Origin: Ignavibacteria bacterium
Lineage (GTDB): Bacteria; Bacteroidota; Ignavibacteria; Kapaibacteriales; UBA961
DNA length: 64,000 bases
Assembly (NCBI GenBank): GCA_016873735.1
Contig: VGWD01000002.1
Span: 124,001-188,000 of the forward strand
Direction of reading: 5' to 3'
Part shown: positions 1 to 64,000 of the stretch, in pieces
How positions within the stretch are numbered: the first letter of the stretch is position 1
Layout of the letters: every line of letters begins with the position of its first letter
Position numbers and translations under genes: made by a program
Notes under the pieces: generated by a model
Databases searched by the model: none
What the model was told of the DNA's origin: nothing
The model's input: the letters and a program-made list of their open reading frames with translations, nothing else

Positions 1-1351
1 ATGATTTCAACATGCGATTTTTTAATGTTCCTGTTTGACCGGGCCGAGCCAAAGAGGCAAGAAAGTGTTCTTTATTCGGAGATCTATGCATTGCCGATAA
101 GAGCAATGTTTGTTGATAGGCACTAAGAAGATTCAATCTTGATAATCCGGATCCATCAACAATGGCGCATTGTTCAGGTATGATGCCGATCTTCGTGATG
201 AATTTTTTCATGCTTTCAGCACCTTTGGCAAATGAGCCCTCACCAAATTGTTCTTTTGCAATCGTTTTGAAGATCATTTCGGCTGCAAGATTGTGGCTTA
301 CTGTATTGATGATCGTGATGATTGATGACATTGGAGGGGATGTTATTTCGTGTATCGCTTTCAATCCGACATAGTCTATTGGTTCATTGAGCATTTCATT
401 CTTGAGCAAAGACCCACGAATCCTGATACCCATTTTCTCTAATCGTTGTTTGAATACATGTAAAAAGAACTGTACAGGATCATCAATACTTAAGCCAATG
501 GCAGACATAGCCTCTTCGGTTTTTATCATCATTCCCGGGTCGATCATTGAAATTGATCCCTGCATGTCAATCACTCCTGATCGAGGATCTGTATCGGAAT
601 CAATCAATGTTGGACTTCCCGTCGGGACTGTCATGACATTATTCACTATCCGAAGATAGGAATTATCGGGTATCATTGTCATGCGTGAATAATCACCTGA
701 TTTCAAACCCGGTCTGAATTGCATCTCCACTTTATTATCATGCAATGCAATTGCTGAAATAGGTGCAGAATATGGATAGGGAATATCATCAATAGCCCAG
801 CCCGGACCAAATATTTCATCATCAAAATAGGAATGATCAAGAATAATATTTCCTTTGATTGAAGTAATGCCCAATGAATCCAATTTCAGAGCGATATTAT
901 CAAGAATAATCAGTGGATCTTTCATGAAGTATAAACTCATGGTGGGATCACCGGAAGCACGGATGATGATATCACCATTGAGTTCGCCCGAAGTTTGTAT
1001 CTCTCCATCTATGTAAATGCGGGTGGCATACTTAAAGTCCGGTCCAAGTAATTCCAAAGCTACGGCAGTCGTGAACATCTTCATTGTTGAAGCAGGAATC
1101 AGCGAAGTATTTGCATGTTTTTTGTAGAATGTTTCGCCACTTTCGGGATGGATCACACATACTCCAACCGATGCATTGCCAAGTTCCGGCGCAGAAAGTA
1201 TCGCATCAATGTCTTCCTGCAATTGCTTCAAAGCATATGTCTGCCCATTGCTTGCTTTTTTGTCTATCTTATTAGTATCGAGTTTGATTGAAATGTTCAA
1301 AGCTTGGGCTTCAACGGATATGCCAAACAAGAGAAAGAAAATGAGAATCAT
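1..1351 (-). CDS. dacB: D-alanyl-D-alanine carboxypeptidase/endopeptidase (PBP4 family), partial
   Basis: Peptidase S13 (PBP4/DacB) removes the terminal D-Ala of peptidoglycan stem peptides and cuts cross-links in the periplasm. The 450 visible codons begin with a signal peptide (MILIFFLLFGISVEAQA). The SxxK motif is in SLIPASTMKMFT (Ser about residue 89) and the SxN motif is VSHNLAAE, far downstream, as expected for the large insert domain of this family. The KTG motif and C-terminus lie beyond base 1, so the gene is cut by the window, not broken. Its start overlaps the stop of the upstream gene by 4 bases (ATGA), so it is the last visible gene of a coupled set. No track of frame damage is seen. 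Confidence 0.93.
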   Translation of the reverse strand, partial: MILIFFLLFGISVEAQALNISIKLDTNKIDKKASNGQTYALKQLQEDIDAILSAPELGNASVGVCVIHPESGETFYKKHANTSLIPASTMKMFTTAVALELLGPDFKYATRIYIDGEIQTSGELNGDIIIRASGDPTMSLYFMKDPLIILDNIALKLDSLGITSIKGNIILDHSYFDDEIFGPGWAIDDIPYPYSAPISAIALHDNKVEMQFRPGLKSGDYSRMTMIPDNSYLRIVNNVMTVPTGSPTLIDSDTDPRSGVIDMQGSISMIDPGMMIKTEEAMSAIGLSIDDPVQFFLHVFKQRLEKMGIRIRGSLLKNEMLNEPIDYVGLKAIHEITSPPMSSIITIINTVSHNLAAEMIFKTIAKEQFGEGSFAKGAESMKKFITKIGIIPEQCAIVDGSGLSRLNLLSAYQQTLLLSAMHRSPNKEHFLASLARPGQTGTLKNRMLKS

Positions 1352-1941
1352 GATCTAAATTCCTTGAGCATAGTATGTGCAAATGCATATGCTTCATTTG
1401 TTTGTTTTGTATGAAGACATTCAATTGCTGCTTCTATGTCTTCCATCTCAACACCTACATGCAATGCTCCACGGATATGGGAAATCACTTGCTGCTTCCA
1501 TTGTCCCAAAGACAACATGCAAATGTTGATAAGCTCTCGTGTTTGAATATCCAAACCTGCTCTCGATAATGTTTTGCCATAGCCATCAATGATCATCCAC
1601 TCTGACAATTCAGGAGAAAATGAATGCATGCGTTTGTTCATCTTTTCGAAAACTGTTGTATAAATATCTCTGCATAATTTCTCACCCCTCTGTTTGAAGA
1701 TTTGTACATCATATTCCTGAATTGATGCCGGTGCTTCATTGTATACTTCATGTAACAATGATAAACCTTCAATCGAAGCCGGATAACCAGAAAATAAATG
1801 GATTTGAAGCAATGCCTCATATAAAGCAGCAAAAGGGATATGTGATTCCAAAGCATCTTGCATGAGTTTTCGAGCATTGCCTTTTTCATTGCAGGACATG
1901 GAGATTGTAATGTTCAGAATCAGATGTTGTTGTTGTGTCAT
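1348..1941 (-). CDS. Carboxymuconolactone decarboxylase-like (AhpD-fold) protein
   Basis: A 197-residue protein with the CMD/AhpD signature in its last 70 residues: a run of Leu/Ile, then GQWKQQVISHIRGALHVG, which resembles the HIRGAL..G motif of gamma-carboxymuconolactone decarboxylases. The peroxidatic CxxC pair of AhpD is not present, only a lone Cys (INICMLSLG), so a peroxidase role is doubtful. The first 100 residues are poorly conserved helices. I chose the ATG at 1941, which overlaps the rdgB stop as ATGA; a longer reading starting at 1989 would run deep into rdgB. It sits between a nucleotide-cleaning enzyme and dacB; its substrate cannot be told from the sequence. Confidence 0.75.
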   Translation of the reverse strand: MTQQQHLILNITISMSCNEKGNARKLMQDALESHIPFAALYEALLQIHLFSGYPASIEGLSLLHEVYNEAPASIQEYDVQIFKQRGEKLCRDIYTTVFEKMNKRMHSFSPELSEWMIIDGYGKTLSRAGLDIQTRELINICMLSLGQWKQQVISHIRGALHVGVEMEDIEAAIECLHTKQTNEAYAFAHTMLKEFRS

Positions 1942-2543
1942 GACTTTCCTTTCACATATGCTGCGAGTGTCTTTCCAAGTGCATGACATGCCCTTGCCCT
2001 ATGACTCATCGAATGTTTTGTCACGGAATCCATTTCGGCAAAAGTCATTGAACTTCCATCTGGTATGAAAAGTGGATCATAACCAAAGCCATTGTCACCT
2101 TTCTCTATTGTCGATATATGCCCTTCGCATATTCCATCAACGCTAATTGAGGTTTCATCATTCAAAAAGTGAAGTACAGTCCTGAATCGGGCGGATCTTT
2201 CTGATATTCCATGTAATTCTTGTAGCAATTTAGTTCTGTTTGCTACATCATTCCCGTGCTCTCCTGCATATCGCGCGCTTATCACCCCGGGAGCATTGTC
2301 AAGCGCATATACTTCCAATCCGGTATCATCAGCTATAACAGGCAGGGAGGTCATGGCGTGGAGAGCCTTTGCTTTCAAAAGAGCATTTTCCTCCAATGTA
2401 CTACCGGTTTCTTCGATTTCGGGAGGATTCCCTTTAAACCATGTTTTTTGAGATATGAGCGAAATGGGTAAACCAAATGATGAAAGAATTACTGATAACT
2501 CATCGATTTTATGTTGATTATTGGAAGCCAAAATGATTTGCAT
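1938..2543 (-). CDS. rdgB: Non-canonical purine NTP pyrophosphatase (RdgB/HAM1)
   Basis: Hydrolyses dITP, XTP and related deaminated purine nucleotides to monophosphates, keeping them out of DNA and RNA. The protein (201 aa, normal for the family) opens with MQIILASNNQHKIDEL, the nucleotide-binding SNNxxK motif, followed by ADDTGLEVYAL (metal-binding Asp) and FGYDPLF near residue 150. The start at 2543 is supported by GGGAGAAG about 9 bases upstream and a one-base TAATG overlap with the aminotransferase stop; an ATG five codons earlier lacks a ribosome site. Translationally coupled on both sides. Confidence 0.95.
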   Translation of the reverse strand: MQIILASNNQHKIDELSVILSSFGLPISLISQKTWFKGNPPEIEETGSTLEENALLKAKALHAMTSLPVIADDTGLEVYALDNAPGVISARYAGEHGNDVANRTKLLQELHGISERSARFRTVLHFLNDETSISVDGICEGHISTIEKGDNGFGYDPLFIPDGSSMTFAEMDSVTKHSMSHRARACHALGKTLAAYVKGKS

Positions 2544-3619
2544 TATCTTCTCCCGCATATTGAAATTAATGCTTTATGCAATGTATGGAGTTCACTCTGA
2601 GAATACTGTACCATATGTCCGATTCTAAAAACAGTATCATTCCAATCATCTTGACCGGGCGCCACCACAATTCCTTGTTCAAGCAATGACTTTATTATAA
2701 GTTTTGCATTATTATGATGAATGGCCGTGACACCCCGTGCATTGCCTGTGGCAGTGCAACCATTGATATTTTGTATCATTGCTTTAATGGATTCTGATTG
2801 AAGATGCAATGTTTCAAAATGTGAAGCATTCGCAAGGATTGACTTGCAAGACTTTTGAAGGGATGATAATATTGGTAAAGGAGGAGTAAAAAATGAAGTA
2901 TGATTCATCGAAGCAGAAAGCATTCCGGGAACATCATGAACCATACTCGGAAAAATCATGGATTCTTCCGCATACATGGATGCTTTATCAATTGCTCTTT
3001 CACTTAATGCCAGTATACATGCACCGGGCGGACAAGCTAGTCCTTTTTGAGAAGCGGTAAAAAGACAATCAATTCCAAATTCAGTCATATTGATTGTTTC
3101 AATTCCAATGCTGCTCACAGCATCAACAATAATCAAGGTGTCGGGGGATACAGAACGAATGATGTCGCAATAGTCTTTCAAGGGGACAGTAATTGCCGTA
3201 GAAGTCTCTGTATGTGTGATCCAAATTGATTGAAAGGTATATTCATCAAGAGCACTCCGTAGATCATCAATTGAAGTGTAAGTACCCCATGGACTTTTCA
3301 ATGACATCACATTATGTCCGAACATTCTTCCGAGTTCTGCCCAACGCGATGAAAAACGTCCCTGAACCAAAACCAATACATTCGAAAGAAAAGGGACAAG
3401 TCCACGCATGCTGATTTCAGCTCCGGTAGTTCCGGAACCAGGGCCGATGATTATTGGAGTATTTGTCCCGATGATATTCTGCAAGCAGGAATTCACCTCG
3501 CGGTGCACTTTGGTGAAATCCGCGGTTTTATGATACTGAAGATCATGCATCGCATATTGGACTTCATCCCTAACAGGGACTGGGCCGGGAGTGAAATGAA
3601 GTTGATGTTGAACGAACAT
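2543..3619 (-). CDS. Class V PLP-dependent aminotransferase (alanine-glyoxylate type)
   Basis: A 358-residue fold-type I aminotransferase. It begins FTPGPVPV, typical of serine-pyruvate/alanine-glyoxylate aminotransferases and soluble hydrogenase 42 kDa-like proteins. IIVDAVSSIG holds the PLP Asp and TASQKGLACPPG holds the Schiff-base lysine (about residue 194). Amino donor and acceptor cannot be assigned; candidates are alanine-glyoxylate, serine-glyoxylate or phosphoserine-like substrates. It is the first gene of the minus-strand set aminotransferase-rdgB-CMD-dacB. A TAnnTTTG box lies 26 bases upstream of the start. Confidence 0.88.
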   Translation of the reverse strand: MFVQHQLHFTPGPVPVRDEVQYAMHDLQYHKTADFTKVHREVNSCLQNIIGTNTPIIIGPGSGTTGAEISMRGLVPFLSNVLVLVQGRFSSRWAELGRMFGHNVMSLKSPWGTYTSIDDLRSALDEYTFQSIWITHTETSTAITVPLKDYCDIIRSVSPDTLIIVDAVSSIGIETINMTEFGIDCLFTASQKGLACPPGACILALSERAIDKASMYAEESMIFPSMVHDVPGMLSASMNHTSFFTPPLPILSSLQKSCKSILANASHFETLHLQSESIKAMIQNINGCTATGNARGVTAIHHNNAKLIIKSLLEQGIVVAPGQDDWNDTVFRIGHMVQYSQSELHTLHKALISICGRR

Positions 3620-3644
3620 TTGAACTGTTGAAAAGAGTATATTG

Positions 3645-3652
3645 CAAAGTTA
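3645..3652 (-). promoter_or_regulatory. Candidate -7 element (TAACTTTG) for the aminotransferase-rdgB-dacB set
   Basis: Exact match to the Bacteroidota -7 consensus TAnnTTTG on the minus strand, ending 26 bases before the aminotransferase ATG. No clear -33 TTTG is seen at the usual distance, so this rests on the -7 box and its position alone. Confidence 0.4.
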
Positions 3653-3684
3653 TCGTTTTGATTTCATTTATGGTATGTGATATC

Positions 3685-4407
3685 ATGCAAATTGCAAACT
3701 CGGTCATTTTCATTACCGGCGCTTCATCGGGCATAGGGCTATCTTTGACTCAACAATTTCTTGAAAAAGGTGCATCAGTTTGTGCCTTTTCTAGGCGAGG
3801 CATGTCCAAAGAGCTCAAAGATGCATATCCCGATGCATTACTCGACATAAAAGGCGATATATCGAACATTGAGGATATACAATCAAGTATGCAGGCAACT
3901 AGTCAAACTTTTGGTGGATTGCATATTGTGGTGGCAAATGCCGGTATTGCTCATTTCGATGATCTTGCTGTAACCGACCCTGAGATTGCAAAAGCAATGG
4001 TGCTCACCAATGTGCTAGGCATGTTTTACACGCTGCATGGAGCATACCCTCTCTTGCAAAAAAACACAGGACCCCGAACAGTTGTGGGCATTCATTCCAT
4101 AGCAGCAACCACCATTTTTGAAGGTGCATCTGTTTATTCTGCCACTAAAGCCGGTACACTTGCCATGCTTCGAGCTTTCAGAGAAGAAGCCAGAAAAGAT
4201 GGTATCAGCGTGCTGGATGTATTGCCGGGCGCAACGCGTACGGGAATTTGGACAACAGAAATGTTGACCGAACGCGGAAAAGACATGATGCATCCGGATT
4301 CCATTGCTCGCATCATCATAAATGCGCTGGAACAAAGTAGAAATAATGAAGATGCGATCACTCATGTTGATGAACTTGTCATCAGGCCCTGGATTGGAAA
4401 TTTATGA
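3685..4407 (+). CDS. Short-chain dehydrogenase/reductase
   Basis: A 240-residue classical SDR. It has the Rossmann motif TGASSGIG near the N-terminus, the NAG motif (VANAGIAHF) and the catalytic YSATK. This is an NAD(P)-dependent oxidoreductase of unknown substrate. I chose the ATG at 3685 because the Rossmann strand follows directly (IFITGASSG); earlier starts add a non-conserved leader and none has a good ribosome site. It is a lone plus-strand gene among minus-strand genes, ending 3 bases from the convergent glycosyltransferase, so its transcript may run antisense into that gene. Confidence 0.85.
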   Translation: MQIANSVIFITGASSGIGLSLTQQFLEKGASVCAFSRRGMSKELKDAYPDALLDIKGDISNIEDIQSSMQATSQTFGGLHIVVANAGIAHFDDLAVTDPEIAKAMVLTNVLGMFYTLHGAYPLLQKNTGPRTVVGIHSIAATTIFEGASVYSATKAGTLAMLRAFREEARKDGISVLDVLPGATRTGIWTTEMLTERGKDMMHPDSIARIIINALEQSRNNEDAITHVDELVIRPWIGNL

Positions 4408-4410
4408 AGA

Positions 4411-5502
4411 TCATACCATGGTTTGAAGTTCAGCGCAAGCTTTAATCACATTTTCAGGGGAGATGTCCTTCACCGTTTGTGTCTCTGAATACACAGCTCG
4501 ATGAGGAACGCCATAAGGAAGCCACTCTTCTTTTGCTTTATCGGGCAAAAAACAATAAAGTCCGATCATTGGACATTGTGCAGCACTTCCAATATGCAAA
4601 AATCCTGTATCGGGGGAAATGCCCCATGCAGCATGTTTCAAAGCCTCTCCAATTTCCAAGACATGTCTATTGAATGGATAATGTCGAATATTCTCGAATC
4701 CTTGCATTATGCTGTTCAACATTTCAGAATCAGTGCTCAAACCAAATAATAATGCTTGCTTTCCATTCTGAAGCAAATAATCGACCAATATGCGATAGGA
4801 TGAACTATTCCAGCGATTACGTTCCTGCCCGACAGATACATTGATGGCAATGTAATTATTCTCCTCAATACCTAATTCCCTTAATGTATTCAGAGCATTC
4901 TCAGCAAACTGTTGGGAAGAAGGAAGTATTGCTCGGGCATCATGTTCTTGGCGGAGAATTCCAAATGTTTCAGATCCGAGTGCGAGCATTTTATCCGACA
5001 TGGATCTCATATTAGCGGCTTGCTTTGATTGAGATGAATAATATATCGCATATTGATCGCCTGCAAACACTGAGCTACTTACTGTATGCTTCCCTGATAA
5101 CAATGCGGTGAGAATGCCGTTTTTTGATGCTTGGGATGTCAGGCAATTCACGATGATGTCGAAATCCATTGAACGAAATTTTCGTAATTCTTTCAAATGA
5201 AGAAGCGGTGCATGTAATATCGACTTATCTACGATGTGAATTACATCGATGAAATCACAATGTTCTATGATGGAAACATTTGCTTTTGTGCACATAATAT
5301 GCAATTCCATAAGCGGAAAATGTTCCTTTACCATAAGCAGCATGGGCAATGTGCTGATCATGTCACCCAAAGCATCATGCCGTAAGAACAATGCCTTTGT
5401 TCCATTGCTTACGATGAATGGAAATGTCGCGGGATTTGGCGAGAATATCACTTTGGCCATTGCATTCCCAATGGAACGTACATATTGAATTAATCTATTC
5501 AT
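4411..5502 (-). CDS. Glycosyltransferase family 9 (heptosyltransferase-like)
   Basis: A 363-residue GT-B enzyme of the ADP-heptose:LPS heptosyltransferase family. Support: FLRHDALGDMISTLP near the N-terminus (the RxDxLGD motif), SVGQERNRWNSSSY at the second-domain entry, and SPDTGFLHIGSAAQCPMIGL, the donor-binding motif near the C-terminus. It likely adds a sugar to lipopolysaccharide core or a related glycan at the cytoplasmic membrane; the sugar is unknown. Its ATG overlaps the stop of the upstream GT2 gene by 4 bases, so the two probably work on the same glycan. Confidence 0.9.
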   Translation of the reverse strand: MNRLIQYVRSIGNAMAKVIFSPNPATFPFIVSNGTKALFLRHDALGDMISTLPMLLMVKEHFPLMELHIMCTKANVSIIEHCDFIDVIHIVDKSILHAPLLHLKELRKFRSMDFDIIVNCLTSQASKNGILTALLSGKHTVSSSVFAGDQYAIYYSSQSKQAANMRSMSDKMLALGSETFGILRQEHDARAILPSSQQFAENALNTLRELGIEENNYIAINVSVGQERNRWNSSSYRILVDYLLQNGKQALLFGLSTDSEMLNSIMQGFENIRHYPFNRHVLEIGEALKHAAWGISPDTGFLHIGSAAQCPMIGLYCFLPDKAKEEWLPYGVPHRAVYSETQTVKDISPENVIKACAELQTMV

Positions 5503-6380
5503 CGCCGTAATTCATAATTTCTATATTCAAAGATTCTTTTGCCTGTCAAGCGCTCAAAAGCATCGCAGACAGCAACTGCGAGAGGACGCTGTATCGATCG
5601 GGAGGGATCAAAAGCAGATGTCCATTGAGCATCTTCTGAAATTTTAACCAGCATGCATTTCGGATGAGTTCCTGAAAAGCGTTTCAATTCATAGCAAGCG
5701 GGAAATTCTTCTGATGTGGGAAGATGTTCTTCGAGCCAAGCATCATCATGATAAAGTCTTCCAAAAGCAGCTTGTTTTTTTACATAAGCTGTGGGATTGC
5801 GAACCCAACCATAATGATATACATATGCTTCGCATTGCATGACTCTAAGTTTTCGATATGAATCCTTGTCAATGTGCATGCGAAATCCCTGAGCATCTCT
5901 CCATGAGGTGACATGTGCATTCCGTTTGAATGCGCGTATTTCTTGTCGATACCATTGTCTACCGACACCAACATACTCATAGCTGCCAAAAAAGTGATGA
6001 TAATGAAACAATAAACCATCAATCTCGGGTCTGTTATCAGCTTCTTTCATGGAGTTCAGGATTGCTTGCATATCCTGCTCATGCAACACTTCATCCGCTT
6101 GCAAATAGAGAATCCAATCACCAGTGCAGGCATTCAGGGCTATATTTGTTTGTTGGGCTAATATTTGACCCCCTTCACGAAGATTATCATCCCAAATCGT
6201 CTCGATTATCACAATCCTTGGATCTTGAAGTGATTGTATATAGGACAAAGTATCGTCTTCTGAATTCCCAATGGCAATAACCACCTCATCACAGATGGAT
6301 AGAAGAGAATTGAGGGATTCTCTTACAGGATAGCCCAGCATAAAGCCATTTCTTACAAATGTACAACCGCTTATGGTCAT
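5499..6380 (-). CDS. Glycosyltransferase family 2
   Basis: A 293-residue GT-A enzyme. It opens TISGCTFVRNGFMLGYP, typical of GT2 proteins of the TPR/SunS-like branch (N-terminal CTFVRNG), then has CDEVVIAIGNSEDDT (nucleotide-sugar binding) and GDWILYLQADEVLHEQ, where the catalytic DxD appears as QADEV. First gene of a two-gene unit with the GT9 enzyme downstream. The donor and acceptor are unknown; surface polysaccharide or LPS modification is the likely role by context. Confidence 0.87.
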   Translation of the reverse strand: MTISGCTFVRNGFMLGYPVRESLNSLLSICDEVVIAIGNSEDDTLSYIQSLQDPRIVIIETIWDDNLREGGQILAQQTNIALNACTGDWILYLQADEVLHEQDMQAILNSMKEADNRPEIDGLLFHYHHFFGSYEYVGVGRQWYRQEIRAFKRNAHVTSWRDAQGFRMHIDKDSYRKLRVMQCEAYVYHYGWVRNPTAYVKKQAAFGRLYHDDAWLEEHLPTSEEFPACYELKRFSGTHPKCMLVKISEDAQWTSAFDPSRSIQRPLAVAVCDAFERLTGKRIFEYRNYELRR

Positions 6381-6445
6381 GAATAGTCCAATGAGATAAT
6401 GTCAAATCTCTACAATTGATATCAATCTATTTCAATGAAAAATCA

Positions 6446-6453
6446 TAGTTTTG
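6446..6453 (+). promoter_or_regulatory. Candidate -7 element (TAGTTTTG)
   Basis: Exact TAnnTTTG match, 33 bases before the ATG of the T9SS cargo gene, in the 106-base divergent gap. The opposite GT2 gene has no exact match. Confidence 0.4.
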
Positions 6454-6486
6454 TTTTGAATCAATCACTAATCACCTCATAAATCC

Positions 6487-7206
6487 ATGAACTTATCACT
6501 TCTTACCATATTGCTATGCCTCTTGATCGGATCAGGAACAGCATTTTCTCAACAGAATAGTTATGCCATCTCACCAAAGACAATCGACGTGAAATGGGAT
6601 TATACAGAAGATCTGGATATGAGAGCATTTATATCCAGTAATTCGATATTGAATCAGGATATCGAATATACGGTCATTGCACTTGATATTCCTGCCCAAT
6701 GGCTGGAACATGTCATCACGCAATTCTGTGACATACAATCTTGCTATGATTTTCGTTGGTTTAAATTGGGTGATAAAAAAGAAATGAAATTGCCATCAGG
6801 ATCGAAAAATGCAATCATGAAGGTAGATTTCTTATTACCAATGGATACAAGTATCACCATTCAACCTGGTTCAGCAGAAATTGCTCTTGGGTTTAATCTC
6901 AAAGGGGAACCGATGAGCGACACACTCAGATTTATGGTGAACCGTCCGGCAACCGGTATTGCCGAGATTGAAAATCATTCCAAACTGTTGGTGAAGTCAT
7001 TGTCAAATCAACATGTGAGTATAACTCATGCGGATGGAATTGCAAAAGTGTTGATGTATGACCTTCAAGGAAATCTCATTGATCAATATGATTGTGACAA
7101 TTCCCAATTGGCTTTAATATCATTGGAACATGTTACTCGAGGCGCTTATGGAATTCGAGTGATCACCAGAAATGGTAGGGAATACTCAACCATTCATGTG
7201 CAATGA
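6487..7206 (+). CDS. Secreted protein with T9SS type A sorting domain
   Basis: A 239-residue exported protein of unknown function. Residues 1-21 form a signal peptide ending in GTAFSQ. The middle 130 residues are beta-rich with two Cys pairs (CDIQSC) and no family I recognise. The last 80 residues have the T9SS type A layout: VLMYDLQGNLIDQYD, then LEHVTRGAYGIRVITRNGRE, a final Ig-like sorting domain removed or modified on export. It is predicted to be carried across the outer membrane by T9SS. Single-gene unit with its own candidate promoter and a strong terminator. Confidence 0.8.
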   Translation: MNLSLLTILLCLLIGSGTAFSQQNSYAISPKTIDVKWDYTEDLDMRAFISSNSILNQDIEYTVIALDIPAQWLEHVITQFCDIQSCYDFRWFKLGDKKEMKLPSGSKNAIMKVDFLLPMDTSITIQPGSAEIALGFNLKGEPMSDTLRFMVNRPATGIAEIENHSKLLVKSLSNQHVSITHADGIAKVLMYDLQGNLIDQYDCDNSQLALISLEHVTRGAYGIRVITRNGREYSTIHVQ

Positions 7207-7230
7207 TTCAATGTAACAAAGTGAATAATC

Positions 7231-7257
7231 AAACCCGGGCTTGGCTCGGGTTTTTTT
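7231..7257 (+). terminator. Rho-independent terminator
   Basis: ACCCGGGC-TTG-GCTCGGGT forms an 8-pair stem (one G-U) followed by TTTTTTT, 25 bases after the plus-strand stop. It overlaps the stop codon of the convergent GH2-like gene. Read on the minus strand it lacks a T-tract. Confidence 0.9.
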
Positions 7258-9856
7258 ATGAGAATGTACTGAAATAATAGTAGAGATAGCTGAATAAGCT
7301 CACTTTGCTGGAATAGTATGTGAGGAGTAATCCGCTAATAAGAATAAGCAATCCCGAGCCGGAAGCATACACATATAGTGAGGGCACATCAAAAACGACC
7401 GATGTGGATTTCAGCATGCGTCCATAATACCAAACAAACAGGGCGGACATCAAAAGGATAAGCCACATTGCCGATCCTGTGGCAGAAAGAACTTTGAACA
7501 AAGCCAGTGCAATGGGTAATAGGAGTAAAAATGGAAGTGCCGACCAAACAGATATGGTGAAAGCATCAATGAAGAATAGTCTGGTCCCGGTTATGAATGC
7601 CGCAAATAAAATAATTCCTGCGACCAATGCATGCATGCCAATGCCAATCAAACTAAAGAAGAAAAAGCCAAGTTCAGGAGTCCAGGTGATTTCATTGAGC
7701 AATGAGCGCAACCAGCCTGTTGGTAGTAAAATCATGTACAAATATTCAGTTCCGAAAGAACTCCGAAATACAAACAGCATGGTTGAAACAACGACTGCCA
7801 AAGTAGCTGAGCTGAGCAATCCGACGGATAATGTTTGGCTCAATGAAAGCAATCGTTGGTCACGAATATCGGAATAGAAATTATACGGCCTGATCAATGC
7901 TCTTAGCATATACTCCCGCATGCGTCTGTATTTTGAAATCAAGACGAAAAATGCAATCCCCAAACTGAAACTAAGTAGAATGAAAATCAATGGTGTATCA
8001 CTATTGGTGGTTCCCGAGCGAAGTAATGGTTCTTTTTCATCATTCAACAATGCTTTCAACATTGTGTATGACAATCTTGGTTGCCTTGTCAAATCGGTTA
8101 ATCCGGTCGTGCTGATATGCTGATCTTCCGGATCGGTTATGGTGATTGCACGAGCGGTGATGAAATCATTGAAACTCCAAATAATGATTCCTCCGATGCC
8201 GCATTGTTGAACTGTTCTATACCCATCGCGGATATATTGTGCTTGTGATTCAACAGACAAAGGATCTGAAAATCCATTAAGATTATTCGGTTGAACTGGT
8301 TTTCCCAAATGAATGATCAATGGTTTACTTCCTGCAAGCCTTTTCATGCGGAGAATTTCTTTTTTCTGAATGTCTCCGGTTTCCCAGCGTGTCGAAGATC
8401 GACCAATCAGAAAATCAGTGTATTGCAAGTCAACCGATTTCGTACCGAAACGTACAGATTTGTATAAGAGCTTGGATCCAAATGATCTAAAGAAAGACCC
8501 AATTTTTTGCAGATATGCTTTGCTATGTTTGGAGCTCTCCTGCAAACCATCGGATAATCCATATCCAAGTATGCAAGGTTGTCTGTCATATGCATTAGCC
8601 ATACGCATGGCTATGTTTGAAATTCTAACGAGGAAATCATCTTCATTCAATAAGCTTGAGGGATAATCATAAACAGGCAAGTCGGAGAGAATGAAAATAC
8701 CATTCACATTACATTGGTGAACAAAATATGGATGTGGATTTCCTGAACGTATTCTGACAGCATTCACACCAAGAGTTTTTAATGACAAAATATCTCTTTG
8801 GATTTGCTGAGCAGTTATTGTTTGTCCCAATTGATTTGCATGCTCATAATAATCGACTGCTTTAAGAGTGAATGGCTCATTGTTCAATGAAAATGTAGGT
8901 GCTCCATTCACAAGAATGCTCTTTGCTTTATACAATCCTACCGGTACAGTATAATCATCGATTACATTTCCATTATAGGAAATGCGTATTGTCAAAGCAT
9001 ACAGATTAGGAATCGACGGAGACCACAAAGCAGGGTTGGTGATGCGCAGGTCGAGATTTGTATTAACCGTTCTGTCGCGATCAATAGTGATTGTTTTTTC
9101 AGCCCCATTCGCCACTACCTCACCCGTGCCATATTTTATCAATGTGGCATCAACAGAAAAGGAAAGTTTCTTAAGTGACAATTCACCATACATGTCTTCG
9201 CCACCAAGGCGTTCAATCGCACTAGATCTGATGGTTAATTGTGAAGTCAATTGGCAAGCAGTAAGCTGTTCATTGAAAAATGACTTTATCTGTACATCTT
9301 CTAAGGAAACATGTTGCGCGCCTATCAACATCATTTCACGGACAATTCCTGAATAGGATCTTTGGGCAAAAATGTGACGTGAAGCATGGGCGGGAGGAGG
9401 TGCAATCTGCATCTCTATGAGATTGATTCCGGTTTGTAATTTGGATTCAGGTAATCGAATGGCAAATGGAGCCATGCCTGCAAAATAGCGTCCTACATAT
9501 TTTCCATTGAGATATAATTCAATGTCTTCATTCGTTCCAAGAGAAAACAAATACCAAGTATAAGAATACAATAATTGCTTGTCTATTTTAATGGAGCGGC
9601 GGAAACGTACTTTCCCCGGTCTGCTCTCCGACATGGGAAGGAGTACCTGTTCCCATGAAGAACCGTCATCCTCACTGCGCTCCCAACTACCGGATAAACT
9701 TTTTATGATGCGCGACTGCGAAGGCATGAAGATTCGTAATTGCTCATTTGTGAAGCGTGGATACGATTCTTGGGCATGAATCAATGGAGAATTGAAACAT
9801 GTAAGTGAAAAAAGAATACATGAACAGATGAACAGTCGAATCAGCAAAACATTCAT
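7256..9856 (-). CDS. GH2-like beta-sandwich/TIM-barrel protein fused to a multi-span membrane domain
   Basis: An 866-residue protein. Residues 1-28: signal peptide. About 50-180: sugar-binding jelly-roll as in GH2 beta-galactosidases/glucuronidases (WYLFSLGTNEDIELYLNGK). About 220-310: Ig-like domain (NPALWSPSIPNLYAL). About 315-600: TIM barrel (GVNAVRIRSGNPHPYF; GIIIWSFNDF; RQPRLSYTMLKAL). About 622-860: six or more membrane segments that recall Yip1-type proteins. The GNE motif with the acid/base Glu appears as LSDG (about 434-437), and the segment expected to hold the nucleophile Glu reads KPLIIHLGKP, without Glu. It therefore looks like a catalytically dead glycosidase anchored in the inner membrane, perhaps a sugar-sensing or glycan-binding module. 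The domain calls are by eye; the fusion is in one unbroken frame. Confidence 0.75.
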   Translation of the reverse strand: MNVLLIRLFICSCILFSLTCFNSPLIHAQESYPRFTNEQLRIFMPSQSRIIKSLSGSWERSEDDGSSWEQVLLPMSESRPGKVRFRRSIKIDKQLLYSYTWYLFSLGTNEDIELYLNGKYVGRYFAGMAPFAIRLPESKLQTGINLIEMQIAPPPAHASRHIFAQRSYSGIVREMMLIGAQHVSLEDVQIKSFFNEQLTACQLTSQLTIRSSAIERLGGEDMYGELSLKKLSFSVDATLIKYGTGEVVANGAEKTITIDRDRTVNTNLDLRITNPALWSPSIPNLYALTIRISYNGNVIDDYTVPVGLYKAKSILVNGAPTFSLNNEPFTLKAVDYYEHANQLGQTITAQQIQRDILSLKTLGVNAVRIRSGNPHPYFVHQCNVNGIFILSDLPVYDYPSSLLNEDDFLVRISNIAMRMANAYDRQPCILGYGLSDGLQESSKHSKAYLQKIGSFFRSFGSKLLYKSVRFGTKSVDLQYTDFLIGRSSTRWETGDIQKKEILRMKRLAGSKPLIIHLGKPVQPNNLNGFSDPLSVESQAQYIRDGYRTVQQCGIGGIIIWSFNDFITARAITITDPEDQHISTTGLTDLTRQPRLSYTMLKALLNDEKEPLLRSGTTNSDTPLIFILLSFSLGIAFFVLISKYRRMREYMLRALIRPYNFYSDIRDQRLLSLSQTLSVGLLSSATLAVVVSTMLFVFRSSFGTEYLYMILLPTGWLRSLLNEITWTPELGFFFFSLIGIGMHALVAGIILFAAFITGTRLFFIDAFTISVWSALPFLLLLPIALALFKVLSATGSAMWLILLMSALFVWYYGRMLKSTSVVFDVPSLYVYASGSGLLILISGLLLTYYSSKVSLFSYLYYYFSTFS

Positions 9857-9897
9857 TTTGAGTCGTAAATTATTGCATTTTCAAAGGTTAGAGCAAA

Positions 9898-11127
9898 TTA
9901 CAATCTTTTTGCCGTTTTTCCGCAATTACAGTCTAGGCATTCCTTGGAAGACAAATTCGCTGAATCATTGAAAAATTCACGAATTGTCTGTGCAACATGA
10001 ACAATTTGCTCTTGAGTCAATTCAGGAAATATGGGAAGTGCCAAAATATCCCTTGATGCACAATCTGAAACAGGGAAAGGGTTGGAAGAAGTGGGAAGCC
10101 CTTTAAAGCAAGGCTGTTCATGGAATGGTATGGGATAATACACTTCAGTCCCTATTCCACGTTCAGAAAGATAAGCCCGAAGAGCATTTCTGTATTGAAC
10201 CCTGATCACAAATTGATTGAATATATGATGATTGGGAGCTTTTTCTGTCTTGTTTGGCATGCCGGGAAGCAATGCGACATTCGCATCATTGAAAGAAGTC
10301 AAGCCGGGGACTTCTGATAAGCCGAATTCCTGAAACAATCGGACATATGTTTCCGCATTATTTCTTCTTGCTTTATGCCATGATTCCAGATAAGGGAATT
10401 TTATGTTCAATACTGCTGCTTGCAAAGCATCGATTCGAAAATTGCCTCCTACGAATCCATGTTTATATCGTTCGATTTGACCATGATTTCTCATTTGTTG
10501 CAAATGAGTGAATAATGCTGAATCATTCGTTGTGATCAATCCTGCATCACCGAATGCTCCAAGATTTTTTGTAGGATAAAATGAAAAACAACCCATCAAA
10601 CCAATTGAACCTACCGGTCTGCCATCGGGCAGCTGAGTCCCAATTGCTTGCGCACAATCCTCTATTACAGGAATGGCATGAGCATTTGCAATCGCCATTA
10701 TTGCTTCCATATCAGCTGCTTGACCAAAGAGGTGAACAGGTATGATCGCTTTTGTTTGTTTGGTGATTGCCGACTCCATGAGCCGTGGATCAATCATGAA
10801 TGTCACAGGATCGATGTCAACAAAAACTGGTGTTGCATGTAGCCGTGATATAACTCCTGCTGTTGCAAAGAATGAAAATGTAGGAAGTATCACTTCATCC
10901 CCAGGACCAATATTAAGGGACATCAAAGCCATTAGCAAGGCATCCGTGCCACTCGAAACTCCCAATGCATGTTGTGTATTGCAATATCGGGCAGATGTCT
11001 CTTCCAAGAGTTCAACTTCTTTTCCAAGTATCAATGATTGAGACTCCATCAAACCAAGAATCTTTGGTTCAATTTGTTCCTTGATGGTGGCATATTGAAG
11101 TTTGAGATCAAGCAGTGGAACATTCAT
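9898..11127 (-). CDS. DegT/DnrJ/EryC1/StrS family sugar aminotransferase
   Basis: A 409-residue PLP enzyme that transaminates nucleotide-linked keto sugars, giving amino sugars for surface glycans. It opens MNVPLLDLKLQYATIKEQ, the family N-terminus. GVSSGTDALLMAL is the phosphate site, VIEDCAQAIG holds the PLP Asp, and FSFYPTKNLGAFGDAG holds the Schiff-base Lys. I start at 11127 because the conserved N-terminus begins there; the 35 extra codons of the longest reading overlap the hairpin after glnN and look like leader sequence. No clear ribosome site is visible. Partner sugar genes are not adjacent, although glycosyltransferases lie about 4 kb away. Confidence 0.92.
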   Translation of the reverse strand: MNVPLLDLKLQYATIKEQIEPKILGLMESQSLILGKEVELLEETSARYCNTQHALGVSSGTDALLMALMSLNIGPGDEVILPTFSFFATAGVISRLHATPVFVDIDPVTFMIDPRLMESAITKQTKAIIPVHLFGQAADMEAIMAIANAHAIPVIEDCAQAIGTQLPDGRPVGSIGLMGCFSFYPTKNLGAFGDAGLITTNDSALFTHLQQMRNHGQIERYKHGFVGGNFRIDALQAAVLNIKFPYLESWHKARRNNAETYVRLFQEFGLSEVPGLTSFNDANVALLPGMPNKTEKAPNHHIFNQFVIRVQYRNALRAYLSERGIGTEVYYPIPFHEQPCFKGLPTSSNPFPVSDCASRDILALPIFPELTQEQIVHVAQTIREFFNDSANLSSKECLDCNCGKTAKRL

Positions 11128-11202
11128 GCAATATGACTTTGAAGGTGTAAAAACGATCTTAATAATCTTCAATTTACGAATTCTCGGACTCTTTAAATGA
11201 AC

Positions 11203-11223
11203 GAAGCCCCATATTGGGGCTTC
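11203..11223 (-). terminator. GC-rich hairpin after glnN
   Basis: GAAGCCCC-AATAT-GGGGCTTC, a perfect 8-pair stem just after the glnN stop on the minus strand. No T-tract follows, so it may be a weak terminator or an mRNA 3' stabiliser. Confidence 0.55.
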
Positions 11224-11228
11224 AGACA

Positions 11229-13406
11229 TCATTTTACAAAGAGCATTTCACGATAATTAGGCATTACTCGCAATGCATCCGGCAATAATCGTTCAATGCG
11301 ATCCGAACATGTTCGAACCGTATTCATCGCAGGAATCACTTTAGCATGTACATGATGGGCTTTTTCATGAATTGTGTCTCCGCCCAACTCTTCATTTGCG
11401 CCATGTAAAACACCCAATGCTTCATGAAGTTCATCTGCAAGGGCTGTCAATTCCTGTATGCCATGTAATACCGCATTGCTATGTACATTCAATTGTTTCA
11501 TGGACAATGCCAATTCAGACTGCTCTTTAAGCACCGACATGGCAGCAGGCAATATCATAGTCGATGCAATCCACTCGGTTGTTTCACCTTCGATATTGAT
11601 TGTTTTGAAATAATGATCAAACATTACTTCAGCTCTTGCTTCCAATTCTCTTTGTGACAATACATGATGTTTTTCAAATAGAGATACATGCTGCGATGAA
11701 TCAAGATGTGGTAAGGCGCTCATGGTATCAGGTAGATTCAACAATCCTCTTTGTTCTGCTTCGGTCTTCCAATCATCTGAATATCCATCACCATTGAATA
11801 TGATTCTTTTATGTTGTGAAATGGTCTCCGATAAAAGCATTTTCAAAGCGAGAGAGAACTCCATGCCTTGATTCTTTTTTTGTTTCAATGAAGCTGTCAT
11901 TTCAAGAATTGCTTCTGAGATGATTGTATTCAACACGGTGATGGGGAATGAAGATGATTGAGAAGATCCCACAGCTCTGAATTCAAATTTATTTCCTGTG
12001 AATGCAAATGGTGAAGTGCGATTACGATCGCCTGCATGACGTGAAAGATGTGGGAGCACGGGCGATCCCAAGCCCAAAAGACCAGCTTCGGGAGTGGCAT
12101 TTGCTTTGCCGGTTTCAATTTGTTCCAATATCGAGCTCAACTGGTCGCCCAGAAATATAGAAATGATGGCCGGAGGAGCTTCATTTGCACCCAATCGATG
12201 ATCATTCGCAGCGGAAGAAACACAAATTCTGAGCAATGCTTGATAGGTGTCTACCGCCTTCATTACAGCTGTGCAGAAAAAGAGGAAAATCATATTTTCT
12301 TCGGGTGTATCTCCGGGTTCAAGTAGATTCAAACCGGTATCAGTGCTCATGGACCAATTTGTATGCTTACCGCTTCCGTTTACGCCCGCAAATGGTTTCT
12401 CATGCATCATGCATACCAAACCATACTTTCTTGCAGTGTTTTTCATCACCTGCATAAGCAATTGCTGATGATCTGCTGCAATATTGGAATGTTCATATAA
12501 TGGTGCTATTTCATATTGTCCGGGAGCAACTTCATTGTGTCTGGTTTTCACCGGCACGCCGAGTCTGTATAATTGATACTCTGCATCAGACATGAAACTC
12601 AATACTCGCTCCGGAATTGAACCGAAATAATGATCTTCCAATTCTTGTCCGCGAGGTGGTTTTGCACCAAAAAGCGTTCTTCCGCATAACATCAAATCGG
12701 GTCTGCGATAAAAGAATTCTTCATCGACCAAAAAATATTCTTGTTCCAATCCAACTGTAGAATACACTTTTTGTGCTTTCACTTCAAAGAGCTGCATAGC
12801 CTGCATTGCAGCTTTATTCAATGCCTCAATTGATCGAAGTATTGGTGTTTTTTCATCAAGTGCTTCTCCTGTCCATGAAGCAAATGCAGTTGGAATGCAT
12901 AATGTTGCACCATTTGAGTGTCGCATGATGAATGCAGGTGAAGTAGGATCCCATGCGGTATATCCGCGTGCCTCGAAAGTTGCGCGTAATCCTCCGCTAG
13001 GAAATGAAGAAGCATCCGGTTCGCCTTGAATGAGTTCTTTTCCTGAAAATTCTGTTATTGCCCCACCTGCAGAATTCGGCGAAACAAAACTTTCATGTTT
13101 TTCTGCCGTACTGCCTGTCAATGGTTGAAACCAATGCGTGTAATGCGTTGCGCCTTTTTCCAATGCCCATTCTTTCATTGCCAAAGCGACAATATCCGCA
13201 ATGGCAGGATCAAGTGGTTCGGCTCTATCAACTGTTGCTTGAAGAGATTTAAATACCGGCTTCGACAATTTGCTGCGGAAGATGTCCATCGAAAGCACAT
13301 CCTCGGCAAATACATTCGTGATATCGGTTGGAATGGATTCTGCTGATCCATGGATTTTCCAATTGTTTACCGCGGCAAGTACATCATAATTGGATGAGAG
13401 CTGCAT
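11229..13406 (-). CDS. glnN: Glutamine synthetase type III
   Basis: Makes glutamine from glutamate, ammonia and ATP in the cytoplasm. The length (725 aa) and N-terminus mark the type III family, common in Bacteroidota and much longer than GSI (about 450 aa). Visible motifs include FSSPSGGLRATFEARGYTAW-like sequence near residue 140, GLEQEYFLVDEEFFYRRPD (metal-site Glu residues), NEVAPGQYEIAP, HEKPFAGVNGSGKHTNWS, and NRTSPFAFTGNKFEFRA with the active-site Arg/Glu cluster. The last 150 residues form the helical type III extension. The Lrp-type gene 36 bases upstream on the same strand suggests nitrogen- or amino-acid-dependent control. Confidence 0.96.
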   Translation of the reverse strand: MQLSSNYDVLAAVNNWKIHGSAESIPTDITNVFAEDVLSMDIFRSKLSKPVFKSLQATVDRAEPLDPAIADIVALAMKEWALEKGATHYTHWFQPLTGSTAEKHESFVSPNSAGGAITEFSGKELIQGEPDASSFPSGGLRATFEARGYTAWDPTSPAFIMRHSNGATLCIPTAFASWTGEALDEKTPILRSIEALNKAAMQAMQLFEVKAQKVYSTVGLEQEYFLVDEEFFYRRPDLMLCGRTLFGAKPPRGQELEDHYFGSIPERVLSFMSDAEYQLYRLGVPVKTRHNEVAPGQYEIAPLYEHSNIAADHQQLLMQVMKNTARKYGLVCMMHEKPFAGVNGSGKHTNWSMSTDTGLNLLEPGDTPEENMIFLFFCTAVMKAVDTYQALLRICVSSAANDHRLGANEAPPAIISIFLGDQLSSILEQIETGKANATPEAGLLGLGSPVLPHLSRHAGDRNRTSPFAFTGNKFEFRAVGSSQSSSFPITVLNTIISEAILEMTASLKQKKNQGMEFSLALKMLLSETISQHKRIIFNGDGYSDDWKTEAEQRGLLNLPDTMSALPHLDSSQHVSLFEKHHVLSQRELEARAEVMFDHYFKTINIEGETTEWIASTMILPAAMSVLKEQSELALSMKQLNVHSNAVLHGIQELTALADELHEALGVLHGANEELGGDTIHEKAHHVHAKVIPAMNTVRTCSDRIERLLPDALRVMPNYREMLFVK

Positions 13407-13442
13407 GATAATCCTGAAGAAAAGGTTGATGAGTTATAAGTT

Positions 13443-13898
13443 TTATTGTAAAGGCAAAGTGAGTGATTCGATATGTGTCGAAAGGACTAAATTTGTGATA
13501 GTTCTTTTGACGCCGGGAATTTGTTGCAATTTTGACAATAATTGCTCCAATGAAGCTGTGTTCGTTGTTCGTATCTTGAGCAAATGAGAGGCATTTCCCG
13601 TAATTGCATGACATTCAAGTAATTCGGGTAATGTTTTGCAAACGGAGATAAAACGCTCATAATAGACGCTTGATTCTATGTCGACAAATACATAAGCAGT
13701 CAAGTCAAAATGAAATGCATCAGATTGCAGAAGGGCATGATACCCTTTAATAATGCCCTGTTCTTCAAGTTTTCTCACATGCTCGCTCACAGCGGCAACC
13801 GATAAACCAACTTGTTCGGCAATATGGCTCAACTGCATTCTGGCATTGGCTTGAAGCAGTGAACAGATATTACGGTCAATTTCTTTGATTTCAGACAT
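13443..13898 (-). CDS. Lrp/AsnC family transcriptional regulator
   Basis: A 151-residue regulator. Residues 5-50 form an HTH (ICSLLQANARMQLSHIAEQ, VSEHVRKLEEQGII), and the rest is a RAM-type effector domain with the turn VKRTITNLVLSTHIES. These proteins form octamers on DNA and respond to amino acids. It is directly upstream of glnN in the same direction, so it probably controls glutamine synthetase and itself. The small molecule sensed is unknown. Confidence 0.92.
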   Translation of the reverse strand: MSEIKEIDRNICSLLQANARMQLSHIAEQVGLSVAAVSEHVRKLEEQGIIKGYHALLQSDAFHFDLTAYVFVDIESSVYYERFISVCKTLPELLECHAITGNASHLLKIRTTNTASLEQLLSKLQQIPGVKRTITNLVLSTHIESLTLPLQ

Positions 13899-13952
13899 AA
13901 ATCATAAAAAACGTGAATAGAATACGATAAAACTAAAATATTTTCAGATATC

Positions 13953-14657
13953 ATGCAAAAAAGTAAAAAATTTTCAATATTTAGAGTTTTTGTCTTCCTT
14001 GGCAAGTTGTTATTGACCGCCATTGTCTTCTCTGTGCTATTGGTCGCGGCTTATACCGTGATACATCCACCCATTACTCCACTGATGTTGATTAGGCCTA
14101 TTGAGGGTCTGTTCTCGGGTACATTTGTTGGTATTGACAGAGATTGGAAAAATTATGAGGACATTTCACCTCATGTGTTCCGGGCGGTGATTAGCTCCGA
14201 AGATGGAAAATTCATGAAGCATAATGGATTTGATTGGAAAGCCATAGATCGTGCAAGAAGAGTGAATGCAATGAGAAAAGGGAAGAAGTTGATCGGAGCC
14301 AGCACCATATCAATGCAAACCGCGAAAAATGTTTTTTTATGGCCGGGGAGAAACTATGTGCGCAAAGCACTGGAGGCTTATTTTACTGTTTTGATAGAAG
14401 CTGTGTGGGGTAAGAGAAGAATATTGGAGATTTATGTTAATTCAATTGAATGGGGAAATGGTATTTATGGAATTGAGGCGGCATCGCAAGAATTTTTTAG
14501 TAAGCCCTCTTCGGATCTTACGAAGCAAGAAGCGGCATTGCTTGCTGCTGTTTTGCCAAATCCTCGAAAGTGGTCTCCTTCCAAACCTTCTCCATATATA
14601 AAAAAACGAGCTCGTTCAATCCAAGGTAGAATGAACGGAATATCAATACCTAAATAA
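13953..14657 (+). CDS. mtgA: Monofunctional peptidoglycan glycosyltransferase (GT51)
   Basis: Polymerises lipid II into glycan strands. The 234 residues carry one N-terminal membrane segment (about 14-35) and the GT51 motifs: ISSEDGKFMKHNGFDWKA (catalytic Glu in SEDG), GASTISMQTAKNVFLWPGR, KRRILEIYVNSIEWGNGIYG, and KQEAALLAAVLPNPRKWSP. There is no transpeptidase domain, which distinguishes it from the PBP1A gene at 32-34 kb. It is divergent from the Lrp gene over a 54-base gap. Confidence 0.95.
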   Translation: MQKSKKFSIFRVFVFLGKLLLTAIVFSVLLVAAYTVIHPPITPLMLIRPIEGLFSGTFVGIDRDWKNYEDISPHVFRAVISSEDGKFMKHNGFDWKAIDRARRVNAMRKGKKLIGASTISMQTAKNVFLWPGRNYVRKALEAYFTVLIEAVWGKRRILEIYVNSIEWGNGIYGIEAASQEFFSKPSSDLTKQEAALLAAVLPNPRKWSPSKPSPYIKKRARSIQGRMNGISIPK

Positions 14658-14698
14658 AAAACGGGATCACTCAAGCAGAATGTTCCGTTTTCTTTTTG
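14658..14698 (+). terminator. Terminator between convergent mtgA and recA
   Basis: AAAACGGGA pairs with TTCCGTTTT (14683-14691) across a 16-base loop, then CTTTTTG. It begins at the mtgA stop. A short GAGC-TTA-GCTC palindrome follows next to the recA stop. Confidence 0.65.
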
Positions 14699-14708
14699 AG
14701 CTTAGCTC

Positions 14709-15743
14709 TTATAATTTCAGCGCTTTCTTTACTTCCGATTCAATCTCATTGTATAAAGCTTCATTGCTTTCGAGAAGTTTTCGAAATCCGTCTCTACCTT
14801 GAACGCGCTCTTCTTTGTATGTGAGCCATGAGCCGCTCTTTGCAACGATGCCATGTTCAATAGCAACATCGAGTAAATCACCAACTTTTGATATGCCTTC
14901 ATTATAGAGAATGTCGAATTCAGTTTCACGAAATGGTGCAGCAACTTTATTCTTCACCACCTTTGCTCTCACGCGATTACCGATGATTTCCTGTCCATCT
15001 TTGATGACATCTTTTCTTCTGATGTCAATACGGACAGATGCATAGTATTTCAATGCATTTCCACCTGTTGTGACTTCTGGATTACCATAAATTACACCGA
15101 TCTTACTGCGCAGCTGATTCGTGAAAATGACGCAAGTGTTTGAACGACCAATCGCCGCATTGAGCTTACGCATGGCTTGTGACATCAAGCGCGCTTGTGA
15201 ACCCATTTGTGCTTCACCCATATCGCCTTCAATTTCAACGCGAGGCGTAAGAGCAGCAACGGAGTCGACGACAATAACATCAATCGCATTGCTTCTTACA
15301 AGCGTTTCGACGATTTCCAATGCCTGTTCACCAAACTCAGGTTGTGATATCAATAAATTCCCAAGATCCACACCTAGCTTCTGGGCATATTGGGTGTCGA
15401 GTGCATGTTCAGCATCAACAAAAGCGGCAATGCCACCATTTTTTTGTGCATTGGCGATCACATGCAAACAAATGGTTGTCTTCCCGGAAGATTCTGGACC
15501 GAATATTTCAACGATTCTTCCTTTGGGTACACCACCAATGCCAAGACATGCATCGAATGAAATTGATCCAGTTGAAATCGCATCAATGGTGATGGGTTGT
15601 GCATCAGCAAGGCGCATGATGGAACCCTTTCCGAATTGCTTTTCAATTTGATCAATCGCGCTTTCTACGAGTTTCAATTTTGATGCATCAATCTTGCCTG
15701 CAGGTTGCTTCTCGGCTTGTTTTTCTGCTTTGGATTCTGCCAT
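14709..15743 (-). CDS. recA: Recombinase RecA
   Basis: ATP-dependent strand-exchange protein and SOS co-protease. 344 aa, the normal length. Walker A is [14 protein letters not shown] near residue 80; [12 protein letters not shown] and [17 protein letters not shown] (the L2 DNA-binding loop) are intact, and the C-terminus is VKKALKL. The start has AGGA 9 bases upstream. The 172-base upstream gap holds a perfect 9+9 base inverted repeat (15808-15840) beside a TAATTTCG box; see that entry. Confidence 0.98.
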
Positions 15744-15807
15744 GAGTTTCTATCCTTGTAAATTATTCAATGTTAACGTTGAAGCAAATCATGTGCATGG
15801 AAGTATG

Positions 15808-15840
15808 TTTCGTGCATCACAATTAAGCCATTGCACGAAA
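15808..15840. promoter_or_regulatory. Inverted repeat upstream of recA, candidate SOS operator
   Basis: TTTCGTGCA at 15808-15816 and TGCACGAAA at 15832-15840 are perfect 9-base arms around a 15-base spacer, 65 bases upstream of the recA ATG. The repeat starts inside and runs just downstream of a promoter-like box (15836-15843), the place where a repressor would block transcription. It could be a LexA-type operator of a form not described for this lineage, or a 5' UTR hairpin. The arms do not recur in other intergenic regions of this window. Confidence 0.5.
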
Positions 15841-15843
15841 TTA
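15836..15843 (-). promoter_or_regulatory. Candidate recA -7 element (TAATTTCG)
   Basis: Seven of eight positions match TAnnTTTG on the minus strand, about 93 bases before the recA start. The tRNA-Met gene has a similar TATTTTCG box at 19357-19364 on the minus strand, 41 bases upstream. Confidence 0.3.
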
Positions 15844-15915
15844 GCACTTTGCATAAGCAACAACAACTTACCTTGAAAGTTAGGGGTTGTTTCAGTGAAT
15901 TGTGGAAAACTTTCC

Positions 15916-17760
15916 TTATGATTCTGCTTGTGCTTTTGAACGCTTTGCAGCTCTTTGTCGAGCAGTGGTGTCCAAAATCTTTTTTCTGATTCTCAAATTG
16001 ACCGGTGTTACTTCAAGCAATTCATCATCTTCGATGAATTCAATGAATTGCTCAAGACTCATATCTCTCGGTGGATCGAGTTTTACAATTCCGTCAGATC
16101 CGCTTGCACGCATATTCGTAAGATGTTTTGCTCGACATGGATTGACGCTCAAATCATCTTCGCGAGAATTTTCCCCAACAACCATGCCTTCATAAATATC
16201 GATTCCGGGTGCAACAAACAGCGTGCCTCTTTCTTGAATCATTTCCAATGCATATGCAGTTGCTGAACCTGACTCCATTGATACAAGTGCACCTTTGACT
16301 CTTCCCGTGAGTTGTCCTTTGTGCGGCTGATAATCATGGAATGTGTGGTGAATGATTCCTGCACCTCTGGTAGATGTGAGGAATTCGGTCCTGAATCCGA
16401 TAAGTCCGCGAGCGGGAACATAAAACTCAGCTCGAATCACATCGGCTGTCGGCATCATGTTGACCATTTCACCTTTTCTTCTTCCAAGTATTTCAATAAC
16501 GGTACCGATATGCGTTTCAGGCACATCGACAATAACATGTTCAATTGGTTCGAGTAATGCGCCCTTTTCATCTCGTTTAAACAATACTTCCGGTTTGGAT
16601 ACTGAAAATTCGAAACCTTCTCGACGCATGGTTTCGATCAAGATGGCAAGCTGCAATTCGCCTCTGCCTGAAACTTTGAATGTATCTGGGGAATCCGTTT
16701 CCGCCACACGTAATGCCACATTTGTGCGAAGTTCGCGAAATAAGCGCTCTTTGAGTTTTGGCGTCGTGACATGCTTTCCTTCTTTACCTGCAAATGGAGA
16801 ATTGTTCACACTGAATTCCATTGCAATTGTCGGCTCTTCGATATTCACATATGGTAGTGGTTCAACATCCGATGGATCGGAAATTGTATCACCGATATGG
16901 ACATTTTCAAATCCGGAAAGTGCTATGATTTCACCGGCGGATGCATCCGTTATTTCCTTTCTCTGCACGCCTTCATATGCATACATTTTGGTGATGCGTT
17001 GTTGCTCTACCGAACCGTCGGGACGAATCAACAGAACTGAATCACCCGTCTTGACAGATCCTGTTTGAATTCTTCCAATTGCTATGCGTCCGATATAATC
17101 ACTCCAGTCAAGAGCTGTGATGATCATCTTGAATGGGCTGTCTTGCACGATTTTCGGTGGAGGAATTTTCTCTATGATTTTCTCCATCAAAGGAGCCAAT
17201 GTTTCAGGTACTTTATCCAAAGACAAGGTGGATTTACCTTGTTTGGCAATTGCATAAATAACTGGGAAATCGAGTTGATGATAGTCAGCACCCAATGCTA
17301 TGAAAAGTTCAAGCACTTCATCAAGAACCTCCGGAGCGCGAGCATCCGATCGATCGATTTTATTGATGACAACTATTGGAGTGAGAGCTAATTCGAGAGC
17401 TTTTTTCAAAACGAATCGTGTTTGTGGCAATGGACCTTCTGCTGCATCCACGAGTAATAAAACCCCATCAACCATGCTTAATATGCGTTCAACTTCACCA
17501 CCGAAATCAGAGTGACCGGGAGTATCAACTATATTGATTTTTATATCATTCCAACGAACGGCCGCATTTTTGGCCATGATGGTGATGCCTCTTTCTTTTT
17601 CAAGATCATTGGAATCCATCACGCGTTCAGTAAGAACTTGATTGTCTCGGAATGTTCCTGATTGTCTGAGAAGATGATCCACCAATGTTGTTTTTCCGTG
17701 GTCAACATGGGCGATGATTGCGATATTACGGATATCGCTTCTAGGGCTGATTGTGCTCAT
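15916..17760 (-). CDS. typA: Ribosome-binding GTPase TypA/BipA
   Basis: Translational GTPase that binds the 70S ribosome and helps 50S assembly and stress adaptation. 614 residues, as usual. G1 is [16 protein letters not shown], the switch region is [15 protein letters not shown]3 is [12 protein letters not shown] and G4 is INKIDR. The C-terminal TypA-specific domain ends in [18 protein letters not shown] box (17793-17800 minus, 7 of 8 to TAnnTTTG) lies 33 bases upstream. Likely a single-gene unit. Confidence 0.97.
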
Positions 17761-17887
17761 TACTCTTTATGCCTTTGATACAAAACAAGTTATAAAGATA
17801 CGGACTTTTGACGGAACTCTTCCCATTATGAATGGCTGAATTCAATGAATTCCATAATTTGTGTTTGAATCAAATGTGGTTAACAAG

Positions 17888-18562
17888 ATGAAACAAGAAA
17901 AGTCGCAAATACTGGAAGCATTGATTATCTTCATTGTGATCATTGCTTGGTTGATTGGTGCAATAACATATATGCAAGCACCCGATATCGTACCCATTCA
18001 TTGGAATTTGGAAGGTAAGCCCGACAATTATGCGCCAAAAGGGATAGGTCTTTTTCTTTTGCCAATGATCAATACCGGTCTTTATATTTTCTTATTCTTC
18101 ATTCCAAAGATTGATCCGAATAATCAGCAATTGCAAGATTCGATGAAAACATTGCAATGGATTCGATTGGGTACCCATGGATTGCTTGCAATAATCATGG
18201 GTTGGACATCCCTTTCCATTATTGAATCAACAATTGTAAAACCTGAATGGATATTCGCGATTGTCGCTCTCTTCTTGGCATTTCTGGGTAAAGTCATGGC
18301 CAATGTAAAACAAAACTACTTTGAGGGAATTCGAACCCCATGGACTTTGAGCAATGAAGTAGTGTGGGATGATACGCATCGATTTACTGCACCTTTGTGG
18401 TTGTATTCGGGAATATTGATGACGGTGGTCATTTCCTTATTGACTATGTCCGGCTTTTCGGCGATTATCATATTGCCAATATTTCTTGCTTGGATCTTTA
18501 CCATAGTGATTATCCCCATTGTTTATTCATATAAGCACTTCAAAGAAGAAAAAAATCGATAA
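17888..18562 (+). CDS. SdpI/DUF1648-family membrane protein
   Basis: A 224-residue membrane protein with about six spans. The N-terminal DUF1648 pattern is visible (IVPIHWNLEGKPDNYAPKG), and the SdpI pattern lies in the second half (GIRTPWTLSNEVVWDDTHR). In Bacillus, SdpI gives immunity to the SdpC toxin; most homologues have no known role, and no toxin gene is adjacent here. I chose the ATG at 17888 over a GTG nine codons earlier, since conserved sequence and charge begin there. Confidence 0.85.
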   Translation: MKQEKSQILEALIIFIVIIAWLIGAITYMQAPDIVPIHWNLEGKPDNYAPKGIGLFLLPMINTGLYIFLFFIPKIDPNNQQLQDSMKTLQWIRLGTHGLLAIIMGWTSLSIIESTIVKPEWIFAIVALFLAFLGKVMANVKQNYFEGIRTPWTLSNEVVWDDTHRFTAPLWLYSGILMTVVISLLTMSGFSAIIILPIFLAWIFTIVIIPIVYSYKHFKEEKNR

Positions 18563-18577
18563 GTGAACGATTTTTGA
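18551..18577 (+). terminator. AT-rich terminator hairpin overlapping the SdpI-like stop
   Basis: AAAAATCG and CGATTTTT pair over a 9-base loop that contains the end of the stop codon. Weak stem, but the T-run is part of it. Confidence 0.5.
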
Positions 18578-18626
18578 ATCTCTTGTGTTAGTTCCTCTAG
18601 TGTGATTTTTCATAGCAGGTGATGCC

Positions 18627-19211
18627 ATGCCCAGATCGACTGTTCAGCCCGAACATATGCAGATCATCGATCAACAGATCTTGGATTCTCGGATAGAGGG
18701 AATCAACCTTGTGGGAACTACTTTGCAAGAAGAAATGGGGCATTCCATTGTTTTATTTGTGTTTCTCAGACATTTTGGATGCTTGTTTTCGAGAGAGATG
18801 GTACTGAATGCAAAAGAAATGATGGAGCAAAATCCATTTGCACCGAAACCATTGTTTTTCTATCAAGGAACCCCCAAGGATGGGGCAGACTTCTTTTCCA
18901 AGTATTGGCCTCAGGCATGTGCTATTTCAGACGAAGACAGGAAATTCTACTCAGCCTTTGGTGTTAAACAAGGCGGATTTAAGGAAATGTTTGGTCCTGA
19001 AGTGTGGAAATGTGGCTTTAGAGCATTTGCAAAAGGGTTGGTTATCGGCAAGCCGATAGGAAATCCACTTACACTCACTGCAGCTGTACTCGTGCAAAGA
19101 AACTTGCTATTATGGCAATATCATTCCGAGCATGCGGGCGATCTACCTAATCTTTCGAAGCTTGAGCATTTTCCCCAATTTGCTTCAACAGTATATTCCA
19201 TTCCTAGATAA
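18627..19211 (+). CDS. AhpC/TSA-family (SelL/PRXL2-like) redox protein
   Basis: A 194-residue thioredoxin-fold protein of the AhpC/TSA-2 group. The segment FLRHFGCLFSREMV carries the peroxiredoxin-like active site as CxxS; selenoprotein SelL relatives have U/CxxC there. Residues 95-150 (GFKEMFGPEVWKCGFRA) match the group. A thiol peroxidase or reductase role is inferred, with no resolving Cys in the motif. AGGTGAT just upstream is a good ribosome site. Its transcript ends at a strong terminator. Confidence 0.78.
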   Translation: MPRSTVQPEHMQIIDQQILDSRIEGINLVGTTLQEEMGHSIVLFVFLRHFGCLFSREMVLNAKEMMEQNPFAPKPLFFYQGTPKDGADFFSKYWPQACAISDEDRKFYSAFGVKQGGFKEMFGPEVWKCGFRAFAKGLVIGKPIGNPLTLTAAVLVQRNLLLWQYHSEHAGDLPNLSKLEHFPQFASTVYSIPR

Positions 19212-19217
19212 AAAAAG

Positions 19218-19241
19218 CCGATGCATTGCATCGGTTTTTTT
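19218..19241. terminator. Bidirectional terminator
   Basis: CCGATGC-ATT-GCATCGG followed by TTTTTTT on the plus strand and, read in reverse, a T-tract after the tRNA. It serves the peroxiredoxin-like gene and the convergent tRNA-Met. Confidence 0.92.
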
Positions 19242-19242
19242 G

Positions 19243-19316
<74 letters not shown>

Positions 19317-19396
19317 ACGCTGTTCACAAGACAATTGTCACGTGAATTCAAGACTTCGAAAATACGATATTTCCCGAAGGGGACAAATCTCTTTTT

Positions 19397-20020
19397 TTAC
19401 TTCAATCCTTCGATTTGATCACGAAGTTGTGCGGCTTTTTCATAGTCTTCATCCTTTATGGCCTGCTCAAGTTCAGCTTCGAGTTGTTCGAGTTCAGAGA
19501 GTTTTTTAGGTTGTTTTTTTTGTGCTCCATCCTTCAAAAAGAAGTCCACATCTTCTTCTTGTTCATCAGACTCATCTTCATCACCATCAATTTCATCATC
19601 TGGTCCATCGAATTCATCCAATGAAAACCCTGCCAAATCAAGAAGTGTGGAGGCAATGTATATTGGGGCATCAAAGCGCAAAGCAATTGCTATTGCATCA
19701 CTTGGTCTTGCGTCAACTATGGACTCAATACCAAAAAAGTGAAGGGAAGCATAAAAAGTGCTGTCTTTCATTTCATGAATGTAGATTTCAGTCACTTTCG
19801 TATCGAATGTTTCAATGATTGTTTTAATCAAATCATGTGTCATGGGTCTACTGGTATGCACACCTTCAATCTCATATGCAATCGCTCCGGCTTCTGGTGC
19901 ACCTATGACGATTGGCAAACGTCTGTCGCCATCGACTTCTTTCAAAATCAATGCATATGAGCCATTGCTTGTGGGACTTTGCGATAATCCCAACACTTCC
20001 ACTTGTACTTTATCATTCAT
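19397..20020 (-). CDS. Bifunctional nuclease family (DUF151) protein with C-terminal UVR motif
   Basis: A 207-residue cytoplasmic protein. Residues 1-135 are the DUF151/BFN domain (LPIVIGAPEAGAIAYEIEG; DARPSDAIAIALR). About 140-175 is a highly acidic linker, and the last 35 residues are a UVR motif (AIKDEDYEKAAQLRDQIEGL) as in UvrB/UvrC and ClpC-related proteins. DUF151-UVR fusions are known across Bacteroidota; the biochemical role is uncertain. I start at the ATG at 20020, where conservation begins (NDKVQVEVLGLS); the 28 codons before it span the etfA terminator hairpin. Confidence 0.9.
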   Translation of the reverse strand: MNDKVQVEVLGLSQSPTSNGSYALILKEVDGDRRLPIVIGAPEAGAIAYEIEGVHTSRPMTHDLIKTIIETFDTKVTEIYIHEMKDSTFYASLHFFGIESIVDARPSDAIAIALRFDAPIYIASTLLDLAGFSLDEFDGPDDEIDGDEDESDEQEEDVDFFLKDGAQKKQPKKLSELEQLEAELEQAIKDEDYEKAAQLRDQIEGLK

Positions 20021-20055
20021 TGCTGCATTCCATTTGTATATGACCCCAAGACAAT

Positions 20056-20077
20056 AATGGCCGTGAAGACGGCCATT
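20056..20077 (-). terminator. Perfect hairpin after etfA
   Basis: AATGGCCGT-CTTC-ACGGCCATT (minus strand), a perfect 9-pair stem with a tetraloop between the etfA stop and the next gene. The tail ATTGTCTTG is only partly T-rich. Confidence 0.7.
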
Positions 20078-20100
20078 GATTTTTCGATATGCATGGACAA

Positions 20101-21072
20101 TCAACCATGTAACATTGCTTTTAATGTAGCATCTAATTTCGGCAATACTTCAAATACATCTCCAACGATGCCATAATCTGCTACTTTGAAAATGGGAGCA
20201 TCTTTGTCTTTGTTGATAGCAAGTATACATTTTGACGAACTCATTCCGGCTAAATGTTGTACCGCACCGGAAATACCGCATGCAACATAGAGAGTAGGTG
20301 AAACTGTTTTTCCGGTTTGACCAACTTGTTCTCCATGTGGTCTCCATCCTGCATCCACGACCGCGCGTGAAGCACCAACTGCTGCGCCCAAAGTAGATGC
20401 GAGTTGCTCTACAAGTGGGAAATGTTCCGGCCCTTTCATTCCTCTACCGCCTGAGACTATGATATCAGCTTCGGCAACGTCCAAAGTGCCTTCATTCTTC
20501 ATGGTTGATAACACCTGTACACGAGCATGACTTGCTTCCAAATTGGGAGAAAAAGCAGAAATGGTTGCAGCATCAGAACCAGTTAGCTTTGCCGTAAACA
20601 CATTGGGTCTAAGTGCAATGATCGCCTTACCTGATGTCGACTGTACCGTGATTTGTGCTTTCCCTGCATAGACTGGTCTAATTGCCGAGACTGAAGTAGT
20701 ATCACCGGACAATGCAATGCAATCAGGAAGTAACCCTGCTTTGAGCTTCACGCTCAAACGAGGTGCTATCTCTTTGCCGGTGGAATTGCCGGATACTATC
20801 ACGATATCGGCATCGACTGACCGCGCATATTGGGCGAGGGCCTCAGAAGTAGCGGTTGATGAATATGAACCTAGAAGTTCATGTTGAGCGAGCACAACGG
20901 ATTGAACTCCGTAATTACCTGCACTTTTCAATGCTTCTTCTGAACCACTTACTGCAAATGCCGATATTGTAGCACCATCGGCAATTGAATGAGCAGCGGT
21001 CAATGCTTCATGAGAAGTTCTTTTCAGACTTTGCGAGTCTTTTGCTTCGATAAATACAATGATATGTTTCAT
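20101..21072 (-). CDS. etfA: Electron transfer flavoprotein, alpha subunit
   Basis: The FAD-binding half of ETF, which passes electrons from acyl-CoA and other dehydrogenases to the quinone pool. 323 residues. FAD-domain motifs lie in the C-terminal third: GRGMKGPEHFPLVEQLA, SRAVVDAGWRPHGEQVGQTG, YVACGISGAVQHLAGMSSS and INKDKDAPIFKVADYGIVGD. Directly follows etfB with a 21-base gap. An ETF:quinone oxidoreductase gene is not in the window. Confidence 0.97.
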   Translation of the reverse strand: MKHIIVFIEAKDSQSLKRTSHEALTAAHSIADGATISAFAVSGSEEALKSAGNYGVQSVVLAQHELLGSYSSTATSEALAQYARSVDADIVIVSGNSTGKEIAPRLSVKLKAGLLPDCIALSGDTTSVSAIRPVYAGKAQITVQSTSGKAIIALRPNVFTAKLTGSDAATISAFSPNLEASHARVQVLSTMKNEGTLDVAEADIIVSGGRGMKGPEHFPLVEQLASTLGAAVGASRAVVDAGWRPHGEQVGQTGKTVSPTLYVACGISGAVQHLAGMSSSKCILAINKDKDAPIFKVADYGIVGDVFEVLPKLDATLKAMLHG

Positions 21073-21093
21073 GATTGATATTCTGATTTAAGA

Positions 21094-21840
21094 TTAAATA
21101 ACTTTTGCTTGTTCATGCAAAGCAGTCACGATCGAAGTGATGTCAGCATCTGAATCACCGACGATCATGCCAACTCTTTTGGAAGAGGGAAGAGCCATTG
21201 ATGATAATGCAACAAGATTATTGCCATGGCATGGCGCAATCTCTTCAATCGGTTTGCTCTTGGCTTTCATGATATCCGGCAATTTTGGATATCTGGGGTC
21301 ATTCAATCCCTTTTGAGCACTAATAACGCATGGTAAAGAAGTGGATAGAATTTCTTTTCCACCTTCGATATCACGCTCTGCCTGAATTCCGGTTCCTTCT
21401 ATCTTCCATGAAGAAACAACGGAAATTGATGGCATGTTAAGCATCTCAGCAACCATGGGAGCCATTGATGATGAATCAAAATCGATTGATTGTCTACCGA
21501 AGATGATCAAATCAGGAGAAATGCTTTTGGCAAACCCAGCGATATTTTCAGCCACATTGTATGAATCAAGTTGTGCATCTGTTTTTGTGATGCAGGCTTT
21601 ATCGACACCCATAGCCAATGCAGTTCGTAAAATTTCTTTTGAAGTTTCCGTTCCGACTGTCAGAGCGGTGACGGTGCCACCGAATTGTTCTCTCAGTTTC
21701 AGCCCTTCTTCAATCGCAAATTCATCATAGGGATTAAGAATGAACTTTACACCGGTTTTGTCGATGGTTTGACCATCGCCCGAAACTTGAATTTTTGTTG
21801 TGGTATCTGGAACCTGTGATATACACACGAGTATATTCAT
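21094..21840 (-). CDS. etfB: Electron transfer flavoprotein, beta subunit
   Basis: The AMP-binding partner of EtfA. 248 residues starting MNILVCISQVPDTTTKI, with NPYDEFAIEEGLKLREQ, the AMP-site region DLIIFGRQSIDFDSSSMAP, and PRYPKLPDIMKAKSKPIE (the recognition-loop region). GGAG lies 8 bases upstream. First gene of the etfBA unit. A TAATTTAG box upstream is a weak promoter candidate. Confidence 0.97.
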   Translation of the reverse strand: MNILVCISQVPDTTTKIQVSGDGQTIDKTGVKFILNPYDEFAIEEGLKLREQFGGTVTALTVGTETSKEILRTALAMGVDKACITKTDAQLDSYNVAENIAGFAKSISPDLIIFGRQSIDFDSSSMAPMVAEMLNMPSISVVSSWKIEGTGIQAERDIEGGKEILSTSLPCVISAQKGLNDPRYPKLPDIMKAKSKPIEEIAPCHGNNLVALSSMALPSSKRVGMIVGDSDADITSIVTALHEQAKVI

Positions 21841-21924
21841 GGATCTACTCCGTAGATTATTTGGTGATCAGAGTACTAAATTATGGAATTTCAGGGATTG
21901 ACTACGGGAGAATTTTCCACGTTT

Positions 21925-23688
21925 TCAGCGAATTATCTTGAATAATTCCACTCTGCGACACCGTTTATTGAACGTATCGGTGGATTCTGAAACTCGTTTG
22001 TTCAACAATGATTCTTCCCCCCGGGATTCAGCTTTTAGCATAGTAGCCGGTACACCAAGTTTCACAAGTTGCTGAACAATGAAGTCTGCTCTTCTTTGAC
22101 CAAGGCGCATATTATATGCATTTGTACCAACTTCATCAGTATGGCCAATAATAGCCAAGGCTTCAATCGACCCTTGAAATTTTTGCAGATTCAATGCCAC
22201 TTTGGTGATCGCATCCTTCCATTGAGTTGTAGTTTCATTGCCATTTGAGTCCAATACGAATTGATATGGATCATTAAATTGATCTGTTGGAAAATTAATA
22301 CGCAATGCGATTGTTTTGGGCAATTGCAATGGGTCTGAAATCACGGCATTGGAATCGGATAATGAGAATGTGGTAATAGTTGATCCTTCAAACAGTTCAT
22401 CTGATTCGGCAGAAATGCGCACTTGTCTGTTTGTTGTGACCTTCACTTTGAATCTACCGCTGGTATCGGTCATTTGTTGATCAATGATTTCATTTTCAGG
22501 ATAAATAGTAGAAGTGACCTCTGCATTTTTGACAGGTTTCTTTTTGTCCTCATCTAGTACTTTTCCTTCAACAATGATCAATGATTTTGGATCAAGTTTA
22601 TCGGCTCTCTTCAAAGTTGGCGATGTTATTTGCCATTTTACAAGGGGTGTTTGCGAGATGGTGTCTTTTTGATAAACCGGTCTATAAACAAACATATCAA
22701 ATGCATAGTCCTGATCAGGTGCCATTTGATTGGAACTATAATACAATAATGTGTCTTCACTAGAACTGGGAGTTGTTGGAAACAATTCATCGTAAACTGT
22801 ATTGATAGGAGCTCCAATATTCGAAGGGGGGTCAAAAGCTTTTGCTAATGCAACAGAATCTCTTGTTTGCACTGCCGCAATGATGGCTTTGGGATCGAAC
22901 AATGATGAAAACACATCATAGCCACCAAGATTTGCATGCCCTGATGAGGAAAATAAGATCTTCGTGCCTTGTTTTGTTATGAAAGGACTCAATTCATCAC
23001 AACGTGAATTGATGATTGGTCCGCAATTCATTGGCTCTGACCAACCTCCAGCAATATTGACTGAAACATAGATATCGGTACCTTGGGTTTGCTGCTTAAG
23101 GTCCGACACAAAAAACAATATCTTGCCATCATAGGAAAGTGTTGGATGTGATTCCCAATTAAGGAGGGTTGAGATATTCAATGTTGATAGTTCTTGCACA
23201 TTATGTTGAGATAAATCTGCCTCAATAATTTGTGCATCACCCGGATATGCTCCGGCCGGCAAACGGGCAGCAATGGCTTTCTTTGAACTCCCAGATACGA
23301 ATCCAAATGACCCGCCCTCTTCCATGTCCAGAGTTGAAATCTCAGCGATGGTTGATTCATTCAAAAATCGTAATGAACGAAGTATTTGACTGCCACCTGC
23401 CGAGGCCGTATTCCATGAAGTTGAATCGCTTAAAAAAGAGATATTCCATTCATCAATCACCGGTGTGTTAAGCCCTTCAACCGGACGAATTCTCATGAAA
23501 CGTTCTTTTCCAACTGAGCTTGTGTCCAGGACGGGTCCTGCAAAACGTTTGGGATAGCAATCTTGCGTTGGAGGAGGAGGACAAATGATGTCTTTGCTCA
23601 GTGATCTTGGGCGTATGACGGTACATGCTGACAGGATTGCCAACAAGGGAATGATGAGAACAATGAGTCTAAGCCGGTAATTCATCAT
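21925..23688 (-). CDS. PorE-like lipoprotein: PD40 propeller, CRD and OmpA domain
   Basis: A 587-residue lipoprotein. The signal peptide has lipobox LSAC (Cys about residue 22). About 175-340: PD40/WD40-like propeller strands (HPTLSYDGKILFFVSDL; SPFITKQGTKILFSSSG). About 370-440: carboxypeptidase-regulatory-like domain (VEGKVLDEDKKKPVKNAEV). About 465-587: OmpA peptidoglycan-binding domain (IIGHTDEVGTNAYNMRLGQRRA). PD40, CRD and OmpA in this order matches PorE, the T9SS component that ties the secretion ring to peptidoglycan, although the N-terminal TPR part of PorE is not obvious. Other Bacteroidota OmpA-family proteins share the layout. Confidence 0.82.
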   Translation of the reverse strand: MMNYRLRLIVLIIPLLAILSACTVIRPRSLSKDIICPPPPTQDCYPKRFAGPVLDTSSVGKERFMRIRPVEGLNTPVIDEWNISFLSDSTSWNTASAGGSQILRSLRFLNESTIAEISTLDMEEGGSFGFVSGSSKKAIAARLPAGAYPGDAQIIEADLSQHNVQELSTLNISTLLNWESHPTLSYDGKILFFVSDLKQQTQGTDIYVSVNIAGGWSEPMNCGPIINSRCDELSPFITKQGTKILFSSSGHANLGGYDVFSSLFDPKAIIAAVQTRDSVALAKAFDPPSNIGAPINTVYDELFPTTPSSSEDTLLYYSSNQMAPDQDYAFDMFVYRPVYQKDTISQTPLVKWQITSPTLKRADKLDPKSLIIVEGKVLDEDKKKPVKNAEVTSTIYPENEIIDQQMTDTSGRFKVKVTTNRQVRISAESDELFEGSTITTFSLSDSNAVISDPLQLPKTIALRINFPTDQFNDPYQFVLDSNGNETTTQWKDAITKVALNLQKFQGSIEALAIIGHTDEVGTNAYNMRLGQRRADFIVQQLVKLGVPATMLKAESRGEESLLNKRVSESTDTFNKRCRRVELFKIIR

Positions 23689-23755
23689 GCAAATTACAAA
23701 TTCGTGGTAATTGCGATCAAAGCAGTGGGATGATTGTCCCTATGCATGAAAGAGG

Positions 23756-23763
23756 TATTTTTG
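23756..23763 (+). promoter_or_regulatory. ligA: Candidate ligA promoter (TTG-N19-TATTTTTG)
   Basis: Exact TAnnTTTG box 30 bases before the ATG at 23793, with TTG 19 bases upstream of the box, the best -33/-7 pair in the window. It argues for 23793 as the ligA start, since earlier in-frame ATGs lie upstream of the box. Confidence 0.5.
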
Positions 23764-23792
23764 CCATTGAGTGTCCTTTACAATCCATATCC

Positions 23793-25886
23793 ATGAGTCA
23801 ATTCGACATATTTTCTGAAGATTCCACACAGCTTTCTCCAAAAGAGAAAAGAGCTGCTGAACTCCGCATGCTGATCAATTCCGCTGATCATGCATATTAT
23901 GTGTGTGCACACCCCATTATGTCTGACCGTGAATATGATACCTTATTCAAAGAATTGGAGTCACTTGAGCATGAACATCCTGAATTACTCATGCCGGATT
24001 CTCCAACGCAAAGAGTTGGAGGCATGGCACTTAAAGAATTTAAGCAGGTTACACACAAAAAACCAATGCTTTCACTCTCGAACACATATGGTGAACAAGA
24101 AGTTCTTGAATTCGACCAAAGAGTTACCGAAGGACTCGACAATAATATCCATCCCTATGTTTGTGAATTGAAAGTAGATGGGGTTGCAATTAGTTTGATC
24201 TATAGAAATGGGATATTGGAACAAGCAATAACAAGAGGGGACGGAGAAATAGGCGATGAGATAACTGCCAATATCAAAACTATCAAAGAATTGCCGCTCA
24301 AGATTCATCATAACCCTTTTGGTTCGCCAATTGAAGAAATGGAAATCAGAGGCGAAGTGTACATGGAGGATGCAGCATTTCTTGCATTGAATAAACAAAG
24401 AGAAGAAGCAGGCGAAAAGACATTTGCAAATCCAAGAAATCTTACTGCCGGGACATTGAAGCAGTTACATTCAAAAGAAGTAGCAAAAAGACCTCTCAAA
24501 ATCGTTTGTTATTATCTGGATGCAAATCGAGAAGAAACCATGATGTCTCATGCCGACAATTTGGCATTGTTGCAAGAAATGGGTTTTCCTACCAGTGCGA
24601 ATTCAAAAAAAGTAAACGATGTTCAGGATGTTTTGTATTTCATCAAAGACTGGGAAGACAAAAGAGAAACATTGCCATTTGGCATAGATGGTATCGTCGT
24701 GAAAGTGGATTCTATACCACAGCAGCGCATTTTGGGAAATATCGCACGTGCTCCAAAATGGGCTATTGCATTTAAATATGAAGCTCAGAAAGCCGAGACA
24801 CTTCTTCGAGATATTACCTATCAAGTTGGAAGAACCGGAATTGTGACACCGGTAGCTGAACTTGAGCCGGTTTCATTGGCCGGCAGCATCATAAGCAGAG
24901 CAACCTTGCACAATGAAGATTTCATCAAGAATCTTGATTTGCGTATTGGGGATACCGTACTTGTTGAAAAGGGAGGGGATGTGATTCCAAAAGTCACAGG
25001 CTTTAATCCATCAAAAAGGCGCGAAGATGCTGCATTGTTTCACTTTGCAATGATCTGTCCATGCCCCCTGCAAACCACACTTCATCATATCGAAGGAGAA
25101 GTGCAATATGTTTGTATGCATCCGGAATGTCCCTGGCAAATACGCAGACGTCTTGAGCATTTTGCATCTCGTGATGCGATGAACATAGATGGATTGGGTG
25201 AAAAAGTCATAGATCAATTCGTTGAAATAGGAATTCTACATTCAATATCAGATATCTATTCGTTGCATGAACAAAGAGATCGGATATTGGCATTAGATCG
25301 ATGGGGTGTAAAGAGCATTGACAATCTGCTTGCATCAATAGAAAAGAGCAAACAACAACCATTCCGTAAAGTATTGTTCGGACTTGGCATAAGGCATGTA
25401 GGTGAAGGCATTGCCAAAACTTTAGCCAATCATTTTGGGTCATTGCAAGCATTGCAGAAAGCCACACTTGAAAATCTGGTTTCTATCAAGGAAATAGGAT
25501 CATCAATTGCACAATCAATCATTGAGTTCTTAAATGATGAACATGAGAATGCCATGTTGGATTCATTGTCAACATCAGGCTTGTGCTTTGAACAATCCGT
25601 CCTGGAGCAAGAACAAAAAACCGATGAATTTACAGGTATCACATTTGTTCTAACAGGAGAACTATCATTATTAACTCGTAAAGAAGCCACCGAAGAAATT
25701 GAGAAAAGAGGTGGAAAAGTGACCGGATCGGTAAGCAAAAAAACAATGTACTTGATAGCGGGCGAACATGCCGGTTCTAAATTGTCATCTGCTCAGGAAT
25801 TATCTATTCCTATTTTACGTGAAGAAGACTTTGCTCAAGTGCTGCAAGGTAAAAAAAAATTGACATCATTTACAGGTATATCATGA
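23793..25886 (+). CDS. ligA: NAD-dependent DNA ligase
   Basis: Seals nicks in replication and repair using NAD. 697 residues from this start. The adenylated Lys is in CELKVDGVAISL (KxDG). The nucleotidyltransferase and OB parts run to about residue 400, a Cys4 zinc finger follows (ICPCP ... CMHPECPWQ), then HhH repeats (RHVGEGIAKTLANHFGS) and a C-terminal BRCT domain (FVLTGELSLLTRKEATEEIE). Longer readings from 23730 or 23742 are possible but would start upstream of the likely promoter box. Its stop overlaps the next start by 4 bases. Confidence 0.96.
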   Translation: MSQFDIFSEDSTQLSPKEKRAAELRMLINSADHAYYVCAHPIMSDREYDTLFKELESLEHEHPELLMPDSPTQRVGGMALKEFKQVTHKKPMLSLSNTYGEQEVLEFDQRVTEGLDNNIHPYVCELKVDGVAISLIYRNGILEQAITRGDGEIGDEITANIKTIKELPLKIHHNPFGSPIEEMEIRGEVYMEDAAFLALNKQREEAGEKTFANPRNLTAGTLKQLHSKEVAKRPLKIVCYYLDANREETMMSHADNLALLQEMGFPTSANSKKVNDVQDVLYFIKDWEDKRETLPFGIDGIVVKVDSIPQQRILGNIARAPKWAIAFKYEAQKAETLLRDITYQVGRTGIVTPVAELEPVSLAGSIISRATLHNEDFIKNLDLRIGDTVLVEKGGDVIPKVTGFNPSKRREDAALFHFAMICPCPLQTTLHHIEGEVQYVCMHPECPWQIRRRLEHFASRDAMNIDGLGEKVIDQFVEIGILHSISDIYSLHEQRDRILALDRWGVKSIDNLLASIEKSKQQPFRKVLFGLGIRHVGEGIAKTLANHFGSLQALQKATLENLVSIKEIGSSIAQSIIEFLNDEHENAMLDSLSTSGLCFEQSVLEQEQKTDEFTGITFVLTGELSLLTRKEATEEIEKRGGKVTGSVSKKTMYLIAGEHAGSKLSSAQELSIPILREEDFAQVLQGKKKLTSFTGIS

Positions 25887-27805
25887 AGTATTTCGGCTTA
25901 TTGTTCATAAGTATGTTGTGGTTGTTTCAACCTTTGAAGTCAGGCACAATGAAGATCGTCAATATCACCCCCAAAAAAGGGAAGGATACTGTCACTCTAT
26001 ACTATACAGCATCAAAATCTTCGCTAGCTAAAGCAAAAAAGTTATTTGTGATTGTTCATAATTATACTGCTCGCGAACAGAAACCGTATGCTTTGCAATA
26101 TGTATTGGAATCATATCCAGCTGCAAAAAGCAAAGACAGTTTAACATTCATCGCAAGATTCGTTCCCAAACAGGACATAGCGCTTTTACTTCTTAAAGTC
26201 ACAGATGCTCATCGATATAATGACAATAATGATGGACTATTCTGGGAGATTCTCCCAAAAGAAGAAGATGGAAGAATACCTGTTGGGCAATCTCTTCGCT
26301 TGATTGCTTCATACTCTGAATCATTGCCCGAACAATGCAAAAGAACGACTGATATCAATAAGGCTCTGAATATTCTTCAAAACAATACTGATTCTTCCTT
26401 GAGTGCATTTCAACGTGCATTTTTTGCAAACATGTTGCCATTCATGAATAAACAATATGACAGGGATAGTTTGCGGAAAAGAATGATGCAGTTTCTCGAT
26501 GCATATAAGCCTGATGACGAATATGAACCAGAAGTAAGAATATTGACACAGGCATTGAGAATTGTTGGAAGGGCAGATATCGCAGACTCTATTGAAAAAG
26601 AGTATGAATATATCCACCCGCTTGATGAGTTTTCAGAAGATGCTGCCTCTGCTCGAGTATTTGCTTCTAAAAATAAAGAAGAATTTTTACAACAAGCAGA
26701 GAGATTTCTGCAGTTATATCCCAATTCTTATGCAGTAATGGGAATTTCTGAAAGTTATGTTCGTGTCATGCTAAAAGAAGGAAAACTTGCTCAATTGACT
26801 GAACGGTTCCTACGTGATCCAACATTGCCAACCAATCCTTCTCTTGATTTGGCAAACACATTTCTAGAAAAAGATTCATTGAAAGAAGCATTGCGATGGG
26901 CTGAAAGAGCGGTATTCTATGCAAGAGATGAATCATCGGTTCTACAACCTAAATATCTTGCTCCTTGTGAATTTGCTGAAGAACGAAAAAGAGTTATTGC
27001 CGAAGGATTACTTGCTCCGGCTTTTGTGCATAAGAAGATGAATAATTATGACTTGTCATTGAAATTGTACAAAGAGATTATTACTGACTTTCCGGATAAA
27101 CTTGGCATCATGCAAATGACTTCTGTCTATCAAAGCATCATTGAATTACTTGATGCTTTGTCGAATCAACAAGAGGCATATGCATTTGCCACGAAGGCCA
27201 TCACATCAGGTTATATTTCCGAAAAAATTCTATCTGATCACGAGAAACTTCATGAATATCTAAAAAAAGAGGATATAGTGAAGAGTGATTATGCTTCGGA
27301 CTTGCAGGAAATGCTGAACATGGGAAAAGCTGCAAAACAACTGTTGATTTTGGATGATCAATTATCCATACCTCCGGTTATAACTTCTTTGAAAAAAGCC
27401 GATGGTTCCTCTGTATCACCCATAGATTGGAAAGGCAAAGTTGTATTTGTTGATTTCTGGGCCACATGGTGCGGACCTTGCATTCGTTCCTTTTCGGGAG
27501 TTCAAAAACTATATGACAAGTATAAAAACAATCCCAATGTTGTATTTGCCATAGTCAATGTATGGGAAAGAGTGGAAGATCGCTTTGCTTCGGTTCGAAC
27601 ATTTTTGGATAAAAACGCTTATACATTCCCGATCTATTATGATCTTAAAGATGAAATGGTGAGAGGATATGGCGTAACAGGTATTCCGTCAAAATTCATT
27701 CTCGACAAACAAGGCATTGGTCGGTTCATGGAGGTTGGTTTGGAAGAAGAACAAACATTCATTGATGAAACCTCAATGAAGATTGATGCATTATTGGAAC
27801 AATGA
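25883..27805 (+). CDS. Large TlpA-like thioredoxin-fold protein with helical-repeat middle
   Basis: A 640-residue exported protein. Residues 1-21 look like a signal peptide. About 22-150 are beta-rich. About 150-480 are helical repeats of TPR kind (YDLSLKLYKEIITDFPDK). About 500-640 form a thioredoxin/TlpA domain with active site FVDFWATWCGPCIRSF and the cis-Pro region GVTGIPSKFILD. It is likely a periplasmic thiol-disulfide reductase or chaperone; the substrate is unknown. Bacteroidota have many such long TlpA proteins. The ATGA overlap with ligA suggests coupling, with no obvious functional link. Confidence 0.82.
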   Translation: MKYFGLLFISMLWLFQPLKSGTMKIVNITPKKGKDTVTLYYTASKSSLAKAKKLFVIVHNYTAREQKPYALQYVLESYPAAKSKDSLTFIARFVPKQDIALLLLKVTDAHRYNDNNDGLFWEILPKEEDGRIPVGQSLRLIASYSESLPEQCKRTTDINKALNILQNNTDSSLSAFQRAFFANMLPFMNKQYDRDSLRKRMMQFLDAYKPDDEYEPEVRILTQALRIVGRADIADSIEKEYEYIHPLDEFSEDAASARVFASKNKEEFLQQAERFLQLYPNSYAVMGISESYVRVMLKEGKLAQLTERFLRDPTLPTNPSLDLANTFLEKDSLKEALRWAERAVFYARDESSVLQPKYLAPCEFAEERKRVIAEGLLAPAFVHKKMNNYDLSLKLYKEIITDFPDKLGIMQMTSVYQSIIELLDALSNQQEAYAFATKAITSGYISEKILSDHEKLHEYLKKEDIVKSDYASDLQEMLNMGKAAKQLLILDDQLSIPPVITSLKKADGSSVSPIDWKGKVVFVDFWATWCGPCIRSFSGVQKLYDKYKNNPNVVFAIVNVWERVEDRFASVRTFLDKNAYTFPIYYDLKDEMVRGYGVTGIPSKFILDKQGIGRFMEVGLEEEQTFIDETSMKIDALLEQ

Positions 27806-27814
27806 GAAGGAATT

Positions 27815-29383
27815 ATGTCTGACTTGAACTCCGAGATAAAAAGACGCAGAACAATTGCGATTATATCTCATCCGGATGCCGGAAAAACAACATTAACAGA
27901 GAAACTCCTACTGTATTCAGGTGCTATTAGAAGCGCGGGTGCCGTAACGGGGGGTAAGCATAGATCAACCACATCTGATTGGATGAGCATTGAACAAGAG
28001 CGCGGCATATCCGTGTCTTCAAGTGCCATGCGGGTTGAATATGATGAGTGCTTATTGAATATTCTTGATACACCCGGTCACCAAGACTTTTCAGAGGATA
28101 CCTATCGCACATTGATGGCTGTTGATTGCGCAATCATGTTGCTTGATGCAGCAAAGGGCGTCGAAGAGCAAACGGTTAAACTTTTCAAAGTCTGTAGAGA
28201 TCGTGGAATTCCAATCATTACTTTCATCAATAAAATGGATAGACCTGCACTCTCTCCATTTGAATTGATGGATAATGTTGAAAAAGTTTTGGGAATCACC
28301 GCGGTACCATTGACATACCCCATTGGTGACGGGCCGGGATTCAGAGGTGTCTATGAGCGCTCAACCGGAACTTTACATTTGTTCGAAAAAACCGAAGGAA
28401 ACAAATATCGCGCACCGGTTAGCACAAAAGGTATCCATGATCCGAGCTTTAAATCATTGATCGGTGAGGATGCTCATGCGAAGTTCATTGAGGAAATTGA
28501 ACTTGTAGAAGCTGCATTGCCTGCATTTGAGCATGAAGCATTTCTTCAAGAAATCATAACCCCCGTTTTTTTTGGAAGCGCAATCACGAATTTTGGTATT
28601 GAGAACTTTCTGCAGTATTTGATTGATTTAACTCCACCACCCCAAGGAATGTCATCATCACAAGGGTTGATTGAACCTGATGCAAAGTTCTTCTCAGGTT
28701 TTGTCTATAAAATGCAGGCTAACATGAATAAAGCGCATAGGGATCGCATTTCATTTTTTAGAATTGTGAGCGGTGTTTTTGAAAGAGGCATGACAGCAAA
28801 GCATCCAAGAAGCGGAAAAGAAGTGAAGATCAATTATCCGTTTCAGATCTTTGGTCAAGACCGGGACATCATTGATATTGCTTATCCAGGAGATGTGATT
28901 GGACTATCAAATCCGGGCACATTTCTTGTCGGTGATGTATTGACAACCGGACCGGATTTCACCATCCCACAATTTCCTCGATTTGCTCCTGAGATATTTG
29001 CAAAATTGTATCCGGCTTCAGGCTCCTTCAGTAAGAGTTTCCGAAAGGGGATAGAACAATTGGGAGAAGAGGGTGTTGTGCAAATCTTCAGTGATGCACA
29101 ACATTCACCAACACCGCTTATTGCAGCCGTCGGAGAATTGCAATTACAGGTGTTTCAAGCTAGAATGGCATCCGAATACAATGAACAAGTAAAATTGGAC
29201 AGATTGCCATTTACTCGAATGCGTTGGCTTGGCTCTGAAGTGAAACCTTCCAGTCCGACATTGACCTTTGCTTTTGATGATGCTGATAGAGAAGTAATTC
29301 TGTTCAAGAATGATTGGGAGATTGGATATCATGCCGACAAAACCGAAGGTTTGATCCTCCTTGAGAAACCACCGATTGCATAA
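27815..29383 (+). CDS. prfC: Peptide chain release factor 3
   Basis: GTPase that recycles RF1/RF2 after translation ends. 522 residues. G1 is SHPDAGKTTLTEKLL, the switch is QERGISVSSSAMRVEY, G3 is DTPGHQDFSEDTYR and G4 is INKMDRPA. The RF3 C-terminal domain is present (EGVVQIFSDAQHSPTPLI). Starts 9 bases after the TlpA-like gene, with AGAAGGAATT as ribosome site. Confidence 0.97.
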   Translation: MSDLNSEIKRRRTIAIISHPDAGKTTLTEKLLLYSGAIRSAGAVTGGKHRSTTSDWMSIEQERGISVSSSAMRVEYDECLLNILDTPGHQDFSEDTYRTLMAVDCAIMLLDAAKGVEEQTVKLFKVCRDRGIPIITFINKMDRPALSPFELMDNVEKVLGITAVPLTYPIGDGPGFRGVYERSTGTLHLFEKTEGNKYRAPVSTKGIHDPSFKSLIGEDAHAKFIEEIELVEAALPAFEHEAFLQEIITPVFFGSAITNFGIENFLQYLIDLTPPPQGMSSSQGLIEPDAKFFSGFVYKMQANMNKAHRDRISFFRIVSGVFERGMTAKHPRSGKEVKINYPFQIFGQDRDIIDIAYPGDVIGLSNPGTFLVGDVLTTGPDFTIPQFPRFAPEIFAKLYPASGSFSKSFRKGIEQLGEEGVVQIFSDAQHSPTPLIAAVGELQLQVFQARMASEYNEQVKLDRLPFTRMRWLGSEVKPSSPTLTFAFDDADREVILFKNDWEIGYHADKTEGLILLEKPPIA

Positions 29384-29385
29384 AA

Positions 29386-29408
29386 AAAGCCCCGTAGGGG
29401 CTTTTGTT
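29386..29408 (+). terminator. Rho-independent terminator after prfC
   Basis: AAAGCCCC-GTA-GGGGCTTTT right after the prfC stop. It ends the ligA-TlpA-prfC unit. Confidence 0.88.
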
Positions 29409-29491
29409 GTTGTGGTGAAAGCGGGATGGGAAATTGTGAGTATGTTTCAGAATCATGCTTTCAGAGACGGTAAACCAATCGAGTTAACAAA

Positions 29492-31225
29492 ATGTTCCCG
29501 GTATTGATGTACATATTCTTACTATCCTCACCCTTGCTTCTCATTGCAGGGGCTGGGACATTGACTGAACCTACGGTTAAACCCTTCAATCATTCAATTC
29601 ATGTGAATCCTCTCGGGAAGGATATTGGCAATACTCTTGCGGATTCATTGAATCCACTACGAAGCTTTGATAGTGTGTTTTCGGTTCTCAGAAAAAAAAC
29701 AGACGGCTTATCCGGGGATCAATATTGTGTAGTGTATGTTTCGAAAGGACTCTATACTCTCACCAAACCCATCGAGCAATTACAACAGGATATCTATCCC
29801 GCAGGTGAGAAAAAAAGGACCTTGCACCTATCATTCAAAGGTATTGATGATTCAGTGATTATCGATGGTGGCAATATCAAAAGAACAGGTGGTTATGGGC
29901 TGCTACATGTCTGTGGGAGTAATATAGAGATTTCACGATTGACACTTAGGAATGCTCCATCTTTTGGCCTTGCGATAGGTCAGCCATTTGCACGAAGCAC
30001 GAATGTTTTCATTAACAATATTACGATTGATACAACTTACTCTCATGGGATCTCTCTTGGGAATATCGATGCAAAGAATGAAGATACCGTATTAATAAAA
30101 CATTGTAGATTTCATGAAACCAATACCATGAATGCAGGAGGAACTTCGAATCAATGGGGCAGTGCATTAAAATTATTTGGAGCCAGACATGTCAAGATTG
30201 ATAGTTGCAACTTCGAACATAATTGGTGCGAAGCTATTTCAATCAATAACAGTTCAAATGTGGTGGTTTCGGCTTGTACATTCTTGAACAATTATGCTCC
30301 ATCAGTGTATTGCGATATTGCCGAGAACATAACCATTGAACGAAATTATTTTCTTGCTACTCAAGATACAATCATGTTCAAAAAAGGCAAAAGGGGCATG
30401 GTATCGATTTTGTTGAGCAGTGAGGCATGGAATCCTTTGGCTATTGATCATCGAACCGGTGATATCGATATATTCTCCAATGTCCATATAAATCAAGGAG
30501 GAGTATTGGATATCTGGGAAGGAACTGTTTCATTTCTTCAAAAAGCCATCATACAAAATGTGAGATATTCTTTCAATTCAGCTTTTGGAATGTCTGCGGG
30601 ATTGGAATCGAACAATGCAGGCATCATATCAATCAATTATTCAACACCATTCCCATTGAATAGAGTAATCGAGAATATCTCGATCTATGGTAATATATTT
30701 TCAGTCAATGCAAATCTCTGGCCACGAAATCTTTGGTTTAGAGGAGGTTCGCTATTGGCATCCAAATGTTCATTTATGTATAATCGGTGGAATGCCGGTT
30801 TTCCAACCATCGGCGACTATACTAGCGATGATATTGCGGAAATGCCGGACACATTGGAGTTGGAGAACATAGAATCACCCAAATTCATGAAGCAGGTTCC
30901 ATCACTCAATCATGTGCAAATGGATTTCTTTGGCAGAAAGCGCGGAAAGCCATTTAGCAATGCGGGAGCTTTTGAATTCACTGTTTCAATGATCGAAGAT
31001 ATATTCCATCCCGATGAAACAATCCCCGAGATGAGATTCTATCAACAAGAAATTGTAGAGATTCCTGAACAGTGGAGAAATGGAACTATCTTATGTATTG
31101 ATATCAGGGGCAGAGTTTTCGAGTTATCACAAAACATGAATGGATCAGTTCAATTGCCTTTTGCAGGTTATTTTCTTCTCATACCCAAATTCACCTCTTT
31201 AGTTATCCCAAAAAGCGGCGAATGA
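29492..31225 (+). CDS. Secreted right-handed parallel beta-helix protein
   Basis: A 577-residue protein with an N-terminal signal peptide. About 100-480 are pectate-lyase-like beta-helix coils (short repeats such as NIEISRLTLRNAP, NVFINNITIDTTYSHGISL, HVKIDSCNFEHNWCEAISI). The last 65 residues (ILCIDIRGRVFELSQNMNG, PFAGYFLLIPKF) look like a shortened T9SS sorting domain. No catalytic residues can be named; a glycan-binding or glycan-cleaving surface protein is possible. Its 3' end overlaps the convergent fkbM gene by 23 bases. Confidence 0.78.
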   Translation: MFPVLMYIFLLSSPLLLIAGAGTLTEPTVKPFNHSIHVNPLGKDIGNTLADSLNPLRSFDSVFSVLRKKTDGLSGDQYCVVYVSKGLYTLTKPIEQLQQDIYPAGEKKRTLHLSFKGIDDSVIIDGGNIKRTGGYGLLHVCGSNIEISRLTLRNAPSFGLAIGQPFARSTNVFINNITIDTTYSHGISLGNIDAKNEDTVLIKHCRFHETNTMNAGGTSNQWGSALKLFGARHVKIDSCNFEHNWCEAISINNSSNVVVSACTFLNNYAPSVYCDIAENITIERNYFLATQDTIMFKKGKRGMVSILLSSEAWNPLAIDHRTGDIDIFSNVHINQGGVLDIWEGTVSFLQKAIIQNVRYSFNSAFGMSAGLESNNAGIISINYSTPFPLNRVIENISIYGNIFSVNANLWPRNLWFRGGSLLASKCSFMYNRWNAGFPTIGDYTSDDIAEMPDTLELENIESPKFMKQVPSLNHVQMDFFGRKRGKPFSNAGAFEFTVSMIEDIFHPDETIPEMRFYQQEIVEIPEQWRNGTILCIDIRGRVFELSQNMNGSVQLPFAGYFLLIPKFTSLVIPKSGE

Positions 31226-31880
31226 TTCTCCCAAAACCATGAATGTATTTTGTGATTCTTCCTTGAAGAATCACAAACAATGAACAATGTCTTGTATTCA
31301 AAAACAATACATCAAAATGAGTATGTCGGGAGAAGACAATGCATGCAAATCTCAAAGATTTTAGTCGTTCAATACAGTCGGCAACATCTTGTTCCAATTT
31401 CATTTCAGGTATGAAATCGTGGAATTCAACAGTTATTTGAGGTATTGATTGTAAGAGTTCATCGCTCATTCCTCGAATGACATCGATCTCAGCGCCCTCA
31501 ATATCCATTTTGAGCAAATCAATCCTAGTGATGGCAAAGCGGTTCATGAAAGACGAAATTGAAATCGTTGGAACGATGATTGTTTCCACATGATCTTCAG
31601 ATTTTAAACGAAGGGAGTTTGATTCAGGATTTGAAGAAACATGAAATTCCATCGTACCATCTAAAGAGCCGGCAGCAAAATGATATGCGTATAATTGTTG
31701 ATGTTGCTTGATGCCTGCATAGAGATTGGGCATTGCTTCGATGACATGGCTTGTGCACCCATGCTTTTCAATCAATATGGAACTGAACTCCCCTTTGTGC
31801 CCACCCAAATCCACAATGACGCTCTTTGAGCTCAGAAGGGAAGCATATATATGATGACCACGAATGCAGGGAAAAGCCAT
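31203..31880 (-). CDS. FkbM-family methyltransferase
   Basis: A 225-residue SAM-dependent methyltransferase. The SAM motif is VIVDLGGHKGEFSSILIEKHG, followed by HVIEAMPNLYAGI (ribose-binding acidic residue) and RIDLLKMDIEGAEIDVIRGM, the family hallmark. It likely O-methylates a sugar or lipid. It sits next to an envelope/polysaccharide export region, where FkbM enzymes often decorate surface glycans. Confidence 0.9.
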   Translation of the reverse strand: MAFPCIRGHHIYASLLSSKSVIVDLGGHKGEFSSILIEKHGCTSHVIEAMPNLYAGIKQHQQLYAYHFAAGSLDGTMEFHVSSNPESNSLRLKSEDHVETIIVPTISISSFMNRFAITRIDLLKMDIEGAEIDVIRGMSDELLQSIPQITVEFHDFIPEMKLEQDVADCIERLKSLRFACIVFSRHTHFDVLFLNTRHCSLFVILQGRITKYIHGFGRIIRRFLG

Positions 31881-31992
31881 AATCTTGAATCTATACGTAA
31901 AATGATATTCAAATTAGGGTATTATTGACAATCACCAAAAAGGTGCATAAGGCATGGAATTCGAAGCACACAGGTCTCTCCCACCTTTTTTG

Positions 31993-32000
31993 TAAATTTG
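31993..32000 (+). promoter_or_regulatory. Candidate -7 element (TAAATTTG) for the PBP1A-to-Wzz run
   Basis: Exact TAnnTTTG match 42 bases before the chosen PBP1A start. A TTG in-frame start at 31925 would be upstream of it. Confidence 0.4.
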
Positions 32001-32041
32001 CTTCAACTTTGGGATTCCACTATCCGGATGGTTATCATATC

Positions 32042-34174
32042 ATGACGGTAAAGAAATTTTTACTTCTCAGCACCGGGGCCATGCTCTCAGGGATCATTGC
32101 TCTCTCATTGTATATCACATTCTTCATTGTAGATGAATTGCCATCATTCGAGCAATTGGAGAATCCGCCTCAGGAACTCGCAACACGCGTATTCAGTGCA
32201 GATGGGAAATTGTTGGATATGTTTTACATTAAAAAGCGGTCCTATATTCCTTATGACAGTATTCCCGATGATATAATTAATGCACTCATTGCAACTGAGG
32301 ACCGTGCATTCTTTGATCATTGGGGTATACATCCAATGCGCATTGCGAAGGCATTCGTCAAGAATATCATTGCATTCAGGGCAAAGGAAGGAGCATCGAC
32401 ACTTTCACAGCAATTGGCGCGGAATTTATTTTTGAATCGCGAGGTGAGTCTTACCCGCAAATTGAAAGAAGCAATCACTGCCGTAAAAATAGAGCAGACT
32501 TATACGAAAAAAGAAATTCTGGAATTGTATTGCAATACAGTGTATTTCGGTAAGGGAGCTTATGGCGTGCAAGTTGCATCGGAGTTATATTTCAAAAAAT
32601 CACCCAAGCAATTAACCACTGCCGAATGTGCCTATTTGATTGCATTGCTCAAAGGACCGGAAAATTATTCGGCAATCGGCAATTATGAAAAAGCATTGAA
32701 GAGAAGAAATCTTGTATTGTCAATGATGGCTGATATGGGATTTCTTGAAGAACAACAATATTATGCCTCCATCATGCAGCCAATTTTCATCAATCGAGGT
32801 CGATTGGGCATGAAGGATGAATCCATCGCTCCCCATTTTGTGGAAATGGTTCGTCAATCGTTGGAAAATGATGATTCGTATAATTTGCAGGACATAAATC
32901 TCTACAGAGACGGACTCGTGATTTTCACAACATTGGATTCCAGGATTCAGCGAGCGGCGAATGAAGCTGTTCGCGAACATTTGACTGGCTTTCAGGAAAC
33001 ATTCCGTAAAAACTGGAGTTGGAAAGGCAGACAAAAACTCTTGACATCGCTCATCAAACAAGCAGTGATGGAGAAGCCTGAATATCTCAGTTTGACTGAT
33101 CCGATAAAAAAAGACAAAATGATACAAGAAGCAATGAATAATCCTCGTTTTGTTGATTCAGTGAAATTGAAGGCAACTACCATACAAACGGGAGTAAATG
33201 TGATAGATCCACGATCCGGACATATTCTCGCCATGGTGGGATCTTCACCGGAGGGGATAGCATTGTCTGGAGATTCTCGTTATACACTCAATCATGCAGT
33301 TCAAATTAAAAGACAACCCGGATCTTCTTTCAAGCCATTTGTGTATGCAAGTGCCATGCTTAATGGATTGACACCCGAAAGCCAAATTGAGAGTGGTCCT
33401 TTTGAATATACATTGCCATCGGGTGGTGTTTGGAAACCAAGCGGTTCTTCCAGTGGACCAATTTCTTTGGCAGGTGGATTACGATTTTCTATCAACACTG
33501 TTGCAGCTCGGCTCATAACCGAACATACATCCCCGCATGAAGTGATTGGATTGGCACATCTCATGGGTATCAAATCTGAGTTGGATCCTTTTCCGACATT
33601 GGCTCTTGGTGCCGAGGAAGTAACCCCTTTAGAGATGACCTCTGCATTTGGAACTTTTCTCAATCACGGGATCAGTGTGGCGCCAACATTCATACAAAGA
33701 ATTGAAGATAAGCGTGGCAAATTGATCTATCAACAATCTCGAGTGATTGAGTTGGTAGATGCGCTTAATCCAAAAATTGCAAAAAACATGATTAAGATGA
33801 TGAGGGGTGTAGTTACCGGAGGTACCGCAACATCAATCAAATCATATTTCAGTTATGATGCAGCAGGGAAAACCGGAACTACTAATGATTATGCAGATGC
33901 CTGGTTTGTTGGATTAACTCCACAATTGACTGCCGGTGTTTGGGTTGGATTTGATGATAGGCGCATCAAATTTACAGGTTGGTATGGTCAGGGTGGAAAA
34001 GCCGCAGCTCCTATATGGGGGAGAATGATGCAAATAGTCTATTCCACCCCGGGAATCAGTTATCGCAAAAAAAGTTTTGGACTTATGCCTGTTGATTCTT
34101 CTGAAATTTCCGATGGAGATTTTCAAGAAAACAAAGTGCCGAAACAAGTCGTACAACCTGAAGAGCAGTTATAA
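32042..34174 (+). CDS. mrcA: Bifunctional class A penicillin-binding protein (PBP1A)
   Basis: Polymerises and cross-links peptidoglycan. About 710 residues from the ATG at 32042. A membrane anchor (about 5-30) is followed by the GT51 domain (ATEDRAFFDHWG; GASTLSQQLARNLF; KKEILELYCNTVYFGKGAYG) and the transpeptidase domain: SxxK in RQPGSSFKPF, SxN in FSINTVAAR, KTGT in AGKTGTTNDYADAWFVG. I reject the longer TTG start because it precedes the likely promoter box and adds non-conserved residues. Its stop overlaps the next start by one base (TAATG). Confidence 0.95.
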   Translation: MTVKKFLLLSTGAMLSGIIALSLYITFFIVDELPSFEQLENPPQELATRVFSADGKLLDMFYIKKRSYIPYDSIPDDIINALIATEDRAFFDHWGIHPMRIAKAFVKNIIAFRAKEGASTLSQQLARNLFLNREVSLTRKLKEAITAVKIEQTYTKKEILELYCNTVYFGKGAYGVQVASELYFKKSPKQLTTAECAYLIALLKGPENYSAIGNYEKALKRRNLVLSMMADMGFLEEQQYYASIMQPIFINRGRLGMKDESIAPHFVEMVRQSLENDDSYNLQDINLYRDGLVIFTTLDSRIQRAANEAVREHLTGFQETFRKNWSWKGRQKLLTSLIKQAVMEKPEYLSLTDPIKKDKMIQEAMNNPRFVDSVKLKATTIQTGVNVIDPRSGHILAMVGSSPEGIALSGDSRYTLNHAVQIKRQPGSSFKPFVYASAMLNGLTPESQIESGPFEYTLPSGGVWKPSGSSSGPISLAGGLRFSINTVAARLITEHTSPHEVIGLAHLMGIKSELDPFPTLALGAEEVTPLEMTSAFGTFLNHGISVAPTFIQRIEDKRGKLIYQQSRVIELVDALNPKIAKNMIKMMRGVVTGGTATSIKSYFSYDAAGKTGTTNDYADAWFVGLTPQLTAGVWVGFDDRRIKFTGWYGQGGKAAAPIWGRMMQIVYSTPGISYRKKSFGLMPVDSSEISDGDFQENKVPKQVVQPEEQL

Positions 34175-34836
34175 TGCATCAAGAATATCCTTCATTCATT
34201 GATTCTGATGGTCATGCAATAGCAGTTGGTACATTCTATTGCATCGGTAGAAATTATGCAGCACATGCTTGTGAGATGGGGGCCGAAGTTCCAAAGTCTC
34301 CTCTTGTGTTTTTGAAACCTCCAGCAGCATTTGTCCCTTTTGACAATGCAGTACTTCACCGCCCCGACTTTTCATCGGAAATGCACCATGAAGTTGAAAT
34401 CGCGATAGTCATTGGAAAAGACATTCCCTTTGATCGCAACACAGGTTTTGAATCCTATATTGCCGGATATGGGATAGCTTTGGATCTCACATTGCGAGAT
34501 GTACAACAGAAGGCAAAAGAACAAGGAGGTCCGTGGGCATTAAGTAAAGGATTTCGTCATTCAGCTCCGGTTTCCAAGCTACTTTCATTCGACACATATC
34601 CGCATTTGACTTTTTTCTTGTCCGTCAATGGTGAAATACGCCAGAAAGGAGATACCAACTTGATGGAAAGACCATTCGAATCCTTGATTGCATATTGTCA
34701 TTCAGTTTTTTCACTCCGTGAGGGTGATTGCATCTTGACGGGAACTCCTGAAGGCGTAGGTCCATTAAATGCAGGAGATGTACTCACTGCTACAATTGAT
34801 GGATATCTTTCAACACATTGCTCGATTGCCGGATAA
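34174..34836 (+). CDS. Fumarylacetoacetate hydrolase family protein (FAHD1/YcgM-like)
   Basis: A 220-residue metal-dependent hydrolase or decarboxylase. FYCIGRNYAAHACEMG, FLKPPAAFVPF, HHEVEIAIVIG (metal-binding ExE), ALDLTLRDVQQKAK and ILTGTPEGVGPLNAGD all match the acylpyruvase/oxaloacetate decarboxylase group. The natural substrate is unclear. It is translationally coupled to PBP1A (TAATG), an odd pairing with no known reason. Confidence 0.93.
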   Translation: MHQEYPSFIDSDGHAIAVGTFYCIGRNYAAHACEMGAEVPKSPLVFLKPPAAFVPFDNAVLHRPDFSSEMHHEVEIAIVIGKDIPFDRNTGFESYIAGYGIALDLTLRDVQQKAKEQGGPWALSKGFRHSAPVSKLLSFDTYPHLTFFLSVNGEIRQKGDTNLMERPFESLIAYCHSVFSLREGDCILTGTPEGVGPLNAGDVLTATIDGYLSTHCSIAG

Positions 34837-34849
34837 TCCCCAACTTACT

Positions 34850-36205
34850 ATGAATCTTACTTATCCCAAAGCTATCCTTCTCACTCTTAGCACCTTCTTG
34901 ATGATCGGCTGTTCAAGTCTTACCAATATGGGCGGCATTGAGCAGATGATTACGAGAACGGAGAAAGACATTTATACAAGAACTCTTAGAGATACCGCTG
35001 TTATTGATGCTGTGCGTAATGCTCCGGGTCAAAGAGATAATGGCATTGTATATCCAACTTCCCGCATTGTGGAGATGCGAAGAGATGTTATGCAAGTGGA
35101 TAGTTCAACAACAAGGGAATATCCAAATTTCATACGGATCGGACTCATAGAAACAATTGGTACAGTTGGTGGTGGATCAATCGAAAATTCATTGAATGCA
35201 GGTTTATTTGGAATCTATGGCTATTTCAATAGAAATTATAATCGTAAAATAGTGGGCTCAGAAAGCAATGTATTTGCAGGTGCAATTCATCGACTTGGAA
35301 TATTGGAAAAAAGGCTTCGATGGTTTAATGATGATCCTGATTGGACTTTGGGGACACATTATTTTGAGTCAATAATCGGTGATAGAGATCCATTGAATCA
35401 ATTGACCGGTATTGCTCCAATATATATCCGCAAACGATTCTTTTTTAAGGAGTCTATACCATATGTTGCCGTCACTCCTGCAATTGGATTTTCCCTCTTT
35501 CCCGATCCATATGTCAATATCAGTGTCTCGGGTGATCTAGGTTCCATTGGTGGTTTGAATCTTCGGACCTATCTAGGGGTTGCAATACCATTCGGTGTAA
35601 AAAACATGATCCCTTATGCCGGTCTTGGTACGTCTTTTCTGGATTTCTTGAATAGAGTCCCCGAAACTGAAAAAGAATGGAAATATCATGAGCATTCCGG
35701 TTGGCAAATTGGCATGGCATCGATCATGGGTGCTTTGTCAAGTGCTGATAAACCATTCTTCGACCCAAATACAAATACCCCATTTAAGGGTATCATTGCA
35801 AGGATTGCACCGGTAACGATGTTTTTGCCCATTGCAAAAAACAAATTGACAATAGGCACCTCGATGTTCAATCTTTTATTGTTTGGTCAAAGAGAAGGTG
35901 GCATAGGAGTATTGCCGATCAGATTGGGATATTGGCAGAATATCATTTCGCAAGATGCTTCCATCGAACCCTTTTTGGAGTACAATTATTATCCCACAAA
36001 TATGGTTCATATGGGAGTAAAGGCAGCATTCCGAGTAAGCAATCAGATAAATGCTTACTTGCAAGCAGGATATTCATCAGGATCTCAACTTGCCAATCTC
36101 GGTAGTGACTTCAGAAATTTAGGGGATTTTGACATTTACTATATCGGACTTGGTATCGGACTCTATGATCGATTGTTCTATCGTGATGAATTGCGCTATG
36201 ATTAA
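34850..36205 (+). CDS. Lipoprotein of unknown function, possible outer-membrane barrel
   Basis: A 451-residue protein whose start at 34850 is set by the lipoprotein signal (LLTLSTFLMIGC, lipobox MIGC). After about 100 residues come many alternating beta strands (AGLFGIYGYFNRNY; AYLQAGYSSGSQLANLG; IGLGIGLYDRLFY), suggesting an outer-membrane barrel or barrel-like sandwich. No family recognised. It precedes a second lipoprotein and polysaccharide export genes, so an envelope or capsule role is inferred only from context. Confidence 0.75.
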   Translation: MNLTYPKAILLTLSTFLMIGCSSLTNMGGIEQMITRTEKDIYTRTLRDTAVIDAVRNAPGQRDNGIVYPTSRIVEMRRDVMQVDSSTTREYPNFIRIGLIETIGTVGGGSIENSLNAGLFGIYGYFNRNYNRKIVGSESNVFAGAIHRLGILEKRLRWFNDDPDWTLGTHYFESIIGDRDPLNQLTGIAPIYIRKRFFFKESIPYVAVTPAIGFSLFPDPYVNISVSGDLGSIGGLNLRTYLGVAIPFGVKNMIPYAGLGTSFLDFLNRVPETEKEWKYHEHSGWQIGMASIMGALSSADKPFFDPNTNTPFKGIIARIAPVTMFLPIAKNKLTIGTSMFNLLLFGQREGGIGVLPIRLGYWQNIISQDASIEPFLEYNYYPTNMVHMGVKAAFRVSNQINAYLQAGYSSGSQLANLGSDFRNLGDFDIYYIGLGIGLYDRLFYRDELRYD

Positions 36206-36845
36206 TCATGATGGCATACATGTTTATGCAAAACGATTATCGCTTATCATCGTTATTGCCATGAATTTCGCACTGAACGGATGTATGGAATATGTTGAAG
36301 GCTTTCTTCCGCCTGCTCCCGATACATTTGAATGGAGAAGTGGTTTCTTTGTAAAATGTACCGGAAAAATACTCTCGCCTCTTGAAACCGTTTATGTTAA
36401 TTATGAAAATGGTTACGTGATGGGTGAAACCGGAAAAGTTGCTATATCCGTACCCAGAGTCACTGATTATCGATTGCTCATGAATGCAATAGTTCAACAA
36501 GGTGATGGAGTGAAAATCATTCTAAGAAAGACAATCCACAAAGAGCAAAAACAAGCGGGTATTACGCTCGATTATAGCACAAAAGGGATCACTATTAGAG
36601 ATGGTGAGCGCTTGGTGATGCAAACAGACACAATAAAGGCAATACCCGGGAATGAGGAGTTGATCAAGATCGACTCAGAAGGAAAAACCATCAGAATTGA
36701 GATAGGTTGCTCAAAACCATGTATATTTACGACCGAAAGTCTTGGAACCGAATATGTTCTGACAAGTACATTACCCGGATCAAGAGTTGCTCTCAATGGC
36801 CTTGAATTCTTACCTATACGTTTGACAAGGCCAAGTATTCGATGA
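36198..36845 (+). CDS. Small lipoprotein of unknown function
   Basis: A 215-residue protein. The leader (KRLSLIIVIAMNFALNGC) carries lipobox LNGC at about residue 29. The rest is beta-rich with no motif I know; it has a GCSKPCIF Cys pair near residue 170. I chose the ATG at 36198, which overlaps the previous stop by 8 bases; an ATG at 36186 is also possible. Its own stop overlaps the Wza-type gene as ATGA, so it is tightly coupled to polysaccharide export. Confidence 0.72.
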   Translation: MINHDGIHVYAKRLSLIIVIAMNFALNGCMEYVEGFLPPAPDTFEWRSGFFVKCTGKILSPLETVYVNYENGYVMGETGKVAISVPRVTDYRLLMNAIVQQGDGVKIILRKTIHKEQKQAGITLDYSTKGITIRDGERLVMQTDTIKAIPGNEELIKIDSEGKTIRIEIGCSKPCIFTTESLGTEYVLTSTLPGSRVALNGLEFLPIRLTRPSIR

Positions 36846-38527
36846 TTATGATGAATCTTTTTACCTCTCTTTGCATGTGCTTGGTTGTTTCTACTTGCTT
36901 TTATGTGCAAGTATTCGGACAAGTGACAGGCGCCATTAAACTCCCCAAGCCCGGCATCATGAAGCCCGGCGAATATGATACAACAGCCATAGACAAGGCC
37001 GAATTGATGGCAAAAGAAACATTGGGTATGGTGGAAACTCCAATTGATCCTTCAACTTATATCCTTGGTCCAAATGATATTCTGACATTGTTCATAGCTC
37101 CAATTCTCTATAAACCCGAAATTCCCTCACATGCAGATATACCTATTTCACCGGATGGCCGACTTGTGATTCCGGGAATAGGTGCGATTCATGTGGGTGG
37201 CACATCCATAACGCAAGCTGAGGAAAAGGTTCGGCAAGAAGTAACAAAAATCCTGAAAACCAATGGTGTTTCTCTATCTCTGAGAAAGATGAGAACATTC
37301 AAGGTATTTGTTCGCGGAGCAGTCCGCAAACCCGGTATCATTCCGGCTACCCCCGCGGATCGTGTTTCAGAAATCATTGATAGAGCAGGCGGACTGATGT
37401 TTGATGCTTCCATGCGTAATATCGCTATCACACGATCGTTGGCAAAAGAAATATCAACTTCAATATCTGTCGATCTTCATGATTTTTATTATAAGGGGGA
37501 TAAGTCCGGAAATCCATTCCTCAATGGAGGTGATGTGATATTTGTCCCTGCCCAATCATCCACACATGTCTATGAAGTTGATGGAGAGGTTGGAAAGCCG
37601 GGCATATTTGAATTTAAAGATGGAGAGACGTTTTCATCTGCAATACTATCTGCCGGTGGCTACCTTGCAACTGCAAAGTTGGACTCAATTGAAATCTCCA
37701 GATTCAATGAAGATAATCGTACAATCAAAACATGGATTGTCGATGCGTCAGACATGAATCCTAAAACAATGCAAAGCAAAGCTGACCTCCCTTTGGAAGC
37801 CGGTGATCGAATCGCAATTCGAAAAAAATACAATTGGAGAAAACCTCATACCGTTGTGATTACGGGTGAAGTAATGAATCCCGGGCATTATGCAATTGAT
37901 CCTGAATCCGTCAATGTTCATCAATTGATTGAAAGAGCAGGTGGATTCACAAAAGATGCATATCCAGCAAGTTCTCTTCTCATCAGACAAAGCGATGACA
38001 ACAATGTCTATGATATTGAATATTGGCGATTGATGGCATTACCGCCTGATGCATTATCTGACCGTGAAAAGGCATTCATGCGTGAGAAAAAACGCGAAAT
38101 ACGAGGCATGATCGCTGTTGACTATGCAGCAGCTTCTTCAAATAAGAACATCCAATTACATCTTGAGCACGAAGATTCAATTCACATTTCGAAGAAGAAA
38201 GATTTCATCAATGTATTCGGAAAGGTAAAAAACCCTGGAAGAATCAAATTTAATCCTCAATATTCATATAAAGATTATATCAAGTCAGCAGGCGGATTCT
38301 CCACCAGAGCCGATGAGGATGAAACACTGGTTCTTAAGCAAAGGGGAGAACAATTTCTTGCCGACGATGATGAATATGAATTGCAACCAGGGGATCAAAT
38401 ACTTGTGCCTGAAGTTCCCGAATCAACAATGACATTTTCACAGATATTGAGTATGACACTGACTATCACTGCTCAAATCATTACAGTGGTGGGTGTTATT
38501 TACACCCTTTCACAACAATCAAAATAA
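36842..38527 (+). CDS. Wza-type polysaccharide export protein with four SLBB domains
   Basis: A 561-residue periplasmic/outer-membrane exporter component. After a signal peptide (about 1-26) comes the poly-export domain (YILGPNDILTLFIAPILYK; PISPDGRLVIPGIGAIHVGG), then four SLBB domains starting near residues 149, 243, 336 and 454 (VFVRGAVRKPGIIP; YEVDGEVGKPGIFEF; VVITGEVMNPGHYAI; VFGKVKNPGRIKF). A C-terminal hydrophobic helix (about 535-555) could be the membrane segment. The first Cys residues do not form a clear lipobox. It partners with the Wzz-type protein downstream. Confidence 0.92.
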   Translation: MIMMNLFTSLCMCLVVSTCFYVQVFGQVTGAIKLPKPGIMKPGEYDTTAIDKAELMAKETLGMVETPIDPSTYILGPNDILTLFIAPILYKPEIPSHADIPISPDGRLVIPGIGAIHVGGTSITQAEEKVRQEVTKILKTNGVSLSLRKMRTFKVFVRGAVRKPGIIPATPADRVSEIIDRAGGLMFDASMRNIAITRSLAKEISTSISVDLHDFYYKGDKSGNPFLNGGDVIFVPAQSSTHVYEVDGEVGKPGIFEFKDGETFSSAILSAGGYLATAKLDSIEISRFNEDNRTIKTWIVDASDMNPKTMQSKADLPLEAGDRIAIRKKYNWRKPHTVVITGEVMNPGHYAIDPESVNVHQLIERAGGFTKDAYPASSLLIRQSDDNNVYDIEYWRLMALPPDALSDREKAFMREKKREIRGMIAVDYAAASSNKNIQLHLEHEDSIHISKKKDFINVFGKVKNPGRIKFNPQYSYKDYIKSAGGFSTRADEDETLVLKQRGEQFLADDDEYELQPGDQILVPEVPESTMTFSQILSMTLTITAQIITVVGVIYTLSQQSK

Positions 38528-38532
38528 TCTAC

Positions 38533-39705
38533 ATGATGGATTCCGGACAATATAGCATCTCCATTGTTTCTATCCTCAAGCAACATGTGAAAAGAATAAT
38601 CATCATTGCATGTGCTTCCGGTTTGATTGGATATGGAATCAGTTGGATCATTCCGCATACGTATCTATCTACAGTGATGGTCTTACCGGCAGAACAAAAA
38701 AATTCCGGAATGGGTCTTGCATCATTATTGTCCGGTTCGCTTCCAAGTGGTCTGGGAGGTATGATTCCCGGAGCCGATGCAAAGAACAGTTTTCTGTCTC
38801 CAGAAATTGTTTTGTCTCGATCACTTGCCGAATCGATAGTGCAATCCAAAGCGCTTGACACGTTTGCACTCTTCACCAATATTCTGCAAGAGGATAGAGT
38901 TGAAACTATTCAAGAAGCATTGAATATTGATACAAGGCGCAGCGGAATAGTTATCATCGAAGCTCAGTGGTCAACACAATATTTCCCTGGATATGATACA
39001 AAAAGACGAGCTGCAAAGATGGCTTCCATCATTGCCAATGCAGCATCTGCAGGTATTGATGCATTGATAAAAAATAAGAGTATGACTTCGGCTCGAAGAG
39101 CGAGAATATTTATTGATACATTGCTTTCAGAAAATAAAGTTGCTCTGGATTCTGCCTATACAGTGTTGCAAGTGTTTCAGCAGCAAAACAAAGTGTTGGA
39201 ATTGGAAAATCAAGCAAAAGCACTTGTCGAAAGTGCGGTTGCTGCGGGCGCTGAATTGTCAAAAGCTGAAATTGAATTATCCGTTGCTCAGCAGCAATAT
39301 CAGTCAGATGCTCCTGCAATAGATTTACTTCGCAAAAAAGTTTCTTCGCTTCGCACTCAATATGCCAAAGTTCAAAATGGAGGTGTGGCCCGAGATGCTT
39401 TTTCCATCCCGCTCTCCAAACTACCTGTATTGTCCAAGTCTTATGTCATCATGCTTCGAGACATCAAAATCATGGAGCAGATCAATGCATATTTGCAATC
39501 TCAGAGGACTCAAGAATATATTCAAGAAATCAGAGATGTACCTGCCATACAAATCATTGAGACCGGAATTCCGCCAAGAAAGCAGATTTCACCCAAAAGA
39601 CTTGTTTTCACCTTCCTTACAATTTGTGCAGGTTTGGTTATTACATTCGGAATTTATATTTTTCCATCTATCCAATCGCGGAATACAAAAATATCTGATG
39701 ATTGA
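38533..39705 (+). CDS. Wzz/GumC-type chain-length determinant protein
   Basis: A 390-residue inner-membrane protein: N-terminal span (IIIIACASGLIGYGISWII), then a large periplasmic part with coiled coil (about 195-285, VFQQQNKVLELENQAKAL), the proline-rich motif PPRKQISPKR and a C-terminal span (VFTFLTICAGLVITFGIYIF). There is no Tyr-kinase domain. It controls polysaccharide chain length and gates export with the Wza-type protein 6 bases upstream. No Wzx, Wzy or glycosyltransferases lie in this unit. Confidence 0.9.
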   Translation: MMDSGQYSISIVSILKQHVKRIIIIACASGLIGYGISWIIPHTYLSTVMVLPAEQKNSGMGLASLLSGSLPSGLGGMIPGADAKNSFLSPEIVLSRSLAESIVQSKALDTFALFTNILQEDRVETIQEALNIDTRRSGIVIIEAQWSTQYFPGYDTKRRAAKMASIIANAASAGIDALIKNKSMTSARRARIFIDTLLSENKVALDSAYTVLQVFQQQNKVLELENQAKALVESAVAAGAELSKAEIELSVAQQQYQSDAPAIDLLRKKVSSLRTQYAKVQNGGVARDAFSIPLSKLPVLSKSYVIMLRDIKIMEQINAYLQSQRTQEYIQEIRDVPAIQIIETGIPPRKQISPKRLVFTFLTICAGLVITFGIYIFPSIQSRNTKISDD

Positions 39706-39719
39706 TATACATTTTACAT

Positions 39720-39825
39720 CATGAGGTGCCTCTTTTGAGAGGAGAATAGGGAAACCCGTGAAAATCGGGTACTGTGGCGCAACTGTGAACCATCTTTGAT
39801 GGAAAGTCAGGAGACCTGCCTCATG
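39720..39825 (+). ncRNA. Cobalamin (adenosylcobalamin-type) riboswitch
   Basis: The aptamer is closed by CATGAGG (39720-39726) and CCTCATG (39819-39825). Inside are GGAGAATAGGGAAACCCGTG, ATCGGGTACTGTGGCGCAA and the B12 box AGTCAGGAGACCTGCC, all classic. It lies 144 bases before the start of the propeller gene. Vitamin B12 binding should switch that gene off; see the RBS-pairing entry downstream. Confidence 0.95.
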
Positions 39826-39930
39826 TTTTTACATCATTGTCTTTAAGACAACATTCGCGCTCTACGAATGAGATGGAAAGCTCCATTGTATTCTTCACCA
39901 ACATGCATTTGTTGGCTAATTTGAAGTCTG

Positions 39931-39965
39931 GACTCCTTTCTCATTAGGGCATAATCAATGGAGTC
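39931..39965 (+). promoter_or_regulatory. Ribosome-site sequester of the B12 riboswitch
   Basis: GACTCC (39931-39936) is exactly complementary to GGAGTC (39960-39965), whose GGAG is the ribosome site 6 bases before the ATG at 39969. This gives a simple switch: free ribosome site when B12 is scarce, hidden when B12 is bound. Other small hairpins lie between (CATTCG/CGAATG; CAAC/GTTG). No T-tract terminator is seen, so translation control is more likely than transcription control. The competing pairing is not worked out. Confidence 0.6.
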
Positions 39966-39968
39966 AAC

Positions 39969-41309
39969 ATGAAATCCTTCTCTTTGCTATGCAGCATTTT
40001 TCTATTCTCTACAAATCTATCCTCCAAAGAACCGCAATTGATTCCAACCGGATATCAACCATTGGCAATACATGCAGTTGCAGACACCATACATGTTTTT
40101 TGCAATGGAAATGATATTGACTTTGATGGCGTATATGAACCCTTGTCCGGTGAGAAACCTGCCATGTGGTATATATATGATGCAAATACAAATTTGCCTA
40201 TAAAAGCAATCATTATGGAGAAAGGCTATTTTGACGTACCTTTCAGACCCGGCTTATCATCCACGCGATTATACCTTCCACGTCAAAACAAGATAGAGGT
40301 CTATGACTTATCAACCCAAGAGATGGTTGATTCATCGCTATTGCAATTACCTGATCAAAAGTCCAAGATTTGCGGCATTCATGTAGTCAGTACTCAGCAG
40401 TCAGGTATGAGTAATGATGTTGCATTGGCAATTTCTCACAAAACTTCATTTACAGAACCTGGGCAAATAGAAATTTTCAGTCTAATTTCAGGACAAACAT
40501 TACTTCAAAAAAAAGTTGGAATCAATCCGCAGATGATACGTACGTATAAGAATTTGTTGGGTCAGATGGAATTTGCAGTACTGTGTGAAGGAACATTTGG
40601 GGGTGGTAATTCCGCATTATATGTGATCAATACAGATTCTCAATCCGGAGTACCGAATATGACCATTCTTGAGCTTGGAGATACCGGTAATCATTTTATT
40701 ATTCAGGATCAGCTCGCTTTGACAGTCATGAATGGCTCACATGAAATCATACCGATTAATCTTGCAACAAAAACAGTTCTTCCAAGTATACCTGTGGGAA
40801 CAAGCGGCTATGATGGTCCGCGAGAAATCATAGTTGATACATTAGAAAACAGGGTATATGTATCAACATATGCTTCAGATATTCGCATAGGCTCCTTCAC
40901 AGATGGTACTGTTATTGGGCAATGGTTCCCAAAAGGCAAACCGGAAGGAATGGCCTTTATAAAGAACTCATTGTGGGTATGCAATGCATACAAAAGTGGA
41001 GATTATGCACCGGATTCTACGATAGCTCTTTTTACGCTCGATGAATCAACATCTATTCGCAAAAACAACGATTTATCTTTGGAAGCAGATATTTCAATAT
41101 ATGAAGGATATTGCATGATAAAGACACATATGGAAGTTGAAGATGTTGATTATACTGTGATGAATACAAAAGGTGCCGTGGTTTCACAAGGAAGATTCAC
41201 TGGCAAAGAACATAGATTTTCACTTGCAGGCTTACCCCATGGCGTTTATGTGATCTCTCTCAATTCACCGAAGATATCCTTGAGCACATTGGTGATATTC
41301 AGGGAGTAA
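39969..41309 (+). CDS. BtuG-like surface beta-propeller with T9SS sorting domain
   Basis: A 446-residue exported protein under a cobalamin riboswitch. The signal peptide ends near residue 19. About 22-365 form a YncE-type beta-propeller (repeats such as STRLYLPRQNKIEVYDLSTQ; NRVYVSTYASDIRIGSF), with an acidic loop NGNDIDFDGVYEP near residue 45. The last 80 residues are a T9SS type A sorting domain (YTVMNTKGAVVSQGRF; LAGLPHGVYVISLN). In Bacteroides, BtuG propellers are surface lipoproteins that bind vitamin B12 for BtuB. Here the anchor would be T9SS instead. B12 binding is inferred from the riboswitch, the fold and the cobC neighbour; no btuB is in the window. Confidence 0.8.
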   Translation: MKSFSLLCSIFLFSTNLSSKEPQLIPTGYQPLAIHAVADTIHVFCNGNDIDFDGVYEPLSGEKPAMWYIYDANTNLPIKAIIMEKGYFDVPFRPGLSSTRLYLPRQNKIEVYDLSTQEMVDSSLLQLPDQKSKICGIHVVSTQQSGMSNDVALAISHKTSFTEPGQIEIFSLISGQTLLQKKVGINPQMIRTYKNLLGQMEFAVLCEGTFGGGNSALYVINTDSQSGVPNMTILELGDTGNHFIIQDQLALTVMNGSHEIIPINLATKTVLPSIPVGTSGYDGPREIIVDTLENRVYVSTYASDIRIGSFTDGTVIGQWFPKGKPEGMAFIKNSLWVCNAYKSGDYAPDSTIALFTLDESTSIRKNNDLSLEADISIYEGYCMIKTHMEVEDVDYTVMNTKGAVVSQGRFTGKEHRFSLAGLPHGVYVISLNSPKISLSTLVIFRE

Positions 41310-41353
41310 TCGACCGGGTATCAAGTTTCTCTCTGAAAAGGGAAGAATTATGG

Positions 41354-41361
41354 TATTTTTG
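41354..41361 (+). promoter_or_regulatory. Candidate -7 element (TATTTTTG) for cobC-rodA
   Basis: Exact TAnnTTTG match 24 bases before cobC, leaving a short leader. If used, cobC and rodA can be made without passing the B12 riboswitch. Confidence 0.35.
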
Positions 41362-41384
41362 CATATCATTGACTTCTACTCGGA

Positions 41385-41957
41385 ATGAGAATGGATCTGT
41401 TTTTTTTAAGACATACGACCGTTGCCGTTGATAATGATGTGTGTTATGGTCAAACCGAGATTCCTGTTGCTTCAAGTTTTTTACAAGAGGCAGCTGATAC
41501 CATGAAATTGGTCCCGGATAAAATGCATGCCGTGTATTTTTCGAGTCCTACTCGCCGTTGCATACAATTAGCTGAATTCATCAGTAAAAGACCTGCAATG
41601 CAGGATAATCGTTTGGCTGATTTGAACTTTGGTGCATGGGAACGAAAAAAATGGGATGAAATTGAAGAACAGGAATTGGAATCCTGGATGAGCGATGTCA
41701 TGTATCAAGCACCACCTGATGGTGAATCATATGAGCAATTGATTTTGAGAATCAAAGATTTCTTTGAAGAAATAATACTCAAGAATTACAAAACAGTGGT
41801 CATTTCAACACATGCGAGTGTGATTCGAGCATTATTGTCTTATGTCTTGGAGATTCCGTATCAGCGAACATTCGACATGCAAATCGCTTTCGGAAGCATT
41901 ACAAAAATCAGTGTAGATGGTCAGTCGGTAATTGTAGAATATATCAATCGAGTATAA
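41385..41957 (+). CDS. cobC: Alpha-ribazole phosphatase-like histidine phosphatase
   Basis: A 190-residue histidine phosphatase. Catalytic motif FFLRHTTV (RHT in place of the usual RHG, as in other Bacteroidota CobC), then DVCYGQTEIP, the CYGQT hallmark of CobC, SSPTRRCIQLAE, and the second His in VVISTHASVIRALL. CobC removes phosphate from alpha-ribazole phosphate in the lower-ligand steps of cobalamin assembly or salvage. Its place after a B12-controlled propeller supports this. No other cob genes are in view. Confidence 0.86.
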   Translation: MRMDLFFLRHTTVAVDNDVCYGQTEIPVASSFLQEAADTMKLVPDKMHAVYFSSPTRRCIQLAEFISKRPAMQDNRLADLNFGAWERKKWDEIEEQELESWMSDVMYQAPPDGESYEQLILRIKDFFEEIILKNYKTVVISTHASVIRALLSYVLEIPYQRTFDMQIAFGSITKISVDGQSVIVEYINRV

Positions 41958-41963
41958 TCATTT

Positions 41964-43247
41964 ATGTCCATTCAAACAATGTACGATGACTTTGCGGAAG
42001 AATTTATTTCTTCTGATTCAAGGCAATCAAATACAATGGCTGATTGGTTGCTGATCTTGGTAACCACATTATTGTTTGCAATGGGTTTGATTTCCATATA
42101 TAGTGCGACATATGAAGCAGGCATGAGTGAGTATTTCACTAAGCAATTGCTATTTGGTGTTGTCGGTGCAGGCATAATGTTGACGATTATGTTCATGCCC
42201 GAACGATGGCTTTTTGACTATGCATATATCTTTTATGGATTGGCAATGACATTGCTTATAGCTGTAATTGTTGTAGGGAAGACTGTCTATGGATCAAAAA
42301 GCTGGTTGACTATCGGCCCTTTGACATTTCAACCTTCGGAATTGGGGAAGATTGCCACATTGCTTGCCGTTGCACGTTCTATTTCGGTACGGGGACGCGA
42401 TCTGAGTTCATGGAGTGATTTGATTGTACCCATTGTAATGTTTGTATTCCCAATAACGCTCATCATGTTGGAGCCTGATTTCGGAAGTGCTTCTGTGTAT
42501 GGAGTAATATTACTCGGAATCATGTTTTGGAGTGGTGCAAATCTGCATCTTATAACATTTCTTGTTTGTGCACCTATTTCAATTATCATGGGATTGATCG
42601 GAAGGGAATGGGTATTTATTTCTTCATTGTTTAGCGCTTCAATTCCGATGTTTTTAAAGAGAGATTTGATGAAAGCACTTGCGATGTTGCTAGTGTTCAT
42701 TGCAATAGGTTTTTCCTCTCGTTATGTATATGGCGTATTGAAACCACATCAGCAAAGTCGAATTCAAACATTTTTGAATCCTGATAATGATCCTCGTGGG
42801 CGCGGCTATCATGTGATTCAGTCCATTATGGCTGTTGGTAGTGGCGGTCTTACGGGCAAAGGGTTTTTGCATGGTACACAGACCCAACTGCGCTATATCC
42901 CGAAGCAGTGGACTGACTTTATTTTCTGCGTTCCAACTGAAGAGTTCGGTTTTGTTGGTGGGGTTATTGTAATTGGACTTTTGGCGATTCTGATCATGCA
43001 ATCTTTTTCAATTGCCCGTCAATCCGGAAATGCTTTCGGATCAATTTTAAGTGCATCGGTAGGTATTATCTTTTTCTATCATGCAACGGTAAATATTGGT
43101 ATGGCAATTGGAGCATTTCCAGTCATGGGTATTCCTTTGCCATTTCTCAGTGCCGGTGGATCATCTCTTGTCATGAATATGGCATCTGTTGGAATTGTAC
43201 TCAATGTGTACAGAAATCGTAGGAAAGTAGGTAGAGTGAAACTCTGA
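41964..43247 (+). CDS. rodA: Rod-shape SEDS glycosyltransferase RodA
   Basis: Lipid II polymerase of the elongasome in the inner membrane. 427 residues with about ten spans and SEDS motifs: GSKSWLTIGPLTFQPSELGK, MLEPDFGSASVY, and GMAIGAFPVMGIPLPFLSAGGSS near the C-terminus. Starts 7 bases after cobC, so it may be read from the cobC promoter although the functions differ. mreBCD and PBP2 are not in the window. Ends head-to-head with ptsI with no spacer. Confidence 0.95.
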   Translation: MSIQTMYDDFAEEFISSDSRQSNTMADWLLILVTTLLFAMGLISIYSATYEAGMSEYFTKQLLFGVVGAGIMLTIMFMPERWLFDYAYIFYGLAMTLLIAVIVVGKTVYGSKSWLTIGPLTFQPSELGKIATLLAVARSISVRGRDLSSWSDLIVPIVMFVFPITLIMLEPDFGSASVYGVILLGIMFWSGANLHLITFLVCAPISIIMGLIGREWVFISSLFSASIPMFLKRDLMKALAMLLVFIAIGFSSRYVYGVLKPHQQSRIQTFLNPDNDPRGRGYHVIQSIMAVGSGGLTGKGFLHGTQTQLRYIPKQWTDFIFCVPTEEFGFVGGVIVIGLLAILIMQSFSIARQSGNAFGSILSASVGIIFFYHATVNIGMAIGAFPVMGIPLPFLSAGGSSLVMNMASVGIVLNVYRNRRKVGRVKL

Positions 43248-44903
43248 TTAATCTTTTGAGTTATTGATTACTTTGTTTTTGATGCCGGCAATGAGCGGGG
43301 GAGAAATACTGATGTTCCGAAGACCCATGTGAATGAGTTTATTTGTAGCATCAGGAAAACCGGCGATTTCCCCACAAATAGAAACATCCTTTCCAGCAGT
43401 ATTGCAAGTTTTCACAATCTTTCTGATGAATCCAAAAACTGCGGGGTGAAATATATCATAAACCTCCGCCACATGTTCATTGATGCGATCTGCTGCAAGT
43501 AAGTACTGCGTAAGATCATTTGTTCCTATGCTGAAAAAGTCGCAGTGTTTGAAAAAGGTACGAATCTCCAAACCCGCAGCAGGTGTTTCGATCATTATGC
43601 CGAATGGCATGAATTGATCGAATCGAATACCTTCACTTGTCAGTTCTTGCCGACATTCTTCAAAAACTTCTTTTGCCTGTAATACTTCTGAGACATTTGT
43701 GATCATCGGCAACATCAATTTGATGTTTTTTGAAGCTGAAGCTTTGAGAATTGCTCTCATCTGCGTCTTCAATACATCTTTTCTTTTGAGAAGATAACGA
43801 ATCCCTCTAACCCCAAGAGCAGGATTTGATTCACTCGGCAAACCTTCGGCAAATTTATCGGAACCAATGTCGAACACGCGTATGGTACACCATTCAGGAT
43901 ATACCTTCTGAGCACAAGAAGAATACCAATCCACTTGGGTTTGTTCATCAGGAATTCTTCCATAATGGGCAATTTGAAACTCGGTTCTAAGAAGACCAAT
44001 CCCTTGGGCTCCATTTCGAATGGCTTCTTCGATATCTGAAATGGAATCAATATTCACACTAATTGTGATATGTGTACCACGCTTGGTATCAGAAGCAATG
44101 TGAGAAAGTTCACCCAATTCTTCTCTTAGCTTTGCTTCTTTTTGTGTCTTTTTTTGATATGTATGTTGTGTCTTCTTTGTTGGATTGACAATCACGAGCC
44201 CTTCATTTCCATCAATGATGATGGAATCTCCGTTTTTCACCTTATGAACTATATCATTAATACCAATAATAGATGTCATTGAAAGGGAACGAGCAAGAAT
44301 GGATGCATGTGATGCAATCCCACCGATTTCAGTGACAAATCCTTTGCAATATTCTTGTTTGAATGTCATGATATCAGCAGGTGTAATCGATGTGGCAAAC
44401 ACAATACTTTGCTCATCCACTTCATGACTGATTGTTTTTTTTCTCAATGCAGAAAGCAATTGCGAGCTTACATGATCGAAATCCACAGCGCGTTCGCTAA
44501 GAATTGGATCTTTTGTCAGCAAAAAAAAGTGCTTTTGAGCATTGAAATTATGAAAGATTGCATTTTCTGCTGAATATCCTTCCTTAATCTTATTACGAAT
44601 CGCCTCATGCATGAATGAATCTGAGAGAATCATCGAATATGTCTCAAGAATATGAGACATGGAGGGAAACTCATTCTTGCTTAGCTGAATGATATTGTTG
44701 AATTGCTGTTCGCTTTTTTGGACAGCTTGAGCAAAACGATTCAATTCAAGCGGAATCTGATTGGAAGATATATGTTCTTCATATTCACTTATGAGATCAT
44801 TATGTATGACTTTCGCTTTACCGAACACAATTCCTCTTGAAGCCGGAATCCCGTGATATCTTCGCTCCTTTTTGTTATCTCTATGTTGTAAGCTTGAAGG
44901 CAA
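43248..44903 (-). CDS. ptsI: Phosphoenolpyruvate-protein phosphotransferase (PTS enzyme I)
   Basis: Takes phosphate from PEP on a histidine and hands it to HPr. 551 residues, full length. The phospho-His is in EIGGIASHASILARS (about residue 193); the PEP-binding parts include GAQGIGLLRTEFQ, NPALGVRGIRYLL, MIETPAAGLE and IGTNDLTQYLLAADR, and the catalytic Cys is in DVSICGEIAG. The start is TTG with AAAGGA about 8 bases upstream; no ATG is available near the conserved N-terminus. No HPr or sugar permease gene is in the window, so a regulatory PTS is as likely as sugar uptake. Confidence 0.95.
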   Translation of the reverse strand: MPSSLQHRDNKKERRYHGIPASRGIVFGKAKVIHNDLISEYEEHISSNQIPLELNRFAQAVQKSEQQFNNIIQLSKNEFPSMSHILETYSMILSDSFMHEAIRNKIKEGYSAENAIFHNFNAQKHFFLLTKDPILSERAVDFDHVSSQLLSALRKKTISHEVDEQSIVFATSITPADIMTFKQEYCKGFVTEIGGIASHASILARSLSMTSIIGINDIVHKVKNGDSIIIDGNEGLVIVNPTKKTQHTYQKKTQKEAKLREELGELSHIASDTKRGTHITISVNIDSISDIEEAIRNGAQGIGLLRTEFQIAHYGRIPDEQTQVDWYSSCAQKVYPEWCTIRVFDIGSDKFAEGLPSESNPALGVRGIRYLLKRKDVLKTQMRAILKASASKNIKLMLPMITNVSEVLQAKEVFEECRQELTSEGIRFDQFMPFGIMIETPAAGLEIRTFFKHCDFFSIGTNDLTQYLLAADRINEHVAEVYDIFHPAVFGFIRKIVKTCNTAGKDVSICGEIAGFPDATNKLIHMGLRNISISPPLIAGIKNKVINNSKD

Positions 44904-44927
44904 AAATAAATTCCTTTACATAAAACA

Positions 44928-47063
44928 TCATTGGATGTATTTCAACAATTGCACACCATGATTTGTACGAATAGACACAATATACATACCGGTTGGCAAC
45001 TTTGGAAGTTCGACTTCTCTGAACTCTCCTGTATTGACCCAACATTGTTCTGTGAAAAGGGTCGCGCCGGTAAGATCATGAATATGAATGAAGGCATGCG
45101 AATATTCGGCTGATTGAATCGAAAGATACATATCATCGCCAAAACCTCGAATTTTAGCCATCATGGGTGTATGTTGTAATTCGTCCATGGATACATACAT
45201 GCCTGAGGCGGTATCTGCTTCAAGCAAAATATCGGAACGTGGGTCAATAAGAGCTTTTTTCAACGGTGATTGTAGTTTGATATACCCTTCGTGAGATAGC
45301 GAATTCATTACAGTATTGTATTGTATGGTATCTTTTTCACCTATGAATGCAATAGTCAGAGGAAAATGAAATACTTCCGGTACATCTTTTCCAGACTGTG
45401 TTTGACGTATGACAAAATGTACATATGGTTCATTTTTATCATTGAGATGCTCACGCAATACAGTGAATTTCAATTGTGGATGTCCACGTTTCATCAACCA
45501 TTGATCAAAGTAAATGTCATAAGGTACAGCAGGATTCGGTGCCAATATTTTGAATATCTGCTTGAATTGTTCTGTGTTTGCATTCCCATAGGCATATGTT
45601 TTTAGATAGGTACGAATTGTAGGATAAAATATAGAGTCACCAAGCATGGTTCGAAGCATATGATATACCCAACTTGCCTTTGCATATGTTGTTGCATAAT
45701 TGAATACATTTTCGATTGGTATACCAAAAATTGGAGGCTGAAGATTTCCAGCATTGATGCGGAGATAATCATTCCTTTTAGTTCTCATCATTGCAATGTA
45801 TTCCGGATATCCACCCCAGGTTTCATACCAAAGAGCTTCCCCCCAAGTTCCTGCTCCTTCATTCAACCATATTTCTCCCCATGTCTCACAAGTAACCAAA
45901 TCCCCAAACCATTGATGCATCACCTCATGTGCCAATCCATTGCTGGACCAACCCCTTAGCCATGTTCGGTTTATGGTGGACATACGTTGATGTTCCATTC
46001 CGCCGGCCCAAAATGGTTGGGTAGCCGTATGACCATATGTTTTGAAGGGATATGGTCCGAATAAAGGGATATATCCTGTTATCATGCTTGGTGTATAGCT
46101 CAATGCATGTTGAGCATTATACTCGCTGCCATCTGTTTTCTTACCTTCAAAATCCTTTTTCCAAACATAATTGTAAATCGGAATGGAATCATTGGAATTC
46201 GGAATCTTTGCCCATAATGTAAAATCCACAAAACGTGATGCATTCACAACCATCAGATATGTGGGAATCAATGTTGTATCGTAAAAAGAAAAGTCTCTGT
46301 ATAATGAAGTCCCAGACTCACTACCGATGTTCATTGACATTAAATCGCCATTCGATGTTACGCGAATATTGTCTGTATCAGAAATCGTAGAATCAAAAGG
46401 AACGCGAACTGTTATTCTTGCTCTCGCTTTATCGTCAGGTCTGTCATTGCATGGCATCCAATATCGCGCATCTTCTGGTTGACTCATGACATAGGCAAGG
46501 TCTTCTTCCACGAAATTAGAATCGAGTCCCTGGAATTTTCTGACAAACATACCTTTGGGATAATAGTAAAACCCATTCTTTGCATCACCAATATATGTAT
46601 ACCAAATGTCCAGTAAATGGGTATCAAGAGTAATTGGTTGTGTAAGAGTAAAGGACCATGATCCATTCTCCGGTTGTTGTATTGCCGCTTTTGGCAGCAT
46701 TACTCCATCCAGTTTGACGGAATCAATATTCATTGTTGCGCCATTCATTATTGTGGTGCTCAATGCTTTAGTAGGTATAAATGTGAGTGTGTTTTTTCCG
46801 GAATACCTATAGGTCGGCATAACAGTGTCAACTGTTGCAAATGGCAAACGCCAGTCCATGAACAAATCATACGTTAATACATCAATATCGGATGTAGTTG
46901 ACAATGTTTTTTCAGGTTTGACTTTGTCGAAAGCATGAGCTCTCGAACAGACATGGTATTTATGTTCCTGATTCTCGGGGCTGAGTATGGCAGGCAGTTG
47001 CTGTGAAACTAACGTTGCACATAGGCAAGCAAATTGTATGATGCTTAAGAATATATGTTTCAT
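44928..47063 (-). CDS. M1-family metallo-aminopeptidase with T9SS sorting domain
   Basis: A 711-residue secreted peptidase. Signal peptide about 1-20. The exopeptidase motif reads AGGMEHQRMS (GxMEx form), and the zinc site is a perfect HExxH-x18-E: HEVMHQWFGD then WLNEG near residues 378-401. The last 80 residues are a T9SS type A sorting domain (AFIHIHDLTGATLF; LPKLPTGMYIVSI). It likely trims peptides on the cell surface or outside the cell. Third clear T9SS cargo in the window; directly between rlpA and ptsI. Confidence 0.93.
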   Translation of the reverse strand: MKHIFLSIIQFACLCATLVSQQLPAILSPENQEHKYHVCSRAHAFDKVKPEKTLSTTSDIDVLTYDLFMDWRLPFATVDTVMPTYRYSGKNTLTFIPTKALSTTIMNGATMNIDSVKLDGVMLPKAAIQQPENGSWSFTLTQPITLDTHLLDIWYTYIGDAKNGFYYYPKGMFVRKFQGLDSNFVEEDLAYVMSQPEDARYWMPCNDRPDDKARARITVRVPFDSTISDTDNIRVTSNGDLMSMNIGSESGTSLYRDFSFYDTTLIPTYLMVVNASRFVDFTLWAKIPNSNDSIPIYNYVWKKDFEGKKTDGSEYNAQHALSYTPSMITGYIPLFGPYPFKTYGHTATQPFWAGGMEHQRMSTINRTWLRGWSSNGLAHEVMHQWFGDLVTCETWGEIWLNEGAGTWGEALWYETWGGYPEYIAMMRTKRNDYLRINAGNLQPPIFGIPIENVFNYATTYAKASWVYHMLRTMLGDSIFYPTIRTYLKTYAYGNANTEQFKQIFKILAPNPAVPYDIYFDQWLMKRGHPQLKFTVLREHLNDKNEPYVHFVIRQTQSGKDVPEVFHFPLTIAFIGEKDTIQYNTVMNSLSHEGYIKLQSPLKKALIDPRSDILLEADTASGMYVSMDELQHTPMMAKIRGFGDDMYLSIQSAEYSHAFIHIHDLTGATLFTEQCWVNTGEFREVELPKLPTGMYIVSIRTNHGVQLLKYIQ

Positions 47064-47077
47064 GTAAAATGCTCATG

Positions 47078-47506
47078 TTAATCGACAATTTCGGATTCTA
47101 TCTCGGTAACACCATACTTGATCAAATCCAATTCTTCTGCTGCTGCTTTTGAAAGATCCAAAATACGATCAGGATGAAAAGGACCGCGATCATTGATTCG
47201 TACAATCACTGACAATCCATTCCGAATATTAGTTACACGCAAAACTGTTCCAAAGGGCAGTGTTCTATGAGCAGCGGTCATAGCTGTTTCATCATAAATC
47301 TCACCATTTGCGGTTTTCCTGCCATTGAATTCCGATCCATAATATGATGCTTTTCCTTTTAAGGGAATAGTCAAGCTTTCTGCTTTGATGACCGTTTTGG
47401 AAGAATCTTGAACAGTTTCTTCATCATCATGCAATGCTGAATATCGATCCTGAGCTGAGAGAACAGCACTTGTAAATATGAACAATGCAATCAGAATATT
47501 ATGCAT
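47078..47506 (-). CDS. rlpA: RlpA-like septal ring lytic transglycosylase
   Basis: A 142-residue exported double-psi beta-barrel protein. Signal peptide (ILIALFIFTSAVLSAQ) then the RlpA domain: GKASYYGSEFNGRKTANGE, MTAAHRTLPFGTVLRVTN, IVRINDRGPFHPDRILDLS. RlpA proteins cut naked glycan strands; the catalytic Glu and His/Asp pattern is present. No SPOR domain follows. The start at 47506 is fixed by GGAGGTGATT (47510-47519) three bases upstream of it, which lies inside the end of murE. Confidence 0.92.
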   Translation of the reverse strand: MHNILIALFIFTSAVLSAQDRYSALHDDEETVQDSSKTVIKAESLTIPLKGKASYYGSEFNGRKTANGEIYDETAMTAAHRTLPFGTVLRVTNIRNGLSVIVRINDRGPFHPDRILDLSKAAAEELDLIKYGVTEIESEIVD

Positions 47507-49040
47507 ATGAATCACCTCCATGTTGAGAAAGAAAGATAGTTGAAATCAAATCCTTGACCGTTCCAAGATCGCTGAATGGTATGATGTCATCACCAATAAT
47601 CTGATATTCTTCGTGTCCTTTGCCTGCAATCAATATCACTTCTCGATCTTCAGAATGTGTAAGTGCATGTGAAATAGCCTTGAAGCGATCGCTTATGGTT
47701 TGTACTTTATGCATATCGGATTGATCAATGCCCGATGATATATCGTTAATGATTGTTTCTGACGGTTCATTTCTTGGATTGTCATCAGTGATAATTACTG
47801 AGTCAGCAAGCTCGGCAGCCAATTTACCCATGACAGGGCGTTTTCCCGTATCACGCACACCGCCGCAGCCAAAGACAACTGTCAGCCGCCCATTACCGGT
47901 TGTGCTTAATAATGATTTACAAGTGGATAGGGATTTCTCCAATGCATCAGGAGTATGTGCATAGTCAACAAGAACTAATGCTCCATTCGGAAGGCGAATT
48001 CTTTGCATTCTTCCGGGCGCACCTTCTGAACTTTTCAAGGCATGTTGAATAGTTGATGTTTCTATGCCAATCAAATGAGCAAGTGCAGCTGCTATTGAAG
48101 TATTCTCAACATTGAACTTTCCGATGAGTGGAGATACTATTTGCATTTCAGTATGTTGAAATTCAGGAACATCCCCCGCAAAGGTTAATCTATAAGAAGA
48201 GCCAGATAAAGAGTGATTTTCTTGATCAATGATGATATCAAATACATTTGACCTTCCAACTCTGTACTTTTCTTTTGCTTTGGTATCACTCAACATTAAA
48301 TAAGAATATGGTGAGTCACCTATGGCAATAGCAATTGCTTCTTTCGGCAACATGTCAAAGAGGTGCTTTTTTGCTTGTGCATACCGTTCCATTGATCCAT
48401 GAAAATCCAAATGATCATGCGTAAGATTGGTGAACAATGCACCTGCGAAACGTATTCCCTCTGTTCTATGCAGAGCAAGTGCATGTGAACTGACCTCCAT
48501 TACTACATTTTTGATTCCCCTTCTTACCATCATTGACAATAATTGACAGAGATGTGGAGATTCTGGAGTTGTATGCGTTGCTGCAATTCGTTCATCACCA
48601 ATATAGTTGCCTGTAGTTCCGATAAGACCTGTGGGTTCTCCGGTTGCATCTAAAATTGATTTCAACAAAAATGAGGTCGAAGTTTTTCCATTCGTACCGG
48701 TAATACCAAAAATCCGTAATTGATTCGATGGATAATCATAGAATGCATTGGATATTCGTGACAATGCCATTCTTGCATCAGGAACACCGATGATGGTGAT
48801 GTCATCAGGTGCTACAAAGTCGGGAATGGCAGTAATAATTGTTTTTGCACCTCTTTGAATGGCGTCATTGATATAAGTATTTCCATCAGTAGGAGGATTT
48901 GTACTGCCTGGAATGGCTACATACATTGAAAATTCTTGGCAGCTTCTACTATCGTATTCAATGGAACTCACCGGTTTTTCGGTTGGTCCCTTCACCGTGA
49001 AACCATTCAAGGCGGTCAGTAACTGAGCAAGATTCTTCAT
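47499..49040 (-). CDS. murE: UDP-MurNAc-L-Ala-D-Glu:meso-diaminopimelate ligase
   Basis: Adds meso-diaminopimelate to the peptidoglycan precursor in the cytoplasm. 513 residues. ATP site GITGTNGKTSTSFLLK, substrate region TTPESPHLCQLLSMM, VMEVSSHALALHR, and DDNPRNEP, the DNPR motif that marks a diaminopimelate (not lysine) enzyme. It overlaps rlpA by 8 bases. Other mur genes are elsewhere. Confidence 0.97.
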   Translation of the reverse strand: MKNLAQLLTALNGFTVKGPTEKPVSSIEYDSRSCQEFSMYVAIPGSTNPPTDGNTYINDAIQRGAKTIITAIPDFVAPDDITIIGVPDARMALSRISNAFYDYPSNQLRIFGITGTNGKTSTSFLLKSILDATGEPTGLIGTTGNYIGDERIAATHTTPESPHLCQLLSMMVRRGIKNVVMEVSSHALALHRTEGIRFAGALFTNLTHDHLDFHGSMERYAQAKKHLFDMLPKEAIAIAIGDSPYSYLMLSDTKAKEKYRVGRSNVFDIIIDQENHSLSGSSYRLTFAGDVPEFQHTEMQIVSPLIGKFNVENTSIAAALAHLIGIETSTIQHALKSSEGAPGRMQRIRLPNGALVLVDYAHTPDALEKSLSTCKSLLSTTGNGRLTVVFGCGGVRDTGKRPVMGKLAAELADSVIITDDNPRNEPSETIINDISSGIDQSDMHKVQTISDRFKAISHALTHSEDREVILIAGKGHEEYQIIGDDIIPFSDLGTVKDLISTIFLSQHGGDSYA

Positions 49041-49044
49041 ATGA

Positions 49045-49494
49045 TTATACCAATTGTAAAGTCATGTCGATATGGGGAATGCCATCAAGATCATATATTA
49101 TCCCATGGACAATGAATCCGAATGATTCATAAAACCTGCGTAAATAATCTTGAGCCGAAATATCGATTCTTATTGGTGAATAGTGTATTTGGGCTTGTGC
49201 AATTGCAGTATGAACAAGCTCTTTTCCAAGGCCTGTACCACGAACTGATTCATTCACGATAATGCGACCAATAATCACATGATCAGGAGAGTTTCCCGGA
49301 ATAATGCGAGCATATGCCAGAAGTTTATCTTCCTTGATAAAAGTGATATGATGAGATGTTTTGTCCACATTGTCGATATCGATATATAGACATTGTTGTT
49401 CGAGAATGAAGACTGCTTCTCGGAGCTTGAGTATCTCATAGACATCATTGCCTGTCAACTCTTCAAATGCCAGACAATTCCAACCTTCTTTCAT
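49045..49494 (-). CDS. ElaA-like GNAT acetyltransferase
   Basis: A 149-residue GNAT protein. Family-specific start WNCLAFEELTGNDVYEILKLR, VFILEQQCLYIDID, and the acetyl-CoA loop RIIVNESVRGTGLGKELV. The C-terminal YESFGFIVHG is the usual last GNAT motif. Substrate unknown. Coupled to tsaB by an ATGA overlap and 4 bases before murE. Confidence 0.9.
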   Translation of the reverse strand: MKEGWNCLAFEELTGNDVYEILKLREAVFILEQQCLYIDIDNVDKTSHHITFIKEDKLLAYARIIPGNSPDHVIIGRIIVNESVRGTGLGKELVHTAIAQAQIHYSPIRIDISAQDYLRRFYESFGFIVHGIIYDLDGIPHIDMTLQLV

Positions 49495-50174
49495 GATCTA
49501 TTCCCTTGAATTGTTGGAATGAAAGCTGCATGATATGCAGAATCGGCTGTGATTGGCGATATCGCTTCACCTCTTTGAAGCATGATATAACCGAGTTGAG
49601 CAATGAACTCGGGATCTGAATTGTTGAATTCTGCATAGATGACATCTTGTTGTTCAAGCTTATAATCACCAATCACGATTGTATCATCATCGATATACAT
49701 ATCTAATGTTGAGCTTGAAACAATGGAAATATCATTCTTTTTACCACCTGATTTCGCATCAAACGTTTGAACAAACCATTGATCACCATGAGATAGCTTT
49801 GCCATGCATAGAGTCTGATGCCTCAAGTTGTGAATCTTGTTTTTCAAGGCATGAATCATCGCATCGAATGTTGGTACCGAAATCAAAGAAGTTTTTCCAT
49901 CAGCACACCAACCTTTGGCAAAAGACATGCCGATTCTTAAACCGGTGAAACTCCCGGGTCCGGCTGAAACAGCGATTGCTGAGATATCACTCGTTGCGAT
50001 TGCATGATCTATCAGTGCTATACGAATCATCTCGGCTAACATCGAATCATGCATATTCGATTCTTTGAGCACATGTTTCATTATCAATGTGCCATCTTGT
50101 GCATTGGACAATGCAATTCCGCAATAATGACCAACAGTATCGATGGATAGCATATATGATGTGTCCACTATCAT
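49491..50174 (-). CDS. tsaB: tRNA threonylcarbamoyladenosine protein TsaB
   Basis: Scaffold partner of TsaD in making t6A37 in tRNAs that read ANN codons. 227 residues: LSIDTVGHYCGIALSN, SNMHDSMLAEMI, and SAGPGSFTGLRIGMSFAKG, the TsaB hallmark. Starts in an ATGA overlap with the lipoprotein gene upstream. Confidence 0.95.
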   Translation of the reverse strand: MIVDTSYMLSIDTVGHYCGIALSNAQDGTLIMKHVLKESNMHDSMLAEMIRIALIDHAIATSDISAIAVSAGPGSFTGLRIGMSFAKGWCADGKTSLISVPTFDAMIHALKNKIHNLRHQTLCMAKLSHGDQWFVQTFDAKSGGKKNDISIVSSSTLDMYIDDDTIVIGDYKLEQQDVIYAEFNNSDPEFIAQLGYIMLQRGEAISPITADSAYHAAFIPTIQGNRS

Positions 50175-51673
50175 CGAATCTTAAACTCATCTATCAATAT
50201 TCGTTCAATCAGTTTGACTGCTAGATCATTTGTATTCAAAAGATGGAGGGGCATATGTAAAAACACCATGGTCGATTCATCATCCTGGACGCCGAGGATT
50301 GGAGTACCTTGCCATTTTGCGCCTATCGGAAGTGAATACACGGGTTTTGCATTTGCTTTTGGATACAATGGATACACAAGTACTGATCCACGTTCTTTTA
50401 TGAGATTTGGATACATTGCTCCGCCATGTTCTATGCCAATGAATTCCGTTCCATTCCTAATTGCAAGCGGATCACTTGAAACTTCACTTGTTCCAATTGA
50501 ATCAATAGGTGAAAAATCTCGGATTTCAGTTCGGATATCTTCGCTTAATGGAGCGGGTAGATCTGCAATAAAGAGCACTTTTCCACCCAATCGAGTATAG
50601 GAAATCAAAGATTGTTGAGCAAGAGACATGCTTGGTGATTTGTCTGTATACCAAACAATTGCAGAATAGAGATTCAATGATTCAATGAACATTGGATTTA
50701 TGAATGGAGGTATCGTTTTGGCAGGGGCATCTGCAGTACGAGTAGTATTGATATCCAAAACATCAAATCGTCCATCAAATGAATTTGAACCGATGAGTGA
50801 CAAAGCGCGAGAATAAAAATTATCGATATCCTTATTTGCACAATCCTTTATCAATAATATCGGACCTTTGGCAGCCCTTACAAACCATGTCTTGTTGGGA
50901 GTTGGATATCGTAAGACTTTGCTCGAAAGTTTACCTATGTCTTTGGCTCTTACATATATGGCATTATTCTCATTCAAAAATAATCCATCTTTGATTGTAA
51001 CATTGAACAAACGGGTGTTTTTTGGTAGTGTTTTCCAGTTTGCCTTTGGGGTGGAATCATTCAGTGACCATTCTATGGACTCAAGAGTTGCATCTCCATC
51101 TGGATCAGTAACGAATATTTTGAATGTTGCAAATGCAAAGGTGGTATCCGGCAATGCAACGGATAGTGAAGACTTAGCAGTTGTATCATTGCCCCATGCA
51201 ATGATTGGGGCAGAATTTTTGATTGGGAAAAGTAGATTAGCGGGTGATGGATCAACAGCACCATGAAGCTTAGGAAAATCCTCTCCGGAATCATGAAATC
51301 CATTATTGTTTTTGTCCACAAATTCTATGCGTTCACCTTCATTGGGATATTGCTTCAATGAATTGTCGATAGCGGCAATTGAAAAGCGAAAGTTGGTATC
51401 TGAACTTTCTACTTGCAATGCAAATGTGGAATCATTCTTTCTTGTGAAATACCAGTTTCTTTTATCCCAAGAAAATACATAGCCGATTACCATGCCATCT
51501 GTATCTTCTCCTGACCAACTTACAAAGACTCTGCTATTTTGTTGATTGCGAATTGAGTCCAAAAACAAGGTAGTATTCGGAGGTTGATTATCACTTGGAT
51601 TTATCAGCGTTTCATTGCAAGATGAAGTGAGCAATACGCCAAGGAAAATCAAGATATAGAAAGTATATTTCAT
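50171..51673 (-). CDS. Lipoprotein with FN3/Ig-like N-half and glutamine-amidotransferase-like C-half
   Basis: A 500-residue lipoprotein (lipobox TSSC near residue 19). Residues 30-130 look like an Ig/FN3 domain (FVSWSGEDTDGMVIGYVFSW) and 170-250 like a second one with a calcium-style loop (VTDPDGDATLESIEWSLN). The C-half (about 270-500) resembles a Rossmann-like GATase1 fold (YSAIVWYTDKSP; LISYTRLGGKVLFIADLP). I recognise it only as a protein type common in Ignavibacteria-like genomes; function unknown. Its stop overlaps tsaB. Confidence 0.7.
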   Translation of the reverse strand: MKYTFYILIFLGVLLTSSCNETLINPSDNQPPNTTLFLDSIRNQQNSRVFVSWSGEDTDGMVIGYVFSWDKRNWYFTRKNDSTFALQVESSDTNFRFSIAAIDNSLKQYPNEGERIEFVDKNNNGFHDSGEDFPKLHGAVDPSPANLLFPIKNSAPIIAWGNDTTAKSSLSVALPDTTFAFATFKIFVTDPDGDATLESIEWSLNDSTPKANWKTLPKNTRLFNVTIKDGLFLNENNAIYVRAKDIGKLSSKVLRYPTPNKTWFVRAAKGPILLIKDCANKDIDNFYSRALSLIGSNSFDGRFDVLDINTTRTADAPAKTIPPFINPMFIESLNLYSAIVWYTDKSPSMSLAQQSLISYTRLGGKVLFIADLPAPLSEDIRTEIRDFSPIDSIGTSEVSSDPLAIRNGTEFIGIEHGGAMYPNLIKERGSVLVYPLYPKANAKPVYSLPIGAKWQGTPILGVQDDESTMVFLHMPLHLLNTNDLAVKLIERILIDEFKIR

Positions 51674-51679
51674 GAATGT

Positions 51680-52390
51680 TCAGCCTTTTTTCAATTGTGC
51701 CGATGCAATGGTCAATGCAGATACTGAGCGTGCTCCATGTTCAAGTAGTACTTCTGCACAATGCTCCAATGTTGCCCCGGTTGTAAACACATCGTCTATC
51801 AACAACAATCGTTTATTGATGATGTTTTCTTTTTTATTAAAACTGAATGCAGCTTGTACATTGCTTTGTCTCTCTTCAATATTCAGTGTTGTTTGTGACA
51901 TTGTATAATGATTGCGATGCAAACAATCAATCACGTCAAGATGATGCTCATGAGCAAAACCTTTGGCGATTTCATATGCCTGATTGAAACCGCGTTCTCT
52001 CCTCCTTGCCGCATGTAATGGTATTGGAATGATGGCATCCACATCATGTTTCGGTCTATACAAGGCCAACATTCTTCCAAATTGAAATGCCATGTTGATT
52101 CCAAGCCCATATTTCATTTCATGGATTGCGATTTGAATTGCTCCATCATGCTGAAATTCAAAGAGACTGTCTACATGGAGAAGGGAAGTGCTTTTATTGC
52201 CTTTTCTGAATAATGAATTCAGAAGAATATCCGATGTTGGAGCAGGGTCGAAAGACATGTAACAAGAGTCACATATTCTATGAATAATCGAATCACCTTG
52301 AATGTTCACGGAACAAATGCAACAATGAATGGGAGCGATGGCTTCCAAAATCTCATGAGCATAGGTGATTATGTTGAACTTATTTTTCAT
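51680..52390 (-). CDS. comF: ComF-family phosphoribosyltransferase-like protein
   Basis: A 236-residue protein with an N-terminal zinc-ribbon (HCCICSVNIQ and CDSCY) and a C-terminal phosphoribosyltransferase domain: IPIPLHAARRRERGFNQAYE and RLLLIDDVFTTGATLEHC. ComF is needed for DNA uptake in competent species; the exact step is not settled. The ATG at 52390 overlaps the kynA end by 11 bases; a TTG two codons earlier is also possible. Confidence 0.93.
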   Translation of the reverse strand: MKNKFNIITYAHEILEAIAPIHCCICSVNIQGDSIIHRICDSCYMSFDPAPTSDILLNSLFRKGNKSTSLLHVDSLFEFQHDGAIQIAIHEMKYGLGINMAFQFGRMLALYRPKHDVDAIIPIPLHAARRRERGFNQAYEIAKGFAHEHHLDVIDCLHRNHYTMSQTTLNIEERQSNVQAAFSFNKKENIINKRLLLIDDVFTTGATLEHCAEVLLEHGARSVSALTIASAQLKKG

Positions 52391-53471
52391 GCTCAAACAT
52401 AAACTGCAATCTTTCCGAAATGGATTCAGGTAGATGCGGAATAATTCTTCTTGGTATCAACATGCCTGACAATGATGTGATATCACCAAAGACTCTTTGC
52501 TTCAAAGCGGTATGTGCCAGATAATTGAATCCGCTTGAACCACCGGTACCAATTCTTGCACCAATCATGCGCATAGTCATTGAAGCATGCCTATATCGCC
52601 AAATAGACAATGTTTCATCAAAACCACATATTGCTTGAAGCAATTCATTAGGCCTGTCCAGCAAAGGAAAATCTCTGTATAATTGAATGAACAATGCAGC
52701 CAATGTGGCTTTGTGAGACAATCTACGATCGCCATTCTCTATCAATGCCTGATATGTATTTTTATCAAAAAGGGAAGTGAATGCATGTTCTGCTTGATTG
52801 ACTGATTCCAAACGTGAAATCCGTTCTTCTTCTGACAAAATAGCATGCGAATGAATGTCTGCTCTGTCTTTTTCAAAACTTGCTGATACCGCATGTTTAT
52901 ATTCTTCCCAAAAACGATAGTCATCAGTTTCAAGAAATGGGGTATGCTCCAACCATGATTGAACAGCCTGAAAAAGTGTGGTTTTTTTCTCGGCAATCTG
53001 AACCATGTTTTTATCAAAATCTTTCATTGCAGTCATGAATGATCGATTCATGCGTTTTTCGGATGGCAAGCCAAGTCTCATCTCAAGGACTCGGAATTGA
53101 ACAGACTGAAATCCACTAGCAGGATGCAATAAATCTCTGAAATCCATGAAATCAAGTGCTGTCATCGTTTCGAGAATAGAAAACTGTTCCATGCTCATCG
53201 ACAATATACTTTGCATTCTTTTCAATCGATGAACACATATGGCAATCTCATGCTCTTTTACGGATTCCTGAGATAGAATATTGATCACAGATTCCAATTC
53301 GAACAAAATCTGCTTGAACCATAATTCAAATGCCTGATGCGTGATGATGAAGAGCATTTCATCATGAGCTTCCACGCCAACTTTATCACTTTCCGGGAAT
53401 TGTGCTTCCAGGATATTCCTCAGTTGCAAGTATTCAGAATAATAAACAGATTGTTGTTCTTGTTGACTCAT
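52380..53471 (-). CDS. kynA: Tryptophan 2,3-dioxygenase
   Basis: Heme enzyme that opens the indole ring of tryptophan to N-formylkynurenine. 363 residues: YYSEYLQLRNIL, HDEMLFIITHQAFELWFKQ, RDLLHPASGFQSVQFRVLE, RYRHASMTMRMIGARIGTGG and SSGFNYLAHTAL (the first His of RHASM is the heme region). No kynurenine formamidase, kynureninase or other pathway gene is nearby, so the route beyond this step is not visible. First gene of the long minus-strand unit down to ptsI. Confidence 0.96.
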   Translation of the reverse strand: MSQQEQQSVYYSEYLQLRNILEAQFPESDKVGVEAHDEMLFIITHQAFELWFKQILFELESVINILSQESVKEHEIAICVHRLKRMQSILSMSMEQFSILETMTALDFMDFRDLLHPASGFQSVQFRVLEMRLGLPSEKRMNRSFMTAMKDFDKNMVQIAEKKTTLFQAVQSWLEHTPFLETDDYRFWEEYKHAVSASFEKDRADIHSHAILSEEERISRLESVNQAEHAFTSLFDKNTYQALIENGDRRLSHKATLAALFIQLYRDFPLLDRPNELLQAICGFDETLSIWRYRHASMTMRMIGARIGTGGSSGFNYLAHTALKQRVFGDITSLSGMLIPRRIIPHLPESISERLQFMFEHEK

Positions 53472-53554
53472 ATCAGTAATGGTAATATCTTGTAAAATAA
53501 GCCAATAATAGACTCTTTGCTCTTCTTGATAGACAAAGAGTAGGCATAGTCTGC

Positions 53555-53562
53555 AAATATAC
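53555..53562 (-). promoter_or_regulatory. Candidate -7 element (TATATTTG) for kynA
   Basis: Exact TAnnTTTG match on the minus strand, 84 bases before kynA, in the 281-base divergent gap (53472-53752). Apart from this and the box at 53703 I see no gene or RNA in that gap. Confidence 0.4.
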
Positions 53563-53702
53563 GATTTCCCATTGCCATTTCAGGGTTCAGAATCTAAGGA
53601 TGGAACGCAAAATCTTACCGGTTTAGGCCATAAACCTTGCTTTTGGTCTTTTTTCAAGGAAAAGCATGATGAAGATATGGCAGATATAAGGCAAAATTTT
53701 CC

Positions 53703-53710
53703 TATTTTTG
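53703..53710 (+). promoter_or_regulatory. Candidate -7 element (TATTTTTG) for the yceD-fab cluster
   Basis: Exact TAnnTTTG match 43 bases before the yceD start, giving a leader of about 36 bases that holds the GAGGAG ribosome site. Confidence 0.45.
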
Positions 53711-53752
53711 TGTTCTTGCTTTTTTGCGTGTGTATTGAGGAGTATGACCTTC

Positions 53753-54268
53753 ATGTTGAAAGTTTCAATCCTTGGAATGGAAGACGGCGATCATACATTC
53801 ACTGCAGAAACTGCGGTTTCGGCCATACAGGACATGTTCCCTGAATTCACCGGTGTGATATCAGTAACGGGAACAATCAAAAAGCAGGGCAAGCGCTTGA
53901 TGTTGAATGCGGAGGCATCGTGCAATGCGCATTTGATATGCGATGTTTCCGGTGAGGAATTTGATCAAGAGATCAAAGCCCCTATCAATGCACATTATCG
54001 TTTGGATACACAGCTGTACTCTTTGAGCAAGTCTCAAGATGAAGGCAATGAAATTATCCTGAGAGATGATGAAGAAGATATTGATTTCACAGAAGAATCA
54101 CGACAAGAACTTGCAATACATTTGCCGATGAAGAGAGTCGCTCCGGCTTATGCCGATACAACGTTTGAGGCATTGCACCAAGAGCTACTTGATGAAACAA
54201 ACAAGGTTGTGGATGATGCTGATTCACCGTTTGCAGCCCTCAAACATTTGAACATACAGAAAAACTGA
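53753..54268 (+). CDS. yceD: YceD/DUF177-family protein
   Basis: A 171-residue acidic protein of the DUF177 group linked to 23S rRNA metabolism in plants and bacteria. Core region AEASCNAHLICDVSGEEFDQE; the C-end is DSPFAALKHLNIQKN, the usual DPR-F-A-L-x-L pattern. I start at 53753 because GAGGAG lies 10 bases upstream; the ATG at 53744 is too close to it. The gene is first in the cluster with rpmF, plsX and fab genes, as in many bacteria. Confidence 0.86.
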   Translation: MLKVSILGMEDGDHTFTAETAVSAIQDMFPEFTGVISVTGTIKKQGKRLMLNAEASCNAHLICDVSGEEFDQEIKAPINAHYRLDTQLYSLSKSQDEGNEIILRDDEEDIDFTEESRQELAIHLPMKRVAPAYADTTFEALHQELLDETNKVVDDADSPFAALKHLNIQKN

Positions 54269-54288
54269 TTTTTTGTTGGAGCATCAAG

Positions 54289-54483
54289 ATGCCAAATCCC
54301 AAAAGAAGACATTCGAAATCACGCAGAGACAAGCGTAGAACGCATTATAAAGCCGTTGCACCAACGGTTGCCTTATGCGCTCACTGTGGCAGCATGAAAT
54401 TGAATCATACAGCTTGTCCTTCCTGCGGTTATTACAATGGTCGCAAGATGGTTGAAATAAATAGCGGATCTTCTGCTGAATAA
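54289..54483 (+). CDS. rpmF: 50S ribosomal protein L32
   Basis: 64 residues. N-terminus MPNPKRRHSKSRRDKRRTH is the L32 signature; two CxxC pairs (LCAHCG and CPSCG) make a zinc ribbon, so this is the Zn-binding (C+) form. Lies 20 bases after yceD. Confidence 0.97.
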   Translation: MPNPKRRHSKSRRDKRRTHYKAVAPTVALCAHCGSMKLNHTACPSCGYYNGRKMVEINSGSSAE

Positions 54484-54513
54484 GCAGGCCATTGCAGAAC
54501 TTGCCTGCAAGTT
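54484..54513 (+). other. Two overlapping alternative hairpins between rpmF and plsX
   Basis: GCAGGC (54484-54489) can pair with GCCTGC (54503-54508), and AACTTG (54498-54503) with CAAGTT (54508-54513). The two cannot form together. No T-tract follows, so it is not a standard terminator. Confidence 0.35.
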
Positions 54514-54531
54514 TAACGACTATAGTAACTA

Positions 54532-55560
54532 ATGATTATGCATCCCATTCGCATTGCAATTGATGTCATGGGTGGAGATTTTGCTCCTTTGAACGAGATT
54601 CAAGGAGCAATTCTTGCTTCTGAGAAGTTCAAGGAACAATCTCTTGATGTTGAATTCCTATTCGTTGGAAAAGAACAAGACATTCGCACTGCAATGAAAG
54701 GTTTGTCCTATCCCCACTTGCGCTTTTCCATTCAACATGCCGACGATGTCGTTTCAATGCATGATGATCCAACCTCGGTTATCAAATCAAAAAGACAATC
54801 TTCATTGTTCATGGGCATCGACATGCATGCTCGTGGCAATGCAGATGCATTTGTTTCAGCCGGGAATACCGGGGCGGTGATGAGTACAGCCACTGTTGTA
54901 TTGGGTAGAATCAAAGGGGTGAGCAGGCCAACGATCGGTACCTTTCTTCCAACCCAACATGGCAGGCTGGTTTTATTGCTTGATGTCGGCGCCACCATAG
55001 AGTGTAAACCACGATTTCTGTTTGAATTTGCAATCATGGGTGATGTCTATTCGAGAATCGTTCAAGGCATAGATCAACCAAAAATAGGTCTATTGAATAT
55101 CGGTGAAGAAGAAACTAAAGGTATTGAACCAATACTTCAAACCCATGCATTGCTGAAAGAGACTACATTAAATTTCATTGGGAATGTTGAGGGAAGAGAT
55201 ATTCTCGCGGGTACTGCCGATGTTGTGATTTGTGATGGTTTCGTAGGTAATATCGTGTTGAAATTTGCCGAGAGTATGCTTGGATTGTTAAAAGCAAAAA
55301 TCAAAGGGTTTGCAGCATCAGGAATTTTGAATAAATTAATGGTCATGTTGATGTTAATACCGCTGAAAAAAATCCTCAAAGATTTCGATTATCAGGAATA
55401 TGGCGGTGTTCCTCTTCTGGGAGTGAACGGTGTCATAATCATTGGCCATGGAAAGTCTAGTCCCTTAGCAATTCAAAATATGCTTATACGAGCTGTTGAA
55501 GTTATCCAGGGCAATGTCAATGCATCCATCAAGCAAGCATTGGCCGAATCAACCAACTAA
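54532..55560 (+). CDS. plsX: Phosphate acyltransferase PlsX
   Basis: Makes acyl-phosphate from acyl-ACP, the first step of phospholipid making by the PlsXY route. 342 residues: RIAIDVMGGDFAPLNEIQGA, DDPTSVIKSKRQSS, AFVSAGNTGAVMSTATVVLG, and FVGNIVLKFAESMLGLLK. Two ATGs (54532 and 54538) are equally possible starts. Followed by fabH in 24 bases. Confidence 0.96.
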   Translation: MIMHPIRIAIDVMGGDFAPLNEIQGAILASEKFKEQSLDVEFLFVGKEQDIRTAMKGLSYPHLRFSIQHADDVVSMHDDPTSVIKSKRQSSLFMGIDMHARGNADAFVSAGNTGAVMSTATVVLGRIKGVSRPTIGTFLPTQHGRLVLLLDVGATIECKPRFLFEFAIMGDVYSRIVQGIDQPKIGLLNIGEEETKGIEPILQTHALLKETTLNFIGNVEGRDILAGTADVVICDGFVGNIVLKFAESMLGLLKAKIKGFAASGILNKLMVMLMLIPLKKILKDFDYQEYGGVPLLGVNGVIIIGHGKSSPLAIQNMLIRAVEVIQGNVNASIKQALAESTN

Positions 55561-55583
55561 TTCAACAAATAACCACTTACATT

Positions 55584-56579
55584 ATGCCTATTACCATATC
55601 ATCAATCGCTCATTATGTTCCACAAGAAATATTCCCGAATTCTTATTTCGAGGATAAAGTAGAAACATCAGATGAATGGATACAATCCAGGACCGGAATC
55701 AAAGAACGAAGATTTCTCATTGAAGGAGAATTATCTGATATGCTTTTGCCGGCAGTTGAGCAATGTTTATCGGAGAGAGGAATAGGTCCTGAAGAAATTG
55801 ATTGCGTGATTGTCGCAACCATCACTCCTGACAATCGTTTCCCATCAGCCAGTGCAACGCTGCAACATAAAGCAGGTATGACAAATGCTTGGGGCTACGA
55901 TTTATCTGCTGCCTGCTCCGGATTTCTGTATGCACTCATGAGCGGAGTTGGTTTGATTGATTCAGGAACCTGCAAAAAAGTTCTTGTGTGTGGTGGCGAC
56001 AAAATGAGCTCAATTTTGAATTTCAATGATAGGACCACATGCATCCTTTTCGGAGATGGCGGTGGTGTTGCTCTGCTTGAAAAAACCGAGGATCAGGCCA
56101 TTGGCATTCAGGACAGCATATTGAGAATGGATGGCAAGGGCGGACAGTATTTATACATGAGTGATCATGGCGATGGTGCCAAAGCACCATTTGAAAAATA
56201 TCCCGAAGAAGTCAAAGAACATTATGTCATACAGGACGGACAATCCGTTTTTAAATCCGCGGTTGTCTGCATGGCAGATGTATCCGCCGAAATCATGGAA
56301 AGAAATAAACTCACTTCAGATGATATAGCATGGTTGGTTCCGCATCAAGCGAATCTTCGCATCATAGATGCAACGGCAAGAAGAATGGGGCTTGATCCAT
56401 CCAAAGTAATCATCAATATTGACAAATATGGAAATACAACTGCAGGAACGATTCCAATTTGTCTTTCTGAATTGCATCATCAAGGAAAATTGAACTATGG
56501 AGATAAAGTTATTCTTGCAAGTTTTGGAGCAGGTTTCACATGGGGAAGCATTCTTTTGACATGGGGGATTAAATCATGA
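55584..56579 (+). CDS. fabH: Beta-ketoacyl-ACP synthase III
   Basis: Starts fatty acid synthesis by joining acyl-CoA to malonyl-ACP. 331 residues with the triad Cys in LSAACSGFLYAL, His in WLVPHQANLRII and Asn in IDKYGNTTAGTIP. Overlaps fabD by ATGA. Confidence 0.97.
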   Translation: MPITISSIAHYVPQEIFPNSYFEDKVETSDEWIQSRTGIKERRFLIEGELSDMLLPAVEQCLSERGIGPEEIDCVIVATITPDNRFPSASATLQHKAGMTNAWGYDLSAACSGFLYALMSGVGLIDSGTCKKVLVCGGDKMSSILNFNDRTTCILFGDGGGVALLEKTEDQAIGIQDSILRMDGKGGQYLYMSDHGDGAKAPFEKYPEEVKEHYVIQDGQSVFKSAVVCMADVSAEIMERNKLTSDDIAWLVPHQANLRIIDATARRMGLDPSKVIINIDKYGNTTAGTIPICLSELHHQGKLNYGDKVILASFGAGFTWGSILLTWGIKS

Positions 56580-57511
56580 GTAAAACAGCATGTCTCTTTT
56601 CCGGTCAAGGCTCACAATATGTGGGCATGATGTCTGATTTGGTGCGGGATTTTGATCATGCTGCTTCACGTATGAAACAAGCATGTGACATTGCGGGTTT
56701 TCCACTTGATGCAATTTGTTTTGAAGGCCCTGCTGAGACACTCAAAGAAACACGATATACTCAACCTGCTTTGTTTGTGCATGAAGCAATACTCTGGGAT
56801 CTATTAAAAGACAAGCTTGCTCATGATACATTTGCAGGACATTCCCTCGGTGAATATTCTGCATTATATGCCGCAGGTGTAGTTTCATTCGAAGATGCAA
56901 TGCGATTGGTTCTCTTGCGAGGATCATTAATGTTTAATGCCGGCAACGAAAAGCCCGGAACGATGTTCGCAGTCATAGGAATGAGTGATGAGCAAGTGAT
57001 AACATTATGCAAAGAATTATCCGCTGATGGTATCATCGTTCCCGCAAATTTCAATTCGCCCGGTCAAATTGTATTGTCCGGTGATGCAGAATATGTAAGG
57101 AGTAAAGCACCACTGTTCAAAGAAGCCGGTGCACGCATGGTTACAGAATTACAGGTTAGTGGCGCATTTCATTCTCCTTTGATGGGGTCTGCTGCCGAAG
57201 AATTAGGGAAGGCGATTGATGCAGTTACATTCAATCAACCAACGATGCCGGTATTCCCAAATGTGACGGCAAAAGCTGTTACCGATCCTTTAGAATTGAA
57301 GCGCTTGCTCTTGGAACAATTGACTGCACCGGTATTATGGGCTCAAAGCATGCTTTCAATGTATGATTCAGGCATTACAACATATTGTGAGATTGGCCCC
57401 GGCAAGGTATTGCAAGGTCTTGTGAAAAGAGCAATCAATGATCCCGAACTCACAATTCGAGGCATCGACACATCCAATGATGTACATACCCTTTTTGGTC
57501 ATGGAGCTTAA
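56576..57511 (+). CDS. fabD: Malonyl-CoA:ACP transacylase
   Basis: Moves malonyl from CoA to ACP. 311 residues: CLFSGQGSQYVGMM, the Ser nucleophile in FAGHSLGEYSAL, and the His in SGAFHSPLMG. Two bases before fabG. Confidence 0.97.
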   Translation: MSKTACLFSGQGSQYVGMMSDLVRDFDHAASRMKQACDIAGFPLDAICFEGPAETLKETRYTQPALFVHEAILWDLLKDKLAHDTFAGHSLGEYSALYAAGVVSFEDAMRLVLLRGSLMFNAGNEKPGTMFAVIGMSDEQVITLCKELSADGIIVPANFNSPGQIVLSGDAEYVRSKAPLFKEAGARMVTELQVSGAFHSPLMGSAAEELGKAIDAVTFNQPTMPVFPNVTAKAVTDPLELKRLLLEQLTAPVLWAQSMLSMYDSGITTYCEIGPGKVLQGLVKRAINDPELTIRGIDTSNDVHTLFGHGA

Positions 57512-57513
57512 GC

Positions 57514-58257
57514 ATGGAAAGCGCATCAAAAGTAGCATTGGTAACCGGAGGCTCACGAGGAATCGGCGAAGCAATTGTCAGAAGATTGGCTCATGATGGA
57601 TACATTGTATACGGAACATACAATAGCAATCCAGAAAAAGCTGCAGCTATTGCCAATGAGTTGAAAACAGAAGGAAAGATTGTACATTTTAAGAAAATGG
57701 ACATATCCTCCTTTGAATCAATCCAGAAAGGAATTGATGAAATCCTTGCTGAATCAGAAAGGATTGATGTATTGGTTAATAATGCCGGAATTACAAAAGA
57801 TACCCTGCTCATGCGCATGACTGAGCAAGATTGGGATGATGTATTGAATACCAATCTCAAAGGCGCATTTCTTTGCTGTAAAGCTGTTGCAAGGCCAATG
57901 ATGTCTCAGCGATCCGGACGTATCATCAATATTAGTTCCATCGTGGGATTAAGGGGAAATGCCGGGCAGGTCAATTATTCATCCTCCAAGGCAGGTATGG
58001 TTGGACTCACCAAATCCCTGGCCCAAGAACTTGCATCTCGTAATATTTTAGTAAATTGCATTGCTCCTGGGTATATCGAAACCGATATGACAGACAAATT
58101 GAATGAAGATCAGAGCAAAGCCTTTTCGGATAAGATTCCTTTGAAAAGGGCTGCAAAACCTGAAGAAGTGGCAAGTGTTGTTGCTTTTTTCGCACATTCT
58201 GATTCTTCATATGTGACCGGTCAGGTCATCGCCGTTGATGGCGGTCTTGCAATGTAA
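57514..58257 (+). CDS. fabG: 3-oxoacyl-ACP reductase
   Basis: NADPH-dependent reduction of beta-ketoacyl-ACP. 247 residues: VTGGSRGIGEAIVRRL, VNNAGITKDTLLMRM, ISSIVGLRGNAGQVNYSSSK (catalytic YxxxK) and NCIAPGYIETDMTD. In the fab cluster, unlike the unrelated SDR at 3.7 kb. Confidence 0.97.
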   Translation: MESASKVALVTGGSRGIGEAIVRRLAHDGYIVYGTYNSNPEKAAAIANELKTEGKIVHFKKMDISSFESIQKGIDEILAESERIDVLVNNAGITKDTLLMRMTEQDWDDVLNTNLKGAFLCCKAVARPMMSQRSGRIINISSIVGLRGNAGQVNYSSSKAGMVGLTKSLAQELASRNILVNCIAPGYIETDMTDKLNEDQSKAFSDKIPLKRAAKPEEVASVVAFFAHSDSSYVTGQVIAVDGGLAM

Positions 58258-58293
58258 ACGCTATTTTTCCATACTATTTATTGAGGTTCCCTC

Positions 58294-58530
58294 ATGGCTG
58301 CCGTAGCAGACAAAGTAAAAGAGATCATCGTCACAAAATTGGGCGTTGAAGAATCACAAATAACACCAATAGCTTCATTCACAAATGATCTTGGCGCTGA
58401 TTCATTGGATACAGTCGAATTGATCATGGAATTCGAACGTGCATTCAATATCACTATTGAAGATACAGATGCCGAAAAAATTCAAACAGTTGGTGATGCA
58501 ATTTCCTATTTGGAATCACGCGCTTCCTGA
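58294..58530 (+). CDS. acpP: Acyl carrier protein
   Basis: 78 residues. The phosphopantetheine Ser is in [17 protein letters not shown]. Acidic, as expected. GAGG lies about 9 bases upstream. A terminator-like hairpin separates it from fabF. Confidence 0.98.
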
Positions 58531-58584
58531 TTGGTCGCTTTCTGTTGATATTGCACAATATCAATATTTTCGAAGCTCATGAAC

Positions 58585-58630
58585 AGCCACTGATCCGGTA
58601 CTCATTCCAGGATAAGTGGCTTTTGTTTTC
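58585..58630 (+). terminator. Terminator or attenuator between acpP and fabF
   Basis: AGCCACT (58585-58591) pairs with AGTGGCT (58615-58621), with inner ATCC/GGAT pairing, then TTTTGTTTTC. It could end the acpP transcript early so ACP is made in excess over FabF. Confidence 0.7.
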
Positions 58631-58665
58631 AATAGAGAAAATTGATTATTTCTTTGTGAGATCTC

Positions 58666-59928
58666 ATGCCACGATATAATTATCCCACCATCGTTGTGAC
58701 AGGCGTAGGGGCTGTGACCCCGATAGGAAACACGGCTCAAGACTATTGGAATGGAATGATGAATTCAGCCAATGGGGCCGGCCCAATCACTCGATTCGAT
58801 GCTGAAAAGTTTGATACACGTTTTGCTTGTGAAGTAAAGCACTATGATCCACTGTTGCATATCAATAAAAAAGAAACTCAAAGGATGGATCTCTTTACTC
58901 AATTCGCCATCAGTGCATCGGCAATGGCTGTTGAGGATTCAGGGATAAATTTTGAAAAAGTGAACAAAGAAAGAGCAGGTGTTATTATTGGTTCCGGTAT
59001 TGGTGGTATGTGGACATATCATCATCAACAACAAAATCTGTATGAACGTGATGGGAATCCGGATCGTATCTCACCATTCTTTGTTCCCATGCTCATAAGT
59101 GATATTGCTGCAGGACATGTAGCGATTCGTTATGGTTTGAAAGGGCCAAATTATGCTACTGTTTCTGCTTGTGCCACATCAAGTCACTCCATTGCTGATG
59201 CACTCATGATCATGCAAAGAGGTGATGCAGATATAATGTTGGTTGGAGGAAGTGAAGCAGTTGTTTGTCCGATGGGCATAGGTGGTTTTAATTCAATGAA
59301 GGCATTGTCAACCCGCAATGATGATCCCATGTCCGCAAGCAGACCATTCGATCTGGGAAGAGACGGTTTCGTTATGGGTGAAGGAAGCGGAGTAATGGTT
59401 ATTGAAACCCTTGAACATGCCATGAATCGCGGTGCTGAAAAAATCTATGGTGTGTTGGCAGGCATCGGCTTGACAGATGATGCTTTCCATATCACCCAAC
59501 CAGCACCCGGTGGAGAGGGAGCAGTTCGGTCGATGAAGCTTTGCATTCAAGATGCTGATTTGACTCCCGGAGATATTGATTATATCAATGCTCATGGAAC
59601 TTCAACTCAGTTCAATGATAAAAATGAATCAGCTGCCATAAAAACTGTGTTCGGTGATCATGCACATTCTATGGCGATTAGTTCTACAAAGTCCATGACC
59701 GGTCATTTGCTTGGAGCAGCCGGTGCAATCGAAGCTATAGCCACAGTTCTTGCAATTAAACATTCCATGGTTCCACCAACTATCAATTATACGACTCCAG
59801 ATCCTGATTGCGATTTGAACTATGTACCGAATGTGCCAATTGCAAAGCCCATAAAAGCTGCCATAAGCAATACATTCGGCTTTGGTGGACACAATGCTTC
59901 AATTTGCTTTAAAGCTTTCGAAGGGTGA
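58666..59928 (+). CDS. fabF: Beta-ketoacyl-ACP synthase II
   Basis: Elongates acyl-ACP by two carbons. 420 residues. Catalytic Cys in ATVSACATSSHSIA, His in YINAHGTSTQFNDK and His in KSMTGHLLGAAGAIEA; C-terminal NTFGFGGHNASICF. Ends before a strong terminator. Confidence 0.97.
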   Translation: MPRYNYPTIVVTGVGAVTPIGNTAQDYWNGMMNSANGAGPITRFDAEKFDTRFACEVKHYDPLLHINKKETQRMDLFTQFAISASAMAVEDSGINFEKVNKERAGVIIGSGIGGMWTYHHQQQNLYERDGNPDRISPFFVPMLISDIAAGHVAIRYGLKGPNYATVSACATSSHSIADALMIMQRGDADIMLVGGSEAVVCPMGIGGFNSMKALSTRNDDPMSASRPFDLGRDGFVMGEGSGVMVIETLEHAMNRGAEKIYGVLAGIGLTDDAFHITQPAPGGEGAVRSMKLCIQDADLTPGDIDYINAHGTSTQFNDKNESAAIKTVFGDHAHSMAISSTKSMTGHLLGAAGAIEAIATVLAIKHSMVPPTINYTTPDPDCDLNYVPNVPIAKPIKAAISNTFGFGGHNASICFKAFEG

Positions 59929-59957
59929 GAACCACTTTGTCATATAACTTCATTTGC

Positions 59958-59994
59958 AGGTTGAATGTACAATTCAACCTATTTTTTATTTTTT
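59958..59994 (+). terminator. Rho-independent terminator between fabF and rnc
   Basis: AGGTTGAAT-GTACA-ATTCAACCT, a 9-pair stem, followed by ATTTTTTATTTTTT. Strong by eye; rnc begins 9 bases after it, so read-through or a promoter inside fabF must serve rnc. Confidence 0.85.
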
Positions 59995-60002
59995 GAGAAG
60001 TA

Positions 60003-60833
60003 ATGAAAACCCCTGTCATTGTTCAGCAGATCTACGATAATTTTTTCCGATTGCCTACATTCAAACGTAATCCGAAAAAACCACATTTCCCTGTGCTTGG
60101 ATTAATGAATAAGTCCAAAAAGGTAGAACTAGAACAATCACTTGGAATAAAGATTGATCATGTAGGGTATTTTGAACAAGCACTTACGCATCGTTCTTAT
60201 TTGCAGGTGAACACAGAGCTTCATCTCATTGCAAATGAACGTCTGGAATTTTTGGGTGATGCCATCTTGGGCATGGTGATAGCGGAATATTTATTCTATC
60301 ATTATGAGCAAGACCATGAAGGTGAGTTAACTAAAATGCGATCATGGTTGGTAAATAAAAAGTCACTTGCACATTGTGCACGTTCTTTGTACTTGGAGCG
60401 ATTCCTTCTTCTTTCTTTCAGTGCGGATCAATCATTGCAGAAAGGCAATGAAACTATTTTTGCGGATGCAATGGAATCAATCATTGCGGCTATCTATTTG
60501 GATTCAGGTCTGCAACAAGCCAGATCATTCATTTTGGATCGACTTGTTCCAATGCTCACCAATGAGATGATCATGAAAGATTCGAATTTCAAAAGTATCT
60601 TATTGGAACTTGTGCAATCCCAAGGTAAAGAAGCACCTAAATATTCTGTGGTTGATGCCACGGGACCGGATCATGAGAAAGAGTTTCTCGTCGCAGTATA
60701 TGTGTCCGGTCAAGAAATGGGAAGGGGATCCGGAAAAAGTAAAAAACAGGCTGAACAAGCTGCTGCTCATCAAGCTCTCGAACTTGTTCTACGTGAACAT
60801 TCCATGCTGAATGGAAAAGAAAAGGAATCCTGA
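60003..60833 (+). CDS. rnc: Ribonuclease III
   Basis: Cuts double-stranded RNA in rRNA and mRNA maturation. 276 residues, with a 38-residue N-terminal extension rich in Lys/Pro before the RNase III domain. Signature NERLEFLGDAILGMVIAEY; second metal site FADAMESIIAAIYLD; C-terminal double-strand RNA-binding domain with GSGKSKKQAEQAAAHQAL. GAGAAG lies 2-3 bases before the ATG, an unusually short gap. Confidence 0.96.
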   Translation: MKTPVIVQQIYDNFFRLPTFKRNPKKPHFPVLGLMNKSKKVELEQSLGIKIDHVGYFEQALTHRSYLQVNTELHLIANERLEFLGDAILGMVIAEYLFYHYEQDHEGELTKMRSWLVNKKSLAHCARSLYLERFLLLSFSADQSLQKGNETIFADAMESIIAAIYLDSGLQQARSFILDRLVPMLTNEMIMKDSNFKSILLELVQSQGKEAPKYSVVDATGPDHEKEFLVAVYVSGQEMGRGSGKSKKQAEQAAAHQALELVLREHSMLNGKEKES

Positions 60834-60836
60834 TAC

Positions 60837-61838
60837 GTGAAACAATCTCCATATCTGCAATTGCCATCAACGTGGGCAACACTACAAGGTTTTCATCAAA
60901 TCGTGATTTCATCTCACCTTGATCCCGATGGAGATTCAATTGGCAGCGCTATAGGTTTATACCATCTATTGCTTGCACAAGGGAAAATAGTCAGCATAGT
61001 CAATCAGCACCCGATTCCAAAAAATCTCACATTTCTTCCTCTCGACAAACAAGCATATGTGCTTGCAGATAGCCCCGATGCACAAGATGTGATTTCTGGT
61101 GCTGATGCTTGGTGCATATTGGATTTGAATGCTCCGCAAAGACTTGGACCGAATCTCAGACCTTTCTTTGATATGTTCAAAGGTACTTCCTTTGTATTTG
61201 ATCATCATGTGGAGCCTATGATCAATGTGCATTCATTGAATGTGATCACTGAGGCTTCATCCACTTGCGAGATCATCGCACGAATGGCCTTTGATTCAGG
61301 AATCAACGTTTCTTCTGATGCCGCTCATGGCCTCTATACAGGGATTATGACGGATACAGGGGGATTCAGGCATCCAAGAACCAATGCAGATGTCATGAGG
61401 CTCACTGCTCTTCTCATGGACTGCGGCGCAGATCCCGTCATGATTTATGATAAAGTAATGAATGCTCAATCTTTTGGATCGATGAAATTACTCGGGGCTG
61501 CATTATCCAATTTGCGTTTGGAACATGATGGATCGCTCATCTTGATGATAATGCGAAAAGAAGATTTGGCCGGATATTCCTCGGAAGATCTTGAGGGATT
61601 TGTAAACTATACATTGAGCATTGCAGGAGCCAAGATAGGGGGATTGATTACTGAATGGCCTGATGGAACGGTGAAGATGTCACTTAGAGCAAAACCACAA
61701 TATGAAGTTCGCTCCATTATCGAACATTTCGGTGGCGGCGGCCATATGCAAGCTGCAGGAGCCAGGGTGAAAGAAGGGAATATTGATCATATCATTCAAA
61801 CTATCATTGATCTTACCCAATCAAGCATCAATAAATAG
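60837..61838 (+). CDS. nrnA: DHH-family oligoribonuclease/PAP phosphatase NrnA
   Basis: Degrades short RNA pieces and 3'-phosphoadenosine 5'-phosphate. 333 residues from a GTG start (AAGGA upstream, 3 bases after rnc). DHH motifs: SSHLDPDGDSIGSAIG, FVFDHHVEPM, MTDTGGFRHPRTNAD and the DHHA1 motif FGGGGHMQAAGA. Overlaps the convergent PASTA gene by 11 bases. Confidence 0.94.
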   Translation: MKQSPYLQLPSTWATLQGFHQIVISSHLDPDGDSIGSAIGLYHLLLAQGKIVSIVNQHPIPKNLTFLPLDKQAYVLADSPDAQDVISGADAWCILDLNAPQRLGPNLRPFFDMFKGTSFVFDHHVEPMINVHSLNVITEASSTCEIIARMAFDSGINVSSDAAHGLYTGIMTDTGGFRHPRTNADVMRLTALLMDCGADPVMIYDKVMNAQSFGSMKLLGAALSNLRLEHDGSLILMIMRKEDLAGYSSEDLEGFVNYTLSIAGAKIGGLITEWPDGTVKMSLRAKPQYEVRSIIEHFGGGGHMQAAGARVKEGNIDHIIQTIIDLTQSSINK

Positions 61839-62592
61839 GTAGTATTTCAACCCAAACTGTATCTCCCTTATAAAGCGTAAGGGGAGTGCGTTTATAGTCT
61901 GGTTTGATTATAGGATTATCATATGTTTGTTCGAATTCTGGATTGATTACTTTCAACACCAACTCAAATTGTGATGCATAACTTCTAGCCGAACCCAATG
62001 GTATATCTTCAAACGTTGTGCTGGGTATTCCTAATGTGTCTTCTTCAGGGGGAGCCTGACTTACTGTTAATGTAATTGTGGCGCCATATGGCAAATTTAT
62101 TCCATAGCGCGGACTTTGCCCCAATACAACTCCATCCGGTTTATCATCCCGTTCAACATATTCAATATCACCAACATTGAAACCGAGTCGCATGATGTCT
62201 AACCATGCTTCGCGTTCCAGTTTCCCAATAACATATGGTACAGTGATTTTTTCTATCCCTCTGCTCACTGTGATATATAATCTTCTTCCTTCTCGAACTT
62301 CGGAACCTGCAAAGGGTAATTGACTGATGATATATCCTTTGGGGACCTTTTCATTATACACTTCTCGAACATCAGCAACTCTGAGTTTTGAATTTTTGAC
62401 GATATCATCTGCCTTTTTGAGCGACAATCCCGTTATATTTGGAACTTTGATGGTCGCAATGGAATGGACATACGGTGGCATCACACATGAGTCAATGAGC
62501 CAAAGTATGAGAAACAATAAGAGCAGGATCACTGCAAACGTTTTGGAAAACTGCTTAATCCCTAAGCGCTGTTCAAGAATTTCTTTTATCAT
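61828..62592 (-). CDS. Free-standing membrane protein with PASTA domains
   Basis: A 254-residue protein: cytoplasmic N-tip, one membrane span (about 18-38), then two clear PASTA domains outside the membrane (VPNITGLSLKKADDIVKNS; VPYVIGKLEREAWLDIMRL, each ending in a YITVSRG/TLTVSQA strand) and a third, degenerate one. PASTA domains bind peptidoglycan stem peptides and usually sit on Ser/Thr kinases or PBPs, but neither is fused here. A peptidoglycan-sensing or scaffold role is inferred. Its ATG overlaps the CATG of the divergent gene. Confidence 0.9.
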   Translation of the reverse strand: MIKEILEQRLGIKQFSKTFAVILLLLFLILWLIDSCVMPPYVHSIATIKVPNITGLSLKKADDIVKNSKLRVADVREVYNEKVPKGYIISQLPFAGSEVREGRRLYITVSRGIEKITVPYVIGKLEREAWLDIMRLGFNVGDIEYVERDDKPDGVVLGQSPRYGINLPYGATITLTVSQAPPEEDTLGIPSTTFEDIPLGSARSYASQFELVLKVINPEFEQTYDNPIIKPDYKRTPLTLYKGDTVWVEILPIY

Positions 62593-62611
62593 GCAAACAA
62601 CCTACATCCCT

Positions 62612-63511
62612 ATGCGAGACAAGGCGCAAATTAGTAAAAACCTCTTTCTTGCCCTAATTTCATTGCAAGTCTTCTTGACCATGGAACTATACGCAGAGGC
62701 ATGGCCAAGACCAAAAGGGAAGGGATTTGTGCAATGTTCAGTGGGGTCAATGTCAGGTTCCAGTTTTTTTGAATCTGATGGATTACGCACGAGCGGCTTA
62801 TATGACAGTCTCGCATTGAGTACGTATACATTCGATTTTTCGGGTACATTGATGACATTGTCAGGAGAGTATGGACTGACCAATGATATCACGATTTATG
62901 CAGCTTTGCCGTTTGGATCATATTCTTTGAATGAAAAGTTTGTCACCGATTCCATAGGGAATCGCCCAATTCGCGCAATATTGAGTAGAACATTGCTTTC
63001 ATGGTATGCGATTGGCTCACGATATACAATGTATTCCGGTCCATTGATAGCAACCATAAGCGGAGAATTCCGCCTGCCTCCATTTATGGGTATTCCTAAT
63101 GATCCAAGCGCAGAATTTCTTGGCGGAGGCTCAAAAGAAGGCATAGTTGCCTTGCATATAGGTATTCCATTTGATAAGAGTTGGCTTGAAGTCAAAGGTG
63201 CTCTATCACTTCGAGAGAAAGCTTGGAATGATCGCTTCTTAGTTCATGCCGAAGCAGGTTTTTCATCTGTTGAACGAACTGCACTGAAATTTTTTGTTGA
63301 TCTGCAACAACCATTGGGGGCTGCAAGAGATATCCCGGAATTTGATATACGAAAAATACATCCTGCAGAATTTTTTGCTTCAGCGGGTGCATCTTTCACC
63401 ATATCATTGCCCGATGGTGTATCACTCGAAGCAATGTATAATCTTCGCATGCTGGGAACAACTGCTTGGAGTTTAGGAACGGTTATGCTCAGTGCAGGAT
63501 ATGCATTCTAA
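62612..63511 (+). CDS. Outer-membrane beta-barrel-like protein of unknown function
   Basis: A 299-residue exported protein: signal peptide (LFLALISLQVFLTMELYAEA) then alternating beta strands ending in VMLSAGYAF, the terminal-Phe pattern of outer-membrane barrels. No specific family recognised. ATGs at 62591 and 62612 are both possible; the first overlaps the PASTA start codon, so I prefer the second. The stop overlaps pnuC by one base (TAATG). Confidence 0.75.
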   Translation: MRDKAQISKNLFLALISLQVFLTMELYAEAWPRPKGKGFVQCSVGSMSGSSFFESDGLRTSGLYDSLALSTYTFDFSGTLMTLSGEYGLTNDITIYAALPFGSYSLNEKFVTDSIGNRPIRAILSRTLLSWYAIGSRYTMYSGPLIATISGEFRLPPFMGIPNDPSAEFLGGGSKEGIVALHIGIPFDKSWLEVKGALSLREKAWNDRFLVHAEAGFSSVERTALKFFVDLQQPLGAARDIPEFDIRKIHPAEFFASAGASFTISLPDGVSLEAMYNLRMLGTTAWSLGTVMLSAGYAF

Positions 63512-64000
63512 TGCCATCAACCATTGAAATCATAGGTTTTTTGACAGGTATACTGGGGGTATACCTCACGATTAAGCGCTCTCCTTTTTGCTGGCCGATA
63601 AGCGCAATCAATGTCTTGCTCTATTGTTCTCTTTTTTATACAGAACAGCTCTATGCTGATGCAGGATTGCAATTGGTCTTTTTCTCATTTTCGATCTATG
63701 GTTGGATACTATGGACTAAAAATGCGCAATCATATAAACCTGATGATTCACCCTTGCAAATAACCAAAAGCGGTCAATTGGAAATGCTGATTGCAGCATG
63801 TTGTCTAATACCGTTGGCATGCACACTGGGCTATGGATTGGATCAATTCACTGATGCCGCTTTACCATATTTTGATTCATTCCTGGCCATCATGAGCATT
63901 TGGGGACAATATCTTCAAACCAAGAAACATATTGAGCATTGGTATATATGGATCATTGTTGATGCTCTTTATATTGTGCTCTATATACAAAAGGACCTCA
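63511..64000 (+). CDS. pnuC: Nicotinamide mononucleotide/riboside transporter PnuC, partial
   Basis: Membrane permease for NAD precursors (or related B-vitamin precursors in its paralogues). The 163 visible codons contain spans with the family pattern SPFCWPISAINVLLYCSLFY, LVFFSFSIYGWILW, MSIWGQYLQTKKHIEHWY and WIIVDALYIVLYI. The last span and C-terminus lie beyond the window. Coupled to the barrel-like gene by TAATG; a link between the two (import across both membranes) is possible but not proven. Confidence 0.92.
   Translation, partial: MPSTIEIIGFLTGILGVYLTIKRSPFCWPISAINVLLYCSLFYTEQLYADAGLQLVFFSFSIYGWILWTKNAQSYKPDDSPLQITKSGQLEMLIAACCLIPLACTLGYGLDQFTDAALPYFDSFLAIMSIWGQYLQTKKHIEHWYIWIIVDALYIVLYIQKDL

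What the first reader, a model, noticed from the sequence alone, without database searches (positions are those of the whole stretch)
7256..9856. GH2-fold pseudo-enzyme fused to a polytopic membrane domain
The N-terminal 600 residues keep the GH2 sandwich/barrel layout and late barrel motifs, but the two places where the catalytic Glu residues should be read LSDG and IIHLGKP. A block of six or more membrane spans follows in the same frame. A dead glycosidase tied to the inner membrane, facing the periplasm, could act as a glycan sensor or scaffold. I know of no named family with this layout.
Basis: partly seen in the sequence, partly recalled or inferred. Interest (0 to 1): 0.65.

Follow-up and report, generated by a model that had tools for sequence, protein, structure and literature searches.

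The report
Dead sugar-enzyme fused to membrane protein
A bacterial gene carries the body of a sugar-cutting enzyme whose cutting residues are gone, fused to a membrane protein; the fusion is ancient, kept almost everywhere in this group of bacteria, and in most relatives sits right next to the gene for the chromosome-organising protein SMC, which suggests an unrecognised cell-envelope component.

Summary
Window 9856-7256 encodes 866 aa: signal peptide, GH2 sandwich/Ig/barrel, then six hydrophobic spans. Aligned with nine ordinary GH2 proteins, 'LSDG' and 'IIHLGKP' fall on the acid/base and nucleophile sites (G437, H516). Among 85 full-length homologues, 65 have Glu at neither site, 19 at one, and only one at both. 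Other active-site columns are eroded while structural ones are kept, and the dead barrel is under purifying selection (dN/dS about 0.07).

It is no local oddity: 179 of 197 genomes of the class score E <= 1e-90, and it recurs in four families outside the class. The membrane half matches Pfam Yip1 in relatives, not in the window protein itself.

New: outside the window's order the gene lies directly upstream of smc in 88 of 96 genomes (0 of 22 inside it). One family keeps only the membrane half, still beside smc. The most conserved stretch is a cytoplasmic loop (RRFRE..DIRDQR).

I read it as a non-catalytic envelope protein whose working end is cytoplasmic, probably tied to SMC or envelope assembly. 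Anatomy is well supported; function is inferred. The AlphaFold model was too poor for an overlay.

The parts
7256..9856 (-). whole gene, 866 aa, pseudo-GH2 / Yip1-type membrane fusion
   Evidence: ORF; homologues over full length in 60 of 61 genomes at E <= 0.001, most of them full length
9773..9856 (-). putative signal peptide, aa 1-28 (..IHA/QES)
   Evidence: hydrophobic N-terminus in the family average; cleavage site read by eye
9287..9724 (-). GH2 N-terminal sandwich-like domain, aa 45-190
   Evidence: beta-galactosidase profiles from aa 81-107 on; Pfam Glyco_hydro_2_N weak here (E 0.044), found in 32 of 40 relatives
8927..9286 (-). GH2 immunoglobulin-like domain, aa 191-310
   Evidence: Pfam Glyco_hydro_2, aa 229-308, 43.1 bits
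8045..8926 (-). GH2 barrel, catalytically dead, aa 311-604
   Evidence: Pfam Glyco_hydro_2_C, aa 321-394, 30.2 bits; profile match to 8dhe over positions 49-629; dN/dS 0.066 against L071
8546..8557 (-). lost acid/base site, aa 434-437 LSDG (Glu expected at 437)
   Evidence: 9 of 9 ordinary GH2 have NE here; 10 of 85 homologues have Glu at 437
8297..8317 (-). lost nucleophile site, aa 514-520 IIHLGKP (Glu expected at 516)
   Evidence: 9 of 9 ordinary GH2 have Glu here; 11 of 85 homologues do
7934..7993 (-). first membrane span, aa 622-641
   Evidence: hydropathy maximum at aa 631
7844..7933 (-). basic cytoplasmic loop, aa 642-671, RRxRE..RPYNFYSDIRDQR; most conserved stretch of the family
   Evidence: mean pairwise identity 0.578 against 0.23-0.29 elsewhere, 85 sequences; net charge about +4
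7259..7843 (-). Yip1-type membrane domain, five further spans, aa 672-866
   Evidence: Pfam Yip1 matches orthologues over positions 3-171 of 173, one of them over the cut-off; none for this protein itself

Best explanation
It is a membrane protein built from a GH2 glycosidase that lost catalysis. The GH2 body stands in the periplasm as a folded, non-catalytic ectodomain (shown by sequence: GH2 fold, eroded active site, purifying selection). It hangs on a first span, a very conserved basic cytoplasmic loop, and a Yip1-type five-span domain. The part that cannot be changed is the cytoplasmic loop, and one family drops the ectodomain altogether, so the essential action is most likely the docking of a cytoplasmic partner at the inner membrane, with the ectodomain as an outer handle (binding or scaffolding an envelope polymer or protein). 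The near-invariant place directly before smc makes SMC, or the envelope genes that follow smc, the likeliest partner pathway: coordination of chromosome organisation with envelope growth. Shown: anatomy, loss of the Glu, conservation, smc linkage. Inferred: topology, docking, the SMC connection.
For: GH2 domains; catalytic columns fixed with nine ordinary GH2 and both Glu in 1 of 85 homologues; erosion confined to active-site columns: of 85, RH 1 and 4, HY 14 and 8, NE 10 and 10, nucleophile 11, against 82-85 for W58, P74, N117, G170, W278, P283, D300, G386, D564, G585; dN/dS barrel 0.066, whole 0.049; loop identity 0.578; 88 of 96 directly upstream of smc in the class outside the own order (rows); 38 of 40 fetched loci, among them ten of ten from outside the class; the GH2-less form in f19 beside smc in 7 of 7 fetched loci.
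Against: In the window's own order the gene is never next to smc (0 of 22), so the link is not needed there, or is kept without linkage; in one family of the class (f13) it is also mostly lost. Gene neighbourhood is indirect evidence. No interaction or localisation is known. The Yip1 assignment rests on relatives: the window protein gives no Yip1 match and a profile-profile comparison with five free-standing Yip1 proteins gave nothing. The structural overlay failed. The order keeps the gene beside sprA in 15 loci and hrcA in 16, which would suggest other roles.
Confidence: 0.4

Rival explanations
1. Periplasmic glycan receptor or lectin: the old active-site cleft still binds a sugar polymer and signals through the membrane domain.
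For: The GH2 body is kept in 179 of 197 class genomes at E <= 1e-90 and is under purifying selection; GH2 domains are sugar-binding by origin.
Against: The pocket residues are eroded and differ between members, so no common ligand is visible; one family drops the ectodomain and G248 keeps only a reduced barrel.
Confidence: 0.2
2. Envelope-assembly factor: it serves lipid A or surface-polymer export, and smc is only an operon neighbour.
For: Downstream of smc lie lpxB-like (21 loci), lpxK-like (11) and acyltransferase-like genes, tpiA upstream (13) (names by eye from sequence); in the window two glycosyltransferase-like genes lie downstream (by eye).
Against: These neighbours are kept much less often (21 and fewer of 80 loci searched) than smc (38 of 80, all of the 38 among the 40 from outside the order).
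Confidence: 0.25
3. An active enzyme with relocated catalytic residues, that is, not a pseudo-enzyme.
For: One lineage keeps both Glu (L131: GNEF, TEYG) and 19 of 85 keep one; no good model excludes a displaced acid in the window protein.
Against: 65 of 85 lack both; the companion residues are lost too; substitutes vary (S, E, H, G, N, C at the nucleophile).
Confidence: 0.08
4. Decaying gene without function.
For: Active site eroded; gene broken over three frames in one genome (G016).
Against: dN/dS 0.049 between window and L071; single full-length frame in most of 61 relatives.
Confidence: 0.02

Closest known systems
Glycoside hydrolase family 2 (beta-galactosidase / beta-glucuronidase; e.g. 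PDB 8dhe, 3vd3, 3cmg)
   Same: domain order sandwich - Ig - barrel and structural signature residues
   Different: no catalytic Glu pair in 84 of 85 homologues, fused to a membrane domain, next to smc
Yip1 domain family (Pfam PF04893)
   Same: the membrane half of relatives matches over the whole profile; N-terminal side cytoplasmic as inferred
   Different: extracytoplasmic GH2 domain and extra first span; the window protein itself is below detection; bacterial function of Yip1 proteins unknown to me
NCBIfam beta-galactosidase/beta-glucuronidase equivalogs (e.g. NF007538, NF050095)
   Same: 39 of 40 relatives match at E <= 0.001
   Different: the tables printed show scores far below the curated cut-offs (51-99 bits against 544-1221)

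Membership tests
GH2 (as a fold family) | GH2 Ig-like and barrel domains by profile | tested here: met
   43.1 and 30.2 bits, both over the cut-off
GH2 (as an enzyme family) | catalytic Glu pair (NE acid/base, E nucleophile) | tested here: not met
   G437 and H516 in the window protein; both Glu in 1 of 85 homologues
GH2 (as an enzyme family) | hydrolase activity | not testable with these tools
   needs an assay
GH2 (as an enzyme family) | no Glu displaced into the active site in 3D | tested here: inconclusive
   model of mean pLDDT 45; Foldseek still ranks GH2 structures first but with TM about 0.2
Yip1 (PF04893) | match over the curated cut-off | tested here: inconclusive
   not met by the window protein; met by the orthologue in G015 (39.3 bits against 28.6), near misses in others; 8 of 11 at E <= 1, 10 of 40 at E <= 0.01; profile-profile test negative
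Yip1 (PF04893) | five spans after a cytoplasmic N-terminal part | tested here: met
   hydropathy and charge of the family average; prediction only
known beta-galactosidase/glucuronidase equivalogs (NCBIfam) | curated score cut-off | tested here: not met
   all rows far below it for P0001 and for L127

The most novel reading that the evidence does not exclude
A membrane partner of SMC: a pseudo-glycosidase receptor that reads the state of the periplasmic wall or surface polymers and, through its conserved basic cytoplasmic loop, tethers or regulates the SMC complex at the inner membrane, physically coupling chromosome organisation to envelope growth in a whole branch of the Bacteroidota group.
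Probability: 0.2. Interest if true: 0.88.

Novelty: new variant of a known kind. Interest (0 to 1): 0.62.

Why it matters
Genes like this would be annotated as beta-galactosidases by similarity, yet 84 of 85 lack the catalytic pair, and the family is almost universal in its class, single-copy and unnamed. A core protein without a name, kept beside smc across many families, is a good candidate for a missing link between chromosome organisation and cell envelope, or for an envelope assembly factor. It also offers a natural dissection: full form, GH2-less form (f19), reduced-barrel form (G248), and one lineage with both Glu still in place (f23).

Tried and rejected
AlphaFold on the window protein with its five permitted relatives gave a poor model (pLDDT 45); no overlay on beta-glucuronidase was possible, and the Foldseek list from it is only weak support. 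Profile-profile comparison of the membrane domain with five free-standing Yip1 proteins gave nothing; that set was small and very divergent (15-22% identity). The idea that the neighbours in the own order (sprA, hrcA-grpE-dnaJ, PAP2, SAICAR synthase, names by eye) reveal the function was dropped: none is kept outside it. The idea of a local decaying gene was rejected. The idea of a split GH2 gene beside the GH2-less form was checked in L145 only (no GH2 ORF read there). Literature: searches for GH2 with Yip1, Kapabacteria/GH/SprA, Yip1 domain bacterial, Ignavibacterium album beta-galactosidase, smc upstream membrane protein, GH pseudo-enzyme transmembrane, YIP1 family protein with smc and a mixed query listed no paper on this fusion, judged from titles and abstract starts. 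Counts not used: 188 of 296 mixes in ordinary GH2 proteins; the 27 class genomes with an smc row but no printed fusion row are outside the 96.

Full report
What is there. The gene runs on the minus strand, 9856 to 7256, 866 aa. The plus strand of the stretch is not coding in the stated frame. Pfam finds Glyco_hydro_2 at aa 229-308 and Glyco_hydro_2_C at aa 321-394, both over their cut-offs, and a weak Glyco_hydro_2_N. NCBIfam beta-galactosidase models match from about aa 81 on, far below their cut-offs. A profile of 20 homologues matches solved GH2 structures over positions 49-629 (8dhe, E 8.8e-45). After the barrel come a span at about aa 622-641, a basic loop, and five more hydrophobic maxima. 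With an N-terminal hydrophobic signal and the net positive loop after the first span, the GH2 part should be periplasmic; this is inference from charge and hydropathy.

The catalytic sites. Nine ordinary GH2 proteins from the same phylum were aligned with the family. All nine read N-E in the columns of D436-G437 and Glu in the column of H516. Among 85 full-length homologues (46 from the own order, 39 from outside; three truncated rows L005, L008, L011 were left out), Glu stands at both sites in 1 (L131), at the acid/base only in 9, at the nucleophile only in 10, at neither in 65. These 85 were not drawn at random, and the own order is over-represented. On a quick tree of the GH2 part with the two columns masked, the 85 form one side of a branch against the nine, and each site needs at least seven changes (short search, SH-aLRT only, many rows with unlike composition). 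Of 69 columns fixed in at least 8 of the 9 ordinary GH2, the active-site ones are lost in the family (RH 1 and 4 of 85, HY 14 and 8, NE 10 and 10, nucleophile 11) while structural ones stay at 82-85. So the fold is kept and the chemistry is given up, piecemeal.

It is constrained. Between the window gene and its 96%-identical relative L071, dN/dS is 0.049 over aa 31-866 and 0.066 over the dead barrel. Against L072 and L073 the synonymous sites are saturated or nearly so, so those values add little.

How widespread. In 61 relatives, 60 have a match; in two or three draft genomes only pieces are found. In 197 genomes of the class, 188 match at E <= 0.001, and by my count of the table 179 at E <= 1e-90. 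Nine have none, mostly in family f19; seven f19 genomes match only by the membrane half, or at about that score. With the membrane half alone as query, 86 of 296 genomes of the phylum match: the class, and families f31, f34, f49 and f61 outside it, plus one distant match in f43. Other families in that sample (f36, f40 and others) have none. Named records near the window are Ca. Kapaibacterium, Ignavibacteria and a Chlorobiota OPB56 bin, so the window is from that group. The window's genome has no other Glyco_hydro_2_C match, so there is no active GH2 partner in it.

The membrane half. Pfam Yip1 matches the membrane half of relatives over nearly its whole length: G015 at 39.3 bits (cut-off 28.6), G019 just under the cut-off, others lower. 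By single-sequence scans 8 of 11 C-terminal halves match at E <= 1 (best 2.3e-7) and 10 of 40 outside-order proteins at E <= 0.01 (best 5.4e-8). The window protein itself gives no match, and a profile-profile test with five free-standing Yip1 proteins failed. I take the domain as Yip1-type with moderate confidence.

The loop. Mean pairwise identity over 85 sequences is 0.578 for aa 642-671, against 0.23-0.29 for every other region. The stretch reads RRFRE..RPYNFYADIRDQR. It is between the first and second span, hence cytoplasmic on the inferred topology. The most constrained surface is therefore inside the cell.

The neighbour. In 38 of 40 loci fetched from outside the own order (chosen for spread over families, not for neighbours), the gene lies before smc on the same strand, mostly within 30 bases; the two exceptions are f13. 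Pairing the printed rows, 88 of 96 class genomes outside the order have it within 500 bases before smc; of the eight others, four sit at contig ends or have a truncated smc match (G118, G132, G152, G180) and four are f13. Inside the own order it is 0 of 22, with one more lacking an smc row. All ten loci from outside the class are in the linked set. No other neighbour comes close: lpxB-like 21, HAD-like 18, tpiA 13 loci (gene names by eye). In f19, seven of seven fetched loci carry only first span, loop and Yip1 half, again directly before smc (L145, L188-L193). In G248 a 569-aa form has lost the sandwich domains, with a much reduced barrel-like part, then the membrane half (barrel by eye).

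Reading. Two facts point to the cytoplasmic side: the loop is the most conserved stretch, and the ectodomain can be lost while the rest stays beside smc. I therefore favour a membrane protein that docks a cytoplasmic partner, with the dead glycosidase as an outer handle, and I rank SMC and the envelope genes behind it as the likely pathway. That step is inference from gene order. Against it stands the own order, where the linkage is gone.

Known or not. The searched paper library listed nothing on a GH2-Yip1 fusion or on this smc neighbour. A 2025 division of GH2 into subfamilies says that proteins with transmembrane domains were filtered out in its secretion analysis (PMC12243196, passages only), which may help to explain why such fusions go unremarked. 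A Yip1 family review is held (PMC6682643, seen in a listing only). The library lacks most subscription journals.

Noticed in passing
window 6487-7206 (+): 239-aa secreted protein, convergent with the gene, with a C-terminal end that looks like a type IX secretion sorting domain (by eye); kept beside the gene in seven loci of the genus (cluster 15).
   Followed up: no
window 5499-6380 (-) and 4411-5502 (-): Two glycosyltransferase-like genes downstream of the fusion (by eye), kept in the genus; may be surface-polymer genes.
   Followed up: no
window 9898-13898 (-): Upstream genes look like an Lrp/AsnC regulator, a large (725 aa) glutamine synthetase and a DegT-type aminotransferase (by eye), the last ending 41 bases before the fusion gene.
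   Followed up: no
L054-L056, L058, L060, L063, L070, L033, L036-L038, L042-L044, L050: In 15 loci of the own order a very large gene that looks like sprA (type IX translocon) is divergent from the fusion gene.
   Followed up: partly
L171, L176: In two genomes of the own order smc lies beside mreB/mreC/mreD-like genes (by eye).
   Followed up: no
L050 4330-7115: In finished genome G016 the gene is broken over three frames; could be a true loss or a sequencing error.
   Followed up: no
L187 5117-6823 (-): 569-aa form in G248 without sandwich domains, with a reduced barrel-like part and the membrane half.
   Followed up: partly
L131 7082-9721 (+): The one homologue of 85 with both catalytic Glu in place (GNEF, TEYG); may still be an enzyme.
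   Followed up: partly
L167-L169: f19 genomes without any form of the gene have a HisA-like gene beside smc, divergent from it (by eye).
   Followed up: no

Follow-up and report, generated by a model that had tools for sequence, protein, structure and literature searches.

The window considered here, a stretch of 64,000 nucleotides (contig C2, positions 124001-188000) of a Bacteroidota genome of 2.26 Mb (G000), contains a gene for a 446-aa protein for which both homology to BtuG and a circular permutation with respect to it are well supported. The protein ends with a predicted sorting domain of the type IX secretion system (T9SS) and is encoded downstream of a cobalamin (B12) riboswitch; its role is probably that of an extra surface B12 trap, a permuted and T9SS-tethered BtuG derivative that would serve the BtuB/BtuG system. 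The B12-capture proteins of Bacteroidota known to us are lipoproteins. In the literature searched (most subscription papers lie outside it), no T9SS-exported or permuted BtuG is described, nor is a T9SS cargo predicted to bind a vitamin under a B12 riboswitch; a previous reading of the DNA, made from the sequence only, likewise knew of no described T9SS-secreted B12-binding propeller.

The riboswitch locus and its leader

The riboswitch aptamer is found at 39707-39837 on the forward strand, where the covariance model RF00174 is matched over its full length (1-189) with 79.7 bits against a gathering threshold of 31.5 (E 5.5e-18); compared with other members of RF00174, it is far over threshold and has no unusual feature. 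Its 5' end lies 13 nt before the start given by the sequence-only reading (39720) and 2 nt past a Wzz-like gene, an exopolysaccharide chain-length gene. The propeller gene (39969-41309) follows on the same strand, as identified by its open reading frame and profiles, and is in turn followed by a gene for a CobC-like histidine phosphatase (41385-41957, forward strand; PF00300, 105.5 bits) and by rodA; two congeneric species (G220, G204) share this arrangement of wzz, riboswitch, propeller, cobC and rodA. The earlier assignment of cobC holds in part: a CobC-like phosphatase is indeed the next gene, but its full-length match to TIGR03162 (156.5 bits) stays just below the cut-off of 162.9 and the equivalog threshold is not reached. 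Since, moreover, no CobS was found by genome search in G000, the role of the phosphatase is uncertain. It is located directly 3' of the propeller gene throughout the genus despite the absent CobS, and it may act on a substrate other than alpha-ribazole phosphate.

Downstream of the aptamer, inverted repeats predict an expression-platform hairpin (39931-39965, forward strand), in which GACTCC (39931-39936) pairs with GGAGTC (39960-39965), thus sequestering the ribosome-binding site of the propeller gene (GGAG, 39960-39963); a competing 8-nt pairing can form between CTCCATTG (39881-39888) and CAATGGAG (39956-39963). A hairpin of altered sequence occupies the equivalent position in two related leaders, and the changes seen in one congener include the exchange of a C-G with a U-A pair. 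The fold of the whole leader RNA is unexceptional (z -1.43), so that the switching model is based on local pairings only; these fit a translational switch, which we propose as the mode of control.

Fold, blade order and anchor of the propeller protein

A search with the single sequence gave no convincing match to curated propeller families, and against the PDB the window protein alone matched, weakly, only BtuG-type chains (E about 0.5). Conversely, a family profile built from 23 relatives retrieves BtuG chains as top matches (8ptd, 2.5e-22; 8blw, 2.9e-22; 3dsm, 1.1e-10); the entries 8BLW, 8BMX/8BMY, 8OKV, 8P97 and 3DSM correspond to BtuG1, BtuG2 or BtuG3 (PMC10404256). The identity to BtuG is 18% in the profile alignment. 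The relationship with BtuG that had been suggested from the sequence is therefore substantiated by solved BtuG structures, 2.5e-22 being the best value, and homology is well supported at the sequence level. Structure models were of low confidence: AF2 gave a pLDDT of 39.7 for the full protein as a single sequence, with the T9SS tail as the best-folded part, and a pLDDT of 55.4 (pTM 0.54) for residues 23-366 with one homolog, low values that are explained by the supply of only one homolog. Foldseek and VIA-align searches with the low-confidence model returned propellers of all kinds, with no BtuG among the matches listed, an outcome that carries no weight at such a confidence.

The matches to BtuG fall on two exchanged halves. 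Family positions 183-340 correspond to BtuG residues 9-176, while positions 10-181 correspond to BtuG 171-338, the pattern expected of a circular permutation. In the window protein, residues 22-196 (40032-40556) represent the C-terminal half of BtuG, approximately blades 5-7, and residues 197-366 (40557-41066) its N-terminal half, approximately blades 1-4, which contains the motifs EGTFGGGN, GDTGNH, NGSH, GTSGYDGPRE and KPEG; both assignments come from a BtuG HMM built from 26 BtuG-type proteins of the phylum. At the junction, VGINPQMIRTYKNLLGQMEFAVLCEGTFGGGN, the motif usual at the C-terminus of BtuG lipoproteins (VGINP...) is directly fused to their usual N-terminal motif (VLCEGxFGxxN). When the propeller is rotated in 5-residue steps, the score with this HMM rises from 84.5 bits in the linear form, covering half of the model, to 118.1 bits (HMM 18-329) with a cut near residue 197; the optimum is at the equivalent place in most relatives, whereas for the 26 ordinary BtuG-type proteins it is reached with no rotation or with one of at most 5 residues. 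Hence the window protein departs from the blade order of BtuG, whose N-terminus lies at blade 1, and needs a rotation at about residue 197 to recover it. Taken separately, the N-terminal half (22-196) matches HMM 184-329 with 24.9 bits and the C-terminal half (197-366) matches HMM 18-179 with 87.1 bits. Profile-profile comparison (hhalign) behaves in the same way, passing from 149 columns and a score of 215 for the linear profile to 300 columns and a score of 308 (E 3e-43) for the rotated one; a rotated family profile also aligns over its whole length with 12 BtuG-type chains, including residues 3-314 of BtuG2.

Slippage between blade repeats could in principle mimic such a result; it was ruled out by blade-order controls, since the gain is all or mostly gone when the thirds of the N-terminal half are re-ordered, when the C-terminal half is repeated or when the residues are shuffled. 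Three divergent members of the family (L029, L030, L032) do not clearly show the permutation, which on sequence grounds is nonetheless well supported for the window propeller. As a consequence of the permutation, the exit of the tether from the disc is at another blade than in BtuG; it would emerge after the blade-4 equivalent, roughly at the disc edge opposite to the lipid anchor of BtuG. Tandem double permuted propellers of about 750-900 aa are present in some relatives (L020, L024, L025, L026, L031). They would offer a plausible route to the permutation, possibly as intermediates or as derivatives.

The propeller portion, of about 345 residues, is preceded by a Sec-type signal (approximately residues 1-20, 39969-40028); its sequence, MKSFSLLCSIFLFSTNLSSKEP, appears by inspection of the translation to be hydrophobic and has no lipobox, so that the protein lacks the lipoprotein signature of BtuG. 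At the other end, a T9SS type A C-terminal sorting domain spans approximately residues 372-446 (41082-41306): TIGR04183 is weakly matched by residues 389-438 with 24.0 bits, just over the cut-off of 23, while PF18962 gives 23.2 bits, below the Pfam cut-off of 27. At an E-value of 0.01 TIGR04183 recognizes only 13 of 23 family members; the domain can be aligned across the family. Both the succession of cobalamin riboswitch and propeller with a type A tail and the use of this tail rather than a lipid as the anchor, as initially read from the DNA, are thus confirmed, with RF00174 and TIGR04183 over their cut-offs and no lipobox. With type A cargo proteins the window protein shares the signal peptide and the sorting domain, and the T9SS core/translocon gene sprA is present in the genome (2348-aa frame, 702 bits); it differs from them as a predicted vitamin-binding cargo under a B12 riboswitch. 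A T9SS-dependent location at the cell surface is predicted for the propeller protein. Elsewhere in the window, on the reverse strand (44928-47063), an M1-family aminopeptidase also has a T9SS-like C-terminal tail, which matches TIGR04183 below the cut-off (19.5 bits).

In BtuG2 all the 13 hydrogen bonds to B12 are made by blades 1-4, and the ligand is held by the beta5A loop and by the loop Asn54-Thr64 (PMC10404256). In the family alignment, conservation is highest in the half of the window protein that corresponds to blades 1-4. Where BtuG2 (3dsm) has the beta5A loop, TDGGYEGSPYGYEAP, the window protein has instead a conserved acidic loop, GNDIDFDGVYEPLSGEKPAMW (residues 46-67, 40104-40169), placed by family alignment columns and by alignment with BtuG2; this loop is of the D-x-D-x-D-G type, it takes the position of the loop that clamps B12, and within it D49 is invariant and W67 nearly so. 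One may speculate that it binds a metal. Binding and delivery of B12 by the window protein are predicted from these comparisons.

Carrier genomes and linkage to B12 uptake genes

Among 395 sampled Bacteroidota genomes, the family was found in 28, of which 27 (including G000) belong to the same order and one to the same class; the remaining matches in the phylum are mostly ordinary BtuG-type proteins, aligned by one half, and some tail-only matches. In 26 of the 28 members the gene is preceded on its own strand by an RF00174 aptamer, at a distance of 62-358 bp; since the genomes of carriers have just one or two cobalamin riboswitches each, this association is not due to chance. In 11 relatives the propeller gene shares its operon with the gene for a BtuB-type receptor, identified as a TonB receptor by Pfam for two of these BtuBs and by homology for the others: five genomes (G160, G279, G109, G196, G314) have the order riboswitch, propeller, BtuB, BtuH-like protein, BtuG, and in six further ones the propeller adjoins BtuB or is separated from it by one gene. 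The expectation that related genomes would keep the riboswitch-propeller order, and the family its company of B12 transport genes, is borne out by these figures. The earlier remark that btuB is not nearby holds for G000 and two congeners, where the propeller gene is not beside btuB, as also in family f2; it does not extend to the 11 relatives with both genes in one operon.

In family f2 (L058, L059, L062) the propeller gene is followed, in place of btuB, by genes for proteins of about 1060 and about 200 aa, which in L059 are identified by Pfam as a VPS10/BNR propeller and a PAP2 protein, respectively; the VPS10/BNR protein was considered as a partner and set aside. Close to the propeller gene of G059, at L063:11573-14749, there is a frame starting with MSTVLGLDIGSNSVGWALVD that is Cas9-like in look.

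All of the 28 carriers have BtuB, in most cases with one receptor of this type per genome, and all of them have a near full-length BtuG-type frame, in the operon or elsewhere; in three (G385, G105, G377) the BtuG-type match contains one in-frame stop. In G000 the BtuB-type receptor is found at C5:23244-25202 and an ordinary BtuG, with the lipobox LLSSC, at C9:66859-67899. The sequence-only reading had proposed that the window protein performs the job of BtuG in its stead; this is ruled out by the ordinary BtuG-type protein of every carrier, and the presence of BtuG together with BtuB indicates an addition, not a replacement. Comparison also largely answers which receptor would be the partner of the window protein, namely the BtuB on C5, because relatives of this receptor share an operon with the propeller protein elsewhere. 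In one genome of the same family (G168), riboswitch, propeller, BtuB and full-length BtuG are jointly absent.

Proposed role in B12 capture

With BtuG of B. thetaiotaomicron (BtuG1/2/3; PDB 8BLW, 8BMX, 8BMY, 8OKV, 8P97; apo form 3DSM) the window protein thus shares a homologous propeller, control by a cobalamin riboswitch, linkage to btuB in relatives and, as expected, the ligand; it differs in its permuted blade order, in having a T9SS C-terminal domain and no lipobox where BtuG has an N-terminal lipid, in the acidic loop found at the beta5A clamp and in its co-occurrence with a BtuG. On B12 scarcity, the riboswitch would free the ribosome-binding site and the propeller protein would be made; it would then cross the inner membrane via Sec and the outer membrane via the T9SS, to be held at the surface by its sorting domain. 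There the propeller face, corresponding to the half that gives all the hydrogen bonds to B12 in BtuG, would capture corrinoids and hand them to a BtuB-type receptor with its BtuG lid, both encoded elsewhere in the genome. Translational control, surface location, B12 binding and hand-off are all predicted properties of the window protein.

BtuG is a stable lid on BtuB, and its lipid anchor and linker, which precede blade 1, serve as a hinge on the receptor (PMC10404256). The window protein could itself be a lid or a subunit of the BtuB transporter, capping BtuB in alternation with BtuG or as a second layer; indeed, it shares the fold family of this lid, in several relatives its gene is directly beside btuB, usually between riboswitch and btuB, and most carriers have a single BtuB of this type. 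We regard this as rather unlikely, since an ordinary BtuG-type protein occurs in the same genomes and often in the same operon, linkage to btuB is missing in the window's genus and in family f2, and the permutation relocates the tether, which no longer sits at the edge on which the BtuG linker hinges; a tether at the opposite edge makes the same hinged lid unlikely and an extra trap or relay more likely. A B12-regulated surface protein that has lost B12 binding, with the BtuG-derived propeller turned to adhesion, sensing or enzyme activity, is quite improbable: replacement of the B12-clamping loop by the D-x-D-x-D-G type loop, the low identity to BtuG and the tandem double propellers of relatives would agree with it, but conservation is strongest in the half to which B12 binds in BtuG, and the linkage to B12 riboswitches is constant, often with btuB, the whole set being jointly absent in G168.

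Thus, an extra surface trap that feeds the BtuB/BtuG pair is the preferred role. B. thetaiotaomicron has further B12-binding lipoproteins at its surface, BtuH, BtuJ and BtuK, of which BtuJ is an augmented jelly roll (PMC8941943, PMC12751083, PMC13398666); likely in common with the window protein they have the function of extra surface B12 binders encoded in riboswitch loci beside BtuB/BtuG, but they are lipoproteins, whereas the window protein combines the permuted propeller of a BtuG relative with a T9SS tail. For a broader proposal the case is evenly balanced, namely that the family represents an order-wide new class of B12 surface receptor, in which BtuG was permuted, perhaps via tandem double propellers such as those that persist in the order, and re-tethered by the T9SS at the opposite edge, sharing one BtuB with ordinary BtuG so that B12 would be relayed by two BtuG-derived discs that differ in geometry.

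If the proposed role is correct, B12 capture would be tied to type IX secretion. The window protein also represents a natural circular permutation of a well-studied receptor, in which the exit point of the tether on the disc is altered; a BtuG tethered from another edge represents a direct test case for the lid model of BtuG and BtuB, with built-in controls, since both ordinary BtuG and BtuB are retained in carriers and the whole set is missing from one relative. B12 scavenging would also be extended to lineages where the propeller gene has no informative annotation, because the permutation masks full-length homology in ordinary searches.

The only other cobalamin riboswitch found in G000 (41.1 bits) is on contig C12, where it precedes genes for a membrane protein of the DUF6580 family and for a BtuH-like protein that ends in a T9SS tail (C12:2291-4022, locus L003), an arrangement also present in two congeners. 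B12-binding domains of the B12-enzyme type are present in the genome, and for a FecCD/BtuC-type permease G000 gives only a Pfam match below the cut-off; the riboswitch-controlled DUF6580 protein is a candidate for the passage of B12 across the inner membrane. DUF6580 genes adjoin BtuG genes in G192 and G361, and DUF6580 is retained in G168, which is without the B12 uptake set.
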